Assembly (NCBI GenBank): GCA_030649205.1
Contig: JAUSGE010000044.1
Span: 1-48,497, forward strand
DNA length: 48,497 nt
Direction: 5' to 3'
DNA from: a bacterium
GTDB taxonomy: Bacteria; Patescibacteriota; Patescibacteriia; Patescibacteriales; GWC2-42-12
The position numbers and the translations under genes are program-made. Below are positions 1 to 48,497 of this stretch, piece by piece. The notes beneath the pieces were generated by a model, which saw only the letters and a list, made by a program, of their open reading frames with translations, searched no databases and was not told where the DNA came from. Every line of letters begins with the position of its first letter. Positions within the stretch are counted from its first letter, which is position 1.

Positions 1-156
1 CTGGAACGGCTGGAACAGAAAAATAGCAAGAATATAAACATCGACTTTGACCGGCTGGCAAGGTCTCTGGGGAAATATATAAAGGCCAAATTAAATAATC
101 AGGACGGATATGATATAATAATGAGTGATATTAATTATTTAAGAAGTAATTTATAA
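1..156 (+). CDS. 3' end of a truncated unknown protein
   Basis: An open frame enters from the left edge of the window and runs 51 codons to a TAA at 154-156. The visible C-terminus is charged and helical in character (it begins LERLEQKNSK and ends YLRSNL). No motif can be recognised. The next gene begins 4 bases later, so the two are probably co-transcribed. The start and family lie outside the window. Confidence 0.6.
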   Translation: MERLEQKNSKNINIDFDRLARSLGKYIKAKLNNQDGYDIIMSDINYLRSNL

Positions 157-160
157 AAAT

Positions 161-550
161 ATGCTAGAAAAAAAATCAGTGGTTTTGCCAGCGATTTACG
201 CTTTGGTTGCCACGATAATTAGTTCGTTAATTTTTTCGTCATTATTTGGTAAATTATATTTATTTATATTTAAACCAGCCTCTACCTGCGGTTTGTCAGG
301 TATAGGTTGCTCGGATATTTTAGGAGTAATCCAAAATTCCATCTTTGCCTATCTTTTTTTTCTGCCTCTATTCATCATGATTTTTATTCCCAGAAAACAA
401 TGGCTGGCTTGGCTGATTTTAATCTTTATCCCTTTTACCATGGTTTTGGCTGGCGGCAGTAAGCATCTGCTGTGGTTCCTTATCTTTACCCTAACCGGCG
501 GCCTGATCGGCTGGCTGATCAAGCTGGCAATTAAAAAACTGAAATATTAG
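161..550 (+). CDS. Small multi-pass membrane protein, unknown function
   Basis: This 129-residue protein is mostly hydrophobic. I see about four membrane segments, near residues 10-35, 58-75, 82-98 and 103-123, and it ends in a basic tail (KLAIKKLKY). Between the first two segments lies a loop with two cysteines (TCGLSGIGC). The start ATG is 4 bases after the preceding stop, and no Shine-Dalgarno site is visible. I do not recognise a family. A weak hairpin with a T-run follows at about 571-599 and probably ends the transcript before the AbiE genes. Confidence 0.6.
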   Translation: MLEKKSVVLPAIYALVATIISSLIFSSLFGKLYLFIFKPASTCGLSGIGCSDILGVIQNSIFAYLFFLPLFIMIFIPRKQWLAWLILIFIPFTMVLAGGSKHLLWFLIFTLTGGLIGWLIKLAIKKLKY

Positions 551-570
551 CTAAATTTTAATAAAATACG

Positions 571-599
571 CAAAAATGGGGCAAAAACCCTGTTTTTTG
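571..599 (+). terminator. Weak rho-independent terminator
   Basis: CAAAAATGGG can pair, with one bulge, with CCCTGTTTTTTG across a 7-base A-rich loop, and the 3' arm is itself a T-run. It separates the small membrane protein from the AbiE pair. Confidence 0.4.
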
Positions 600-625
600 T
601 TGCCAAGATTAAAAATATATGTTAA

Positions 626-631
626 TATAAT
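626..631 (+). promoter_or_regulatory. -10 box upstream of abiEi
   Basis: A perfect TATAAT lies about 40 bases before the proposed abiEi start. The best -35 candidate (TTGCCA, 600-605) is 20 bp away, which is longer than ideal, so only the -10 box is well supported. Confidence 0.4.
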
Positions 632-670
632 TCCAAAGAGTACTAATAATCGTATTTATTGGAAATGAAT

Positions 671-1294
671 ATGCAATACATTGAATTTAAGAAAAAGCTA
701 AACGAATATACAATTTTTTCCTGGCAAGACATAAAAAAAATAGACGCGTTATTTTACCGCTCTCGTTTAAATGAATGGCAAGACAAGGGCTATATAAAAA
801 AGATTCGCCGAGGCTATTATATCTTTGCCGATCAAATTTTAAATGAATCGGTTTTATTTTCCATTGCCAATAAGATATATTCGCCCTCGTATATATCTTT
901 TGAAATGGCTTTATCTAATTATGGGTTAATACCAGAAAGCGTTTATGGCATTACATCGGCCACGAGCAATAAAACCAAGCGCTTCAAAAATGAAATCGGG
1001 GAATTTATTTACAGCCATTTAAAGCCTGAATTGATCTTCGGCTATAAGCTGGAATCTCTGGGCGGAACAACTTTTAAAATAGCGGAAATAGAAAAGGCGG
1101 TATTGGATTTTTTCTATATCAACGCGCATTTAAAAACAGAGGCGGATTTTTCCGAACTGCGAATAAACGAGGAAGAATTTAAAATCAGGGTGAACGGCAA
1201 AAAGCTGATGAAGTATTTGGATTCATTCAATAATAAGAGTCTGGAAAAAAGAGTTAAAAAATTTTTAAAATACATAAATTATGTTAAGACTTAA
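671..1294 (+). CDS. AbiEi-like type IV antitoxin / transcriptional repressor
   Basis: The product has a winged-helix N-terminal region (about residues 1-55, including the RRGYY motif after the recognition helix) followed by the AbiEi C-terminal region. Both are typical of AbiEi antitoxins, which repress their own operon and neutralise AbiEii. The frame is open from a TTG at 659. I prefer the ATG at 671 because GGAA lies 7 bases upstream and the family usually begins close to the helix-turn-helix. The gene overlaps the downstream abiEii gene by 14 bases, the usual translational coupling of this pair. By family, AbiE systems act in phage abortive infection or plasmid maintenance. Function here is inferred from sequence and gene order. 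Confidence 0.8.
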   Translation: MQYIEFKKKLNEYTIFSWQDIKKIDALFYRSRLNEWQDKGYIKKIRRGYYIFADQILNESVLFSIANKIYSPSYISFEMALSNYGLIPESVYGITSATSNKTKRFKNEIGEFIYSHLKPELIFGYKLESLGGTTFKIAEIEKAVLDFFYINAHLKTEADFSELRINEEEFKIRVNGKKLMKYLDSFNNKSLEKRVKKFLKYINYVKT

Positions 1295-2057
1295 AGAGAT
1301 AGCTAAGCAATATCCGGATAATCTAAAACCTTTCAAGCGCAATATTCTGCGCGAGTATTTGCAGTATAAAATATTGGAGATTATTTTTGATTCGCCGCTG
1401 GCGGATAAATTGTCTTTTTTGGGCGGTACGGCTTTGCGCATCGTACACAACAATCCCAGATTTTCCGAAGATCTTGATTTTGATAATTTTGGCTTGACTG
1501 AAGCTGAATTCAATAAGCTGGCCGAGGAAGTGCGGAGGGGAATGATAAAACTCGGTCTTGAAACCGAGATCAGAACCGTATTTAAGGGCGCTTTTCGCTG
1601 TTATCTAAAAATTTCCAAGATTTTATTTGCCAATGAATTAGCCGTTATGCCGGATGAAAAAATGATAATTCAGCTTGATACGGCGCCGCACGGCTTTCCG
1701 TATGAACCGGACAAGAAAGTTTTGAATAAGTTTGATGTCTTGACGCAGATTTTTACCACGCCGCCGGATATTTTGCTGTCACAAAAAATTTACACGATTT
1801 TCAATCGTAAGCGCGCCAAGGGCAGGGATTTTTTTGACACAACGTTTCTTTTAGGGCTGACCAAGCCGAATTATGAATATTTAAAGCTGAAAATGGGAAT
1901 TGACAATTGGCCGGATATAAAAAAGAAGCTTTTGAAAAAAATTGAAACATTGGATTTAGCCGAATTAGTAAAAAATGTTGAGCCGTTTTTATTCAGTCCG
2001 AGCGACGCGAAAAAAATAACTTTGTTTAGAGAGTATATTAAGCAGGTGGAATTATAA
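1281..2057 (+). CDS. AbiEii-type nucleotidyltransferase toxin
   Basis: This 258-residue protein has the DNA polymerase beta-type nucleotidyltransferase signature of AbiEii: GGTALR near residue 48 and RFSEDLDFD near residue 60, where the two aspartates would bind metal. A KIYTIFNRKRAKGRDFFD stretch near residue 165 matches the family's downstream conserved block. AbiEii/MenT-like enzymes transfer nucleotides to tRNA or other targets and stop growth. All visible catalytic residues are intact, so the toxin should be active. It overlaps abiEi by 14 bases and lies directly upstream of the restriction-modification genes. Confidence 0.85.
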   Translation: MLRLKEIAKQYPDNLKPFKRNILREYLQYKILEIIFDSPLADKLSFLGGTALRIVHNNPRFSEDLDFDNFGLTEAEFNKLAEEVRRGMIKLGLETEIRTVFKGAFRCYLKISKILFANELAVMPDEKMIIQLDTAPHGFPYEPDKKVLNKFDVLTQIFTTPPDILLSQKIYTIFNRKRAKGRDFFDTTFLLGLTKPNYEYLKLKMGIDNWPDIKKKLLKKIETLDLAELVKNVEPFLFSPSDAKKITLFREYIKQVEL

Positions 2058-2094
2058 AGTTTAAATATTAGCGGGGAAATGGTAAAGTAAAAAT

Positions 2095-4392
2095 ATGAAT
2101 TTATCCGACAGCGAAAAACGAGACATTATAAAGTATTTGGAAAAGGGCAAGTCCTTGCCGGAGAAATATCGGTTTTTATTGTTTGACGACAACCGTGAGG
2201 TTGAGCTGGTTTGGAACGGGAAAACCGATGAGGTGGAAAATATGGTTTTGCCGTTTCAGGCGATTGAGCAGATTGATGAGCCCAGAAGCGAGGAAAAAAT
2301 TACGGCGCAAGGCTCGCTGTTTGATACTTCCGGCCGGCAGAAAAAGGGCTGGACCAATAAGCTAATTTGGGGCGACAACAAATTGATTTTATCCTCTCTG
2401 AAAAACGGCCCCTTAAGAAAGCAGATTTCTGCCGAAGGCGGGCTGAAATTAATTTACATTGATCCGCCCTTTGACGTGGGCGCGGATTTTTCCATGAATA
2501 TTGAAATCGGCGAAGACAGCTTTACCAAGAAGCCGTCGGTGATTGAAGAAATCGCCTACCGCGACACCTGGGGCAAAGGCGCGGACAGTTTTATCGCCAT
2601 GATTTATGAAAGATTAAAACTCATGCACGGACTTTTGGCCGAAGACGGCAGTATTTATGTTCATTGCGATTGGCGGGTAAATAGTTATATGAGGATGGTT
2701 TTAGACGAGGTTTTTGGGAAGGACAATTTTTTGAATGAAATTATCTGGCAAAGAACTGGGGCTCACAATGACGCTACTCGTTTTGGTGTAATTCATGATT
2801 CTATTTTCTTTTATTCCAAATCAAAAGAATATAATTTTAACCCCGTTTTTATTCCTCTGTCTGACGAACATTTACAGACACGTTTTAATCAAATTGAGGA
2901 AAATACAAGTAAAAGATTTTTTGCAGGTCCTATCACAGCACCAGGATCAGGTCCGGGGAGAATTTTTAGAGGCAAAATACTGATGCCGCCGCAAGGAAGA
3001 CATTGGTCATATTCTCAAGAAAGCATTAATAAACTCGAAAAAGAAGGAATGATTTACTACTCAAATACTGGAACTCCTTATCTTAAGCAGTATATGGATA
3101 CATACGCTGAACAAGGTAGACGAGTACAGTCAATATGGAGTGACGTTTTACCAAGTAAGACTGGCAGTGAAGTATTAGGTTATCCAACACAAAAAGCTGA
3201 GGTTCTAATGGAAAGAATTATTAACGCATCCTCAAACGAGGGCGATCTTATTGCCGATTTTTTCTGCGGTTCGGGCACAACTTTGGCCGTGGCGGAAAAA
3301 TTAGGCCGGAAATGGATTGGCTCTGATTTGGGGCGATTTGCTATTCATACCACCCGCAAAAGGATGATCGGCGCGCAGAGAGAGCTTAAAAAAGCCTGCA
3401 AGGATTTTCGGGCGTTTGAAATTTTAAATATCGGGAAATACGAACGAGAAAAGTTTTTGAATGTTAATGAAAATTTGCGGGAAGAAGAAAAAAGACTGCA
3501 GAGGGAAAATAAAGAAAAAGAATTTATTAAACTTATTTTATCCGCCTACAAAGCCGAGCCGGTGGATTCGTTTAATGCGTTCGTGGGTAAAAAAAGAGAC
3601 CGGCTGGTGGCGGTCGGGCAGATTGACACGCCGGTGACTAATGATTTTTTAGAAAGAGTAATCGCGGAGTGCAAAGACAAGAAAATTACTAAAGCGGATG
3701 TTTTGGGTTTTGATTATGAAATGGGTCTGGATTTTGAGTCGGCGAAAAAAATGGGCTTGGATATCCAATTCAAAGTTATTCCGCGCGAAGTGTTTGATAA
3801 AAAAGCCGTGGAAAAAGGACAGGTTAAATTTTACGATGTCGCCTATATTGAAGTTAAGCCGATAGTTCGCGGACGGGGCAATGTTAAAGAAGTAGCAATT
3901 GAGCTGACTGATTTTTCGGTTTTTTATAATCAGGACAACACCGGCGAAGTTGAGGAAAAACTGCAGTCCGGCGGCAATAAAATAATTATTGCCAATGGGC
4001 AGGTGATCAAAATTTCCAAAGACAAAGACTCGGATATTATCGAGCGCGAAGTTTTAACGAAAAAATGGACGGATTGGATTGACTATTGGTCCGTGGATTT
4101 TGATTTTGAAAGCAAGCGGGAAATCATCCGCGTGCCGAAAGAAAAATCGGTTCAAGCCAAACTTGACGGCTCGTCTGACGCGGTGCAATTGCAAATTGAT
4201 GATTACGAAGAAAAATGGACCGGCAGTTATATTTTTGAAAATGAATGGCAGTCGTTCAGGACGAAAAAAGACCGGACTTTAGAGCTAACCTCGGCTTTTA
4301 AGCAAGCGCCCAAAGGCAAAATGAAAATCGCGGTTAAAGTGATTGATATTTTTGGGAATGATACGACGAAGGTGATTGAGATTAATATATAA
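2095..4392 (+). CDS. mod: Type III-like DNA adenine methyltransferase (Mod)
   Basis: This 765-residue protein has catalytic motif IV, DPPF, at residues 123-126. The AdoMet-binding motif I (FCGSG, about residue 390, within DFFCGSGTTLAVAEKLG) lies far downstream. This order is the beta class of amino-methyltransferases to which type III Mod proteins belong. The region between the motifs (about 200-370) would hold the target-recognition domain. A long C-terminal part (about 430-765) is not part of the methyltransferase core and may contact Res. The start ATG is 38 bases after abiEii, with a purine-rich stretch upstream. Its partner is the Res-like gene at 6503, but two unrelated genes lie between them, unlike most type III systems. 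Recognition sequence cannot be predicted. Confidence 0.88.
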   Translation: MNLSDSEKRDIIKYLEKGKSLPEKYRFLLFDDNREVELVWNGKTDEVENMVLPFQAIEQIDEPRSEEKITAQGSLFDTSGRQKKGWTNKLIWGDNKLILSSLKNGPLRKQISAEGGLKLIYIDPPFDVGADFSMNIEIGEDSFTKKPSVIEEIAYRDTWGKGADSFIAMIYERLKLMHGLLAEDGSIYVHCDWRVNSYMRMVLDEVFGKDNFLNEIIWQRTGAHNDATRFGVIHDSIFFYSKSKEYNFNPVFIPLSDEHLQTRFNQIEENTSKRFFAGPITAPGSGPGRIFRGKILMPPQGRHWSYSQESINKLEKEGMIYYSNTGTPYLKQYMDTYAEQGRRVQSIWSDVLPSKTGSEVLGYPTQKAEVLMERIINASSNEGDLIADFFCGSGTTLAVAEKLGRKWIGSDLGRFAIHTTRKRMIGAQRELKKACKDFRAFEILNIGKYEREKFLNVNENLREEEKRLQRENKEKEFIKLILSAYKAEPVDSFNAFVGKKRDRLVAVGQIDTPVTNDFLERVIAECKDKKITKADVLGFDYEMGLDFESAKKMGLDIQFKVIPREVFDKKAVEKGQVKFYDVAYIEVKPIVRGRGNVKEVAIELTDFSVFYNQDNTGEVEEKLQSGGNKIIIANGQVIKISKDKDSDIIEREVLTKKWTDWIDYWSVDFDFESKREIIRVPKEKSVQAKLDGSSDAVQLQIDDYEEKWTGSYIFENEWQSFRTKKDRTLELTSAFKQAPKGKMKIAVKVIDIFGNDTTKVIEINI

Positions 4393-4409
4393 TACGGAGT
4401 GTGGACAAG

Positions 4410-4449
4410 TTAAATATATAGAGATCGCGGATGAAGACTATATATTTAA
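4410..4449. repeat. 12-bp perfect inverted repeat after mod
   Basis: TTAAATATATAG at 4410-4421 is repeated inverted as CTATATATTTAA at 4438-4449 with a 16-base loop. A T-run follows only at 4460-4465, so this could be a weak terminator or an operator ahead of the small membrane gene. Confidence 0.5.
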
Positions 4450-4465
4450 GTAAATTTAACTTTTT

Positions 4466-4654
4466 ATGGTTGAAAAAATTATAGAGGAATTAAAAAATAG
4501 GAGGGAATGGTTGGAGCGTTTGGATTTAGAAATGCAGAACAAAAACAAAGATTACTCTCGTAATTTATGGATGAATATTATTATTTTATCAAGTGCAATT
4601 ATAATTGGCGTTCTGCCTCTTATTAATGGAACTCCAAGTATAATTAACTATTAA
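4466..4654 (+). CDS. Small single-pass membrane protein, unknown
   Basis: The protein has 62 residues: a charged amphipathic N-terminal helix (about 1-33) followed by one hydrophobic segment (about 35-55, NIIILSSAIIIGVLPL). No Shine-Dalgarno site is seen. It lies between mod and the AlbA/HATPase gene inside the defence block. A one-pass protein of this kind could anchor a complex or act as a small effector, but nothing in the sequence shows which. It may also be a non-functional ORF. Confidence 0.45.
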   Translation: MVEKIIEELKNRREWLERLDLEMQNKNKDYSRNLWMNIIILSSAIIIGVLPLINGTPSIINY

Positions 4655-4713
4655 ATATTAATTCATTTCTAATTGACTAATTCGGGATATCAAATAAATA
4701 ATTATGCAATAAT

Positions 4714-6345
4714 ATGTATTTACCAGAGGATATTGACGACATCATACAAAATAGCGAAACAGCTACGCTTGAGTTTAAAGAAGCGCGGATTAATTTTAGC
4801 GATAGCGAAAGATCGGATTATTGCGCCGCTATTGCTAATATGGGCGGCGGCCGGCTGTTGCTCGGAATAGCGAATAATAAAAGTGTTGTTGGGACGAATG
4901 TATATCAAGGGGCAATTAATCAAATCCCGCAGCAAGTTTATCAGCAAATTGGCATTACTGTTTCAGTTGAAGAAGTCCAGCACCAACGCGGGAGAGTCGT
5001 GGTTTTTGATATTCCTCCACGTCCGGTTGGACAGCGGGTAAAAAGCAATGGCGGCAAATATACTTATCCGGTTAGAAGAGGCGAGTCGCTCGGAGAAATG
5101 GATGACGCGATGACGAGAGAAATTTTAAACGAAGTGCAGCCGGATTTTTCGTCTGGTGTCGCTGATAATTTGACATTGGACGATCTCAATGAGAGAGCCT
5201 TGAATGATTTTAAAAAAAGGAGAGCTGAGAAAACGGGTAATCGGGGGTTGTTAACCGCGCAAGTAGCGCAAATTCTTGCTGATGTGGAATTAATAAGGGA
5301 CGGAAAGTTGACTTTCGCTTGTTTGTTATTGCTCGGCAAAAAAGAAAAAATCAACGCTTTTTTGCCCCAAGCGGAAATTATTTATGAATGGCGAAACGAT
5401 CCGGACCAGATTCATCATGATTTTCGCACATCTTGGCGCGCTCCTTACTTTTCTGTTTACGATGAAATATGGAATACAATTAACGCGCGAAATATTCGCA
5501 TGCCGTATCAGGAGGGCTTTGTGCAACAGGAAATATTGGCCTTTGACGAAAAGGCCTGCCGCGAAGCGGTAAATAACGCGGTGGCGCATCGGGATTATTC
5601 AATCGGCGGACGCTCAATAATTATCCACGCGTCGCCAAGATCATTCTCCGTTATTAGTCCCGGCGGATTTCCAAACGAAATTACGCCTGAAAATGTTTTG
5701 AACGCGCCGCCACATTGGCGCAATAGGCTAATCGCCGAGGCGTTTGAGGGAACTGAACTTGTTGAGCGATCCGGCCAGGGAATAGATAACATATTTGAGG
5801 CATCAATACGGCAAGGCAAGGGCTTACCTAATTTTAACGGGACAAATGGCGTTACCGTGCAAATAAATATTCCCGCCAAAGTTAAAGACACTGAGTTTAT
5901 TAAGTTCTTAGAAAAAGTTGTCAACGAAAAACAAGCGATTTTTTCATTTGATGAAATTTATGAATTAGAGAAATTACGCGAGAAAAAAATATTACCGGTT
6001 TTAAAACATAAGGAGAAATTCTTAAAATTAGGAATTATAGAAAAAGTGGGTAAAACAAGCGGTACAAAATATATATTGTCGCATCGATATTATTCATATC
6101 AAGAAAAACCCGGCATCTACACCCGAATAAAAGGTTTCAGCAGAGAATCTAAGAAGGAGCTTATTTTAGAACATTTGCGCAGAGAAGGGCGAGGTAGACG
6201 CGAAGATTTTATTGATGCTTTTCCCGAATTAAAACCGCAAGATGTAACCAATTTGTTATCGGAATTAAAAAGAGAAGATAAAATTAAGAGAATTGGATCC
6301 GATAGAGCTGGGCATTGGGAACTAAAAAATAAATTATATAATTAG
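4714..6345 (+). CDS. AlbA/Schlafen-type nucleic-acid-binding protein with HATPase domain
   Basis: The N-terminal domain (about 15-130, with TLEFKEA and an AANMGGGRLLLGI-like core) matches the AlbA_2/Schlafen-like domain. A GHKL-like ATPase region follows at about 280-360 (ACREAVNNAVAHRDYS, then the glycine-containing ERSGQGIDNIF). A winged-helix region forms the C-terminus (about 465-543). Proteins of this architecture are often annotated as transcriptional regulators or as RecG-related ATP-binding proteins. The gene sits between mod and res and is transcribed with them. R-linked ORFs of unknown role are known in other restriction operons, so a defence role or a role in controlling res is plausible but unproven. 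Confidence 0.75.
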   Translation: MYLPEDIDDIIQNSETATLEFKEARINFSDSERSDYCAAIANMGGGRLLLGIANNKSVVGTNVYQGAINQIPQQVYQQIGITVSVEEVQHQRGRVVVFDIPPRPVGQRVKSNGGKYTYPVRRGESLGEMDDAMTREILNEVQPDFSSGVADNLTLDDLNERALNDFKKRRAEKTGNRGLLTAQVAQILADVELIRDGKLTFACLLLLGKKEKINAFLPQAEIIYEWRNDPDQIHHDFRTSWRAPYFSVYDEIWNTINARNIRMPYQEGFVQQEILAFDEKACREAVNNAVAHRDYSIGGRSIIIHASPRSFSVISPGGFPNEITPENVLNAPPHWRNRLIAEAFEGTELVERSGQGIDNIFEASIRQGKGLPNFNGTNGVTVQINIPAKVKDTEFIKFLEKVVNEKQAIFSFDEIYELEKLREKKILPVLKHKEKFLKLGIIEKVGKTSGTKYILSHRYYSYQEKPGIYTRIKGFSRESKKELILEHLRREGRGRREDFIDAFPELKPQDVTNLLSELKREDKIKRIGSDRAGHWELKNKLYN

Positions 6346-6408
6346 AAGATATTTTGGAAATTTAAAAGAAAAAGGGTTTAAAATGGCTAAAAATACATCT
6401 GTGAATAA

Positions 6409-6457
6409 TTAGTAAATACTAATAGAATTCTTATTTACCAATGACAAAAGTAAATAA
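6409..6457. promoter_or_regulatory. Clustered inverted repeats upstream of res
   Basis: Two perfect inverted repeats lie in this gap. TTAGTA-AA-TACTAA spans 6409-6422. TTATTTAC (6431-6438) is repeated inverted as GTAAATAA (6450-6457). Both look like dimeric repressor sites and could control res. No protein can be assigned to them from this window. Confidence 0.45.
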
Positions 6458-6477
6458 CCTTATAGACCTTATTATAT

Positions 6478-6498
6478 AAGCCTTTTGGGCTTTTTATT
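6478..6498 (+). terminator. Short hairpin with T-rich tail directly before res
   Basis: AAGCC pairs with GGCTT across a five-base loop and is followed by TTTATTT. It is weak, but it lies between the AlbA/HATPase gene and the res ATG at 6503, so it may attenuate read-through into res. Confidence 0.4.
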
Positions 6499-6502
6499 TA
6501 CT

Positions 6503-9172
6503 ATGGCATTACATAAAGATTTTCCTAAAGATAAATTTCAAATACTTGATCCGGCGATCAGGTGGTTTCCGGCTGATGAAGATTTAAGAAAAGAAGGCTA
6601 CGAAAAGCTATTGCCGCCGTTTGTGCCGGAACTGCGGGAAAGAGTGGCTAAGTGGCGGGCGGCGGATTATGCCGGGGCCAGCGAAACTTCAAAAGCGCTG
6701 TTAAACTGGTGGTTTAAGGAACCGCATACGATTTACGGCAAAAATGGCGAAAGTATTGCCTTTCAATATTACTTCGCCCAGAGAGAAGCGGTGGAAACCA
6801 TAATCTGGCTCATGGACGCGGAAAAAGTTGAGAGCAGATATGATTTGATAAAATTTGATAAATTAGGCCGGGTCAGCCCGAATATGTTTGACGAGGACTG
6901 GCTGCGCCTGGTGATAAAAATGGCGACCGGCAGCGGCAAGACCAAAGTCATGAGCCTGCTCTTAGCCTGGTCGTATTTTCATAAACTGTACGAGAAAAAT
7001 TCAGAGCTGTCTAAAAATTTTTTGCTAATCACGCCGAATATTATTGTCTTAGACCGGATCAAAACCGATTTTCAAGGCTTGAAAATATTTTATGAAGATC
7101 CGATTTTGCCGGACAACGGCTATGGCGGGCAGAATTGGCAAGACGATTTCCAGATTAAACTGCATTTGCAGGACGAAGTCGGTACGATTTCAAAATCGGG
7201 CAATATCTTTTTAACCAATATTCACAGAGTTTATGAAAGCGATATAAATACAGCCAGCTTCGCGGACGAAGATACTTCAGATTATTTTTTAGGCGGCAAA
7301 GTTGTCGGCAAAACCAATGACGCGAGAGTTGATTTAGGGGAAATTGTGCGGGATGTTGACGAGCTAATGATTATCAATGACGAGGCGCACCATATTCATG
7401 ATCCAAAAATGGCCTGGGCCAAGTCCATTGAGGATATACATAATAAACTTCTGCAGAAAGGCAGGAAGCTGGCTTTGCAAATTGACTTAACGGCCACGCC
7501 TAAGAGCAACAAAGGGGAAATTTTTGTGCAAACCGTTTCCGATTATCCTTTGGTTGAAGCCATACGCCAAGGCGTGGTAAAAAATCCGGTTTTACCCGAC
7601 CAGGCCAGCCGGGCAAAATTGCAAGAAAAACAAAGTTCCTTATTTGCCGAAAAATACGAGGACTTTATCAGGTTAGGCGTTGAAGAATGGGAAAAAACTT
7701 ATAAAGAGCTGGAACCGACCGGTAAGAAATCAATTTTATTCATCATGACCGACGATACGAGGAATTGCGATGACGTGGCGGAATTTTTGGAAGATAATTA
7801 TCCGCAGTTAAGAGGCGCGGTTTTAACGATTCATACTAATAAAAGCGGTGAAATATCCGAAACCGTTTCCGGCAAAAAGGAAAAAGAATTGCGGGAGCTG
7901 CGTAAGAAAGCCAACGAAATAGACAGTATAGAAAGTTCGTACAAGGTGATAGTTTCAGTTTTAATGCTTAAGGAAGGCTGGGATGTAAAAAATGTAACTA
8001 CCATCGTGGGTTTGCGTCCGTACGGCGCTGATTCAAAGATTTTGCCGGAACAGACTTTAGGGCGAGGTTTACGGAGAATGTTTTTCGGCCAGGATGTAGA
8101 GGAATATGTAAGCGTTATCGGCACGCCGGCTTTTATGGAATTTGTGGAATCAATCAAGGCTGAAGGCGTGGAGCTGGAAAAAAGAAAAATGGACCGCTCC
8201 GGCTCGCCGATTACGCCCACGGTGATTGAAGTTGACAGGCAGAATATAAAAAAAGACATCGCCGGCCTGGATATTGAACTGCCGGTTTTAACTCCGCGAA
8301 TCCAAAGAGAATATAAAAATTTGAATTTATTAGATGTCGCGAAATTTAATAATAAAAAGATTGGCGTAAAAGAATTTAGCGAAGCAGAAAAAAAGGAAAT
8401 TATTTTTGTGGAAGTGGTTGACGAAATAACGCACCATACCACTATTTTGAACAGTTCCATTGAGCCGAATTACCAAAGCGTGGTCGGTTTTTTTGCGCAA
8501 AAAATCATGAAAGAATTGCGCCTGTTCGGCTGCTACGGCATACTCTTTGGCAAGGTAAAAGAATTTATCAGCGACGATTTATTCTGCCAAAGCGTTAATC
8601 TTAATGACGCGAATATTTTAAGAAATTTGTCGGAAACGGAAGCGGTGAAAACCATCGTGGAAACATTTAAAAAAGAGATCAATAATTTAACCGTGCGGGA
8701 CGTCGGCGATACGGAAATAAAGAATTATCTGAAAGTCAGCGGCGCCAGGCCTTTTGTCGTAACCGATAAAAAATATTTATTGCCGAAAAAGAGCGTCTTT
8801 AATAAAATTGTCGGCGACAGCGATTTTGAGCTGGAATTCGCTGATTTTCTGGAAAGCGCGGATGATGTAATTTCTTTTGCCAAAAATTATCAGGAAATTC
8901 ATTTTAAAATTGACTATAAAAACGCCAGTGGCGCGATTTCCAGCTATTACCCGGATTTTTTCGTGAAAACCGACAACAAAACCGTTTATGTAGTGGAAAC
9001 AAAAGGGCGGGAAGATACTAATGATATTGAAAAAATAAAAAGACTTGAGCAATGGTGCGAGGACGCCAGCGCCAGGCAGAAAAAGATTGAATATAAAATG
9101 ATTTATGTGAAGCAGGAGGAGTGGGATAAGTACAAAACGAAGAGTTTTAAGGAATTAGTAAAAATCAATTAA
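6503..9172 (+). CDS. res: Type III restriction enzyme Res subunit (helicase-endonuclease)
   Basis: A superfamily 2 helicase core is clear: Walker A ATGSGKT at residues 141-147, a DEAH box near 293, the SAT-like LTATPKS near 330, and the C-terminal motif QTLGRGLRR near 510. The C-terminus carries a PD-(D/E)xK nuclease with D818 in YYPDFF and E832-T-K834 in VVETKG, as in type III Res proteins. These use ATP to move on DNA and cut when two head-to-head sites are unmethylated. I start at the ATG at 6503. The frame is open from a TTG at 6485, but those codons fall within a hairpin. No Shine-Dalgarno site is seen. It is separated from mod by two genes but is probably its partner. Confidence 0.88.
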   Translation: MALHKDFPKDKFQILDPAIRWFPADEDLRKEGYEKLLPPFVPELRERVAKWRAADYAGASETSKALLNWWFKEPHTIYGKNGESIAFQYYFAQREAVETIIWLMDAEKVESRYDLIKFDKLGRVSPNMFDEDWLRLVIKMATGSGKTKVMSLLLAWSYFHKLYEKNSELSKNFLLITPNIIVLDRIKTDFQGLKIFYEDPILPDNGYGGQNWQDDFQIKLHLQDEVGTISKSGNIFLTNIHRVYESDINTASFADEDTSDYFLGGKVVGKTNDARVDLGEIVRDVDELMIINDEAHHIHDPKMAWAKSIEDIHNKLLQKGRKLALQIDLTATPKSNKGEIFVQTVSDYPLVEAIRQGVVKNPVLPDQASRAKLQEKQSSLFAEKYEDFIRLGVEEWEKTYKELEPTGKKSILFIMTDDTRNCDDVAEFLEDNYPQLRGAVLTIHTNKSGEISETVSGKKEKELRELRKKANEIDSIESSYKVIVSVLMLKEGWDVKNVTTIVGLRPYGADSKILPEQTLGRGLRRMFFGQDVEEYVSVIGTPAFMEFVESIKAEGVELEKRKMDRSGSPITPTVIEVDRQNIKKDIAGLDIELPVLTPRIQREYKNLNLLDVAKFNNKKIGVKEFSEAEKKEIIFVEVVDEITHHTTILNSSIEPNYQSVVGFFAQKIMKELRLFGCYGILFGKVKEFISDDLFCQSVNLNDANILRNLSETEAVKTIVETFKKEINNLTVRDVGDTEIKNYLKVSGARPFVVTDKKYLLPKKSVFNKIVGDSDFELEFADFLESADDVISFAKNYQEIHFKIDYKNASGAISSYYPDFFVKTDNKTVYVVETKGREDTNDIEKIKRLEQWCEDASARQKKIEYKMIYVKQEEWDKYKTKSFKELVKIN

Positions 9173-9193
9173 AATAGTGTAAAGATATATTTT

Positions 9194-9223
9194 TTGTGTT
9201 AAAATCAAGGCATAATATATAAT
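9194..9223 (+). promoter_or_regulatory. Promoter of the lamin-tail surface protein gene
   Basis: TTGTGT at 9194-9199 and a perfect TATAAT at 9218-9223 are 18 bp apart. The expected start of transcription (about 9230) is only about 3 bases before the ATG at 9233, so the mRNA is probably leaderless. Confidence 0.65.
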
Positions 9224-9232
9224 TAAAAAATT

Positions 9233-12200
9233 ATGCGGCGACAAGGAGGCTTTTTTTGTTCAGTTAAGATTATCATAATCCTGGCCATGATCGGCGCGGG
9301 ATTTTTTTATGCGCAAAAAGTTTGGGCCGACCAAGGCGTTTTGATCAATGAAATTCAAATTTATCCGGCTGGGCATAGGTTTATAGAGCTTTATAATACA
9401 AGCGGTTCTTCGGTTGATTTAACCGGCTGGTCAGTCAAAAAAAAGACCTCTGGCGGCAAAGAAGATTCTTTATTGGCAAGCAGCCGGCTTAAAGGGAAAT
9501 TTATTTTATCAAAAGGCTATCTTTTATTAACCAATGAAGAAGGCTACAGCGGCAATGCGGTTGCTGATGTCGCGTGGGCTAAATCGTACTCTATAGCTAA
9601 AGATAATACTGTCATTCTCTATGATAATAATCAGACAATTATAGACAAAGTGGGGTTCGGCCAGGCAACAGACTGCGAAGGCAGTTGCGCCATAAATCCA
9701 GACGAAAATTATAGTATTCAGCGGAATGCCTTTATTGACACTAATAACAGTAGCTCTGATTTTTTTATTCAAGAAAATCCCAATCCGCAGAATTCAACAA
9801 GCGGAGCCGTTAACCCCCCGAACCCCCCTTTACAAGGGGGGCAAGAGAGTGTGGCAAGCTCCACGCCGGAACTGACTAATGATAATACGGCGAGCACGAC
9901 GGAACAAGCAGTTACCCCCCCGAACCCCCCTTTGCAAGCGGGGCAAGACGCCGGGGGTGCGAAAATAAATTTTGGCGAGGTGGTAATTAATGAGTTGGTG
10001 TCGGATCCGGCGGACAATGAAGTTGAGTGGCTTGAATTATATAATAAGAGCGGTCAGAACATTGACCTGGCCGGCTGGTGGATTGAAGACGGCTCTAAGG
10101 CTAAAACAAATTTATCGGGCAGTTTGGATAAATACAAAGTTATTGAAAAACCCAATGGCAATTTAAACAATGACGGGGATCTGGTGGTTTTGTATGACGC
10201 CGCGGGAAGAATTATTGACCAGATTGCTTACGGCAATTGGCCTGATGGCAATCTGGACGATAACGCGCCGTCAGCTCATGACCCGGACAGCGTAGTCAGA
10301 AAGTTTGACGGTTATAATACTTTTAATAATGCCAATGATTTCGCGGTCACTATAAAACCGACCAAGGGCGCGGCCAATTTGGTTGAAACTGAAGCTGAAG
10401 TTAGTCTGGCGGCCAAAGCCAAGTTTGATTTTTCCCCTGAAATTTTTATCACGGAGATCATGCCCAATCCGGACGGCGACGATAGCAAGCTGGAATTTAT
10501 TGAAATTTTTAACGCGGCCGCGCGGCCGGTTGATTTAACCGGCTGGAGCTTAAGCAACGAAGACGGCAAGAAAAAAAATTTGGAAAACCTGGCTACCAGC
10601 ACTCTGATTGGCGCCGGCGAATATCTGGCGCTGTATCGGCCCAAGACTAAAATAATTTTGCATAATGATCAGGGTGAAGCGAGATTATTTCAGCCTTTAG
10701 CGGATAAGGCGATGCAGATTGCGGCCTACAAAAATGTGGAAGAGGGGTGGAGCTATAATTTAACCCCCCTGACCCCCCTTTTGAAGGGGGGCGAATGGAC
10801 ATGGAGCGAAACGCTGACGCCGGGCGCGGCTAATGTCATTAAGGCGGCTAACCACGCGCCGGAGGTTAGTTTCAGTTTTAAGTCGCCGGCGCCGGTTAAT
10901 ACGGCGGTGATGTTTGACAGCTCGGATACGGCTGATGCTGATGGCGACAAATTAACTTACGCCTGGGATTTCGGCGACGGGTTTAAAAATGCGCTGGCTA
11001 ATCCGGATCATACTTATGCTAAGACTGGGATATACAAAGTTAAACTGGCGGTTAGCGATGGCAAAGAGACTGCGGAAAAAGAAAAGAGCGTGAAAGTGGT
11101 TGGGAATCCTGGTGATATAGCCAATGTGCGTGAGATTGCTTCGCTCCCTCCGGTCGCTCGCAATGACAATGTCGTGATCAATGAAGTTTTGCCCAATCCG
11201 GAAGGAGCGGATACGGGGCGGGAATGGCTGGAGTTGAAAAATAAAAGCGCGGGGAAAATAAATTTGCTGAATTGGCGAGTGGAAAATGGCAATGGAAAAT
11301 ATAAGTTTGCCAATGATTTGTGGCTGGAAGCGGGAAATTTTTATGTGCTGGACAATTCATTGAGCCAGCTGGCGTTTAAAAACAGTTCGGATGTTATAAA
11401 TTTATATAATGATCTGGACGAGCTGGCCGATTCGGTGGAATATGCCAGCGCGGTTCAAGGCGAAAGCTACGCCCGGGGCGCTAATGGCAAATGGTTTTGG
11501 ACCACCAAGCTGACGCCGGGCAGTGAGAACATCATCAGCGCGGCGGAGAGCGGGGAAAGAATTATGAATAATGAATTGCGAATTACGAGAACCGCGAATC
11601 AATACGTGGAAACGACGCTGGAGAAAGTCAGGGACCTGGAAGTGGGCAGTTTGGTAAAAGTTAAAGGCACGGTGGCGGTAGAGCCGGGAATTTTAGGCGC
11701 GCAAATTTTTTACATTGTGGGCTCGCCGGGCATGCAAATATATAATTATAAAAAAGATTTTCCCGCGCTTAAAGTCGGCGATTATGTGGAAGTCCAAGGC
11801 GAGTTGGCGCAGACGCAAGCTGAATTAAGAATTAAAACTAAAGATAAAACGGATATAAAAATAGCCGCGCATCAGGCGCCGCCGGTGGCCTTGGCGGTGG
11901 CGAGCGACGCGGTCAATGAAGATAATGTGGGACAGTTAGTCGTGGTTAGCGGCGAAATCACGGATAAAAAAAGCTCTACGATTTATCTGGATGACGGCAA
12001 TGATGAAGTTTTGGTTTACATTAAAAAGAACACGGGCATTTCCACAAAAAATTTAGCGCCCGGGCAGATAGTGGCCGTCACTGGCATTGTCAGTAAAACT
12101 TCCGGCGGCGCCAGGCTCCTGCCGCGCTCCAAAGATGATATTGCGGTCATAGCTGGCGCCGCCGCCGAATTGGCGCCGCAGGTTTTAGGCGAGGTGGCCA

Positions 12201-12334
12201 GCGGCAATGAATGGGAAGTGGCGGCACGGGATAAAAAAAATGAATTGTTCAAGTATCTTTTGATCATTGCCGGTGGAATAGTGATTGTGCTGGCGGGGCT
12301 GTTGGTTAAGGCAGGAAAGAAAGTTAAAAGTTAG
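9233..12334 (+). CDS. Secreted, membrane-anchored lamin-tail (LTD) / PKD surface protein
   Basis: This 1033-residue protein begins with a signal peptide (hydrophobic segment about 11-28, then AQKVWA). I see four lamin-tail domains by their INE-LYN-DLTGW pattern, near 35-150, 247-370, 400-530 and 650-770. One PKD domain lies near 550-625 (YAWDFGDG and HTYAKTGIYKVKLAVSDG). An OB-like beta region lies near 790-960. The C-terminus is a membrane helix (about 1008-1026) with a basic tail, so most of the protein should face outward. Three family-A repeats and one family-B repeat are translated in frame, each in a linker between domains. LTD proteins are common on the surface of candidate-phyla bacteria. 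Adhesion or cell-surface organisation is the likely role but is not shown. Confidence 0.8.
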   Translation: MRRQGGFFCSVKIIIILAMIGAGFFYAQKVWADQGVLINEIQIYPAGHRFIELYNTSGSSVDLTGWSVKKKTSGGKEDSLLASSRLKGKFILSKGYLLLTNEEGYSGNAVADVAWAKSYSIAKDNTVILYDNNQTIIDKVGFGQATDCEGSCAINPDENYSIQRNAFIDTNNSSSDFFIQENPNPQNSTSGAVNPPNPPLQGGQESVASSTPELTNDNTASTTEQAVTPPNPPLQAGQDAGGAKINFGEVVINELVSDPADNEVEWLELYNKSGQNIDLAGWWIEDGSKAKTNLSGSLDKYKVIEKPNGNLNNDGDLVVLYDAAGRIIDQIAYGNWPDGNLDDNAPSAHDPDSVVRKFDGYNTFNNANDFAVTIKPTKGAANLVETEAEVSLAAKAKFDFSPEIFITEIMPNPDGDDSKLEFIEIFNAAARPVDLTGWSLSNEDGKKKNLENLATSTLIGAGEYLALYRPKTKIILHNDQGEARLFQPLADKAMQIAAYKNVEEGWSYNLTPLTPLLKGGEWTWSETLTPGAANVIKAANHAPEVSFSFKSPAPVNTAVMFDSSDTADADGDKLTYAWDFGDGFKNALANPDHTYAKTGIYKVKLAVSDGKETAEKEKSVKVVGNPGDIANVREIASLPPVARNDNVVINEVLPNPEGADTGREWLELKNKSAGKINLLNWRVENGNGKYKFANDLWLEAGNFYVLDNSLSQLAFKNSSDVINLYNDLDELADSVEYASAVQGESYARGANGKWFWTTKLTPGSENIISAAESGERIMNNELRITRTANQYVETTLEKVRDLEVGSLVKVKGTVAVEPGILGAQIFYIVGSPGMQIYNYKKDFPALKVGDYVEVQGELAQTQAELRIKTKDKTDIKIAAHQAPPVALAVASDAVNEDNVGQLVVVSGEITDKKSSTIYLDDGNDEVLVYIKKNTGISTKNLAPGQIVAVTGIVSKTSGGARLLPRSKDDIAVIAGAAAELAPQVLGEVASGNEWEVAARDKKNELFKYLLIIAGGIVIVLAGLLVKAGKKVKS
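9811..9844. repeat. Family A palindrome, copy 1
   Basis: A C-rich arm and GGGGGG arm flank TTTACAA. It is read in frame as NPPNPPLQGGQ in a linker of the surface protein. Confidence 0.8.
9912..9945. repeat. Family A palindrome, copy 2
   Basis: Second copy in the same linker, translated TPPNPPLQAGQ. One arm has a mismatch (AAGCGGGG), so it is partly decayed. Confidence 0.75.
10761..10792. repeat. Family A palindrome, copy 3
   Basis: CCCCCC arms and a GGGGGG arm, translated LTPLTPLLKGGE between the third LTD and the PKD domain. Confidence 0.8.
11130..11167. repeat. Family B repeat, copy 1
   Basis: Copy of the GAGATTGCTTCGCTCC repeat, ending TCGCTCGCAATGAC. It is translated in frame as REIASLPPVARND just before the fourth LTD domain. 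Confidence 0.8.
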
Positions 12335-12463
12335 AAATTTAATTATAGACAAATTGTTGCGTAAGTATACTAGAAATTAGTGATGAGTATTATAAACTTT
12401 TATATACGTACAGTCTTGCGGCTGCCGCCGCGGGCCTTACTTTTTATGAAGTAGTGTATTATC

Positions 12464-12609
12464 CAGCGGTTATAAAAAATTGTTTTTCCTGCTTAGGACG
12501 AAATTTGTGTATTTTTCTTAAAATTATCCAAAAAAGAAGACTTGAATAATTTTAAAAAAAATTACTACAATTTCGTATGCGCGATAAAAATAATTTTTTA
12601 TAACCGCTG
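12464..12609. ncRNA. Structured intergenic element, copy 1 (new covarying motif)
   Basis: The outer arms at 12464-12481 and 12592-12609 are a perfect 18-bp inverted repeat beginning CAGCGG, extended inward by TTTTT/AAAAA. Inside are conserved CCTGCTTAG (12488-12496) and CTACAATTT-CG-TATGCGC (12565-12582). ACGAAATT pairs with AATTTCGT, and an apical helix forms from TTAAAATTAT and ATAATTTTAA. A second copy after gyrA keeps the two cores but has different, still complementary helices. Either strand could be the functional one. It could be an RNA or a DNA hairpin. It lies upstream of acpP. The rest of the gap (12335-12463) shows nothing I recognise. Confidence 0.6.
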
Positions 12610-12623
12610 ATCAGCCTCTTGCC

Positions 12624-12652
12624 TTGACAAGGGAAAAATTTACAGTTAAGGT
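12624..12652 (+). promoter_or_regulatory. Promoter of acpP
   Basis: TTGACA at 12624-12629 and TAAGGT at 12647-12652 are 17 bp apart. The same TAAGGT -10 box occurs in two other promoters in this window. The expected leader of about 38 bases carries the strong Shine-Dalgarno site of acpP. Confidence 0.6.
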
Positions 12653-12696
12653 TGAAATAATTTAGCTGAACTTTTTATTAATAGGAGGAAAGAAAA

Positions 12697-12927
12697 GTGG
12701 ACGTTGAAAAGAAAGTTAAGGACATTGTTGTGGAGCAATTGGGAGTGAAACTGGAGGAGGTGGTGCTTGACGCGCACTTCGTGGATGACTTGGGAGCTGA
12801 TTCATTGGATACTGTGGAATTGGTGATGGCGCTTGAAGAGGCCTTTGAGATTGAAATTTCTGATGAGGACACTGAAAAGATTACCACAGTTAAGGATGCC
12901 ATCAAATATATTAAGGAGAAAGTATAG
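12697..12927 (+). CDS. acpP: Acyl carrier protein
   Basis: The protein is 76 residues, acidic, and has the ACP signature [18 protein letters not shown]. Ser36 in the DSL motif is the expected attachment site for 4'-phosphopantetheine. The start is a GTG preceded by AGGAGGA at 12683-12689 with 7-base spacing, one of the strongest ribosome binding sites in the window. No fatty-acid synthesis genes are nearby. The gene is alone between a promoter and a terminator, so it is a single-gene unit. Whether it serves lipid synthesis or another acyl-transfer role cannot be told from context. Confidence 0.93.
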
Positions 12928-12954
12928 CTCCCGCCCCGGCACCCCTGCCGGAAT

Positions 12955-12986
12955 CCCGCCGCTACTGGAATAGGGCGGGTTTTTTA
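12955..12986 (+). terminator. acpP terminator
   Basis: CCCGCC (12955-12960) pairs with GGCGGG (12974-12979), followed by TTTTTTA. Confidence 0.75.
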
Positions 12987-12999
12987 TTGGGAAGAGTTA

Positions 13000-13008
13000 T
13001 GATATAAT
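13000..13008 (+). promoter_or_regulatory. Extended -10 promoter of ftsK
   Basis: TGA-TATAAT at 13000-13008 is an extended -10 element. No good -35 box is present at the expected distance. Transcription would start near 13015, upstream of the family C repeat. Confidence 0.5.
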
Positions 13009-13029
13009 GGAAGTATGGATAATTTAATT

Positions 13030-13058
13030 TCTGGATTCCCGCCTGTGCGGGAATGACG
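13030..13058. repeat. Family C repeat, copy 1
   Basis: CTGGATTCCCGCC followed by TGTGCGGGAATGAC, a short palindrome ending 6 bases before the ftsK start. Its internal ATG creates a false upstream start. Confidence 0.8.
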
Positions 13059-13064
13059 TTTTTT

Positions 13065-15473
13065 ATGGCCAGACGACGCAGAAAATTTAATCCCCTGGCT
13101 TCCCTTAGCCTGCCCAAGGTTGATTTAGACCCTGATATGAAAAGGGGTATTTTTATTATTTTTCTGCTAGCATCCGGCGCTATCAGCCTGCTCTCCCTGT
13201 TCGGCTTGGCCGAAGGCTTAGGCGTGTATTTGGAGCGAGGCGTAATTTTTTTATTCGGCTGGGGCAAGTGGATTTTTCCTTTATCTTTGTTCACCATCGG
13301 TTTTTTAATGTATAACCGCGAAAAAGCCTGGGTTAGAGGCGCTAATTATTTGGGTATTTTAGTTTTTATCATTTCTTTTAGCGCTTTATTGCACACGTTT
13401 GTCGGCCAAATTAATTGGCAAACGGCAATCAGCCAAGGCGCTGGCGGCGGCTATATCGGTTTTAGCCTGGTTTCCCTGCTTACCAAAATCATGGGTTTTT
13501 GGGCCAGTTTAATTTCCATTGTTTGTTTGGTTTTTATTTCTTTGATGCTGATGCTTAATGCCACTCTTGAATCTTTGATCGGCGGAGATAGCTGGTTTAT
13601 TAAGCTGTTTTACCCTATAAATTTTTTATATAATAAAATTTTCAGGTCTGGCGGGGAGGTTTTGGAGGCGGAGGAAGAATTTGACGAGACCGCCTATGCT
13701 GAAGATTCCGCGGGCAAGCCTGATGATGAAGACGAGGCGATTAGCGATGCCGGATTTTATAAACATAAGATCAAGGCCGAAGGAGAGGCGCTTAGGCGCT
13801 CTAAAGAAGAAGCGAGAGACAACAGCTGGAAGCCGACTCATGTCAAGATTGATTTGCCGCTCGATCTGTTAAACGCGAAAATCGGTAAGCCAACCAGCGG
13901 CGACATCAAAAATAATTCACAGATTATTCAGCGCACGCTGGAAAATTTCGGCATACCGGTGGAAATGGGCGAAGTTAACGTGGGACCGACCGTGACGCAG
14001 TATACGCTAAAGCCGGCCGAGGGCATTAAGCTGACGCGCATTACCACTTTGTCCAATGATCTGGCTTTGTCTTTGGCCGCGCACCCGATCAGAATTGAAG
14101 CGCCCATTCCCGGCCGTTCGCTGGTTGGCGTGGAAGTGCCGAATCAGGTTAAAGCCATTGTCGGTCTAAGAGAGGTGCTGTCCGGCGATATTTTTCAAAC
14201 CAGAAAGAGCAATATTTATATTGCTTTAGGCAAGGACGTGTCCGGCAAAGTTTGGCTGGATGATTTATCAAAAATGCCCCATTTGCTGGTAGCCGGCGCT
14301 ACCAACTCGGGCAAATCAGTTTGTTTAAATGCCATTATTGTCAGCTTATTATATCAAAACTACCCGGATGACTTGCGCTTTATTATGGTTGATCCCAAGC
14401 GGGTGGAATTGCCGGTCTATAATGGCATACCGCACCTGTTGACTCCGGTCATTACCGAGGTAGGGAAAACCATTAATGCTTTAAAGTGGTGCCTAAACGA
14501 AATGGATCGCCGGTTTGAAACCCTGGCCAAGTCAGGCAAAAGGAATATCGCGAGCTACAACGAGCTGGGTAAAGAAAAAATGCCTTTTATAATTTTTATC
14601 ATTGACGAGCTGGCGGACTTGATGGTGGCGGCCGGCCGCGACGTTGAAGCCAGCGTCATCCGCCTGGCGCAGATGGCCCGAGCTGTGGGCATTCATTTGA
14701 TATTAGCCACCCAGCGGCCGAGCGTTGACGTGATTACTGGTTTAATTAAAGCCAATATGCCGGCGCGCATCGCTTTTTCCGTGGCTTCGGGCATTGATTC
14801 GCGCACGATTTTGGATTCCTTGGGCGCGGAAAAATTATTGGGCCGCGGCGACATGCTGTTCACCACCGCGGAAATTTCCAAACCCAGGCGCCTGCAAGGC
14901 GCGTTTGTCAGCGAGAATGAAATTAAGCGCATTGTTAATTACATAAAAGACCGGGGAGGCGAGCCGCAATATATTGAAGGCATTACGGACCGGCAAAAAG
15001 TTACTGGCATGGCCGGCATCGGGCTGGACGGCAATAATGGCGGAGATTCGGACGAGCTGATGGAAGAAGCTAAAGAATTAATTATCAATTCAGGCAAAGC
15101 CTCGGCTTCATATTTGCAGAGGCGCTTAAGCATCGGCTACGCCCGCGCGGCGCGGCTGTTGGATTTGCTGGAAGAGTCCGGCGTGATCAGCGCGGGCAAC
15201 GGTTCCAAGCCGCGCGAAGTCTTGATCACGCGCGAGCAATATGATAGCATGATAAACCAAGGGATTAGCGGCACGCCCCTGCATCAGCGGGAATCAGCGG
15301 TGGCGCCGGAGGAATATTTGGCGGAAGAACAAGATGAAGAACCGGCTGAAGATGAAACTATCGATGAAGTTGATGACGAAGCGGCGGAGTTGATGGCAGA
15401 CCCGGCTGAAAACGCGGCGGCCGCGGCTGATGAGAATAAGGACGAGGACGAGGGAAAATATTTTAGCAGGTGA
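13065..15473 (+). CDS. ftsK: DNA translocase FtsK/SpoIIIE
   Basis: The N-terminal part has about four membrane segments (roughly residues 25-190), followed by a charged linker. The motor domain carries Walker A GATNSGKS near residues 412-419 and Walker B FIIFIIDELADL near 510. A C-terminal winged-helix gamma domain (about 660-725, with YLQRRLSIGYARAARLLDLLE) would read polar DNA motifs. An acidic tail of about 55 residues follows and is unusual. The protein pumps chromosomal DNA through the division septum. I place the start at the ATG at 13065 (MARRRR). An in-frame ATG at 13053 lies inside a family C repeat and is unlikely to be used. No Shine-Dalgarno site is seen. Confidence 0.93.
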   Translation: MARRRRKFNPLASLSLPKVDLDPDMKRGIFIIFLLASGAISLLSLFGLAEGLGVYLERGVIFLFGWGKWIFPLSLFTIGFLMYNREKAWVRGANYLGILVFIISFSALLHTFVGQINWQTAISQGAGGGYIGFSLVSLLTKIMGFWASLISIVCLVFISLMLMLNATLESLIGGDSWFIKLFYPINFLYNKIFRSGGEVLEAEEEFDETAYAEDSAGKPDDEDEAISDAGFYKHKIKAEGEALRRSKEEARDNSWKPTHVKIDLPLDLLNAKIGKPTSGDIKNNSQIIQRTLENFGIPVEMGEVNVGPTVTQYTLKPAEGIKLTRITTLSNDLALSLAAHPIRIEAPIPGRSLVGVEVPNQVKAIVGLREVLSGDIFQTRKSNIYIALGKDVSGKVWLDDLSKMPHLLVAGATNSGKSVCLNAIIVSLLYQNYPDDLRFIMVDPKRVELPVYNGIPHLLTPVITEVGKTINALKWCLNEMDRRFETLAKSGKRNIASYNELGKEKMPFIIFIIDELADLMVAAGRDVEASVIRLAQMARAVGIHLILATQRPSVDVITGLIKANMPARIAFSVASGIDSRTILDSLGAEKLLGRGDMLFTTAEISKPRRLQGAFVSENEIKRIVNYIKDRGGEPQYIEGITDRQKVTGMAGIGLDGNNGGDSDELMEEAKELIINSGKASASYLQRRLSIGYARAARLLDLLEESGVISAGNGSKPREVLITREQYDSMINQGISGTPLHQRESAVAPEEYLAEEQDEEPAEDETIDEVDDEAAELMADPAENAAAAADENKDEDEGKYFSR

Positions 15474-15487
15474 AATTACAAACTCAT

Positions 15488-15572
15488 TGTCATTGCGAGG
15501 AGCCTGTAATCAGGCGAACGCGGATCCCTCGCTGTCGCTCGGGACAAGCTTCGCAATCTCCGGTTAAATTCC
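15488..15572. repeat. Family B repeat, copy 2 (longer variant)
   Basis: TCATTGCGAGGAGCCTG at the left and TTCGCAATCTCC at the right flank a diverged middle. It is in opposite orientation to the copy at 15580. Confidence 0.65.
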
Positions 15573-15579
15573 GAGTATG

Positions 15580-15618
15580 TGAGATTGCTTCGCTCCCTCC
15601 GGTCGCTCGCAATGACGA
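15580..15618. repeat. Family B repeat, copy 3
   Basis: TGTGAGATTGCTTCGCTCCC to TCGCTCGCAATGACG. Together with copy 2 it forms an inverted pair in the ftsK downstream gap (15474-15645), which holds nothing else. Confidence 0.8.
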
Positions 15619-15645
15619 TAGCAGATAATAATTTTTTTAAAAAAT

Positions 15646-17451
15646 ATGCCTAATCAAGAAGATTTTAAAATTGATAGCCCGGAACAGGAACCGGAGCTGG
15701 AAATAAAGCCTGAATATTCCGAGGAAACTTTGAATAATCTTTTACAAATTGATTTAATGATGGAGGAAGATGAAAAGCTGCTAAATGGATTAGGCGGTGT
15801 AGAGAGAAAACGGATTGAAGACAATAAAGAAGACAATAAAGAGGCGTATAAAGAGATTTACGCTCGAGTAGAAATTGGCAGAGTGAGTTTAAAAGGAAAA
15901 CAAGACACAGGGATGCTTGAAGTAGGTGGTATGGGATTAAGGGCAAGAAATTTTATAAGAAAAATTGTTAGCGGAGGGAAAAAAGGTAGTGAGTATGTTC
16001 TAAAAAATGAATCAGGGGCGTTGGTTGATAAAAGAAAATTATTAGGTTTATCAGATTCGTATATCAAAGCAGAACATCCGCTTGAAAATGTTGAAATAGC
16101 GGCGGCGGCCGAAGAACTTGGCTTAGATATAGGAGAAGCTCTGCGCCGAGATCTTTCAAAGAAATATGCTAAAGGAGAAAAAGGCGCGAAAGTAGAAAAA
16201 ATAATTATGGGACAAAAAACCGACCAGGAAAAAGATAAAATAGCCGGAGATATTCTGGAAGGACGGCTAAAAGACTCGGAAAAAACTGGCGCTGATATGG
16301 TTAAACAAAGAGAGGGTTTAGCGGCGATGCAAAGAGATATGGTAAAATTTGAAGGCGATTTAGATGATAATGCTAAGAAAAAATTAGACGACGAAAAAGA
16401 AAAAATAGAAACTTCAATAAAAGATAAGCAAGCCGAGTTAAATGAAAAATTAGAGCCGATCCGTACTCCGATGGAGAAACGCCAGGCAGAGTTAGCTACG
16501 GGACTGGAAGGCTTATCGGTAATGTCAAAGGATCTAACTGCTGAAGAGGAGAAGTATAAGAATGAAATTAAAATTTTAGATGATAAAATTAAAAGAATAA
16601 AAGGCTCGGAAAAGATTAAAGATTTTATGGGGGAGGAAATAGGAAAGTGGGAAAAAGAAAAGGCTAAACTGGAAGCTAACAAACAGGCATTTGCCAATAA
16701 GAAAAAAGAACTTGAAATCATGGCAAAAGCGCTTAAAAGCAATAAAGATGAAATTGACAAAACCCTGGCTAGAATAAATAAGATCGGCAAAACTAAAGAA
16801 GAGTTAAAAGCCGAAGAAGCGGAAAAACAGCGGGCGGAAAAAGAGGAAAAAGAAAAAAAGCAGAAAGAACAAGAGGGAGAATCAACAAAAGAACCGGCGA
16901 AGGCTGGCAGTGGCTTATTATATGATGCTGATTTATTTAACGAAAAGGATGAGAAAGAAGCAGAGGAAGCGAGCAAGAAAGGAAATGATATGAGAAAAAA
17001 TTGGGAGGAAGATGTTGATGAAGAACGCAAAGAGGCTGAAGCGGAAGATGGTGAAAAAGCCGCGCTTGAATATTTGAAAAATATAGTGTTTAAGAAAAAA
17101 ACCGCGGCGCCAAAGGTAAAAGCGGAAAATAAACCGTCAACTACGACCGTGGAAACCGGACAGCAGAAGAAAGAAAAAACGTTAAGCCATAGTGCAGAGG
17201 GGTGGGTAGCACTATTACCGCAATTGTTAAATTTGAGTTTAAACGATGAACAAAAAGGCAAAATAAAAAATTATTTTGTGAACGCCAAAGGGGTTTATGC
17301 TCCAGCCGCCGTAATTAATGAAAAGCAGGCCGTGTCCAATATGTCTAATTTTCTAAAGTCGGAGATTTATAAAAAAGGAAAGAAAACGAAAGACCAAATT
17401 GAGCAGGAGCTTACGGATAAAATTAAATTACATAAAAAAGTTAATAAATAA
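15646..17451 (+). CDS. Large charged coiled-coil protein, unknown function
   Basis: The product is 601 residues with no membrane segment or signal peptide, so it should be cytoplasmic. Residues about 195-410 are rich in Lys and Glu with heptad-like spacing and look like long coiled coils. A low-complexity EKEEKEKKQKEQEGES stretch lies near 400-415. The last 100 residues (about 505-601) look globular. I recognise no family. It follows ftsK and shares no overlap with it. The small gene at 17457 begins only 5 bases after its stop, so those two are probably one operon. A long frame on the opposite strand is an antisense artefact of the Lys/Glu codon pattern. Confidence 0.7.
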   Translation: MPNQEDFKIDSPEQEPELEIKPEYSEETLNNLLQIDLMMEEDEKLLNGLGGVERKRIEDNKEDNKEAYKEIYARVEIGRVSLKGKQDTGMLEVGGMGLRARNFIRKIVSGGKKGSEYVLKNESGALVDKRKLLGLSDSYIKAEHPLENVEIAAAAEELGLDIGEALRRDLSKKYAKGEKGAKVEKIIMGQKTDQEKDKIAGDILEGRLKDSEKTGADMVKQREGLAAMQRDMVKFEGDLDDNAKKKLDDEKEKIETSIKDKQAELNEKLEPIRTPMEKRQAELATGLEGLSVMSKDLTAEEEKYKNEIKILDDKIKRIKGSEKIKDFMGEEIGKWEKEKAKLEANKQAFANKKKELEIMAKALKSNKDEIDKTLARINKIGKTKEELKAEEAEKQRAEKEEKEKKQKEQEGESTKEPAKAGSGLLYDADLFNEKDEKEAEEASKKGNDMRKNWEEDVDEERKEAEAEDGEKAALEYLKNIVFKKKTAAPKVKAENKPSTTTVETGQQKKEKTLSHSAEGWVALLPQLLNLSLNDEQKGKIKNYFVNAKGVYAPAAVINEKQAVSNMSNFLKSEIYKKGKKTKDQIEQELTDKIKLHKKVNK

Positions 17452-17456
17452 ATTAT

Positions 17457-17645
17457 ATGGCAAACCATCAAGTTCAAGGCCTGCTAGACGAGTTTAAAGC
17501 GATTAATGATAAGGCCAGCGATTATTTAAGCGCGTTGGATAAAAAAATCGCCCAGTTTGATCTGCAATATGCCCGGCAATTAGTTCAGCATGATATAAAT
17601 ATGCTACAGGCCGCGAAAAAAGTTCTGTTAAATAAGAAAGTATAA
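17457..17645 (+). CDS. Small helical protein, unknown function
   Basis: The 62-residue product looks all-helical with no membrane segment and ends in a basic tail (LLNKKV). It starts 5 bases after the coiled-coil gene, suggesting translational coupling. A role as a small partner of that protein is possible but is inferred only from position. No Shine-Dalgarno site is seen. Confidence 0.55.
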   Translation: MANHQVQGLLDEFKAINDKASDYLSALDKKIAQFDLQYARQLVQHDINMLQAAKKVLLNKKV

Positions 17646-17674
17646 CGATAATCCATTGTTCAGAGCAATCAAAT

Positions 17675-17703
17675 CTGGATTCCCGCCTGCGCGGGAATGA
17701 CAA
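17675..17703. repeat. Family C repeat, copy 2
   Basis: CTGGATTCCCGCCTGCGCGG followed by GAATGACA. A degraded family B fragment (GGTCGCTCGTAATGG, about 17711-17726) follows. The gap 17646-17738 holds only these. Confidence 0.8.
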
Positions 17704-17738
17704 AAATGGTTGGTCGCTCGTAATGGCAAACAATACAT

Positions 17739-18383
17739 ATGTACATAACTTGGCTGGGACAATCATGTTTTAAATTGCAGGATAAAATCGGCGCCGACGG
17801 CGTGACTTTGGTCACCGATCCGTACGGCGACGAGATCGGCCTGAAAATGCCGCGTTTTGAAGCCGACATCGTGACCGTGTCGCACGGCCATTCTGACCAC
17901 AATAATATCGGCGCCATCCGCGGCAATCCGTTTGTTATTGACACAGCCGGAGAGTATGATGTTAAAGGCGTGTTTATTGAAGGCGTGGCGTCTTGGCATG
18001 ACTCGGCTGACGGCCAAGAGCGGGGGAAAAATATTATTTATCGGATTGAAATGGAAGATATTTCCATTACTCATCTGGGCGATTTGGGGCATATTTTAGA
18101 CGCCAAGCAATTGGAAAAATTGGAAGGCACGGACATTTTGCTGATTCCGGTGGGCGGCAAATACACCATTAACGCGGCCAAGGCCGTGGAAGTGATTTCG
18201 CAGATTGAACCGCGGATTGTCATTCCCATGCATTACAAATTGCCTGGCCTTAAGGCCGAGGTTGACGGCGTGGAAAAATTTATTAAAGAATTGGGGCTGA
18301 AGCCGCGCCAGGAAGACAAGCTGAAAATTTCCAAAAAAGATCTGCCGCAGGAAGATATGGAATTGGTGGTGCTGGGATTGTAG
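17739..18383 (+). CDS. MBL-fold metal-dependent hydrolase
   Basis: The 214-residue protein has the metallo-beta-lactamase fold signature SHGHSDH at about residues 47-53 for dinuclear metal binding. It also has HLGDLGH near 110, IPVGGKYT near 137, and a C-terminal IPMHYK near 167. This pattern matches the short UPF0173-like or UlaG-like branch, whose substrates are largely unknown. The start ATG (MYITWLGQSCF) fits the family, in which WLGHxxF begins the first strand. No Shine-Dalgarno site is visible. A family D palindrome follows the stop and may end the transcript. Confidence 0.85.
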   Translation: MYITWLGQSCFKLQDKIGADGVTLVTDPYGDEIGLKMPRFEADIVTVSHGHSDHNNIGAIRGNPFVIDTAGEYDVKGVFIEGVASWHDSADGQERGKNIIYRIEMEDISITHLGDLGHILDAKQLEKLEGTDILLIPVGGKYTINAAKAVEVISQIEPRIVIPMHYKLPGLKAEVDGVEKFIKELGLKPRQEDKLKISKKDLPQEDMELVVLGL

Positions 18384-18400
18384 CTGTCTTAAATATTATT

Positions 18401-18433
18401 AGACACTCGGTGTCCATTGGACACCGAGTGTCT
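18401..18433. repeat. Family D palindrome, copy 1
   Basis: Perfect 15-bp inverted repeat, AGACACTCGGTGTCC-ATT- and its complement, followed by TTTATG. It lies after the MBL gene and could act as a terminator. Confidence 0.85.
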
Positions 18434-18447
18434 TTATGAAAAACCAC

Positions 18448-18476
18448 TTTACTTTTGTCTGTCTTTTTGCTACAAT
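18448..18476 (+). promoter_or_regulatory. Promoter of the 18503 gene and gyrA
   Basis: TTTACT at 18448-18453 and TACAAT at 18471-18476 are 17 bp apart, with TG at 18468-18469 giving an extended -10 element. Confidence 0.6.
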
Positions 18477-18502
18477 TCAGGCAGGTTTAAGCGCTATTTT
18501 TT

Positions 18503-18943
18503 ATGCCAAAAAGCAGGCGAAAAAACTTAAAAGTGAGAATTTTAGCTAAGCGAAAGGTGAAAGATCAGGCGCTGGAAAGCATCGCGGCTGATGCGCCTAA
18601 CCAGGAAAAAGTTGAGCGGGAGAAGCGGCTATTGATGCGGATTGGCGTTAGCTGTATTATGGCGGTTTTTTTTATCGCCTGGATGCTTAATTTAAAATAC
18701 CAGTTTAAAGCTAACGCCGGCAAGGGCGCTAAAGCCGATATTAACTGGAATCAAACCAAAGCGCAGTGGGATCAGGCCATGGCGCAGGTTAAACAGGGAA
18801 TTGCCGAAATAAAACAATTGCAAAAAACCGCGCTGAATAATCTGCCGAAAGAGCCGGAGTTGACCAGCCAGCAGATTAATTTGCTGAAAGGCAAGCTGAT
18901 AAACGAGGTGGCGACCGGGACGGCGAGCAGTAGTAAGAAATAA
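18503..18943 (+). CDS. Single-pass membrane protein, unknown function
   Basis: The 146-residue protein has a very basic N-terminus (SRRKNLKVRILAKRK), one membrane segment near 48-65 (IGVSCIMAVFFIAWML) and an extracytoplasmic C-terminal part predicted helical (about 80-125). I recognise no family. It lies directly upstream of gyrA, probably in the same transcript, with a family C repeat between them. Confidence 0.6.
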   Translation: MPKSRRKNLKVRILAKRKVKDQALESIAADAPNQEKVEREKRLLMRIGVSCIMAVFFIAWMLNLKYQFKANAGKGAKADINWNQTKAQWDQAMAQVKQGIAEIKQLQKTALNNLPKEPELTSQQINLLKGKLINEVATGTASSSKK

Positions 18944-18945
18944 TC

Positions 18946-18974
18946 TCTGGATTCCCGCCTGCGCGGGAATGACA
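18946..18974. repeat. Family C repeat, copy 3
   Basis: CTGGATTCCCGCCTGCGCGG followed by GAATGACA, ending about 10 bases before the gyrA start. Confidence 0.8.
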
Positions 18975-18984
18975 AATAGGATGT

Positions 18985-21555
18985 ATGCCGAAAAAAATAT
19001 TGAAAAAAAATAACGAGGATGAAGCCGTCGCCGAGCAGCCGGTTGAACAGGGAAAAAATGGCGTCGGAACTATTCCCAATCAAATCGTCTTAAAAAAAGA
19101 AATGACCGCTTACGGCATGATTGAACCCCAGCCGATAAACGACGAGATGCGCAAGTCTTATTTGGACTATGCCATGAGCGTGATCGTGTCTCGCGCTCTG
19201 CCGGACGTGCGCGACGGGCTCAAACCGGTGCATCGCCGGATTCTTTACGCCATGTGGAGCATCGGCTTGCGCGCCGGCGGCAAGTTCAGAAAATCCGCCA
19301 CCGTGGTTGGAGAAGTTTTGGGTAAATACCATCCGCATGGCGACACCGCGGTTTATGATTCCATGGTCAGAATGGCCCAGGATTTTTCCATGCGCTACAT
19401 GCTGGTGCGCGGCCAAGGCAATTTCGGCTCCATGGACGGCGACTCCGCGGCCGCCATGAGATATACGGAAGCCAAATTGTCGCCTATCTCCGAAGAGCTG
19501 TTATTTGACATTGAAAAAAACACGGTTAATTTCGTACCTAATTTTGACGGCTCGCACCAAGAGCCGCTGGTTATGCCGGCCAAGCTGCCCAACTTGCTGT
19601 TAAACGGCACCATGGGCATTGCCGTGGGCATGGCGACTAATATTCCGCCGCATAATTTAAAAGAATTAGTGGGCGCGATCGCTCATTTACTGGATAATCC
19701 GGAAGCCACGGTTGAAGATTTGATGCGATTCGTCAAGGGGCCGGATTTTCCCACCGGCGGCGTAATTTATAATCAGAAAGACATTTTGCAGGCCTACGCT
19801 ACGGGCAAAGGCGGCATTGTGATGCGCGGCGCGGCCGAGGTGGTGGAAAATAAAAGCGGCTTGTTTCAAATTATAATTTCCGAAATTCCCTATCAAGTCA
19901 ATAAGGCGACGCTTGTAGAAAAAATTGCGGATTTGGTCAAAGAAAAAAAGCTGGAAGGCATAAAAGACTTGCGCGACGAGTCGGACAAGGACGGCGTGCG
20001 CGTGGTGGTTGACCTGAAAAAAGACGCTTATCCCAAAAAGATTTTAAACAGTTTATTCAAAATGACGCAATTGCAGGAAACTTTTCACGTCAATATGCTC
20101 GCCTTGATTGACGGCATCCAGCCTAAAGTTTTGACGCTGAAGATGGTGCTTGAAGAATACATCAAGCACCGCGTGGAGGTGGTCAAGCGCCGCACGCAAT
20201 ACGATTTGGACAAGGCGCGGGAGCGGGCGCATATTTTAGAAGGACTGATGATCGCCCTGAATAACATTGACGCGGTGATTAAAGTGATAAAAGCTTCTAA
20301 AGATAAGGAAGTGGCCAGGATAAATTTGATGAAAAAATTCAAGCTGACCGAGCGGCAAGCCGCGGCGATTTTAGACATGCGCCTGGCCACGCTGGCCAAC
20401 CTGGAAAAATTGAAGATTGAAAATGAATTAAAAGAAAAGCGCGCCCTGATAAAAGAGCTGGAGTCAATTTTAAAATCAACGGTTAAAATCAGAAGCATTA
20501 TTAAAAAAGAAATCAGCGATCTGTCGGAAAAATTCGGCGATGAACGCCGGACCAAAGTTATGGCGCACGGGGTTAAGGAATTTTCCACCGAAGATTTGGT
20601 GCCGAATGAAGAGGCGGTGGTGATGATGACCCGCGACGGCTACATTAAGCGCACGACGCCGGATACGTTCAAGGTGCAGGGCCGCGGCGGCAAAGGCGTC
20701 ATCGGCTTAACCACCAAAGAAGAAGATATGGTGGAATTTATGTTTGCCGTTATGGCCCATGATGATATATTATTTTTTACCACCAAGGGGCGGGTCTTTC
20801 AGCTTAAAGCTTATGAAATTCCGCAGGCGCAGAGAACCGCCAAGGGCACGCCGATCGTTAATTTCCTGCAGTTGTCCGGCGGAGAAAAAATAACGTCTAT
20901 CTTGCCGCTGGATAAATTAGCCAAGAGCAAATATTTATTTTTTGCCACGGAAAAAGGCTTGGTGAAAAAAGTGGAGATCAACGCTTTTGACAATGTCAGG
21001 CGCTCGGGGCTGATGGCCATTAAAATCAAAGATGATGATAAATTGATTTGGGCCAAGCCGACTGACGGCGCTGATCATATTGAACTGGTGACGGCTGAAG
21101 GCCAGGCCATCAGATTTAAAGAAACCGACGTGCGGGACATGGGGCGGAACGCGGCCGGCGTGCGCGGCATCAGGCTGAAAAGGCAGGACGACGCGGTGGT
21201 GGGCATGGGAGTGATCAAAAATGATAAAGAAAAAATCAAGAAATATCAGCTCCTGGCCATCGCCGCCAAAGGTTTTGGCAAGCGCACGCCCATTGGCTTG
21301 TATAAAGTTCAGGGCCGCGGCGGTTCGGGCATTAAGACGTCCAAGGTGACGGCTAAGACCGGTAGATTAATCAGCGCTTTTATCGTTAACGCCGAAACCA
21401 TGGGGGAAAAAGATTTGATTATTATTTCGGAAAAAGGCCAGGTCATCAGGCTGCCGTTTAAAGCGGTTAATCAGCTGGGCCGCGACACGCAGGGCGTCAG
21501 GCTGATGCGCTTTAAGGAAGAATCGGACCAGGTGGCTTGTGTGACCTGGGTGTAG
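18985..21555 (+). CDS. gyrA: DNA gyrase subunit A
   Basis: The 856-residue protein has the winged-helix/tower core beginning near residue 45 ([20 protein letters not shown]). The active-site tyrosine is Y160 in AMRYTEA. The quinolone-determining region [13 protein letters not shown] has Thr at the position of E. coli Ser83 and keeps the Asp. The C-terminal beta-pinwheel has the GyrA box QGRGGKG near 570, which distinguishes gyrase from ParC, and a second QGRGGSG near 780. An extra charged N-terminal stretch of about 40 residues precedes the core. With GyrB (not in the window) it introduces negative supercoils. AGGA lies 7-10 bases before the ATG, so ribosome binding is weak. Structured element copy 2 begins directly after the stop. 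Confidence 0.96.
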
Positions 21556-21557
21556 GC

Positions 21558-21696
21558 GCTTTTTGGGGAAATTATTTTCCCTGCTTAGATAAAATTTGGG
21601 CGTTTTTTACAAAAAATTAAAAGGTAAAAAAAGTAATTTTTTGTAAAAAATCGCTACAATTTTATATGCGCATTAAAAGTAATTTCCCCAAAAAGC
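21558..21696. ncRNA. Structured intergenic element, copy 2
   Basis: The outer arms at 21558-21574 and 21680-21696 are a perfect 17-bp inverted repeat (GCTTTTTGGGGAAATTA and its complement). Conserved CCTGCTTAG is at 21580-21588 and CTACAATTT-TA-TATGCGC at 21654-21671. ATAAAATT pairs with AATTTTAT. An apical helix pairs TTTTTTACAAAAAATTA with its near-complement. Relative to copy 1 all three helices changed on both sides while the cores stayed. It fills the space between gyrA and the ferredoxin gene. Confidence 0.6.
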
Positions 21697-21711
21697 TAAA
21701 ATATTAAATTT

Positions 21712-21888
21712 ATGAGCATAAAAGTCAATAACGATCTCTGCATCGGCTGCGGCACCTGCGAAGCGCTGTGCCCGGCGGTTTTTAGAATGAACGCCGAAGG
21801 CAAGGTGGACATTATCAGCCAGACCGATGTGGAATGCGCCAAGAACGCGGCCGAATCCTGCCCGACGCAGGCGATTGAGGTAAAGTAG
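21712..21888 (+). CDS. Small 4Fe-4S ferredoxin
   Basis: The 58-residue protein starts at the ATG at 21712 (MSIKVNNDLC). It has C10-x2-C13-x2-C16-x3-C20P and, near the end, C47 and C53P in SCPTQAIEV. Three N-terminal cysteines plus the last one fit a single 4Fe-4S cluster like that of Thermotoga or Bacillus ferredoxins. The remaining pair may form a disulfide. It is a soluble electron carrier with no obvious redox partner in the window. The preceding 130 bases are structured element copy 2, which would be its leader if both are on one transcript. A terminator follows. Confidence 0.88.
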   Translation: MSIKVNNDLCIGCGTCEALCPAVFRMNAEGKVDIISQTDVECAKNAAESCPTQAIEVK

Positions 21889-21903
21889 TGAACTATAAAT
21901 TAT

Positions 21904-21936
21904 GAAAACAGCTCATTTCAGAGTGGGTTGTTTTTT
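21904..21936 (+). terminator. Ferredoxin terminator
   Basis: AACAGCTCA pairs with TGGGTTGTT (two G-U pairs) across an 8-base loop, extended by A/T pairs, and followed by a T-run ending at 21936. Confidence 0.65.
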
Positions 21937-21965
21937 GTTGGGGAAATGATAGAATGTCACATAAT

Positions 21966-22018
21966 GTCATTGCGAGCCGCGTTCCGCCAGCCGGCGGAAG
22001 CGGCGAAGCAATCTCACA
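21966..22018. repeat. Family B repeat, copy 4 (longer variant)
   Basis: TCATTGCGAGCCGCG at left and GCGAAGCAATCTCAC at right, enclosing a CCGCCAGCCGGCGG palindrome. Confidence 0.75.
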
Positions 22019-22048
22019 AACAATAAATTTTGCCTGAACTTTCCATTC

Positions 22049-22086
22049 GTGAGATTGCTTCGCTCCTTCCGGTCGCTCGCAATGAC
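22049..22086. repeat. Family B repeat, copy 5
   Basis: CGTGAGATTGCTTCGCTCCT to TCGCTCGCAATGAC, inverted relative to copy 4. It is open in the uvrC frame and could cause a false N-terminal extension. Confidence 0.8.
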
Positions 22087-22098
22087 GGAAAAAAAATT

Positions 22099-23448
22099 AT
22101 GAATTTGGATGACATAAAAAAATTAAACATTCCCGCTTCTCCCGGCTCTTACCAGTTCTATAAAGCCAAGGGTGAAATCATTTATATCGGCAAGGCGGCT
22201 AATTTGAAAAGCCGCGTCATGTCGTATTGGCAAAAAAGCGCCGATCACGCTCCGGCCAAGGATAAGATGATGGGAGAAATGGCAAAGGTTAAATGGATTA
22301 CGACCGACAGCGAGATTGAAGCCTTGCTGTTAGAAGCTAACCTGGTGAAAAAGCATCAGCCGCGGTATAACGTGCTCCTGCGCGACGATAAGCGATTCGC
22401 GTACCTGAAAATTTCTTTGGCTGATGAAATACCGAGCGTGTACATTACGAGGATTATTGACAAGAGCGGCAAATATTTCGGCCCGTTCACATCAGCCTTG
22501 GCGGTCAGGCAGACTCTAAAAGCCATCAGAAAAATTTTTCCTTACTGCGCCATGAGAAAACATCAGCCGCGGCCGTGTTTCCATTACCAAATCGGCTTGT
22601 GCCTGGGCATTTGCGGCGGTAAAATCAGCCGGCAGGAATATTTAAAAAAAGTGATTAAGCCGCTCGTGCTGTTTTTGGAGGGGAAAAAGAAGAGCATAAT
22701 TAAGAAGTTAGAAGTGAGAATTAAAAAACTAGAAACAGAAAACAGACGGCAGAAAACAGACGGCAGGAATGATGAGCTGATGAAGTTAAAATATGAGTTA
22801 GCTAATATGCGGCAGGTTTTGGACAGCGCGCGAGTTTTAAGCGTGGGCGAGAAGTACGCCAACGACGTGGTGGAGCTGGCCAAATTGCTGGGTTTGCCCA
22901 AAGCGCCACAGAGGATAGAAGGCTATGATATCGCCAATATTTTCGGCCGCTCGGCCGTTGGCTCTATGGCCGTGTTTTCCGGCGGCGAGGCCAATAAAAA
23001 TGAATATCGGAAATTTAAAATCAGAATCGGGCAGGGACAGGCCAATGATGTTGGCATGCTGGGTGAAATATTGGAGAGGAGATTTAAACATAGCATTGCC
23101 TCTGATATGCCAGTTAACCCCTCGGCGCCCCCCTTTAAAAGGGGGGTAGGAGGGTTATGGCCTCTACCTGATTTGATCGTGGTTGACGGCGGTAAAGCGC
23201 AGTTGAACGCGGTGTTAAGAGTGTTGAAGCGGTATAAATTAAATATTTCAGTTATTGGAATTTCCAAGGGCCAAGGCCTGCGCTCGGCCGCGGCGCCTGA
23301 TAGATTATTTTTTCCCGGCCAGGCTAAGCCCCTGGAATTGCCTTTGGCTTCGCCAGCCTTGCATCTCATCAAGCGCGTGCGCGACGAAGCGCACCGCTTT
23401 GCTACCGCCTACCATCGCCGGTTAAGAAGCCGAAGGGCTTTGGCTTGA
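22099..23448 (+). CDS. uvrC: Excinuclease ABC subunit C, short form
   Basis: The N-terminal GIY-YIG nuclease (PGSYQFY and IIYIGKAANLKSR, about 12-90) is intact. The four-cysteine motif (CAMRKHQPRPCFHYQIGLC, then GIC) near 155-178 could hold an Fe-S cluster. The RNase H-like nuclease keeps D277 (GYDIANIFG), D363 (VVDGG) and H432 (EAHRF). The protein ends at residue 449, just after that histidine, so the helix-hairpin-helix region usual at the C-terminus is missing. The UVR segment (about 200-245) is altered by a low-complexity KLE/QKTDGR insertion. A family A repeat is translated near residue 340. I start at the ATG at 22099. The 23 codons upstream are translated family B repeat. Confidence 0.92.
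   Translation: MNLDDIKKLNIPASPGSYQFYKAKGEIIYIGKAANLKSRVMSYWQKSADHAPAKDKMMGEMAKVKWITTDSEIEALLLEANLVKKHQPRYNVLLRDDKRFAYLKISLADEIPSVYITRIIDKSGKYFGPFTSALAVRQTLKAIRKIFPYCAMRKHQPRPCFHYQIGLCLGICGGKISRQEYLKKVIKPLVLFLEGKKKSIIKKLEVRIKKLETENRRQKTDGRNDELMKLKYELANMRQVLDSARVLSVGEKYANDVVELAKLLGLPKAPQRIEGYDIANIFGRSAVGSMAVFSGGEANKNEYRKFKIRIGQGQANDVGMLGEILERRFKHSIASDMPVNPSAPPFKRGVGGLWPLPDLIVVDGGKAQLNAVLRVLKRYKLNISVIGISKGQGLRSAAAPDRLFFPGQAKPLELPLASPALHLIKRVRDEAHRFATAYHRRLRSRRALA
23113..23157. repeat. Family A palindrome, copy 4
   Basis: GCCCCCCTTTAAAAGGGGGG core with a longer right arm (TAGGAGGGTTA). Translated NPSAPPFKRGVGG within UvrC. Confidence 0.8.
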
Positions 23449-23472
23449 CGATTTTATTGTTTGTGTTATTGT
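23445..23472 (+). promoter_or_regulatory. Promoter of the TrpR/YerC-like gene
   Basis: TTGACG at 23445-23450 overlaps the uvrC stop. TATTGT at 23467-23472 follows at 16 bp and is preceded by TGT (extended -10). Confidence 0.55.
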
Positions 23473-23506
23473 GTTAGTAAAGTGAGACATAGTAAATTAA
23501 TTTAAA

Positions 23507-23827
23507 ATGAAAAAATTTAAGTTTGATAAACAGACCGATAATTTATTTGGGGCGATTATTAGCCTAAAAACCGTTAAAGAAGCGGAGATGTTTTTTCGCG
23601 ACCTGTGTACGATTGATGAAATCAAGGAAATGAGCGACCGCTGGCAGATCGCGCGGCTGATAGATCTGGGCTGGCCGTACCGGAAAATTTCCGAAAAACT
23701 GCGGGTCAGTACGACGACCGTGGCGCGCGTGGCCTTATGGCTGAATAACGGCGAGGGCGGCTACCGCCTGATTTTGGGCCGCTTGCCCAAAGAGCATGGT
23801 TTGTTTCCTATTTTTAAGAGGCGCTGA
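23507..23827 (+). CDS. TrpR/YerC-family DNA-binding protein
   Basis: The 106-residue protein matches the YerC/YecD branch of TrpR-like proteins: FFRDLCTIDEIKEMSDRWQIARLI, then a helix-turn-helix (WPYRKISEKLRVSTTTVARVALWL, about residues 62-86) and the GGYRLILGRL tail. It should be a dimeric sequence-specific repressor in the cytoplasm. No tryptophan genes are near, and the ligand of the YerC branch is not known. It has its own promoter and terminator, so it is a single-gene unit. No Shine-Dalgarno site is visible. Confidence 0.88.
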   Translation: MKKFKFDKQTDNLFGAIISLKTVKEAEMFFRDLCTIDEIKEMSDRWQIARLIDLGWPYRKISEKLRVSTTTVARVALWLNNGEGGYRLILGRLPKEHGLFPIFKRR

Positions 23828-23857
23828 ATTTTGTTTGCCTATTTTACATAAATTCAG

Positions 23858-23884
23858 CCCTTCTTGAAAACAGGAGGGTTTTTT
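23858..23884 (+). terminator. Terminator of the TrpR/YerC-like gene
   Basis: CCCTTCT (23858-23864) pairs with AGGAGGG (23872-23878) with one G-U pair, followed by TTTTTT. Confidence 0.8.
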
Positions 23885-23913
23885 AGATCATTAAAATATA
23901 GTTTTTTATCATT

Positions 23914-23943
23914 TTCTGCCCGGCTTTAGCCGGCGTTAAAATT
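23914..23943. repeat. Family E palindrome, single copy
   Basis: TTTCTGCCCGGCTTTAGCCG followed by GCGTTAAA. It lies in the leader of the three-gene unknown operon, ending beside its Shine-Dalgarno site. Confidence 0.75.
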
Positions 23944-23955
23944 AAAGGAGAAAAA

Positions 23956-24354
23956 ATGAGTTCATATCAGATCGATACGGATAAAAATCGTCTAATGTCG
24001 TATCACCGAAGACTCTTTGAGAAGGTGGATGATCTCTGCAAAGAGATAGGGCGGCAGTTTGACGACTATTTGAAGTGGCGAGTCAGCAGAGAAGGGAAAT
24101 TTATTCTGATGCTGAACGATCAGGAATTCCCGTGGGAAGACGTGCCCTACGTATTTTATAGGTGGCACGAAAGACCAGTACCTCACATAGTTTTTGACCC
24201 CTCTGAAAGCCCGGAGAAGCAGAAATCAGCAGGTTTTTTTCTGAGGGAAGACATTGAAGCGGCCGAAGAGTTTATTGAGGCTGTGAGCCACCAAAAGATG
24301 GAGAGGCCGTATGAGGTTAAAAGGTGGCTGGAGCGGCGGAAAGTAAAAACATGA
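23956..24354 (+). CDS. Unknown protein, first gene of a strongly translated operon
   Basis: The 132-residue protein is soluble, acidic and helix-rich. Features include many aromatic residues in PWEDVPYVFYRWHERPVP near residues 55-72 and a basic C-terminus (RWLERRKVKT). I recognise no family. AAAGGAG at 23944-23950 gives a strong ribosome binding site, unlike the neighbouring housekeeping genes. The next gene starts 18 bases after its stop. Confidence 0.65.
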   Translation: MSSYQIDTDKNRLMSYHRRLFEKVDDLCKEIGRQFDDYLKWRVSREGKFILMLNDQEFPWEDVPYVFYRWHERPVPHIVFDPSESPEKQKSAGFFLREDIEAAEEFIEAVSHQKMERPYEVKRWLERRKVKT

Positions 24355-24372
24355 TTTTAGGAGGGAAAAAAT

Positions 24373-24750
24373 TTGGAGTATAAAGGAACTGAGCTGAGAG
24401 AGCTAATCAATAAGTTGCTTATCTTCCTGAACCAATTGGAAAAGGAGGAGAGCATTCTTAAGGCAACTTTGACGGCAGAGTATAAAAAACTTCAAGGCAC
24501 TGGTTTGCCGGAAAAGGAATTTCTGGCGCCGAGAGAAAAGGCAGATAATCTGAAGGCTGTTAGCGATATGGCAGGGGTAGTCAACAGCCTGGTTATAAAT
24601 CTGCATTATAGCTCCATAAAATATGTGGTAGTTTTGGGGCTATTGAGAAGATTAGCCGAGTTGGCTAGCGCCTCGGGTCGCGGTATGCCTGATTTTCTGG
24701 TTAGCGCGGAGGAAAGAGTAGCAGAGATTGTAAAAATATCTCTGCATTAA
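24373..24750 (+). CDS. Unknown helical protein, second gene of the operon
   Basis: The 125-residue protein is predicted all-helical, with leucine-rich segments (ELRELINKLLIFLNQLEKEE near 7-27) and a C-terminal pair of helices (about 68-120). No membrane segment is clear. The start is TTG, supported by AGGAGGG at 24359-24365 with 7-base spacing. There is no earlier in-frame ATG with a site. Function unknown. Confidence 0.65.
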   Translation: MEYKGTELRELINKLLIFLNQLEKEESILKATLTAEYKKLQGTGLPEKEFLAPREKADNLKAVSDMAGVVNSLVINLHYSSIKYVVVLGLLRRLAELASASGRGMPDFLVSAEERVAEIVKISLH

Positions 24751-24775
24751 ACAAAAAAGGAAAGGAGAAAATTAA

Positions 24776-25120
24776 GTGTTAAATGAAGAATTGAACTTTG
24801 AAAAAAATGATTTGAAGATTCTCAAGGGTTATTACGGACGGCAGTTTGGCGTGGTTTGTGTCGTAAGGCAGGCAATCGTCGGCAAAGCAAAATTAAAGGG
24901 TAATTTAAAAATACCGATTGAAAAGATACCAGATTATGGACGACCCGACAAGGAGGAGGTAGAGTCATTAAAAAACAACAGGAGCCGAATCATTTTTTGG
25001 ATAATGAAAGCTCTGGAGGTGGAATCACTCCTTGATGCCCTTGTCGGCCGAGAAAACCGGCCGGGACGACCCAAGGAGGTGGAACAAATATTAGCCGCGA
25101 TCAGGACTGATCCGGCGTAA
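24776..25120 (+). CDS. Unknown protein, third gene of the operon
   Basis: The 114-residue protein starts at GTG with AAAGGAG upstream. Sequence features include RQFGVVCVVRQAIVGKAKLKG near 22-42 and a Gly/Pro/Arg-rich GRENRPGRPKEVEQ near 90-104. Neither identifies a family. A strong terminator follows 20 bases later, closing the operon. Confidence 0.65.
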   Translation: MLNEELNFEKNDLKILKGYYGRQFGVVCVVRQAIVGKAKLKGNLKIPIEKIPDYGRPDKEEVESLKNNRSRIIFWIMKALEVESLLDALVGRENRPGRPKEVEQILAAIRTDPA

Positions 25121-25140
25121 ATTAGTTTATTGAACATTGA

Positions 25141-25183
25141 AAAGGGGTAAAACTGTAATAGTTTTACCCCTTTATTTTATTTT
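25141..25183. terminator. Strong, probably bidirectional terminator
   Basis: AAAGGGGTAAAACT and AGTTTTACCCCTTT form a perfect 14-bp stem with the loop GTAAT. A/T-rich tails on both sides allow it to serve the plus-strand operon and the minus-strand gene at 25182. Confidence 0.85.
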
Positions 25184-25391
25184 AAAAACTGGCCAGCAGA
25201 TTTTTTTGCTCCAGACGGTAATCATCAAAGCGATCGTCCATAAGATCGCCTAGCCATGCCCAGAACGAAGCGTCCGGCGGAATGTTATTGTCCTCGCACA
25301 CGGCTCGGTAGATAATATGAGCCACTAGCCATGTGAGCAGGGATACCGGGCCGATTGTAAAGAACAGAATAGTAAATTGAAAAACAGTCAT
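25182..25391 (-). CDS. Small single-pass membrane protein, unknown
   Basis: The 69-residue protein begins MTVFQFTILFFTIGPVSLL, with one membrane segment at about 5-27. It has an acidic C-terminal part (SFWAWLGDLMDDRFDDYRLE) facing the cytoplasm or outside. The frame opens 15 codons earlier, but AAAGGAGG at 25399-25406 lies exactly 7 bases before this ATG, so I choose it. Function unknown. Confidence 0.65.
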   Translation of the reverse strand: MTVFQFTILFFTIGPVSLLTWLVAHIIYRAVCEDNNIPPDASFWAWLGDLMDDRFDDYRLEQKNLLASF

Positions 25392-25505
25392 TTTAAATCC
25401 TCCTTTTGTTTTTTTGTTGGTGTATAAAGCCATCATGGCTCCATAGGGCTAAAGCCATTATGGAGACAAACAAAGACAGAAAAATGATTTTTTCCAGCCC
25501 GTTGT

Positions 25506-25544
25506 TTGTGAGATTGCTTCGCTCCCTTCGGTCGCTCGCAATGA
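25506..25544. repeat. Family B repeat, copy 6
   Basis: TGTGAGATTGCTTCGCTCCC to TCGCTCGCAATGACA. It lies 7 bases beyond the uvrB stop codon, where a UVR-coding region would be expected. Confidence 0.8.
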
Positions 25545-25551
25545 CAAAAAA

Positions 25552-27387
25552 TTAGATAATGCTTTCGTGAAACTTGGCTTCAATCTGGCGCGGGGTGATG
25601 TTGTGTTTTTGGTTGTAAGCCAGCTGATAACGCCGCCGGCGCTTGGTTTCATTGATGGCGTAGCGCATGGCCGGCGTAATTTTATCGCCGTACAAAATAA
25701 CCTTGCCTTCAAGATGCCGAGCGGCGCGGCCCATGGTCTGGATCAGGGAAGTTTCAGTGCGCAAAAAGCCGGACATGTCCGCGTCTAAAATGGCGACCAG
25801 TGAAACTTCGGGCAGGTCCAAGCCCTCGCGCAATAAATTAATGCCCACTAGAACGTCATATTTGCCCAGGCGCAGATCGCGCAAAATATCCACCCGTTCC
25901 AGGGTTTCAACTTCGCTGTGCAAATATTGGACTTTAATCTGCTGTTCGGCCAGATAAGCGGCTAACTCTTCGGCCATGCGCTTGGTTAAAGTGGTTACCA
26001 GGACGCGCTGTGCTTTGGCGGTTCGGCTTTTTATTTCCGGAATTAAATCCTGAATTTGGTTTTGGCTGGGCCTGATTTCTATTTCCGGATCTAACAGCCC
26101 GGTCGGCCTGACTAATTGTTCCACTATTTGCCGCGAGTTTTTAATTTCATATTCGGCCGGCGTGGCGCTGACATAAATTATTTGCTTGATTTTATCATTA
26201 AACTCCTCAAAATTAAGCGGCCGGTTGTCCCGGGCTGACGGCAGGCGAAAGCCGAAATCAATTAAGGTCTGCTTGCGCGAGCGGTCGCCGGCGTACATGC
26301 CGCGGATTTGCGGCAGGGTAGCGTGCGACTCGTCAATAAACATTAAAAAATCTCTGGGAAAAAAATCAATCAAAGTTTCCGGCGGCTGTCCGGCGGCGCG
26401 GCCGGACAGATGCCGCGAGTAATTTTCTATGCCATTGGCGTAGCCGACTTCTTCCATCATTTCCAAATCGTAATTGGTTTTTTTCTCCAGCCGGTAGGCT
26501 TCAACGTCTTTGCCCTGTTTTTTTAAGACCTGTAATTGTTCGGCCAGCTCTTGGCGGATGGCGGCTAAAGCGCGCTTCATTTTTTCTCGCGGAGTGATAA
26601 AATGTTTAGCCGGCAGGATAGTGATGTGGGGGAGGGAGGTAAAATCCCCCCCAGCCCCCTTTGTTAAAGGGGGTAGAAGCGGTAAATCCCCCCAGCCCCC
26701 TTTGTTAAAGGGGGTAAAAAAAATTTCGTCAATCACATCGCCGAACAGGGAGATGCGAATTACGGCCTCGCCGGTGGCCAGATGAATTTCAATATTTTCT
26801 CCTTTAGCGCGGAAACTGCCTCGCTTGAATTCCAGGTCATCACGCAGATATTGGATGGCTACCAGCTGGCGCAACAGTTGATTGCGTTTAATGGTCTGCC
26901 CGACCTGAAAACGCAAACTCATGGCTTCGTAATCGGCGCGTTCGCCTAAACCGTAAATACAAGAAACGCTGGCCACGATTAAAACGTCCCGGCGGTTTAA
27001 GAGAGATTGGGTGGCGGCATGGCGCAGGCGGTCAATCTCTTCGTTGATGGTGGCTTCTTTTTCAATGTAGGTATCGGTCTGGGGGATATAGGCTTCGGGC
27101 TGGTAGTAATCATAGTAGGAAACAAAATAATGCACCGCGTTGTCCGGAAAGAATTGTTTGAATTCACCGTACAGCTGGGCGGCCAAAGTTTTGTTATGGG
27201 AAATCACCAGCGTGGGTTTTTGAATCCGGGTAATGACATTGGCCATGGTGAAAGTTTTGCCCGAGCCGGTTACGCCCAAGAGCGTCTGATCGCGATAGCC
27301 CTCTTTAAGGCCATTAACCAATTTGGCAATGGCTTGCGGCTGATCGCCGGTGGGCTGAAATTTGCTTTTTAAAATAAACTTAGGCAT
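25552..27387 (-). CDS. uvrB: Excinuclease ABC subunit B, lacking the UVR tail
   Basis: The 611-residue helicase-like damage-verification subunit has Walker A GVTGSGKT near residues 38-45 and the beta-hairpin region [20 protein letters not shown] near 92-111. It also has DESHATLPQ (motif II) near 345 and [13 protein letters not shown] (motif VI) near 550. It ends at AKFHESII, about where the linker to the C-terminal UVR domain normally begins. That domain, which contacts UvrC, is absent. Two adjacent family A repeats add roughly 25 residues near 224-248, within the UvrA-contacting domain 2. A family B repeat follows the stop directly. No Shine-Dalgarno site is seen. Confidence 0.94.
26644..26675. 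repeat. Family A palindrome, copy 5
   Basis: CCCCC-TTTGTTAAA-GGGGG core, in frame in uvrB, translated on the minus strand as part of [10 protein letters not shown]. Confidence 0.8.
26684..26716. repeat. Family A palindrome, copy 6
   Basis: A near-identical copy directly beside copy 5 in uvrB, translated as [11 protein letters not shown]. Confidence 0.8.
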
Positions 27388-27507
27388 GTATTAATATTTC
27401 AGTCTTTTTGCGGATAATTGGCGGCTGGTTGAAGTTAGTGATTTTTATGTGATTAATAACCTTTTAACTTAATTATGATAAAGTAAGGTTAGCAAAATTT
27501 TACCCCC

Positions 27508-27536
27508 TTGACAAGGGTATGAAGATATGATAAGGT
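27508..27536 (+). promoter_or_regulatory. Promoter of the candidate ncRNA
   Basis: TTGACA at 27508-27513 and TAAGGT at 27531-27536, spacing 17, preceded by TGA (extended -10). It points away from both flanking genes, which are on the minus strand. Confidence 0.6.
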
Positions 27537-27550
27537 AATAAGTTAAATTA

Positions 27551-27581
27551 AATCCCCCTTGCCCCCTTTGTTAAAGGGGGC
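27551..27581. repeat. Family A palindrome, copy 7
   Basis: CCCCCTTTGTTAAAGGGGG core, intergenic, in the 5' part of the candidate ncRNA. Confidence 0.8.
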
Positions 27582-27689
27582 ATTAAAGAAAGGCCAATTT
27601 AAGCGGGCCAGGCACGACAAGCATGGGGATTTTCTTGCCAGTATTATTTGGTGCGAACTAAATTTATTCTGGCGGAAATTTTCTTGCCT

Positions 27690-27712
27690 GCCCGCTTAAG
27701 CGGGCCTTTTTT
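27690..27712 (+). terminator. Terminator of the candidate ncRNA
   Basis: GCCCGC-TTAA-GCGGGC (27690-27705) followed by a six-T run. It is directional for the plus strand. Confidence 0.75.
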
Positions 27713-27714
27713 CT

Positions 27715-27747
27715 AGACACTCGGCGTCCACTGGATGCCGAGTGTTT
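27715..27747. repeat. Family D palindrome, copy 2
   Basis: AGACACTCGGCGTCC-ACT-GGATGCCGAGTGTTT. One arm has changed, giving a C/A mismatch, but most pairing remains. It abuts the stop codon of the minus-strand VanW gene. Confidence 0.8.
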
Positions 27748-29613
27748 TTAATTGGCTGACGGAGTAGAGGTGGCCGTGGTATTTGACAAAGAAGATAATT
27801 TTTCCACGCCCAGAAGGCAGACTTCGCGCCAAGGCACATAATGAGAAGAAAATCTCTTTTCTTTAACCGCGCCGTCAGGGTAAATAACTTTGTAATCAAA
27901 ATAAGCATCGGCGCCGTTATGGGCTTTTTCCGTGCATTTTTTTTGTCCTGGCTTTAAAGCCAAAGTTTCTATCAGCTTGGCGGGTTCCGGTTTGACAATA
28001 TTATAAATCACCGGCCTAGTGCTGGTCGCGGTCCGGCCGTCGCGCGCGCCCCAGAATTCAAATGATAAATTATCGCCGTCAAATTTCGCCTGGATTAATA
28101 TGTAAGCGGCCATGTCATTAATAAAGCGGAAATCAGGCGCCGGATCGTAGATAGTGGCATCGGTGCCGGCCGGTTCGTAGTAGCTGACGCGGTAGGAATG
28201 GTTGCGCCTCATGGTAACCGGCAGGCCGCTGGCGACAGTGGCGCGAAAAACCGTGGTGCCGATCTGGCACAGCCCGCCGCCGAATTCCGGCAAGGTTTTG
28301 CCTTCTTTAATGACTAGTTCCGGCAGATAGCCGGTGGAGCTGGCGACCTCGCCCAAAATTTTTAACAAAGAAAATTCTTCGCCCGGCTTAATCAGCGTGC
28401 CGTTAACCGAAGCGGCGCCGATTTTTATATTATGGCGCCGGTTGGCCGGCGAACCTTTAAAATTGGAGGCGCCCACGCCGATGACTTCCTTAATGCCGTA
28501 ATCATTAATGTTGCCGGCGTTAACTAAAACCGGCTGGGTTTTTACGGCCAAGCTAATCGGGCCGTTGCTAAACAGCTCTTGCTCCGCTTTAGCCAGGCTG
28601 GCGGCCGCGTCAACTTCCAGCCCGTCTTGCCCGTTTTGAAATTCGCTGACTTTGCCGTTTTGAATTTGAAATTTGGCCTCTTGGGGCTGGCGCTCTATTT
28701 TGGGGGCGATTTGTTCGGTTAAGTAAGCGGTAAATTTGGTTTCATCCAGCCCTACTCTAACCTTATCATCGGCCGAATCATTTAGTTTTAAGGACAGCAT
28801 TGCCGCCAGCTCTGCCTGGCTGATGGCCCATTGATTCTCTCCGTAGCTTAAGGTTAGCGGCGCGGCGTTCAAGACCGCTTGGGCTTTAGCGCTGACGTTC
28901 AAACAATCTTTAGCTAAAATTTTCGGATAGGCGGTGACGGTGGAAAGTTTAATCTCCTCGGTATTTAGCCCGGCCAGATTATTCAGCATTTGTTCAATCG
29001 CTTGCTTGTAATCCACGGTTTTGCCTAATTTTTCAGGCTCTAAAGAAAATTCATAGGCGGAAACCGCCGGCCGATATTCCACTATCAAGCCGGCGTCGCG
29101 CGCCGGCTCGTTAACCGAAGGAAGGTTATTTTCTAAAATATTTTCCAGCGCTGCCTGGTTCACTATTACGGACAAGGGCAGCCGTTTGCTGGCGAATAGA
29201 AGCACTAGTTTGTTTTTCAGGCTGCCGAGGAAGCCATCATTTCGGCCATAGTTCAAGGCCGCGGCCGCGGTTTGATCCGCGTCAAAATTAATAATCGGGT
29301 AGGCCAAGTCGCCGCCGGCCGAGGCCGAAACCGGCATGACGGTGGCCTTAAGATCATGATAAGAAAAAACTACGCCGCGCTGATTGATTTGATCAACTTC
29401 CCGGTTTAATAGCTGTTTAGCTTGATCAGCGGTCCGGCCGCCCAGATTTAGATCGCCGACGAAGAGGTTGGGATAAATTTTATTCTGAAAGATTTTATCA
29501 AAAATTATTGTACCCGCGGCGGTCAGGGCGAGAAAAATAAAAAAAATGATTGCCGGAAAAAGCAACCATCGCGGTAATAAGCTGTTAATCGTGTCTCTGT
29601 TAATCCCTAACAT
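27748..29613 (-). CDS. VanW-family, membrane-anchored cell-wall protein
   Basis: The 621-residue protein has an N-terminal signal anchor (about 15-38, LLFPAIIFFIFLALTAAG), so the rest lies outside the membrane. Two peptidoglycan-binding-type repeats are suggested near 50-190 and 215-345. The VanW domain is near 395-530, with PGEEFSLLKILG, GGGLCQIGTTVFRA and RRNHSYRVSYYEPAGTDAT. VanW is named from a vancomycin-resistance cluster, but its activity is unknown and this gene is not evidence of resistance. The start is 1 base beyond the stop of the DUF3006 gene, with which it forms an operon. No Shine-Dalgarno site is visible. Confidence 0.87.
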   Translation of the reverse strand: MLGINRDTINSLLPRWLLFPAIIFFIFLALTAAGTIIFDKIFQNKIYPNLFVGDLNLGGRTADQAKQLLNREVDQINQRGVVFSYHDLKATVMPVSASAGGDLAYPIINFDADQTAAAALNYGRNDGFLGSLKNKLVLLFASKRLPLSVIVNQAALENILENNLPSVNEPARDAGLIVEYRPAVSAYEFSLEPEKLGKTVDYKQAIEQMLNNLAGLNTEEIKLSTVTAYPKILAKDCLNVSAKAQAVLNAAPLTLSYGENQWAISQAELAAMLSLKLNDSADDKVRVGLDETKFTAYLTEQIAPKIERQPQEAKFQIQNGKVSEFQNGQDGLEVDAAASLAKAEQELFSNGPISLAVKTQPVLVNAGNINDYGIKEVIGVGASNFKGSPANRRHNIKIGAASVNGTLIKPGEEFSLLKILGEVASSTGYLPELVIKEGKTLPEFGGGLCQIGTTVFRATVASGLPVTMRRNHSYRVSYYEPAGTDATIYDPAPDFRFINDMAAYILIQAKFDGDNLSFEFWGARDGRTATSTRPVIYNIVKPEPAKLIETLALKPGQKKCTEKAHNGADAYFDYKVIYPDGAVKEKRFSSHYVPWREVCLLGVEKLSSLSNTTATSTPSAN

Positions 29614-29614
29614 C

Positions 29615-29830
29615 TTAAGGTTGGTTAATTATTTCATTGATAATGTCTTTGGCGGCCTGCCGGTCTTTTTCCCCCCGCTCTTGGTCTTCCATGATTTCAA
29701 AATTCAAAGCCAGGCCGTCGCGCGCGCCGGCCGGAAGCTTGTCTTTTGGCCAGATAATAGTTTGTCCATCATGGCTAATTAAAACTGCCTGGTCATTTTC
29801 AAAGCGATCAATGGTGAGTCTGATGATCAT
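29615..29830 (-). CDS. DUF3006-type small protein
   Basis: The 71-residue protein begins with the family pattern RLTIDRFENDQAVL and continues with IIWPKDKLPAGARDG, then a charged helix. DUF3006 proteins are small beta-barrel-like proteins of unknown role, often next to secreted or MBL-fold proteins. It lies immediately upstream of the VanW gene on the minus strand and is probably co-transcribed. The upstream gap to hsp20 contains a family E repeat pair. Confidence 0.75.
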   Translation of the reverse strand: MIIRLTIDRFENDQAVLISHDGQTIIWPKDKLPAGARDGLALNFEIMEDQERGEKDRQAAKDIINEIINQP

Positions 29831-29836
29831 AATTAT

Positions 29837-29890
29837 TTCTACCCGACTTTAGTCAGTGTTAATTAAAAGCCTGCTAAAGCAGGGCAGAAT
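29837..29890. repeat. Family E inverted pair
   Basis: TTTCTACCCGACTTTAGTCA and, in opposite orientation, CCTGCTAAAGCAGGGCAGAA. Each half is a small hairpin. It fills the gap between DUF3006 and hsp20. Confidence 0.75.
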
Positions 29891-29898
29891 AATATAAA

Positions 29899-30363
29899 TT
29901 ATTTTTCCTTAACCTTAATGGAAAATTGTTTAGCGCTTTTGGCTTTAGGCAGAATAACGGTTAGGACGCCGTTGTCTATGGCCGCTTCCACATTTTCCGC
30001 TTCCACTTCCACCGGCAGGATAATGGAGCGGGAGAAACCGCCCCAGTAGCATTCTTTAATCAGATAATGCTCTTCGCTGATTTTTTCTTGCGATTCGCGC
30101 TTGCCGCGGATCGTCAGCATGTCATTATTGATGGAAATATCAATATCCGCGGGCTTAACGCCGGCAATCGTGGATTTAACCACCAGTTTATCAGGGGTTT
30201 GATAGACGTCAATTGACAGTTGGCCCTCATCATAATCGCCGCCCAGCCAGTCTGACTGAACCGGTTGTTCCTGTTCGGCCATGATTTCCCCGGCTTCGCT
30301 GTCAGTTTCAGCCTGATTTTTACTATCAGCCACGCCGGATAGTTTTTTAAAAATATTTACCAT
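29899..30363 (-). CDS. Small heat-shock protein, Hsp20/alpha-crystallin family
   Basis: The 154-residue protein has an alpha-crystallin domain at about 48-145: LSIDVYQTPDKLVVKSTIAG, DMLTIRGKRE near 105, and the C-terminal strand NGVLTVILPKAK. The N-terminal 45 residues are acidic and variable. Hsp20 proteins form oligomers that hold unfolding proteins without using ATP. A well-formed promoter places transcription about 8 bases before the ATG, so the mRNA has almost no leader and no Shine-Dalgarno site. No heat-shock operator is recognised. Confidence 0.9.
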   Translation of the reverse strand: MVNIFKKLSGVADSKNQAETDSEAGEIMAEQEQPVQSDWLGGDYDEGQLSIDVYQTPDKLVVKSTIAGVKPADIDISINNDMLTIRGKRESQEKISEEHYLIKECYWGGFSRSIILPVEVEAENVEAAIDNGVLTVILPKAKSAKQFSIKVKEK

Positions 30364-30377
30364 ATGATTATGCTGGT

Positions 30378-30406
30378 ATTATAGTATTTATAATAATAAT
30401 TAACAA
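30378..30406 (-). promoter_or_regulatory. hsp20 promoter
   Basis: On the minus strand, TTGTTA (30401-30406) and a perfect TATAAT (30378-30383) are 17 bp apart, with the expected start near 30371. Confidence 0.7.
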
Positions 30407-30414
30407 GGGGGAAA

Positions 30415-30491
30415 TGGTGGACAATACTGGGCTCGAACCAGTGACCTCCACAATGTCAATGTGGCGCTCTAACCAACTGAGCTAATTGTCC
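30415..30491 (-). tRNA. tRNA-Val (anticodon GAC)
   Basis: The cloverleaf is complete: acceptor GGACAAT/ATTGTCC, D arm GCTC/GAGC, anticodon stem CCACA/TGTGG with loop TTGACAT (anticodon GAC), T loop TTCGAGC, discriminator A. The 3' CCA is encoded (30415-30417). Confidence 0.95.
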
Positions 30492-30499
30492 ATTTTATG

Positions 30500-30573
30500 T
30501 GCGCCAGGATGGACTTGAACCATCGACCCCGGCCTTATAAGGGCCGTGCTCTAACCAGCTGAGCTACTGGCGC
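30500..30573 (-). tRNA. tRNA-Ile (anticodon UAU)
   Basis: Acceptor GCGCCAG/CTGGCGC, D arm GCTC/GAGC, anticodon stem CGGCC/GGCCG with loop CTTATAA. Position 34-36 therefore reads TAT, decoding AUA. The T arm GATGG-TTCAAGT-CCATC resembles ordinary tRNA-Ile(GAU). CCA is not encoded, unlike the adjacent tRNA-Val. Most bacteria decode AUA with a lysidine-modified CAU tRNA instead. Confidence 0.9.
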
Positions 30574-30609
30574 CAGTCAAAAATAAAAAAGGAGTCAATC
30601 CTTTTTATT

Positions 30610-30638
30610 AATTTAGCACTAAAATATTATTTTTTCAA
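30610..30638 (-). promoter_or_regulatory. Promoter of the tRNA pair
   Basis: On the minus strand, TTGAAA (30633-30638) and TAAATT (30610-30615) are 17 bp apart, with TGC before the -10 box. A small hairpin (AAAGGA/TCCTTT, about 30586-30606) follows before the first tRNA. Confidence 0.5.
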
Positions 30639-30644
30639 GACTAT

Positions 30645-30676
30645 TAACCCCCTTAATCCCCCTTTACAAGGGGGAC
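30645..30676. repeat. Family A palindrome, copy 8
   Basis: CCCCCTTTACAAGGGGG core, directly after the stop of the DHH-like gene (minus strand). Confidence 0.8.
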
Positions 30677-30679
30677 AGA

Positions 30680-31825
30680 TTACAGCGGCAGTTTGCTTAA
30701 CTTGTCTTCTATGGCCGTGATAACGGTTTTCTCCGCTTCCGCGATGGGCGCTTTAATTATGGCTTGAGCCAGGCCTTTGCCGCCGCTGGGCGCGAATTCT
30801 TTAATCAGCCCCAAAGCGTCAATATTATTAATGGCGTAGAGCAGTAAGCTGGTGGTTTTTTCCGGCGTTTCATTTTCGTAAATGATGGCGATGACTTTGG
30901 CCTGGGGAATGCTAACAATCAGCTCGTCAATTACATCGGTCAAGTCTTTTTCCGCGGCGTTGGTTTTTAAAAAATCAGAAGCCGACAGGGTGGACCAAAC
31001 CAGTTTGTTGTCCAAGGAGCTTGATAACCGGGCCAGCACCCGGCCCCAGAGCTTAAGGACATTCAGGCTTTTAGAACGGTAAAGCTGATTGACGATCTCC
31101 TCGCGCCGGCCGCCTAAAGTCATAAGCTGGGAGGCGGTTAAAAGCGAGCGCGGCGTAACATTGTTGGTTTTAAAACTCTTGGTGGCCGTGATCATGCCGG
31201 TTAACAGGCAGGTGGCGATGTCTTCGTCAATCAGGTCGCGCGAGTAGCTTTCAAACAAAGAGAAAATTATTTCCGTGGTTGAGACCGCGGTTAATTCGGT
31301 AAAATTTATCTGGCCGAATGCTTCATTGGCCGCGTTATGGTCAAGATTAATTATCGGGGTTTGATAAAAAAATTCGCTGTCCAGATCATAAATTTTGCCC
31401 AAGGATTCCAAATCAGACGTGCCGACCACGATAATCAGATCGTATTTAAAGCCGCTGGCGCCGGAGCTGATATCCGCCTGGCTGAACGATCCGCCCTGGG
31501 GCGTGATGATAAAGTTCAATTTATTTTCTTCCTGTTTGTATTTAATCTGCGAAACTTTAGTATTGGTGAGATCCAGGGAAATAATGAATTTCCGCAAGTT
31601 ATCCAAAGAGTGTTTGATCTCCGCGAAACCGGGCAGAAAGGCGTACAGCCGGTCCAGGTTGAATTTTTCCGCGGCCACGTCCACGTTTTTATTAAGTTTT
31701 TTTAAAAACAGAAACAACGCCAAGGCCGAAGCAACGGCGTCCCCGTTCCAGGTTTTTTTAAACGTGATCAGAATATGCGAAGCTTTTTTAATTTGTTCAA
31801 AAATTTGCTGTTCTTGGGTTAGCAT
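30680..31825 (-). CDS. DHH-family phosphoesterase homologue with degenerate active site
   Basis: The 381-residue protein has the DHH/DHHA1 layout of NrnA-like oligoribonuclease/pAp phosphatases. The usual PDGDA motif is WNGDA (near residue 27). The DHH motif is DHN in NLDHNAAN (near 165). The DTGxF motif is ATKSF (near 215). The GGGH motif of DHHA1 is SGGKG (near 350). Several metal ligands are therefore missing. The fold should be kept, and the frame is open throughout, so it is more likely a pseudoenzyme than a pseudogene. A regulatory or nucleotide-binding role is possible. Confidence 0.78.
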   Translation of the reverse strand: MLTQEQQIFEQIKKASHILITFKKTWNGDAVASALALFLFLKKLNKNVDVAAEKFNLDRLYAFLPGFAEIKHSLDNLRKFIISLDLTNTKVSQIKYKQEENKLNFIITPQGGSFSQADISSGASGFKYDLIIVVGTSDLESLGKIYDLDSEFFYQTPIINLDHNAANEAFGQINFTELTAVSTTEIIFSLFESYSRDLIDEDIATCLLTGMITATKSFKTNNVTPRSLLTASQLMTLGGRREEIVNQLYRSKSLNVLKLWGRVLARLSSSLDNKLVWSTLSASDFLKTNAAEKDLTDVIDELIVSIPQAKVIAIIYENETPEKTTSLLLYAINNIDALGLIKEFAPSGGKGLAQAIIKAPIAEAEKTVITAIEDKLSKLPL

Positions 31826-31836
31826 TTATGTTTTTA

Positions 31837-31901
31837 TTCTTCCCGGCTTTAGCCGGAGTTAAAAATTAGAATTAAACGCCGACTGAAGTCGGGTAGAAAT
31901 A
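31837..31901. repeat. Family E inverted pair
   Basis: CTTCCCGGCTTTAGCCGGAG and, in opposite orientation, CGCCGACTGAAGTCGGGTAG, separated by an A/T-rich spacer. It lies in the divergent gap between the DHH-like gene and the dapA operon. Confidence 0.8.
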
Positions 31902-31987
31902 GACTGATGGCATGAGGTTTATGGGCCAGTAAATTAATATATCTTAATTAATTATTAGTGTCAAGGGGGCGCGAAATGGATGATTTC

Positions 31988-32016
31988 TTGCCAAAATCAG
32001 GCTGTTCTGATAAGGT
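31988..32016 (+). promoter_or_regulatory. Promoter of the dapA-speD-like operon
   Basis: TTGCCA at 31988-31993 and TAAGGT at 32011-32016, spacing 17, preceded by TGA. The leader would be about 42 bases with a Shine-Dalgarno site. Confidence 0.6.
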
Positions 32017-32064
32017 TTTAGCAACAAATTGTTATTTCAAATTCACATTAAAGGAGGAAAGTTA

Positions 32065-32961
32065 ATGAAAAGGAATCTGTTTACGGGAGTAGGGACGGCG
32101 TTAGTAACGCCATTTCAGAAAAATGGCCGGCTTGATTGGGACGCCTTGGGCACGCTGATTGAGATGCAGGTAAGCGATAAAATTCGCTTTCTGGTACCTT
32201 GCGGCACCACCGGTGAATCACCCACGCTGTCCCATTATGAACATAATGAGGTGGTGGGGTTCACGGTGAAGAGAACGGCCGGGCGGATTCCGGTTTTAGC
32301 AGGTACGGGCTCAAATTCTACCGCTGAAGCTATTAGTTTGACCGAAGCTGCTAAATTAAGCGGCGCGGACGGCGCATTGGTAGTAACTCCCTATTATAAT
32401 AAACCTACCCAAAAAGGTTTATTATTACATTATCGGGAGTTGGCCAAAATAGGGTTACCGATTGTCCTGTATGATATCCCTGGCCGTTGCGGCGGACAGG
32501 GAGCCTCGGCCGCAACCATTCTTGAGCTGGCGCATGAGGGTACGATTTGCGGCCTGAAATGGGCCAGCGGCAATCTGGACCAACTGCAGGAAGTACTAAG
32601 CAATCGGCCGGCCGGCTTCACAGTTTTATCCGGCGATGACAACTTAACCTATTTGGCCATGTGCTTGGGCGCCGACGGTGTAATTTCTGTTTTGAGTAAT
32701 TTATTGGCGAAGCAAGTTGAGCATCTGGTTTTTTGGGCTGAACAACATCAATGGCCAGCGGCGCGAAGCCAGCATTTTGAGTTGCTTAAGATAATGCAAG
32801 CCATGTTTATTGAAACCAATCCCATCCCGGTGAAAACCGCTCTGGCCATGGTGTACCCGAAAATTTTTCAGGAAATTTTTCGCCCGCCTCTGTGTGAAAT
32901 GGAGGAGGCTAACAAAGAAAAGCTGGAAAAGGTTTTGCGGGGCTATGGTCTGTTTAATTAA
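32065..32961 (+). CDS. dapA: DapA-family aldolase (dihydrodipicolinate synthase-like)
   Basis: The 298-residue TIM-barrel protein has GTTGES at about 47-52, TPYYNKPTQKGL near 108-119 with the catalytic tyrosine, YDIPGR near 136, and the Schiff-base lysine K165 in GLKWASGN. It therefore belongs to the class I DapA/NAL superfamily, which condenses pyruvate with an aldehyde. Assignment to DapA itself rests on overall similarity. The KWASGN variant of the usual KEATGD leaves room for another substrate. AAGGAGG at 32051-32057 marks the ATG at 32065. The next gene, a SpeD homologue, starts 20 bases after the stop. No other lysine-pathway gene is in the window. Confidence 0.85.
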   Translation: MKRNLFTGVGTALVTPFQKNGRLDWDALGTLIEMQVSDKIRFLVPCGTTGESPTLSHYEHNEVVGFTVKRTAGRIPVLAGTGSNSTAEAISLTEAAKLSGADGALVVTPYYNKPTQKGLLLHYRELAKIGLPIVLYDIPGRCGGQGASAATILELAHEGTICGLKWASGNLDQLQEVLSNRPAGFTVLSGDDNLTYLAMCLGADGVISVLSNLLAKQVEHLVFWAEQHQWPAARSQHFELLKIMQAMFIETNPIPVKTALAMVYPKIFQEIFRPPLCEMEEANKEKLEKVLRGYGLFN

Positions 32962-32981
32962 CCTATAGGAGGAGATCTTCA

Positions 32982-33365
32982 ATGGATGAGTCAGGGCAGG
33001 ATAACGGCTTGAATCATTGGGTAATGGATGGCTACGGTTGTATAAAAAATCTTCGCAGTATAGAGGTAGCGTGCACTATTCTTGAGGAAATGCCCAAGTG
33101 TCTGGGATTTGTAAAAAACACCTTACCTCATGTTTTTAGCTATAGGGAGAAAAAAAGTTTAGAGGAAGGAATATCCGGAGTAACGATGACTGATCCAAGG
33201 GGGCACATCAGCCTTCACGTTTATCCGGCAAGAAGATTAGTGTGTTTGGATATTTTTTCATCAAAAGCCTTGCATCTGGAACTGATAATAGATCTGATGA
33301 GGGGATATTTCGGATTCCAGAGCCATGGCAGCCAGTCGTTTACCAGGGGCATCCCTGGTAGGTAA
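32982..33365 (+). CDS. SpeD-like protein lacking the pyruvoyl serine
   Basis: The 127-residue protein follows the S-adenosylmethionine decarboxylase pattern: NHWVMDGYGC at 11-20, then HISLHVYP at 75-82 and LDIFSSK at 89-95. In active SpeD a serine precedes the conserved histidine (ESH) and becomes the pyruvoyl cofactor. Here that position is Gly74 (RGH). The catalytic cysteine of the FTCG motif is replaced by serine. Classical self-processing therefore looks impossible. The start ATG has AGGAGG 7 bases upstream. It is probably co-transcribed with dapA and ends at a strong terminator. It may be a pseudoenzyme or a neofunctionalised SpeD. Confidence 0.72.
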   Translation: MDESGQDNGLNHWVMDGYGCIKNLRSIEVACTILEEMPKCLGFVKNTLPHVFSYREKKSLEEGISGVTMTDPRGHISLHVYPARRLVCLDIFSSKALHLELIIDLMRGYFGFQSHGSQSFTRGIPGR

Positions 33366-33396
33366 AAAATAAATGGAAAATTTTTGAACCCATGAA

Positions 33397-33429
33397 GCCC
33401 CGGCCTTAAACCGCCGGGGCGCTTTTTTT
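33397..33429 (+). terminator. Terminator of the dapA-speD-like operon
   Basis: GCCCCGGC (33397-33404) pairs with GCCGGGGC (33413-33420), followed by a seven-T run. Confidence 0.9.
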
Positions 33430-33430
33430 C

Positions 33431-33459
33431 TTGCAAAAATCAGCTGATTTTGGTATGGT
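33431..33459 (+). promoter_or_regulatory. valS promoter
   Basis: TTGCAA at 33431-33436 and TATGGT at 33454-33459, spacing 17, with TGG before the -10 box. The expected start (about 33466) is about 4 bases before the ATG, so valS mRNA is probably leaderless. Confidence 0.6.
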
Positions 33460-33469
33460 ATGGTTAAAT

Positions 33470-36280
33470 ATGCCAAAAAAAGACTTGCCAAAATCGTATA
33501 ATCCGGCTGACTATGAAGACGAGATTTATGCCCAATGGGAAAAGTCCGGTTTTTTTAATCCGGACAATCTAACCGGCGAGCCTTATTCAATCATGATGCC
33601 GCCGCCCAACGTTACCGGCGTTTTGCATCTTGGGCACGCTCTGGAAAATTCGCTCATGGACATAACGGCGCGCTACCAGCGCATGAACGGTAAAAAAGTT
33701 TTGCTGGCGCCGGGCACGGATCACGCGGCCGTGGCCACGCAGGCTAAGGTGGAGAAACTATTAGTGGCGGAAGGCATGAAAAATCCCAGGCAGGAATTAG
33801 GCCGGGAAAAATTATTGGAGAAAATTAGAGAATATGCCGAGGCTTCCAAGGCCACAATTTTGAGCCAGATCAAGAAAATGGGCACCAGCTGTGATTGGTC
33901 GCGTCTGGCCTATACTTTTGATGAACCAAGAAATAAAGCGGTGAATGAAGTCTTTATCAGGATGTATAATGACGGCTTGGTTTATCGCGGCCATAGAGTC
34001 GTTAATTGGTCGGTCAAAGGGCAATCCACCAGTTCGGACGACGAGCTTATATATATGGAAAGGCCGGCCAAACTCTGGACTTTTAAATACAGTAAAGACT
34101 TTCCCCTGGCTATCGCCTCTACTCGGCCGGAAACCAAGCTGGGCGATACGGCCGTGGCCGTGAATCCTAAAGACAAAAGATACAAAAAATATATCGGCCA
34201 GATCTTTACGGCTGACGTGGGCGCGGCTAAGCCTTTGCGCTTGAAAGTTATCGCCGACCCGGCCGTGGACATGAATTTCGGCACCGGCGCCATCGGCGTA
34301 ACGCCGGCTCATAGCGCGGTGGACTTTTTAATGTACGAAAAACAAAAAGCCCAAGGCCAGCCGATTGACTTAATCCAAGTCATCAGCCAGGACGGTAAAA
34401 TGACCGCGGCGGCCGGACAAGATTATGCCGGCTTAACCGCGGAACAGGCCAGGGAAAAATTTGTTGCCTGGCTAAAAGAGAATGATCTGTTAGTCAAAGA
34501 AGAAGACATCACGCAAAGCGTGGGTACGTCGGACCGCTTTGGCGACGTTGTTGAAGCCTTGCCCATGACGCAGTGGTTCGTTGACGTTAATAAAAAAATA
34601 CCGGCGCGGGGCGCGAGTTTGAAAGAGATGATTAAGCAGGCGATCGTCAAAGGCCACCATAATGACGCTAAACAGAAGATAGATATTACGCCCGAACGAT
34701 TTGAAAAAGTGGTTTTAAACTGGCTGGATAATCTGCATGATTGGTGCATTAGCCGGCAGATTTGGTGGGGGCACCGGATTCCTGTTTACTATCGTAGACA
34801 GGAAATATCCAATATCTCTGGCTTCGCCAGATCTGGCAGAGCCAGACAATATCCAATATCCAATGAAATGCAAAATGCAAATGCAGATGCAAACGCTGAA
34901 GAAATACTTGTTAGCGCGGAAAAACCGGAAGGCGGCGGCTGGGAGCAGGATCCGGATACGCTGGATACCTGGTTTTCCTCCGGCATGTGGACGTTTTCCA
35001 CACTCGGCGGGCCCGAGAAATCACCCCTACCCCCCCCTGTTAAAGGGGGTAAAAGCGATTTAAAAACTTTCCATCCTTCTAATTGGATGCAGATGGGTTA
35101 TGAGATTATATTTTTGTGGATGGTGCGCATGATACTCATGAGTACCTACGCGCTGGATCAGATTCCGTTTAAAGACGTCTATATCCACGGCATGCTGCGC
35201 GACCAATCAGGCAAAAAGTTCTCCAAGTCTTCGGGCAATAATATTGATCCGCTGGAAGTAATTAAACAATACGGCAGTGATGCTTTACGTTTCAGTTTAG
35301 TTAGCGGCATCTCGCCGGGCAATGATTCGCGTTTTTACGCGGAAAAGGTTGAAGGAGCTAGGAATTTGGTTAATAAGTTGTGGAATGTGGCAAGATATAT
35401 AATTACAAATTTTTCTGGCTACGCCAGATCTGGCGAAGCCAGACAATTTTCAATTTTAAATTTTCAATTAAATGCGGAAAAATTAACGTTGGCTGATAAA
35501 TGGATTTTGGATAAGCTGGAAAAATTGATAAGCGGCGTGACTGACGATCTGGATAATTTCAGGTTCTCGCAGGCCGGGGAGAAGTTGCGGGTTTTCACTT
35601 GGGATGATTTGGCGGATTGGTATTTGGAAATATCCAAATTTGAGCAGGGGAAAAATGAAATATTATATTTTATTTTGGAAAGTTTGCTGAAGCTCTGGCA
35701 TCCGTTTATGCCGTTTGTGACCGAGGCGATTTGGCGCGAGCTGGGTAAAGAAAAATTGCTGATGGCGGAAAAGTGGGCTGATATAACCCCCCCGACCCCT
35801 CTTTACAAGGGGGGCAGTGAACAGTTTGAGTTGATAAAAGATGTTGTCGCGGCAATTAGAAACGCCCGATCGGTTTATAAGATAGAGCCTAATCAGAAAA
35901 TTAAGGCCGTGATTTGCTCGGGTAAGCGTGTTAAACTGATAGAGGAGCAGTCCGAGTTGATTAAAAAATTGCGCACCGGCATTGAGGAGCTAGAGATTGA
36001 AAATACCGGGGAGAAGGTGGAACAAGCAATTTATTTAACCGTCAGCGGCGTGGAAATTTATTTAGCCGTGCCCGGATTTGATTTTAAAGCCGAGGCCGAC
36101 AGGCTGGCACGGGAAATAAAAGTACAGACAGAAAGAATTAAGTCGCTCTCGGCCAGGCTGGCCAACAAAGAATTTACGAGCAAAGCGCCGGCTAATATCG
36201 TGAAGGCGGAAAAAGATAAGCTGGATTTGTATAAGAGCGAGCTGGGGAAGCTGAAGGAGCAGAGGAGCAGCTTAAAATAG
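33470..36280 (+). CDS. valS: Valine--tRNA ligase with several in-frame repeat insertions
   Basis: Class I synthetase of 936 residues. The HIGH motif is HLGH near residue 53, the editing domain has STRPETKLGDTAV near 217, and the KMSKS motif is KFSKS near 581. A C-terminal coiled coil begins near 865. At least four dispersed repeats are translated in frame. Two family G palindromes lie near 449 (SGFARSGRARQ) and 648 (SGYARSGEARQ). Two family A palindromes lie near 517 (PLPPPVKGGKS) and 772 (TPPTPLYKGGS). They sit in loops, and catalytic motifs are intact. I use the ATG at 33470 (MPKKDLPKSYN); the frame is open from a TTG at 33431, within the promoter. No Shine-Dalgarno site. Confidence 0.95.
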   Translation: MPKKDLPKSYNPADYEDEIYAQWEKSGFFNPDNLTGEPYSIMMPPPNVTGVLHLGHALENSLMDITARYQRMNGKKVLLAPGTDHAAVATQAKVEKLLVAEGMKNPRQELGREKLLEKIREYAEASKATILSQIKKMGTSCDWSRLAYTFDEPRNKAVNEVFIRMYNDGLVYRGHRVVNWSVKGQSTSSDDELIYMERPAKLWTFKYSKDFPLAIASTRPETKLGDTAVAVNPKDKRYKKYIGQIFTADVGAAKPLRLKVIADPAVDMNFGTGAIGVTPAHSAVDFLMYEKQKAQGQPIDLIQVISQDGKMTAAAGQDYAGLTAEQAREKFVAWLKENDLLVKEEDITQSVGTSDRFGDVVEALPMTQWFVDVNKKIPARGASLKEMIKQAIVKGHHNDAKQKIDITPERFEKVVLNWLDNLHDWCISRQIWWGHRIPVYYRRQEISNISGFARSGRARQYPISNEMQNANADANAEEILVSAEKPEGGGWEQDPDTLDTWFSSGMWTFSTLGGPEKSPLPPPVKGGKSDLKTFHPSNWMQMGYEIIFLWMVRMILMSTYALDQIPFKDVYIHGMLRDQSGKKFSKSSGNNIDPLEVIKQYGSDALRFSLVSGISPGNDSRFYAEKVEGARNLVNKLWNVARYIITNFSGYARSGEARQFSILNFQLNAEKLTLADKWILDKLEKLISGVTDDLDNFRFSQAGEKLRVFTWDDLADWYLEISKFEQGKNEILYFILESLLKLWHPFMPFVTEAIWRELGKEKLLMAEKWADITPPTPLYKGGSEQFELIKDVVAAIRNARSVYKIEPNQKIKAVICSGKRVKLIEEQSELIKKLRTGIEELEIENTGEKVEQAIYLTVSGVEIYLAVPGFDFKAEADRLAREIKVQTERIKSLSARLANKEFTSKAPANIVKAEKDKLDLYKSELGKLKEQRSSLK
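34803..34870. repeat. Family F (ATATCC) repeats interrupted by a family G palindrome
   Basis: AATATCCAATATC units flank a palindrome (TCTGGCTTCGCCAGATC and TGGCAGAGCCAGAC, 34817-34847). The flanking AATATC is duplicated on both sides, as if the palindrome had inserted into the ATATCC tract. All is read in frame in valS. Confidence 0.75.
35020..35052. repeat. Family A palindrome, copy 9
   Basis: CCCCCCCCTGTTAAAGGGGG core, in frame in valS. Confidence 0.75.
35405..35455. repeat. Family G palindrome, copy 2
   Basis: TCTGGCTACGCCAGATC and TGGCGAAGCCAGAC (35414-35444), flanked by AATTTT on both sides, in frame in valS. Confidence 0.75.
35784..35815. repeat. Family A palindrome, copy 10
   Basis: CCCCTCTTTACAAGGGGGG core, in frame in valS near residue 772. 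Confidence 0.75.
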
Positions 36281-36303
36281 AGAGAAAAAGTAAAAATCAG
36301 TAT

Positions 36304-36336
36304 TTGACAATTAGTCTACTTTAGAGTATGATACTC
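36304..36336 (+). promoter_or_regulatory. Consensus promoter with overlapping palindrome
   Basis: TTGACA (36304-36309) and TATGAT (36327-36332) with exactly 17 bp between them. GAGTAT-G-ATACTC (36324-36336) is a perfect palindrome covering the -10 box and could be an operator. Confidence 0.75.
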
Positions 36337-36368
36337 GTAAGTATGCTAATTAATAAAATAATATTATC

Positions 36369-37790
36369 ATGAAATTCATAAACAGAAAAACGGAATTAAA
36401 AGCCTTGGAAAGCAAATGGCGGGAGGACGAGCCGCAGTTTTTTATTGTCTATGGGAAAAGGCGGGTCGGCAAGACCGAATTGATCAAGCAATTTATAAAA
36501 AACAAGCCGGCCGTATATTTTTTGGCCGACAGGAGAACTACAGTTGAACAGTTAAAAGAACTCGGCCGGATTGTCGGTGAATATTTCAAGGATGATATTT
36601 TAATAAAAAACGGCTTTAGCGATTGGCTGGAAGTTTTTTCTTATTTAAAGAACAAAGCGACTGGCAAATTTATTCTGGCCATTGACGAATATCCTTATCT
36701 GGTAGAATCCGACAGCTCGACCAGTTCGCTTTTCCAAAAAGGCTGGGACGAATATTTAAAAGACAGCAAGACATTCGTTATTCTGTCCGGCTCAAGCATC
36801 GCCATGATGGAGTCGGAAGCGCTGATTCATAAATCGCCGCTTTACGGCAGAAGAACCGGGCAGTCGCTCATTAAGCCTCTAAAATTTAAAGAATCTTGGG
36901 AATTTTTTCCGGAGAAAAATTTTGATGATTTTTTAAGCATCTACGCCATTACCGGCGGCATGCCGGCTTATTTAACGCAGTTTGATCCCAAGCTTACGTT
37001 AAAAAAAAATATAGAATTGAAAATTTTTGACAAAACGTCTTTTTTGCATAATGAGGTTGAATTTACTTTGAAAGATGAATTGCGCGAACCAAAAAATTAT
37101 CTTTCAATTCTAAAAGCGATTGCCTGGGGCAAAAGGAAATTCGGCGAGATTGCGAATTATACCGGCTTGCAAAAAAATGTCCTCAATAAGTATCTTTCTA
37201 CCTTGGCTAATCTAGAGCTGGCGGATAAAGAATATCCGCCCACGGAGGACAAGCCGGACAAGTCGCGCAAAAGCCTTTACCGGATCGCGGATAATTTTTT
37301 TATTTTTTGGTTCCAGTACATTTTTCAGTATCGGAGTTATTTGGAAATTGAAAATTATGATTTTGTGTTTAAGAAAATGTTCGGCGGATTAAATAAAAAT
37401 AATTCAGCAAACAGCAGTTTTAAAATGCTTGAAGCCTTGGCTTACGAGAAAGTGTGCCAGGAAATATTAAGCGGGCTGGAAAAAGAAATTTTTTCTTTTG
37501 AGCGTATCGGCCGCTGGTGGGAAAATGAAAAAGAAATAGACATTGTAGGCTTAAATAACGAAACCAAGGAAATTATTTTTGGGGAATGCAAATGGTCGGA
37601 AAAGCCGATCGGCGCAAATATTTATGAAGAATTGCTGAAAAAAGCGGCGGGCGTGCCATGGCATCCGGGCAAACGCAAGGAACATTATATTCTATTCAGC
37701 AAAAGCGGTTTTACCGAGAGCATGATAAAAGCCGCGAAAAGAGATAAAGTATTCTTGGTTCATAAAAATGAATTGGCCAAATTTGATTAG
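36369..37790 (+). CDS. AAA ATPase of the archaeal-type ATPase/DUF234 group
   Basis: The 473-residue protein begins with FINRKTELKALESKW and has Walker A YGKRRVGKTEL near residues 27-37. Walker B FILAIDEYPYL is near 98-108, and a sensor-like ILSGSS is near 138. The C-terminal part (about 330-473) has a nuclease-like ERIGRWWENEKEIDIVG and GECKWSEKP, the pattern of the DUF234/PD-(D/E)xK-related tail. Such proteins are widespread in archaea and candidate phyla; their roles are unknown. It has its own strong promoter, no Shine-Dalgarno site, and tyrS starts 19 bases after it. Confidence 0.85.
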   Translation: MKFINRKTELKALESKWREDEPQFFIVYGKRRVGKTELIKQFIKNKPAVYFLADRRTTVEQLKELGRIVGEYFKDDILIKNGFSDWLEVFSYLKNKATGKFILAIDEYPYLVESDSSTSSLFQKGWDEYLKDSKTFVILSGSSIAMMESEALIHKSPLYGRRTGQSLIKPLKFKESWEFFPEKNFDDFLSIYAITGGMPAYLTQFDPKLTLKKNIELKIFDKTSFLHNEVEFTLKDELREPKNYLSILKAIAWGKRKFGEIANYTGLQKNVLNKYLSTLANLELADKEYPPTEDKPDKSRKSLYRIADNFFIFWFQYIFQYRSYLEIENYDFVFKKMFGGLNKNNSANSSFKMLEALAYEKVCQEILSGLEKEIFSFERIGRWWENEKEIDIVGLNNETKEIIFGECKWSEKPIGANIYEELLKKAAGVPWHPGKRKEHYILFSKSGFTESMIKAAKRDKVFLVHKNELAKFD

Positions 37791-37809
37791 GAAATAAATT
37801 TTTAAAAAT

Positions 37810-39018
37810 ATGAAAATCATAACTGATAAACAAAAAATTGAGGAAGTTTTAAGCAGGGGGGTGGATGAAGTATTGGTTAAGGAAAATTTAAGGAAGCGCC
37901 TGGAATCGGGAAAAAAATTAAGAGTTAAATTCGGTATAGATCCGACCGGCTCGGTTTTGCATTTAGGGCACGCCGTTCCTTTGCGCAAGCTGAAAGGCTT
38001 TCAGGATTTGGGGCACCAAGTAATTTTTTTAATTGGTGATTTTACCGCTAAGATCGGCGATCCGACCGGCAGATCGCAAACGCGAAAACCCATGACTGCG
38101 AAAGAGATTAAAGCCAACATGAAAAGTTATGCCAAGCAGGCTGGTTTGATTTTAGACATGAAGAAAGTGGAAATCAGGCATAATTCAGAGTGGCTGGATA
38201 AATTGGATTTTCAAGAATCAATTATGCTGGCGTCAAAAATTACCTATGCCCAGATGATGCAGAGGGCGGATTTTAAGGAAAGAATAAAAAATGATCAAGA
38301 CTTAAGCCTGCAGGAATTTTTATATCCCATGATGCAGGGTTATGATTCGGTGGCGCTTAAAGCTGACGTTGAACTGGGTGGCACGGATCAAAAATTTAAT
38401 TTGCTGATGGGTCGGCAGCTGCAGAAAAGATACGGTCAAGAGCCGCAAGACATTGTTACCTGTCCATTGCTTGAAGGCTTGTCTGGTGGCGATAAAATGA
38501 GCAAAAGCTTGGATAATTATATTGCTTTAACGGAAAAGCCAGAGGAAATGTATGGCAAGATTATGTCATTAACCGATAATTTGATTATTAGGTATTTTTC
38601 TTTGTGCACTGATTTGGCCGTAGAAGAGATTGGCAAAATTGAGCGTGAGCTGGCTGGCAGCCAAGTTAATCCGCGCAACTTGAAAATGCGCTTGGCTTTT
38701 GAGGTTGTAAAAATTTATCACGGCGAGAGGAAGGCTGTGGCCGCACAGGAATATTTCATTAAGACGGTGCAGAAGAAAGAAACGCCTGATAAAATATCCA
38801 ATATCCAATATCCAATATCCAATGCTAATATTGTGGAGCTGTTGGTGGAAACGAAGCTGGCAGAGAGTAAGAGCGAGGCGAAGCGGTTAATTGAGCAAGG
38901 CGGGATTAAGATTGATGGTGTCGCGATAAAAGATATAAATGCGTCAATTGAATTGACTGAAGCGGGAGTGCTGGTGCAGAGGGGGAAGAGGGGGTTTGTG
39001 AGAGTGATTAAAAAATAA
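37810..39018 (+). CDS. tyrS: Tyrosine--tRNA ligase
   Basis: Class I synthetase of 402 residues with HLGH at residues 51-54, KMSKS at 229-233 (GGDKMSKSLDN) and an S4 RNA-binding domain at about 338-400. A tract of ATATCC repeats is translated at about 327-338 (KISNIQYPISN) in the linker before the S4 domain. The ATG follows the AAA ATPase by 19 bases. No Shine-Dalgarno site. A family D palindrome follows the stop. Confidence 0.95.
   Translation: MKIITDKQKIEEVLSRGVDEVLVKENLRKRLESGKKLRVKFGIDPTGSVLHLGHAVPLRKLKGFQDLGHQVIFLIGDFTAKIGDPTGRSQTRKPMTAKEIKANMKSYAKQAGLILDMKKVEIRHNSEWLDKLDFQESIMLASKITYAQMMQRADFKERIKNDQDLSLQEFLYPMMQGYDSVALKADVELGGTDQKFNLLMGRQLQKRYGQEPQDIVTCPLLEGLSGGDKMSKSLDNYIALTEKPEEMYGKIMSLTDNLIIRYFSLCTDLAVEEIGKIERELAGSQVNPRNLKMRLAFEVVKIYHGERKAVAAQEYFIKTVQKKETPDKISNIQYPISNANIVELLVETKLAESKSEAKRLIEQGGIKIDGVAIKDINASIELTEAGVLVQRGKRGFVRVIKK
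38789..38825. repeat. Family F (ATATCC) tract in tyrS
   Basis: About five ATATCCA units in tandem, read in frame in the linker before the S4 domain. Confidence 0.8.
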
Positions 39019-39021
39019 AAA

Positions 39022-39054
39022 GGACACTCGGTGTCCGGTGGACACCGAGTGTCC
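39022..39054. repeat. Family D palindrome, copy 3
   Basis: GGACACTCGGTGTCC-GGT- and complement, 15-bp perfect arms, between tyrS and murI. The end bases changed on both arms relative to copy 1 (AGAC to GGAC and GTCT to GTCC), preserving pairing. Confidence 0.85.
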
Positions 39055-39064
39055 AAAGGCGAAT

Positions 39065-39871
39065 ATGATCGGCGTATTTGATTCCGGCCTGGGCGGACTG
39101 ACAATTTTAAAAGAGTTTTTGCGGGTTTTACCCGAATATGATTATCTGTATTTGGGCGATAACGCGCGCGCGCCTTATGGCAATAAGTCGGACGAGCTAA
39201 TTTATGAATATAGCCGGCAGGCCGTTGGCCGGCTGTTCAAACAGGGCTGTGAGCTGGTAATAATCGCCTGCCATACGGCGTCGGCCAGGGCCTTGCGCCG
39301 GCTGCAGCAGGAGTATCTGCCGGCTAATCATCCTGAAAAAAAAGTTTTGGGCGTGGCCGTGCCGGTGGTGGAGCAGGCCAAAAAAATAAGCCGCTATGGG
39401 CGGGTAGGCGTGATTGGCACGCGCGCCACCATTGAATCAAAAATTTACGAAAAAGAGCTGGCCAAGCTGGGCAATAGCTTGGAAGTGTATGAGCAAGCCT
39501 GCCCTTTGCTGGTACCGTTGATTGAAGAGGGCCGGGCCGGCAAGCCGGAGTGCAATCTGATTTTGAAAAAATATTTAAGGCCATTGAAGGTGAAAAAAAT
39601 AGATACTTTAATCTTAGCCTGCACGCATTATCCGTTTTTGCTGAAAGACATAAAGAGAATCATGGGCAAGAACGTGAAGATTATCAATCCGGCAACCGTA
39701 GTAGCGGAGAAGCTGAAAGATTATCTGGCGAGGCATCCGGAAATAGGGAAAAAGCTGGGAAAAAATAAACAGCGGGTTTTTTATACGACCGATTCGCTGG
39801 AAAAATTTAAAAGCTTGGGGCAGAAGTTTTTGGGGGGAGAAATTGGAGAGGTGGAAAAAGCTATTTTGTAA
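39065..39871 (+). CDS. murI: Glutamate racemase
   Basis: The 268-residue protein has DSGLGGLTIL at 6-15, the first catalytic cysteine C69 in IIACHTASA, and the second in ILACTHYPFL near 180. It makes D-glutamate for peptidoglycan. The first motif has His where most MurI proteins have Asn (ACNTAS), a minor deviation. I start at the ATG at 39065 (MIGVFDSGLGG). The frame is open from 39038, but those codons are translated family D palindrome. A weak purine stretch (AAAGGCG) precedes the ATG. argS follows after 9 bases. Confidence 0.92.
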   Translation: MIGVFDSGLGGLTILKEFLRVLPEYDYLYLGDNARAPYGNKSDELIYEYSRQAVGRLFKQGCELVIIACHTASARALRRLQQEYLPANHPEKKVLGVAVPVVEQAKKISRYGRVGVIGTRATIESKIYEKELAKLGNSLEVYEQACPLLVPLIEEGRAGKPECNLILKKYLRPLKVKKIDTLILACTHYPFLLKDIKRIMGKNVKIINPATVVAEKLKDYLARHPEIGKKLGKNKQRVFYTTDSLEKFKSLGQKFLGGEIGEVEKAIL

Positions 39872-39880
39872 AATTTTATT

Positions 39881-41620
39881 ATGTATAGTCTGGAAAAAAT
39901 AAAAATTAATATTGCTGACGCGATTAATGACGCGTTAAAAAAGAAAATTGTCAGCGCCGCTGATTTAATCTATCCGCCCAAGCCGGAATTCGGGGATATC
40001 AGCCTGCCCTGTTATGCGATCGCCAAATTGTCAGGTAAAACCGCGGTGGAGATGGCGGAATTTCTGGTGGGCAAAATTTTCGCGGAGGAGGTCGCGTCCA
40101 CCAAGGCCCTGGGACCGTTCATAAATTTTACTATTAACAAAACCAAGCTGGCGCAAAAGGTGATCGCGGAAATAGCTGAAGCTAAAAATGAATATGGCGT
40201 CAACGCGAATGGCAAAAACAAAACCATCATGGTGGAATTCGCCCACCCTAACACGCACAAAGCGTTTCATATCGGGCATTTAAGAAACATATTAACCGGC
40301 GAAGCGGTCAGCCGGATTCTGGAAGCCAACGGCTATAAAATAACCCGCGCCAATTATCAGGGCGATATCGGCTTGCATATTGCCAAATGCTTGTGGGGCG
40401 TTGGCCAGCAGGAAAAAGAATATAAAGCGGTGAAAAACAAAGACGTTAAAGCCAAAGCTGAATTTTTAGGCCGGGCCTACGCTTATGGCAGTAAAAATTA
40501 TGAAGAAAGCCAGGGCGCAAAACAGGAAATAGCCGAACTTAATAAAAAAATCTATAATCAGGACAAAACCGTGATGGCCGCATATCGCGCTACCAGAAAA
40601 TGGAGCCTGGGTTATTTCGCCGGCATCTATAAGCGGCTGAACACGAAATTTGACCGGCTGTATTTTGAGTCCGAAGTGTTTCAGAGCGGCCGCGAGATAG
40701 TTTTAAAAAATTTAAAAAAAGGCATTTTTGAATTAAGCCAGGGCGCGGTTATTTTTGAGGGCGAGAAATACGGTTTGCACAGCCGCGTCTTCATTAATTC
40801 CGAAGGCAACCCGACTTATGAAGGCAAAGATTTGGGCCTGGCCGAATTGCAGTTTAATGAATTCAGGCCGGAGAAAATTTTACACGTGGTCGGGCCGGAA
40901 CAAGCCGAGTATTTTAAAGTGATTATCAAAGCCTTGGAGCTGGTTATGCCCGCGTCCTTGGGGCGCGAAGCGCATTTGCGCTACGGCTGGGTCAGGCTGA
41001 AAGAAGGAAAAATGAGCTCGCGGCTGGGCAATGTGGTGCTGGGCGAGTGGCTGTTGGATGAAGCGAAAAAACAGGTTTTAGAAATCATGAAAGGCGCGCG
41101 CGGGCTAAAAAATAAAGACGCGGTGGCGGACAAAGTGTCTTTGGCCGCGGTTAAGTATTCTATTTTAAAAAACGGCCTGGACAAAGATATTGCTTTTGAT
41201 TTGAATGAATCAGTCAGCTTTAACGGCTCATCAGGGCCTTATCTGCTGTATACCTATGCGAGGATACAGAGTATTATTAGAAAATCAAATTCTAAATCCG
41301 AAGCACGAAATTCTAAACAAATCCAAAATCCAAAATCCAAAATCCAAAATTTATCAGACGCGAAAGAGCAACGGTTGATTGTGAAATTGGCCATGTATCC
41401 GGAAGCAGTGGCCAGCGCGGGAAAAAATTACGATCCCAGCGAGGCGGCCAAATATTTGTTTGAATTGGCGCAGGAGTTTAACAATTACTATCACGCGGTT
41501 CCGGTGTTAAAAGCCAAAGCTGAAATAAGGATGGCCAGGCTGGCGCTCTGCGGCGTGATTGGGCAAACTGTGAAAAACGGACTAAGGCTGTTGGGGATTG
41601 AGACGGTGGAAGAGATGTAA
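39881..41620 (+). CDS. argS: Arginine--tRNA ligase
   Basis: The 579-residue class I synthetase has the Arg-tRNA N-terminal domain (about 1-85) and an FAHPNTHKAFHIGHLRN motif with HIGH near residues 130-133. A KMSSRLGN variant of the KMSKS loop lies near 377. The DALR anticodon-binding domain is at about 440-579. A low-complexity insert of NSKSE/IQNPKSK units (about 468-491) is translated from family F-like DNA at the start of the DALR domain. No Shine-Dalgarno site; the ATG is 9 bases after murI. Confidence 0.95.
   Translation: MYSLEKIKINIADAINDALKKKIVSAADLIYPPKPEFGDISLPCYAIAKLSGKTAVEMAEFLVGKIFAEEVASTKALGPFINFTINKTKLAQKVIAEIAEAKNEYGVNANGKNKTIMVEFAHPNTHKAFHIGHLRNILTGEAVSRILEANGYKITRANYQGDIGLHIAKCLWGVGQQEKEYKAVKNKDVKAKAEFLGRAYAYGSKNYEESQGAKQEIAELNKKIYNQDKTVMAAYRATRKWSLGYFAGIYKRLNTKFDRLYFESEVFQSGREIVLKNLKKGIFELSQGAVIFEGEKYGLHSRVFINSEGNPTYEGKDLGLAELQFNEFRPEKILHVVGPEQAEYFKVIIKALELVMPASLGREAHLRYGWVRLKEGKMSSRLGNVVLGEWLLDEAKKQVLEIMKGARGLKNKDAVADKVSLAAVKYSILKNGLDKDIAFDLNESVSFNGSSGPYLLYTYARIQSIIRKSNSKSEARNSKQIQNPKSKIQNLSDAKEQRLIVKLAMYPEAVASAGKNYDPSEAAKYLFELAQEFNNYYHAVPVLKAKAEIRMARLALCGVIGQTVKNGLRLLGIETVEEM
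41283..41353. repeat. Family F-like (AAATCCAAAATCC) tract in argS
   Basis: TCTAAATCC and tandem AAAATCC units, in frame in argS. They resemble simple-sequence drift rather than a structured element. Confidence 0.7.
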
Positions 41621-41621
41621 A

Positions 41622-41765
41622 AAAATTTCCAATTTCCAATTTCCAATATCCAATAAAAATAAAAATTTCCAATGTCCGATATCCCTGAACAGAAGTTTAA
41701 TAAAAATTAGGCATTGGTAATTGGACATTTTATTGGAAATTGGTTATTGGTAATTAGGAATTAGT
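41622..41765. repeat. Intergenic family F cluster with an inverted half
   Basis: TTTCCAATTTCCAATATCC units at 41625-41675 are followed by the complementary sense (GGTAATTGGAC, TTGGAAATTGG, GGTAATTAGG) at 41715-41760, so the two halves could pair. The gap between argS and the DedA gene (41621-41801) holds nothing else I recognise. Confidence 0.65.
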
Positions 41766-41801
41766 TGATTTTGTATTTTGATATTTAAACTTTAAATTAT
41801 T

Positions 41802-42449
41802 ATGATAGAAATAATTATCGGCGCAATAACCTCCTTTATCATCAGCGCCATTTCCTCGCTGGGTTATTTTGGCGTGGGCGCTCTGATGGCCGTTGAAAGC
41901 GCCTGCGTGCCTTTGCCTTCGGAAATTATCATGCCGTTCGCCGGATTTTTAGTTGCTCAAGGCAGATTTAGCCTCTTAGGCGTAACCTTGGCCGGCGCGA
42001 TCGGCTGTGTGGCCGGTTCGGTTTTAGCTTACGCGGCCGGGGCCTGGGGCGGACGAGGATTTATTGAAAAGTACGGTAAGTATATTTTAATTTCCCATCA
42101 CGACCTAACGCTGGCCGATAGATTTTTCAATAAATACGGTTCGGCCGCGATTTTTTTCTCACGCTTGATGCCGGTGGTAAGAACTTTTATTTCATTGCCG
42201 GCCGGCATCGCGCGAATGAATTTCAGTAAATTTGTAATTTACAGTTTTCTGGGGTCGCTGCCCTGGAGTTTCGGTTTAGCTTATATTGGACTAAAATTAG
42301 GTAATAATTGGGATACTTTAGGGGTGTATTTTCATAAATTTGACGCGGCGATTGCAATTGCTATACTGGTATTCGCGGTTTGGTATGTCAGGAGGCATTT
42401 AAAGAATTTAAGATTAAATAATTCTGGATTCCCGCCTGCGCGGGAATGA
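41802..42449 (+). CDS. DedA-family membrane protein
   Basis: The 215-residue protein has about five membrane segments and the DedA/SNARE-associated core: an E-CVPLPSEIIMPFAGF-like block near 32-48, GGRGFIEKYGKY near 84-96, and the FFSRLMPVVRTFISLPAGIARM block near 125-147. DedA proteins are implicated in lipid carrier or lipid scrambling functions and in membrane potential. The last residues (SGFPPARE) and the stop codon are provided by a family C repeat, so the original C-terminus has probably been replaced. glyS follows directly. Confidence 0.88.
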   Translation: MIEIIIGAITSFIISAISSLGYFGVGALMAVESACVPLPSEIIMPFAGFLVAQGRFSLLGVTLAGAIGCVAGSVLAYAAGAWGGRGFIEKYGKYILISHHDLTLADRFFNKYGSAAIFFSRLMPVVRTFISLPAGIARMNFSKFVIYSFLGSLPWSFGLAYIGLKLGNNWDTLGVYFHKFDAAIAIAILVFAVWYVRRHLKNLRLNNSGFPPARE

Positions 42450-42452
42450 CAA
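42423..42452. repeat. Family C repeat, copy 4
   Basis: CTGGATTCCCGCCTGCGCGG followed by GAATGACA. Its TGA stops the DedA gene, and its ATG opens a false start for glyS. Confidence 0.85.
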
Positions 42453-42460
42453 AGAAATGT

Positions 42461-43852
42461 ATGCCTGAACAAAACAAAATGGAGAAAATCGTGTCGCTCT
42501 GCAAGCGCCGCGGCTTTATTTTTCCGGATTCGGAAATTTACGGCGGGCTGGCCAACGCTTGGGACTACGGGCCTTATGGCGTTGAGTTAAAAAATAACAT
42601 CGCGGCCGCCTGGTGGAAGCGATTCGTGCGGACGCGCGACGACATGGTCGGCCTTGATTCGGCTATCATCACCAATCCCAAAGTCTGGGAGGCGTCCGGG
42701 CATGTGGCCAATTTTAACGACCCGCTGGTTGATTGTTTAAAGTGTAAAGCGCGCCACCGCGGCGATAAACTGCTGGAAGAAAAAATCGGCGTGGCAGAGG
42801 CGGCTAAAATTCCTTTTGAACAGGTCGGCCGGAAATTGGCTGAACTGAAAATAACATGCCCAAGCTGCGGAGCGGCCAGCTGGACCGAGGCCAGGAAGTT
42901 TAATTTGTTGTTTGAAACCAACATCGGGGTGGTGGCAGACGCAAAAAATAAGGCTTATCTTAGAGGAGAAACAGCGCAGGGGATTTTTATTAATTTTAAA
43001 AATATCGTTGATACCATGCGCAAGAAACTGCCTTTCGGCGTGGCGCAAATCGGCAAGGCTTTTAGAAATGAAATCACGCCCGGTAATTTTATTTACCGCA
43101 CGCGCGAATTTGAACAGATGGAAATAGAATATTTTATTGAGCCGCCGAAGCAGGACGAATGGAAAAAACCGTTTGAAGAGTGGCAGGCGGAAATAAAAAA
43201 GTTTTTTAAAGATGATTTGGGCATCGGCGAAGAGCATTTGCGCTGGCGGCGGCACGAAGACGACGAACGATCATTTTATTCCAAAGACACTTACGACGTG
43301 GAATATGATTTTCCTTCGTTCGGCTGGGGCGAGCTGATGGGTTTTGCTTACCGCACCGATTATGATTTAAAACAGCACATAAAATATTCCGGCGCGGATC
43401 TGTCATTTACCGGAGACGACGGCAAAAAGTTCGTACCGCACGTAATTGAGCCGTCGTTCGGCTTGACGCGCACTTTGCTCTCGGTTTTGTGCGAAGCGTA
43501 TAGGGAAGAAGATGTAAAGGGCGAGATTAGGATTGTGTTAAAATTCAGAAAAAACATCGCGCCGGTGAAAATCGCGGTTTTTCCTCTGCTGAAGAACAAG
43601 CCGGAATTAGTGAAAAAAGCCAGGGAAATTTATGATCGGCTGAAGCTGGCATGCGCCTGCGAATTTGACGATAACGGCAATATCGGCAAGCGCTACCGCC
43701 GGCAGGATGAAATCGGCACGCCGTATTGCGTGACGGTTGACTTTGATTCCTTGGACAAGGGCGATGTAACGGTTAGGGACAGAGATACGATGGAGCAGGA
43801 GAGGGTGGAAATTGACAAATTGGAAGGATATTTTGCGGAGAAATTTAAGTAA
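42461..43852 (+). CDS. glyS: Glycine--tRNA ligase (alpha2 type)
   Basis: Class II synthetase of 463 residues in the single-chain, eukaryote-like bacterial form. Visible features are RRGFIFPDSEIYGGLANAWDYGP near 16-38, a zinc-ribbon insert with CLKC and CPSC pairs near 90-135, motif 2 FRNEITPGN near 203, and motif 3 near 330 (PSFGLTRTLL). The C-terminal anticodon-binding domain spans about 370-463. I choose the ATG at 42461 (MPEQNKMEK). The upstream ATG at 42446 is within a family C repeat. No Shine-Dalgarno site. The stop touches a family B repeat. Confidence 0.94.
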   Translation: MPEQNKMEKIVSLCKRRGFIFPDSEIYGGLANAWDYGPYGVELKNNIAAAWWKRFVRTRDDMVGLDSAIITNPKVWEASGHVANFNDPLVDCLKCKARHRGDKLLEEKIGVAEAAKIPFEQVGRKLAELKITCPSCGAASWTEARKFNLLFETNIGVVADAKNKAYLRGETAQGIFINFKNIVDTMRKKLPFGVAQIGKAFRNEITPGNFIYRTREFEQMEIEYFIEPPKQDEWKKPFEEWQAEIKKFFKDDLGIGEEHLRWRRHEDDERSFYSKDTYDVEYDFPSFGWGELMGFAYRTDYDLKQHIKYSGADLSFTGDDGKKFVPHVIEPSFGLTRTLLSVLCEAYREEDVKGEIRIVLKFRKNIAPVKIAVFPLLKNKPELVKKAREIYDRLKLACACEFDDNGNIGKRYRRQDEIGTPYCVTVDFDSLDKGDVTVRDRDTMEQERVEIDKLEGYFAEKFK

Positions 43853-43891
43853 TGTCATTGCGAGCGACCGCAGGGAGCGAAGCAATCTCAC
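43852..43891. repeat. Family B repeat, copy 7
   Basis: TGTCATTGCGAGCGACC to GCGAAGCAATCTCAC, directly at the glyS stop. Confidence 0.8.
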
Positions 43892-43925
43892 GGATAGTGA
43901 GTTTGGTCTAAAGATAATAGTTTGT

Positions 43926-43963
43926 TAGATTGCTTCGTCGCTGGCGCTCCTCGCAATGACAAA
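43926..43963. repeat. Family B repeat, copy 8
   Basis: TTAGATTGCTTCGTCGCTGG to CTCCTCGCAATGACA, inverted to copy 7. Its terminal ATG opens a false start for the AAA ATPase at 43971. Confidence 0.75.
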
Positions 43964-43970
43964 TTGGCAT

Positions 43971-45338
43971 ATGGATTTATCTCTAGAATTACTGTCAATT
44001 CAAAACCCCTGGTGGCGGGGCGAGAGCTTAAAGTTTGACCCGGCGATTGAACAGTATAACCGCCAGGCTATAAAGCGGCCAGCGGATATTTTAACCGCGG
44101 CCGATTTAAAGCAAGACAAGATTTATTTTTTAGCCGGCTTAAAAGGCGCGGGCAAAACCACTTTGATGAAACTGCTGATTAAAAAACTGATTGAAGAAGA
44201 TAAGATCCAGCCCCAACGCGTATTTTTTTATTCCTGCCATAATTTAGACAGCTATGAACAGCTTAATGAAATAATTAAGCTGTTTTTAAATTCTCGGTCC
44301 GGCGGCAGGCGCTATATTTTTATTGACGAGATTGGGCTGGTTAAAAATTGGCGCAAGGGATTGGATTATTTGATTAAGGCCGGCAAGCTGAAAAATACCG
44401 CGCTCGCGCTGTCAGCTTCATCCGTGGACGGGAAAACGGAAGACGAGCGAGTTATTATTAGCCGAGACGTTAATAATTTAACTTTTAGAGAATTCGCGAA
44501 TTTGATCAATCCGGCGCTGTTTAAAAAAATTACGCCGAAAAATTATCAAGCTCACGCCAAGAAGCTTGAATATTATTTAGACATTTATTTTCTGACCGGC
44601 GGTTTTATTTCGGCGATTGGCGATTATCAGAAATATGGCGCGGTTAGGCAGTTAATTTACGTAAATTTTTTACACTGGTTTTTGGCCTACATAAGCCGCA
44701 TGGGGCGAGACACAATTTTAACCAGGCAAATTATGGAAAAATTGATTTTAAATTTAGGCCAGCCGGTCGGCTTTAAAACTTTAATCCATAAAACCAAAGC
44801 CAAAACCCATCTGACCGCGGCCGGGTACGTAGAGATGCTGGAAAACATGCTGGCGGTAAAAACCATTTATCAGACTGGCGTCCGGGGCCAGGCCAGCCGC
44901 AAAGCCAAAAAAGTTTATTTCACGGACCCGTTTATTTTTTGGCTGTTTTACTCTTATATCCACGGCTCGCTGGATTATTGGCGCTTCTCGCGCCAGCGCC
45001 TGCACGATGGCGCGGTTTTTTCCCATCTGGTGGAGAACGTGGTTTTAAGCCAGCTGATCAAGGACGAAAATAATCTAGTTACTTATTGGCGGGATAATAT
45101 TAAGAAGCAAGAGATAAATTTTATTGTTGAATCAGGAAAAAAAATAACGCCGATTTTATTGCGCTATGGGCAAGAGATAAGAGATGATGATTTTTATGTT
45201 TTAAAACGAGGAATAATTATCAGCCAAGACCGGCTGGAGACGCGCGGATCCGTAAAAATTATGCCGCTGATATACTTTTTGCTGTTTGGCTATCTCGGGC
45301 AAAGACACTCGGTGTCCTGTGGACACCGAGTGTCTTAG
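43971..45338 (+). CDS. AAA ATPase of the AAA_14/DUF4143 type
   Basis: The protein has about 455 residues. Walker A GLKGAGKTT is near residues 57-65, Walker B YIFIDEIGL near 118-126, and a sensor-like ALALSASSV near 147. The C-terminal part (about 290-440) fits DUF4143, including TDPFIFWLFYSYIHG and a nuclease-like tail. Such ATPases are numerous in archaea and candidate phyla and have no settled function. I start at the ATG at 43971; 43956 is in a family B repeat. The final residues ([11 protein letters not shown]) and stop codon are encoded by a family D palindrome. The gene overlaps the end of uvrA by 4 bases in convergent orientation. Confidence 0.82.
   Translation: MDLSLELLSIQNPWWRGESLKFDPAIEQYNRQAIKRPADILTAADLKQDKIYFLAGLKGAGKTTLMKLLIKKLIEEDKIQPQRVFFYSCHNLDSYEQLNEIIKLFLNSRSGGRRYIFIDEIGLVKNWRKGLDYLIKAGKLKNTALALSASSVDGKTEDERVIISRDVNNLTFREFANLINPALFKKITPKNYQAHAKKLEYYLDIYFLTGGFISAIGDYQKYGAVRQLIYVNFLHWFLAYISRMGRDTILTRQIMEKLILNLGQPVGFKTLIHKTKAKTHLTAAGYVEMLENMLAVKTIYQTGVRGQASRKAKKVYFTDPFIFWLFYSYIHGSLDYWRFSRQRLHDGAVFSHLVENVVLSQLIKDENNLVTYWRDNIKKQEINFIVESGKKITPILLRYGQEIRDDDFYVLKRGIIISQDRLETRGSVKIMPLIYFLLFGYLGQRHSVSCGHRVS
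45303..45335. repeat. Family D palindrome, copy 4
   Basis: AGACACTCGGTGTCC-TGT- and complement, perfect 15-bp arms. It is shared by the convergent ends of the AAA gene and uvrA, so it may terminate both. Confidence 0.85.
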
Positions 45339-48286
45339 AGGATTTTGGCCAAATACTGTCCGGTGTAGCTGTGTTTGTTCTTAGCCACTTCGCGGGGCGT
45401 GCCCTGGGCCACGATTTGGCCTCCCCGGCTGCCGCCCTCGGGCCCCAGATCAATGATCCAATCCACTGATTTTATGACATCCAGATTATGCTCAATGATC
45501 AAGACCGTGTTGCTTTTATCAACCAGCTGATTAAGCACTTGCAAGAGCTTTTTAATATCATCAAAATGCAGGCCGGTGGTCGGCTCGTCTAAAATATATA
45601 GCGTTTTGCCCGTGGCGCGGCGCGATAATTCGGCGGCCAGCTTCACCCGCTGGGCTTCGCCGCCCGACAAGGTGGTGGCCGATTGGCCCAGTTTAACGTA
45701 GCTTAACCCTACCTGGCTTAAACTAGCCAATTTTTGCTCAATCGCCGGAATATTTTTAAACAAGGCCAGAGCTTCTTCCACGGTCATGTTTAAGACGTCG
45801 GAAATATTTTTGTCATGGTAATGTATCTCTAAAACTTCCTGATTATACCGCTGGCCGTGGCAGACGTCGCACTCAACGTAAATATCAGACAGAAACTGCA
45901 TTTCAATTTTTACCACCCCGTCGCCGCCGCAAGCCTCGCAGCGCCCGCCCGGCACGTTAAAGGAGAAGCGGCCGGCGGCATAGCCTTTGATTTTGGCTTC
46001 GGGCAATTCGGCGAACAAATCGCGGATGGGCGTGAAAGCGCCGGTGTATGTAGCCGGGTTGGAGCGCGGGGTGCGGCCGATTGGCGATTGGTCAATATTA
46101 ATTACTTTGTCAATATTATCAAGGCCGTCAATTCTGCCATGCCGGCCCGGCGCTTCTTTGGCGCGGTAAAGTTTTTGATTCAAGGCGTTGGCTAGGATAT
46201 CGGTCATCAAAGTTGATTTGCCGGAACCGGAAACGCCGGTAATGGCGATAAATTTTCCCAGCGGGAATTCCACGTTAATGTTTTTTAAATTGTGCTCGCT
46301 GGCGTTGACGATGGTTAAGCTCTGCCCGCTGCCCGCGCGGTATTTAACCGGCGCGGCAATGAATTTTTTGCCGCTTAAATATTGGCCGGTTAAAGATTTG
46401 GCGGTTCTTTTTACCTGTTCGGGCGTGCCCGCGGCCACGATTTGCCCGCCATGTTCGCCCGCGCCCGGACCGATATCAACGAGCCAGTCGGCCGCCAGCA
46501 TGGTGGCTTCGTCATGCTCCACTACGATGACCGTATTGCCCAAATCGCGTAATTTTTTAAGCGTGCCGAGCAGTTTATTATTATCGCGCTGGTGCAGGCC
46601 GATGGACGGTTCGTCTAAAATGTATATCACGCCCATGAGCGCCGAACCGATTTGCGTGGCCAGCCGGATGCGCTGGGCTTCGCCGCCGGACAAGGTGTTG
46701 GCCGGGCGCGCCAAGGTTAAATAATCCAGCCCCACGTTTAAGAGAAAGTCCAGGCGGGCGCGAATTTCCTTAATAATGCGCGCGGAAATTTTTTTTTCCC
46801 GCGCGGTCAGGCGCGCTTCGCCGTCCGCCGTCCGCCGGAGCGGATTTTCCAAATCGCTAAAGAATTTTTTTTCCTGATCAATGGTCAGGCTGGCAACATC
46901 GTCAATGGACCGGCCGGCGATTTTCACGGCCAAAATTTCCGGTTTCAACCTTTTGCCGCCGCAAGCCGGGCAGACTAGCACGCGCATGTACTGCTCAATT
47001 TCTTTTCGGATGTAATCAGACTCGGTTTGCTGGTAGCGCCGTTCCAGATTGGGAATCACGCCTTCAAATTCAGTGGTTAACTCGCCGGAAAAACGGTTGC
47101 TTTGGTAATTGACATTGTAATTTTTTTCGCCTGAACCGTACAGCACGATATCCAGCTGTTTTTTGCTTAAATTTTTAATCGGCGTGTTTAAATCAAAGCC
47201 CTGTCCGGACGCCACTGTGCCCAAGATGCGCATTAGCCAGCTCTGTCCGGCCGCGGCGCTATGGGCCCAGGCGCGGATAGCGCCTTGGGCGATGGTTAAA
47301 TTTTTGTTGATAATTAATTCCGGATCAACTTCCAGCTTAGTGCCCAGGCCGGCGCAGGCCGGACAGGCGCCATGGGGCGAGTTAAAAGAAAAATCGCGCG
47401 GTTCCAGCTCGGTTAAATTAATGCCGCAGTCCGGACAGCCGTAGCGCCGGGAGTAGGTGGAGTCGGAAATTTGCCCTCCTTTTAAAGGAGGGGTAGGGGA
47501 GGTTAAATCAATGCCATCAGTTTTAACCCCCTTAATCCCCCTTTGGAAGGGGGATAATTCCGCTGTAGCGATCGTCACCAGCCCGTCGCCCAGTTCCAGG
47601 GCTTTTTCCACGCTTTCGGCCAGGCGGGACTGGTCTTCCTTATCTTTAGTAACTTTAAGGCGGTCAATCACGATTTCCACGCCGTGTTTTTTTTGCTTGT
47701 CCACGGCCAGGTCCTCCACTTCTTCCAGGGTGTAAATTATTTTGTCAAAACGCAGGCGGGAGTAGCCGGCTCTCCTGACGGCCTCCAGGACGCTTTTATG
47801 CTCGCCCTTTTTGTCTTTAATGATTGGCGCTAAAATAATTATATCCCGGTTTAAAAAATTAGCGGTAATCAGCGCCATGATCTCGTCAATTGACAAGGGC
47901 TTGATTTTGCCGCCGCACCCGGGGCAGTAGGGCACGCCCACGCGCGCGTAGAGCAGGCGCAGATAATCATAGATTTCCGTGATCGTGCCCACGGTGGAGC
48001 GCGGATTATGCGTGGTGGATTTTTGGTCCAGGGAAATCGCCGGCGACAGGCCGGTAATGGAATCAACGTCCGGCTTGTCCATCACCCCGATAAACTGCCG
48101 GGCGTAAGCGGATAAAGATTCAACGTAGCGGCGCTGGCCTTCGGCGTAGATAGTATCAAAGGCCAAAGATGATTTGCCCGAGCCGGACAGGCCGGTTAAG
48201 ACTACTAATTTATCGCGCGGAATTTCCACGTCAATATTTTTTAAATTGTGCACGCGCGCGCCTTTGATTTTGATGGAGTTGGTCAT
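45335..48286 (-). CDS. uvrA: Excinuclease ABC subunit A
   Basis: The 983-residue damage-recognition ATPase has Walker [10 protein letters not shown] near 32-40 and GVSGSGKST near 690, with signature LSGGEAQR in each half. Zinc-binding cysteine motifs are CPGCGG near 108, CPDC/CPAC near 280-305, CPACGG near 435 and CEACGG/CDVCHG near 790-815. Two family A repeats in tandem add roughly 30 residues near 244-271 ([13 protein letters not shown] and [12 protein letters not shown]), just before a zinc motif. No Shine-Dalgarno site precedes the ATG. It ends in convergent overlap with the AAA gene. Confidence 0.96.
47472..47507. repeat. Family A palindrome, copy 11
   Basis: CCCTCCTTTTAAAGGAGGGG core, a diverged form with compensating changes on both arms, in frame in uvrA. 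Confidence 0.75.
47523..47555. repeat. Family A palindrome, copy 12
   Basis: CCCCCTTTGGAAGGGGG core, in frame in uvrA beside copy 11. Confidence 0.8.
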
Positions 48287-48290
48287 ATTT

Positions 48291-48497
48291 TTATTTCATT
48301 CTACCCGGCTTCAGCCGGCGTTAAGATTGATCAAAAAAGAAATAACTCTGGCTAAAGCCAGGCAGAAAGAAGCTATTATTTCATTCTACCCGGCTTCAGC
48401 CGGCGTTAAGATTGATCAAAAAAGAAATAACTCTGGCTAAAGCCAGGCAGAAAGAAGCTATTATTTCATTCTACCCGGCTTCAGCCGGCGTTAAGAT
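48291..48497. repeat. Tandem array of 85-bp family E inverted-pair units
   Basis: CTACCCGGCTTCAGCCGGCG recurs at 48301, 48386 and 48471, giving a period of 85 bp. Each unit also holds the opposite-sense hairpin CTCTGGCTAAAGCCAGGCAG. The array runs off the window edge after about 2.4 units and lies just upstream of uvrA. Confidence 0.9.

Follow-up and report, generated by a model that had tools for sequence, protein, structure and literature searches.

Positions 27508-27712 (plus strand) of the window very probably hold a gene for a small structured RNA that makes no protein, that is carried by about nine in ten genomes of one class of ultra-small bacteria, the Patescibacteria class to which its genome belongs, and that matches no known RNA family. 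The window is the whole stretch of DNA analysed here, 48,497 nucleotides long, and lies in a 1.22-Mb genome of 50 contigs. By BLAST, the core of the RNA (27591-27712) was found in 98 of 117 relatives, at about 71-84% identity where the match spans most of it. By covariance model it was found in 259 of 286 genomes of the class (at least 90% complete) at E <= 0.001, mostly once. The named carriers are Falkow-, Uhr-, Magasanik-, Komeili-, Kerfeld- and Jacksonbacteria, which GTDB places in class ABY1/Patescibacteriia. The function of the RNA is inferred and has not been shown.

The gene occupies a 360-base gap between two minus-strand genes, and this gap is made of four pieces: the promoter, a palindromic repeat of about 30 nt, a core that is unique in the genome (27583-27716), and a second palindrome with a T-run. 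Only the promoter and the core are conserved as a unit. The first palindrome sits between the predicted start site and the core, so that part of the apparent length of the gene is a repeat inserted in the leader. A similar repeat sits in the same place in the leader of the close relative G005 (locus L010), while most relatives have a shorter leader.

Features of the RNA gene and its surroundings (positions in the window).
Position	Strand	Feature	Evidence
27508-27536	+	Promoter: TTGACA (27508-27513), 17-bp spacer with TG at 27528-27529, -10 TAAGGT (27531-27536)	Sequence; spacer conserved in homologous loci
27542-27712	+	Whole predicted transcript, about 170 nt; start inferred from the conserved RUYR after the -10	Promoter alignment and fold; start and end not measured
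27543-27582	+	Stretch of the leader that holds a dispersed palindromic repeat; not part of the conserved RNA	Over 20 other copies in the genome; absent from most relatives
27591-27613	+	P1 closing helix, 5' arm	Covariation, 21 of 22 pairs with double changes
27614-27624	+	Conserved internal loop, 5' strand ACGACAAGCAU	Nearly invariant over the class
27625-27642	+	P2 helix, 5' arm	Covariation and predicted fold
27647-27661	+	P3 apical hairpin with near-invariant G27650.U27659 and invariant G27651-C27658	G.U in 85 of 86 and G-C in 86 of 86 sequences
27667-27683	+	P2 helix, 3' arm	Covariation and predicted fold
27684-27685	+	Internal loop, 3' strand UU	Alignment of homologues
27686-27712	+	P1 closing helix, 3' arm (27686-27707), running into the U-tract (27707-27712): intrinsic terminator	Covariation; U-tract in most members
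27717-27749	+	Second palindrome plus T-run, a dispersed terminator-like repeat; probable backup terminator	About five other copies in the genome
27748-29613	-	Convergent VanW-domain gene; recurrent neighbour of the RNA, not part of it	Convergent VanW in at least 75 of 105 loci
25552-27387	-	uvrB, upstream neighbour, not conserved in this position	Comparison of loci

The preliminary description of this locus as an orphan plus-strand RNA gene with its own promoter, long-range helix and terminator was confirmed, and the evidence is stronger than it had supposed. The -10 hexamer alone is weak and was missed by a consensus scan, but the arrangement is conserved: in 92 of 105 homologous loci the best promoter match has exactly a 17-bp spacer, nearly all of them TTGACA-N17 with TG before TA, followed about six bases later by RUYR. 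The segment 27540-27715 folds with z = -7.3 and 27542-27711 with z = -6.8, and no shuffled sequence folds as well. The long-range helix, described earlier as 15 bp, has 22 pairs. The GCGA tetraloop (27653-27656) is real in this genome but is not conserved, and the near-invariant apical feature is instead the G.U pair followed by the G-C pair. The 3' arm of the helix had also been proposed to form the 5' arm of a terminator, giving two mutually exclusive folds. This arm alone can form a hairpin of -12.0 kcal/mol, against -56.8 for the rod, but this is an outlier, since the median over 77 homologues is -2.3 and only 9 reach -6. The conserved terminator is the closing helix plus its U-tract, and the mutually exclusive folds are not a property of the family.

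Conservation of the gap and of its paired arms in relatives had been named in advance as a point to be examined, and the pairing is conserved. We aligned 60 homologues with MAFFT and named a structure by hand; of its 37 pairs, 30 had changes on both sides, and 307 cells changed on both sides against 108±13 in shuffles. With 86 sequences fitted to the model, including much more distant members, 34 of the 37 pairs had double changes, with 719 double-change cells against 212.7±19.5 in shuffles and 137-205 in slid controls. This second alignment was fitted to the structure and leans towards it, whereas the first was not. P1 is built from quite different sequences in different families, and the pairing is kept. 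The lower nine pairs of P2, counted apart on 75 sequences, hold 90% standard pairs and 51 double changes, against a shuffled mean of 14.5 and maximum of 26. The internal loop shows the reverse, since its sequence is kept and most of it has no pairing partner: ACGACAAGCAU faces UU between a C-G pair present in all 86 sequences and a G-C pair that starts P2. G.U cells outnumber A.C cells 369 to 105, which fits folding of the plus strand, and a minus-strand RNA was rejected on these counts. A short peptide from the conserved AUG was also rejected, since the open frame has 3 to 48 codons with no fixed length.

The distribution of the RNA extends beyond the class. In a sample of the phylum, 36 of 380 genomes match, five of them outside the class, in the families that we numbered f83, f98 and f126. 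The f83 and f98 versions have a like promoter and rod but a much smaller loop, and the f83 locus again has VanW convergent. About 9% of the sampled class genomes gave no match, but stricter filters were used on these large samples, so that absences are not firm. Some genomes carry two or three copies and family f37 usually has two; extra or tandem copies were seen in homologous loci L051 (447-685), L127 (2426-2674) and L213 (1501-1838), and in L051 and L127 one copy follows the other directly. We also looked for the RNA outside Patescibacteria and in viruses. The 17-mer occurs there, but 10 named non-Patescibacteria loci and 4 viral contigs score at most 18 bits with the model, against 60-124 for most true members, and they are therefore chance matches.

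No plus-strand gene follows the RNA, as the preliminary description had stated; the next gene (VanW-like) is convergent. The nearest downstream ORF is convergent in 94 of 104 loci, while upstream genes vary and the RNA persists where VanW is absent. We read this context as gene-order inheritance, perhaps helped by a shared terminator, and not as a functional pair. A small DUF3006 gene (29615-29830) lies upstream of the VanW gene, and a similar ORF recurs there in many relatives. A cis-acting riboswitch or attenuator, controlling a downstream gene on the same strand through alternative folds, was rejected, given the convergent downstream ORFs and the lack of conservation of the alternative fold.

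A search of Rfam 15, including the 6S models, had been proposed beforehand as a test, and no family matched at gathering score; at E <= 10 the hits at the RNA are weak and differ from homologue to homologue over diverse homologues. The 6S model (RF00013) found nothing in 21 related genomes while it detected 6S RNA in 6 control genomes. The SRP RNA models RF00169 and RF01854 each gave no match in 13 related genomes, and RF00169 gave none in 145 genomes of the phylum; searches for tmRNA and RNase P RNA were not made. The SRP pathway looks absent in this clade, since the Ffh M domain (PF02978) was found in 0 of 13 related genomes and in all 14 controls, and the SRP GTPase domain (PF00448) gave only two weak matches in 13, again with all protein controls positive. 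Literature searches gave no description of this RNA in the open-access papers that could be searched.

Among known systems, 6S RNA (ssrS) is likewise a stand-alone rod-shaped RNA of comparable size, with a closing stem and an apical arm around a central loop, and the rod criterion is fulfilled here. The 6S bubble, however, is large and unpaired on both strands (PMC8876501), whereas comparison and prediction give a loop of 11 nt opposite 2 nt, smaller still in f83 and f98; the loop sequence is near-invariant, and P1 carries its own terminator U-tract. Ms1 RNA of Actinobacteria is also a lineage-specific rod-like RNA found through conservation and gene context, but the recurrent neighbour here is VanW and not the Ms1 neighbours, there is no Rfam match, and the partner has not been identified. 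Bacterial SRP RNA is a single-copy, hairpin-shaped housekeeping RNA with a conserved internal loop, but neither of its models matches and the related genomes lack a detectable Ffh M domain for it to bind.

The interpretation given in the preliminary description was thus supported only in part: an orphan gene of trans-acting or housekeeping type, not a switch for a neighbour, is supported, since the RNA is conserved across a class, usually single copy and independent of its neighbours, whereas the competing folds and the suggested membership in 6S RNA are not. Our best explanation is a stand-alone gene for a structured, non-coding, trans-acting RNA of housekeeping type. Sequence and comparison show a plus-strand locus with a near-consensus extended -10 promoter and its own terminator, encoding one continuous rod made of P1, the almost invariant 11-nt/2-nt loop, P2 and the apical hairpin P3, conserved through most of one class of Patescibacteria and usually in single copy. 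That it is transcribed, and constitutively, is an inference, as no transcript, binding partner or phenotype has been seen. Also inferred is the role of the rod, which would keep the RNA stable and present the loop ACGACAAGCAU/UU and the apical GG.U element as docking sites for a conserved cellular partner, most likely a protein such as RNA polymerase, a ribosome-associated factor or an RNA chaperone, forming a ribonucleoprotein that regulates or scaffolds that machine. A near-invariant unpaired loop inside a covarying rod, behind a constitutive-looking promoter and usually in single copy across a class, is the pattern expected of an RNA with one conserved partner. The partner is inferred only from the conserved unpaired loop and the near-invariant G.U pair, and the smaller loop of f83 and f98 indicates that the loop is not essential to every version. 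We give this whole statement a probability of about 0.5, while that of a real, non-coding, structured RNA gene of this shape is about 0.95.

Other explanations are unlikely but not excluded. The RNA could be a functional stand-in for 6S RNA, in which the rod mimics promoter DNA and binds RNA polymerase holoenzyme, with the internal loop as a shrunken bubble and P2/P3 as the upstream arm. The rod shape with closing stem, loop and apical arm, the length of about 170 nt and the strong promoter speak for this, and the lack of RF00013 matches in 21 related genomes means that the role may be vacant. The 6S features used in this comparison are those given in PMC8876501 and PMC9130861. However, no homologue matches 6S, the 2-nt 3' side of the loop leaves no 3' bubble to hold a -10-like element, and an 11-nt near-invariant sequence is not among the 6S features that we drew from these two papers; binding to polymerase and templating of pRNA were not assayed. 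About equally unlikely is a base-pairing sRNA in which the unpaired ACGACAAGCAU is a seed for one or more mRNAs or rRNA, as could be suggested by an almost invariant single-stranded stretch in an otherwise paired, covarying RNA. The exact complement of the 11-mer occurs nowhere else in the genome itself, and most relatives have at most one or two extra copies, whose positions were not compared; seeds shorter than 11 nt were not examined. The complement of the loop also resembles a stretch of 16S rRNA, but a rough count by hand gave about 0.6 such matches expected by chance in rRNA, and this resemblance was dropped without a computational test.

Least likely is a local element, either a bidirectional terminator or an antisense regulator at the 3' end of the convergent VanW gene. 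The recurrence of VanW could mean a more local role, and P1 has A-tracts on its 5' side and U-tracts on its 3' side, so either strand could end transcription. However, this does not explain the near-invariant loop, the apical G.U pair or the conserved promoter, and the RNA persists in many loci with no VanW neighbour.

A structured RNA kept in so many genomes of a class, in cells with very small genomes, is likely to do something basic, and it offers a concrete entry to RNA biology in bacteria that are mostly uncultured, since its covariance model finds it readily in other genomes of the class. What is new is the family, and this rests on the absence of any known relative and not on a demonstrated new mechanism. 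If the RNA binds RNA polymerase it would be a variation on a type of RNA already known, and if it binds something else it would be a new kind of housekeeping RNA. It is possible, although tentative, that it is a previously undescribed class-wide housekeeping RNA of Patescibacteria, older than the class because versions with a smaller loop occur elsewhere in the phylum, and forming a ribonucleoprotein with a conserved machine in bacteria whose close relatives lack detectable SRP RNA, Ffh M domain and 6S RNA.

Elsewhere in the window, two copies of the dispersed palindromic repeat of the leader lie in frame inside the uvrB coding sequence (26642-26714). The second dispersed palindrome, downstream of the RNA, is probably a terminator family. 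Two tRNA genes are located on the minus strand at 30418-30573.
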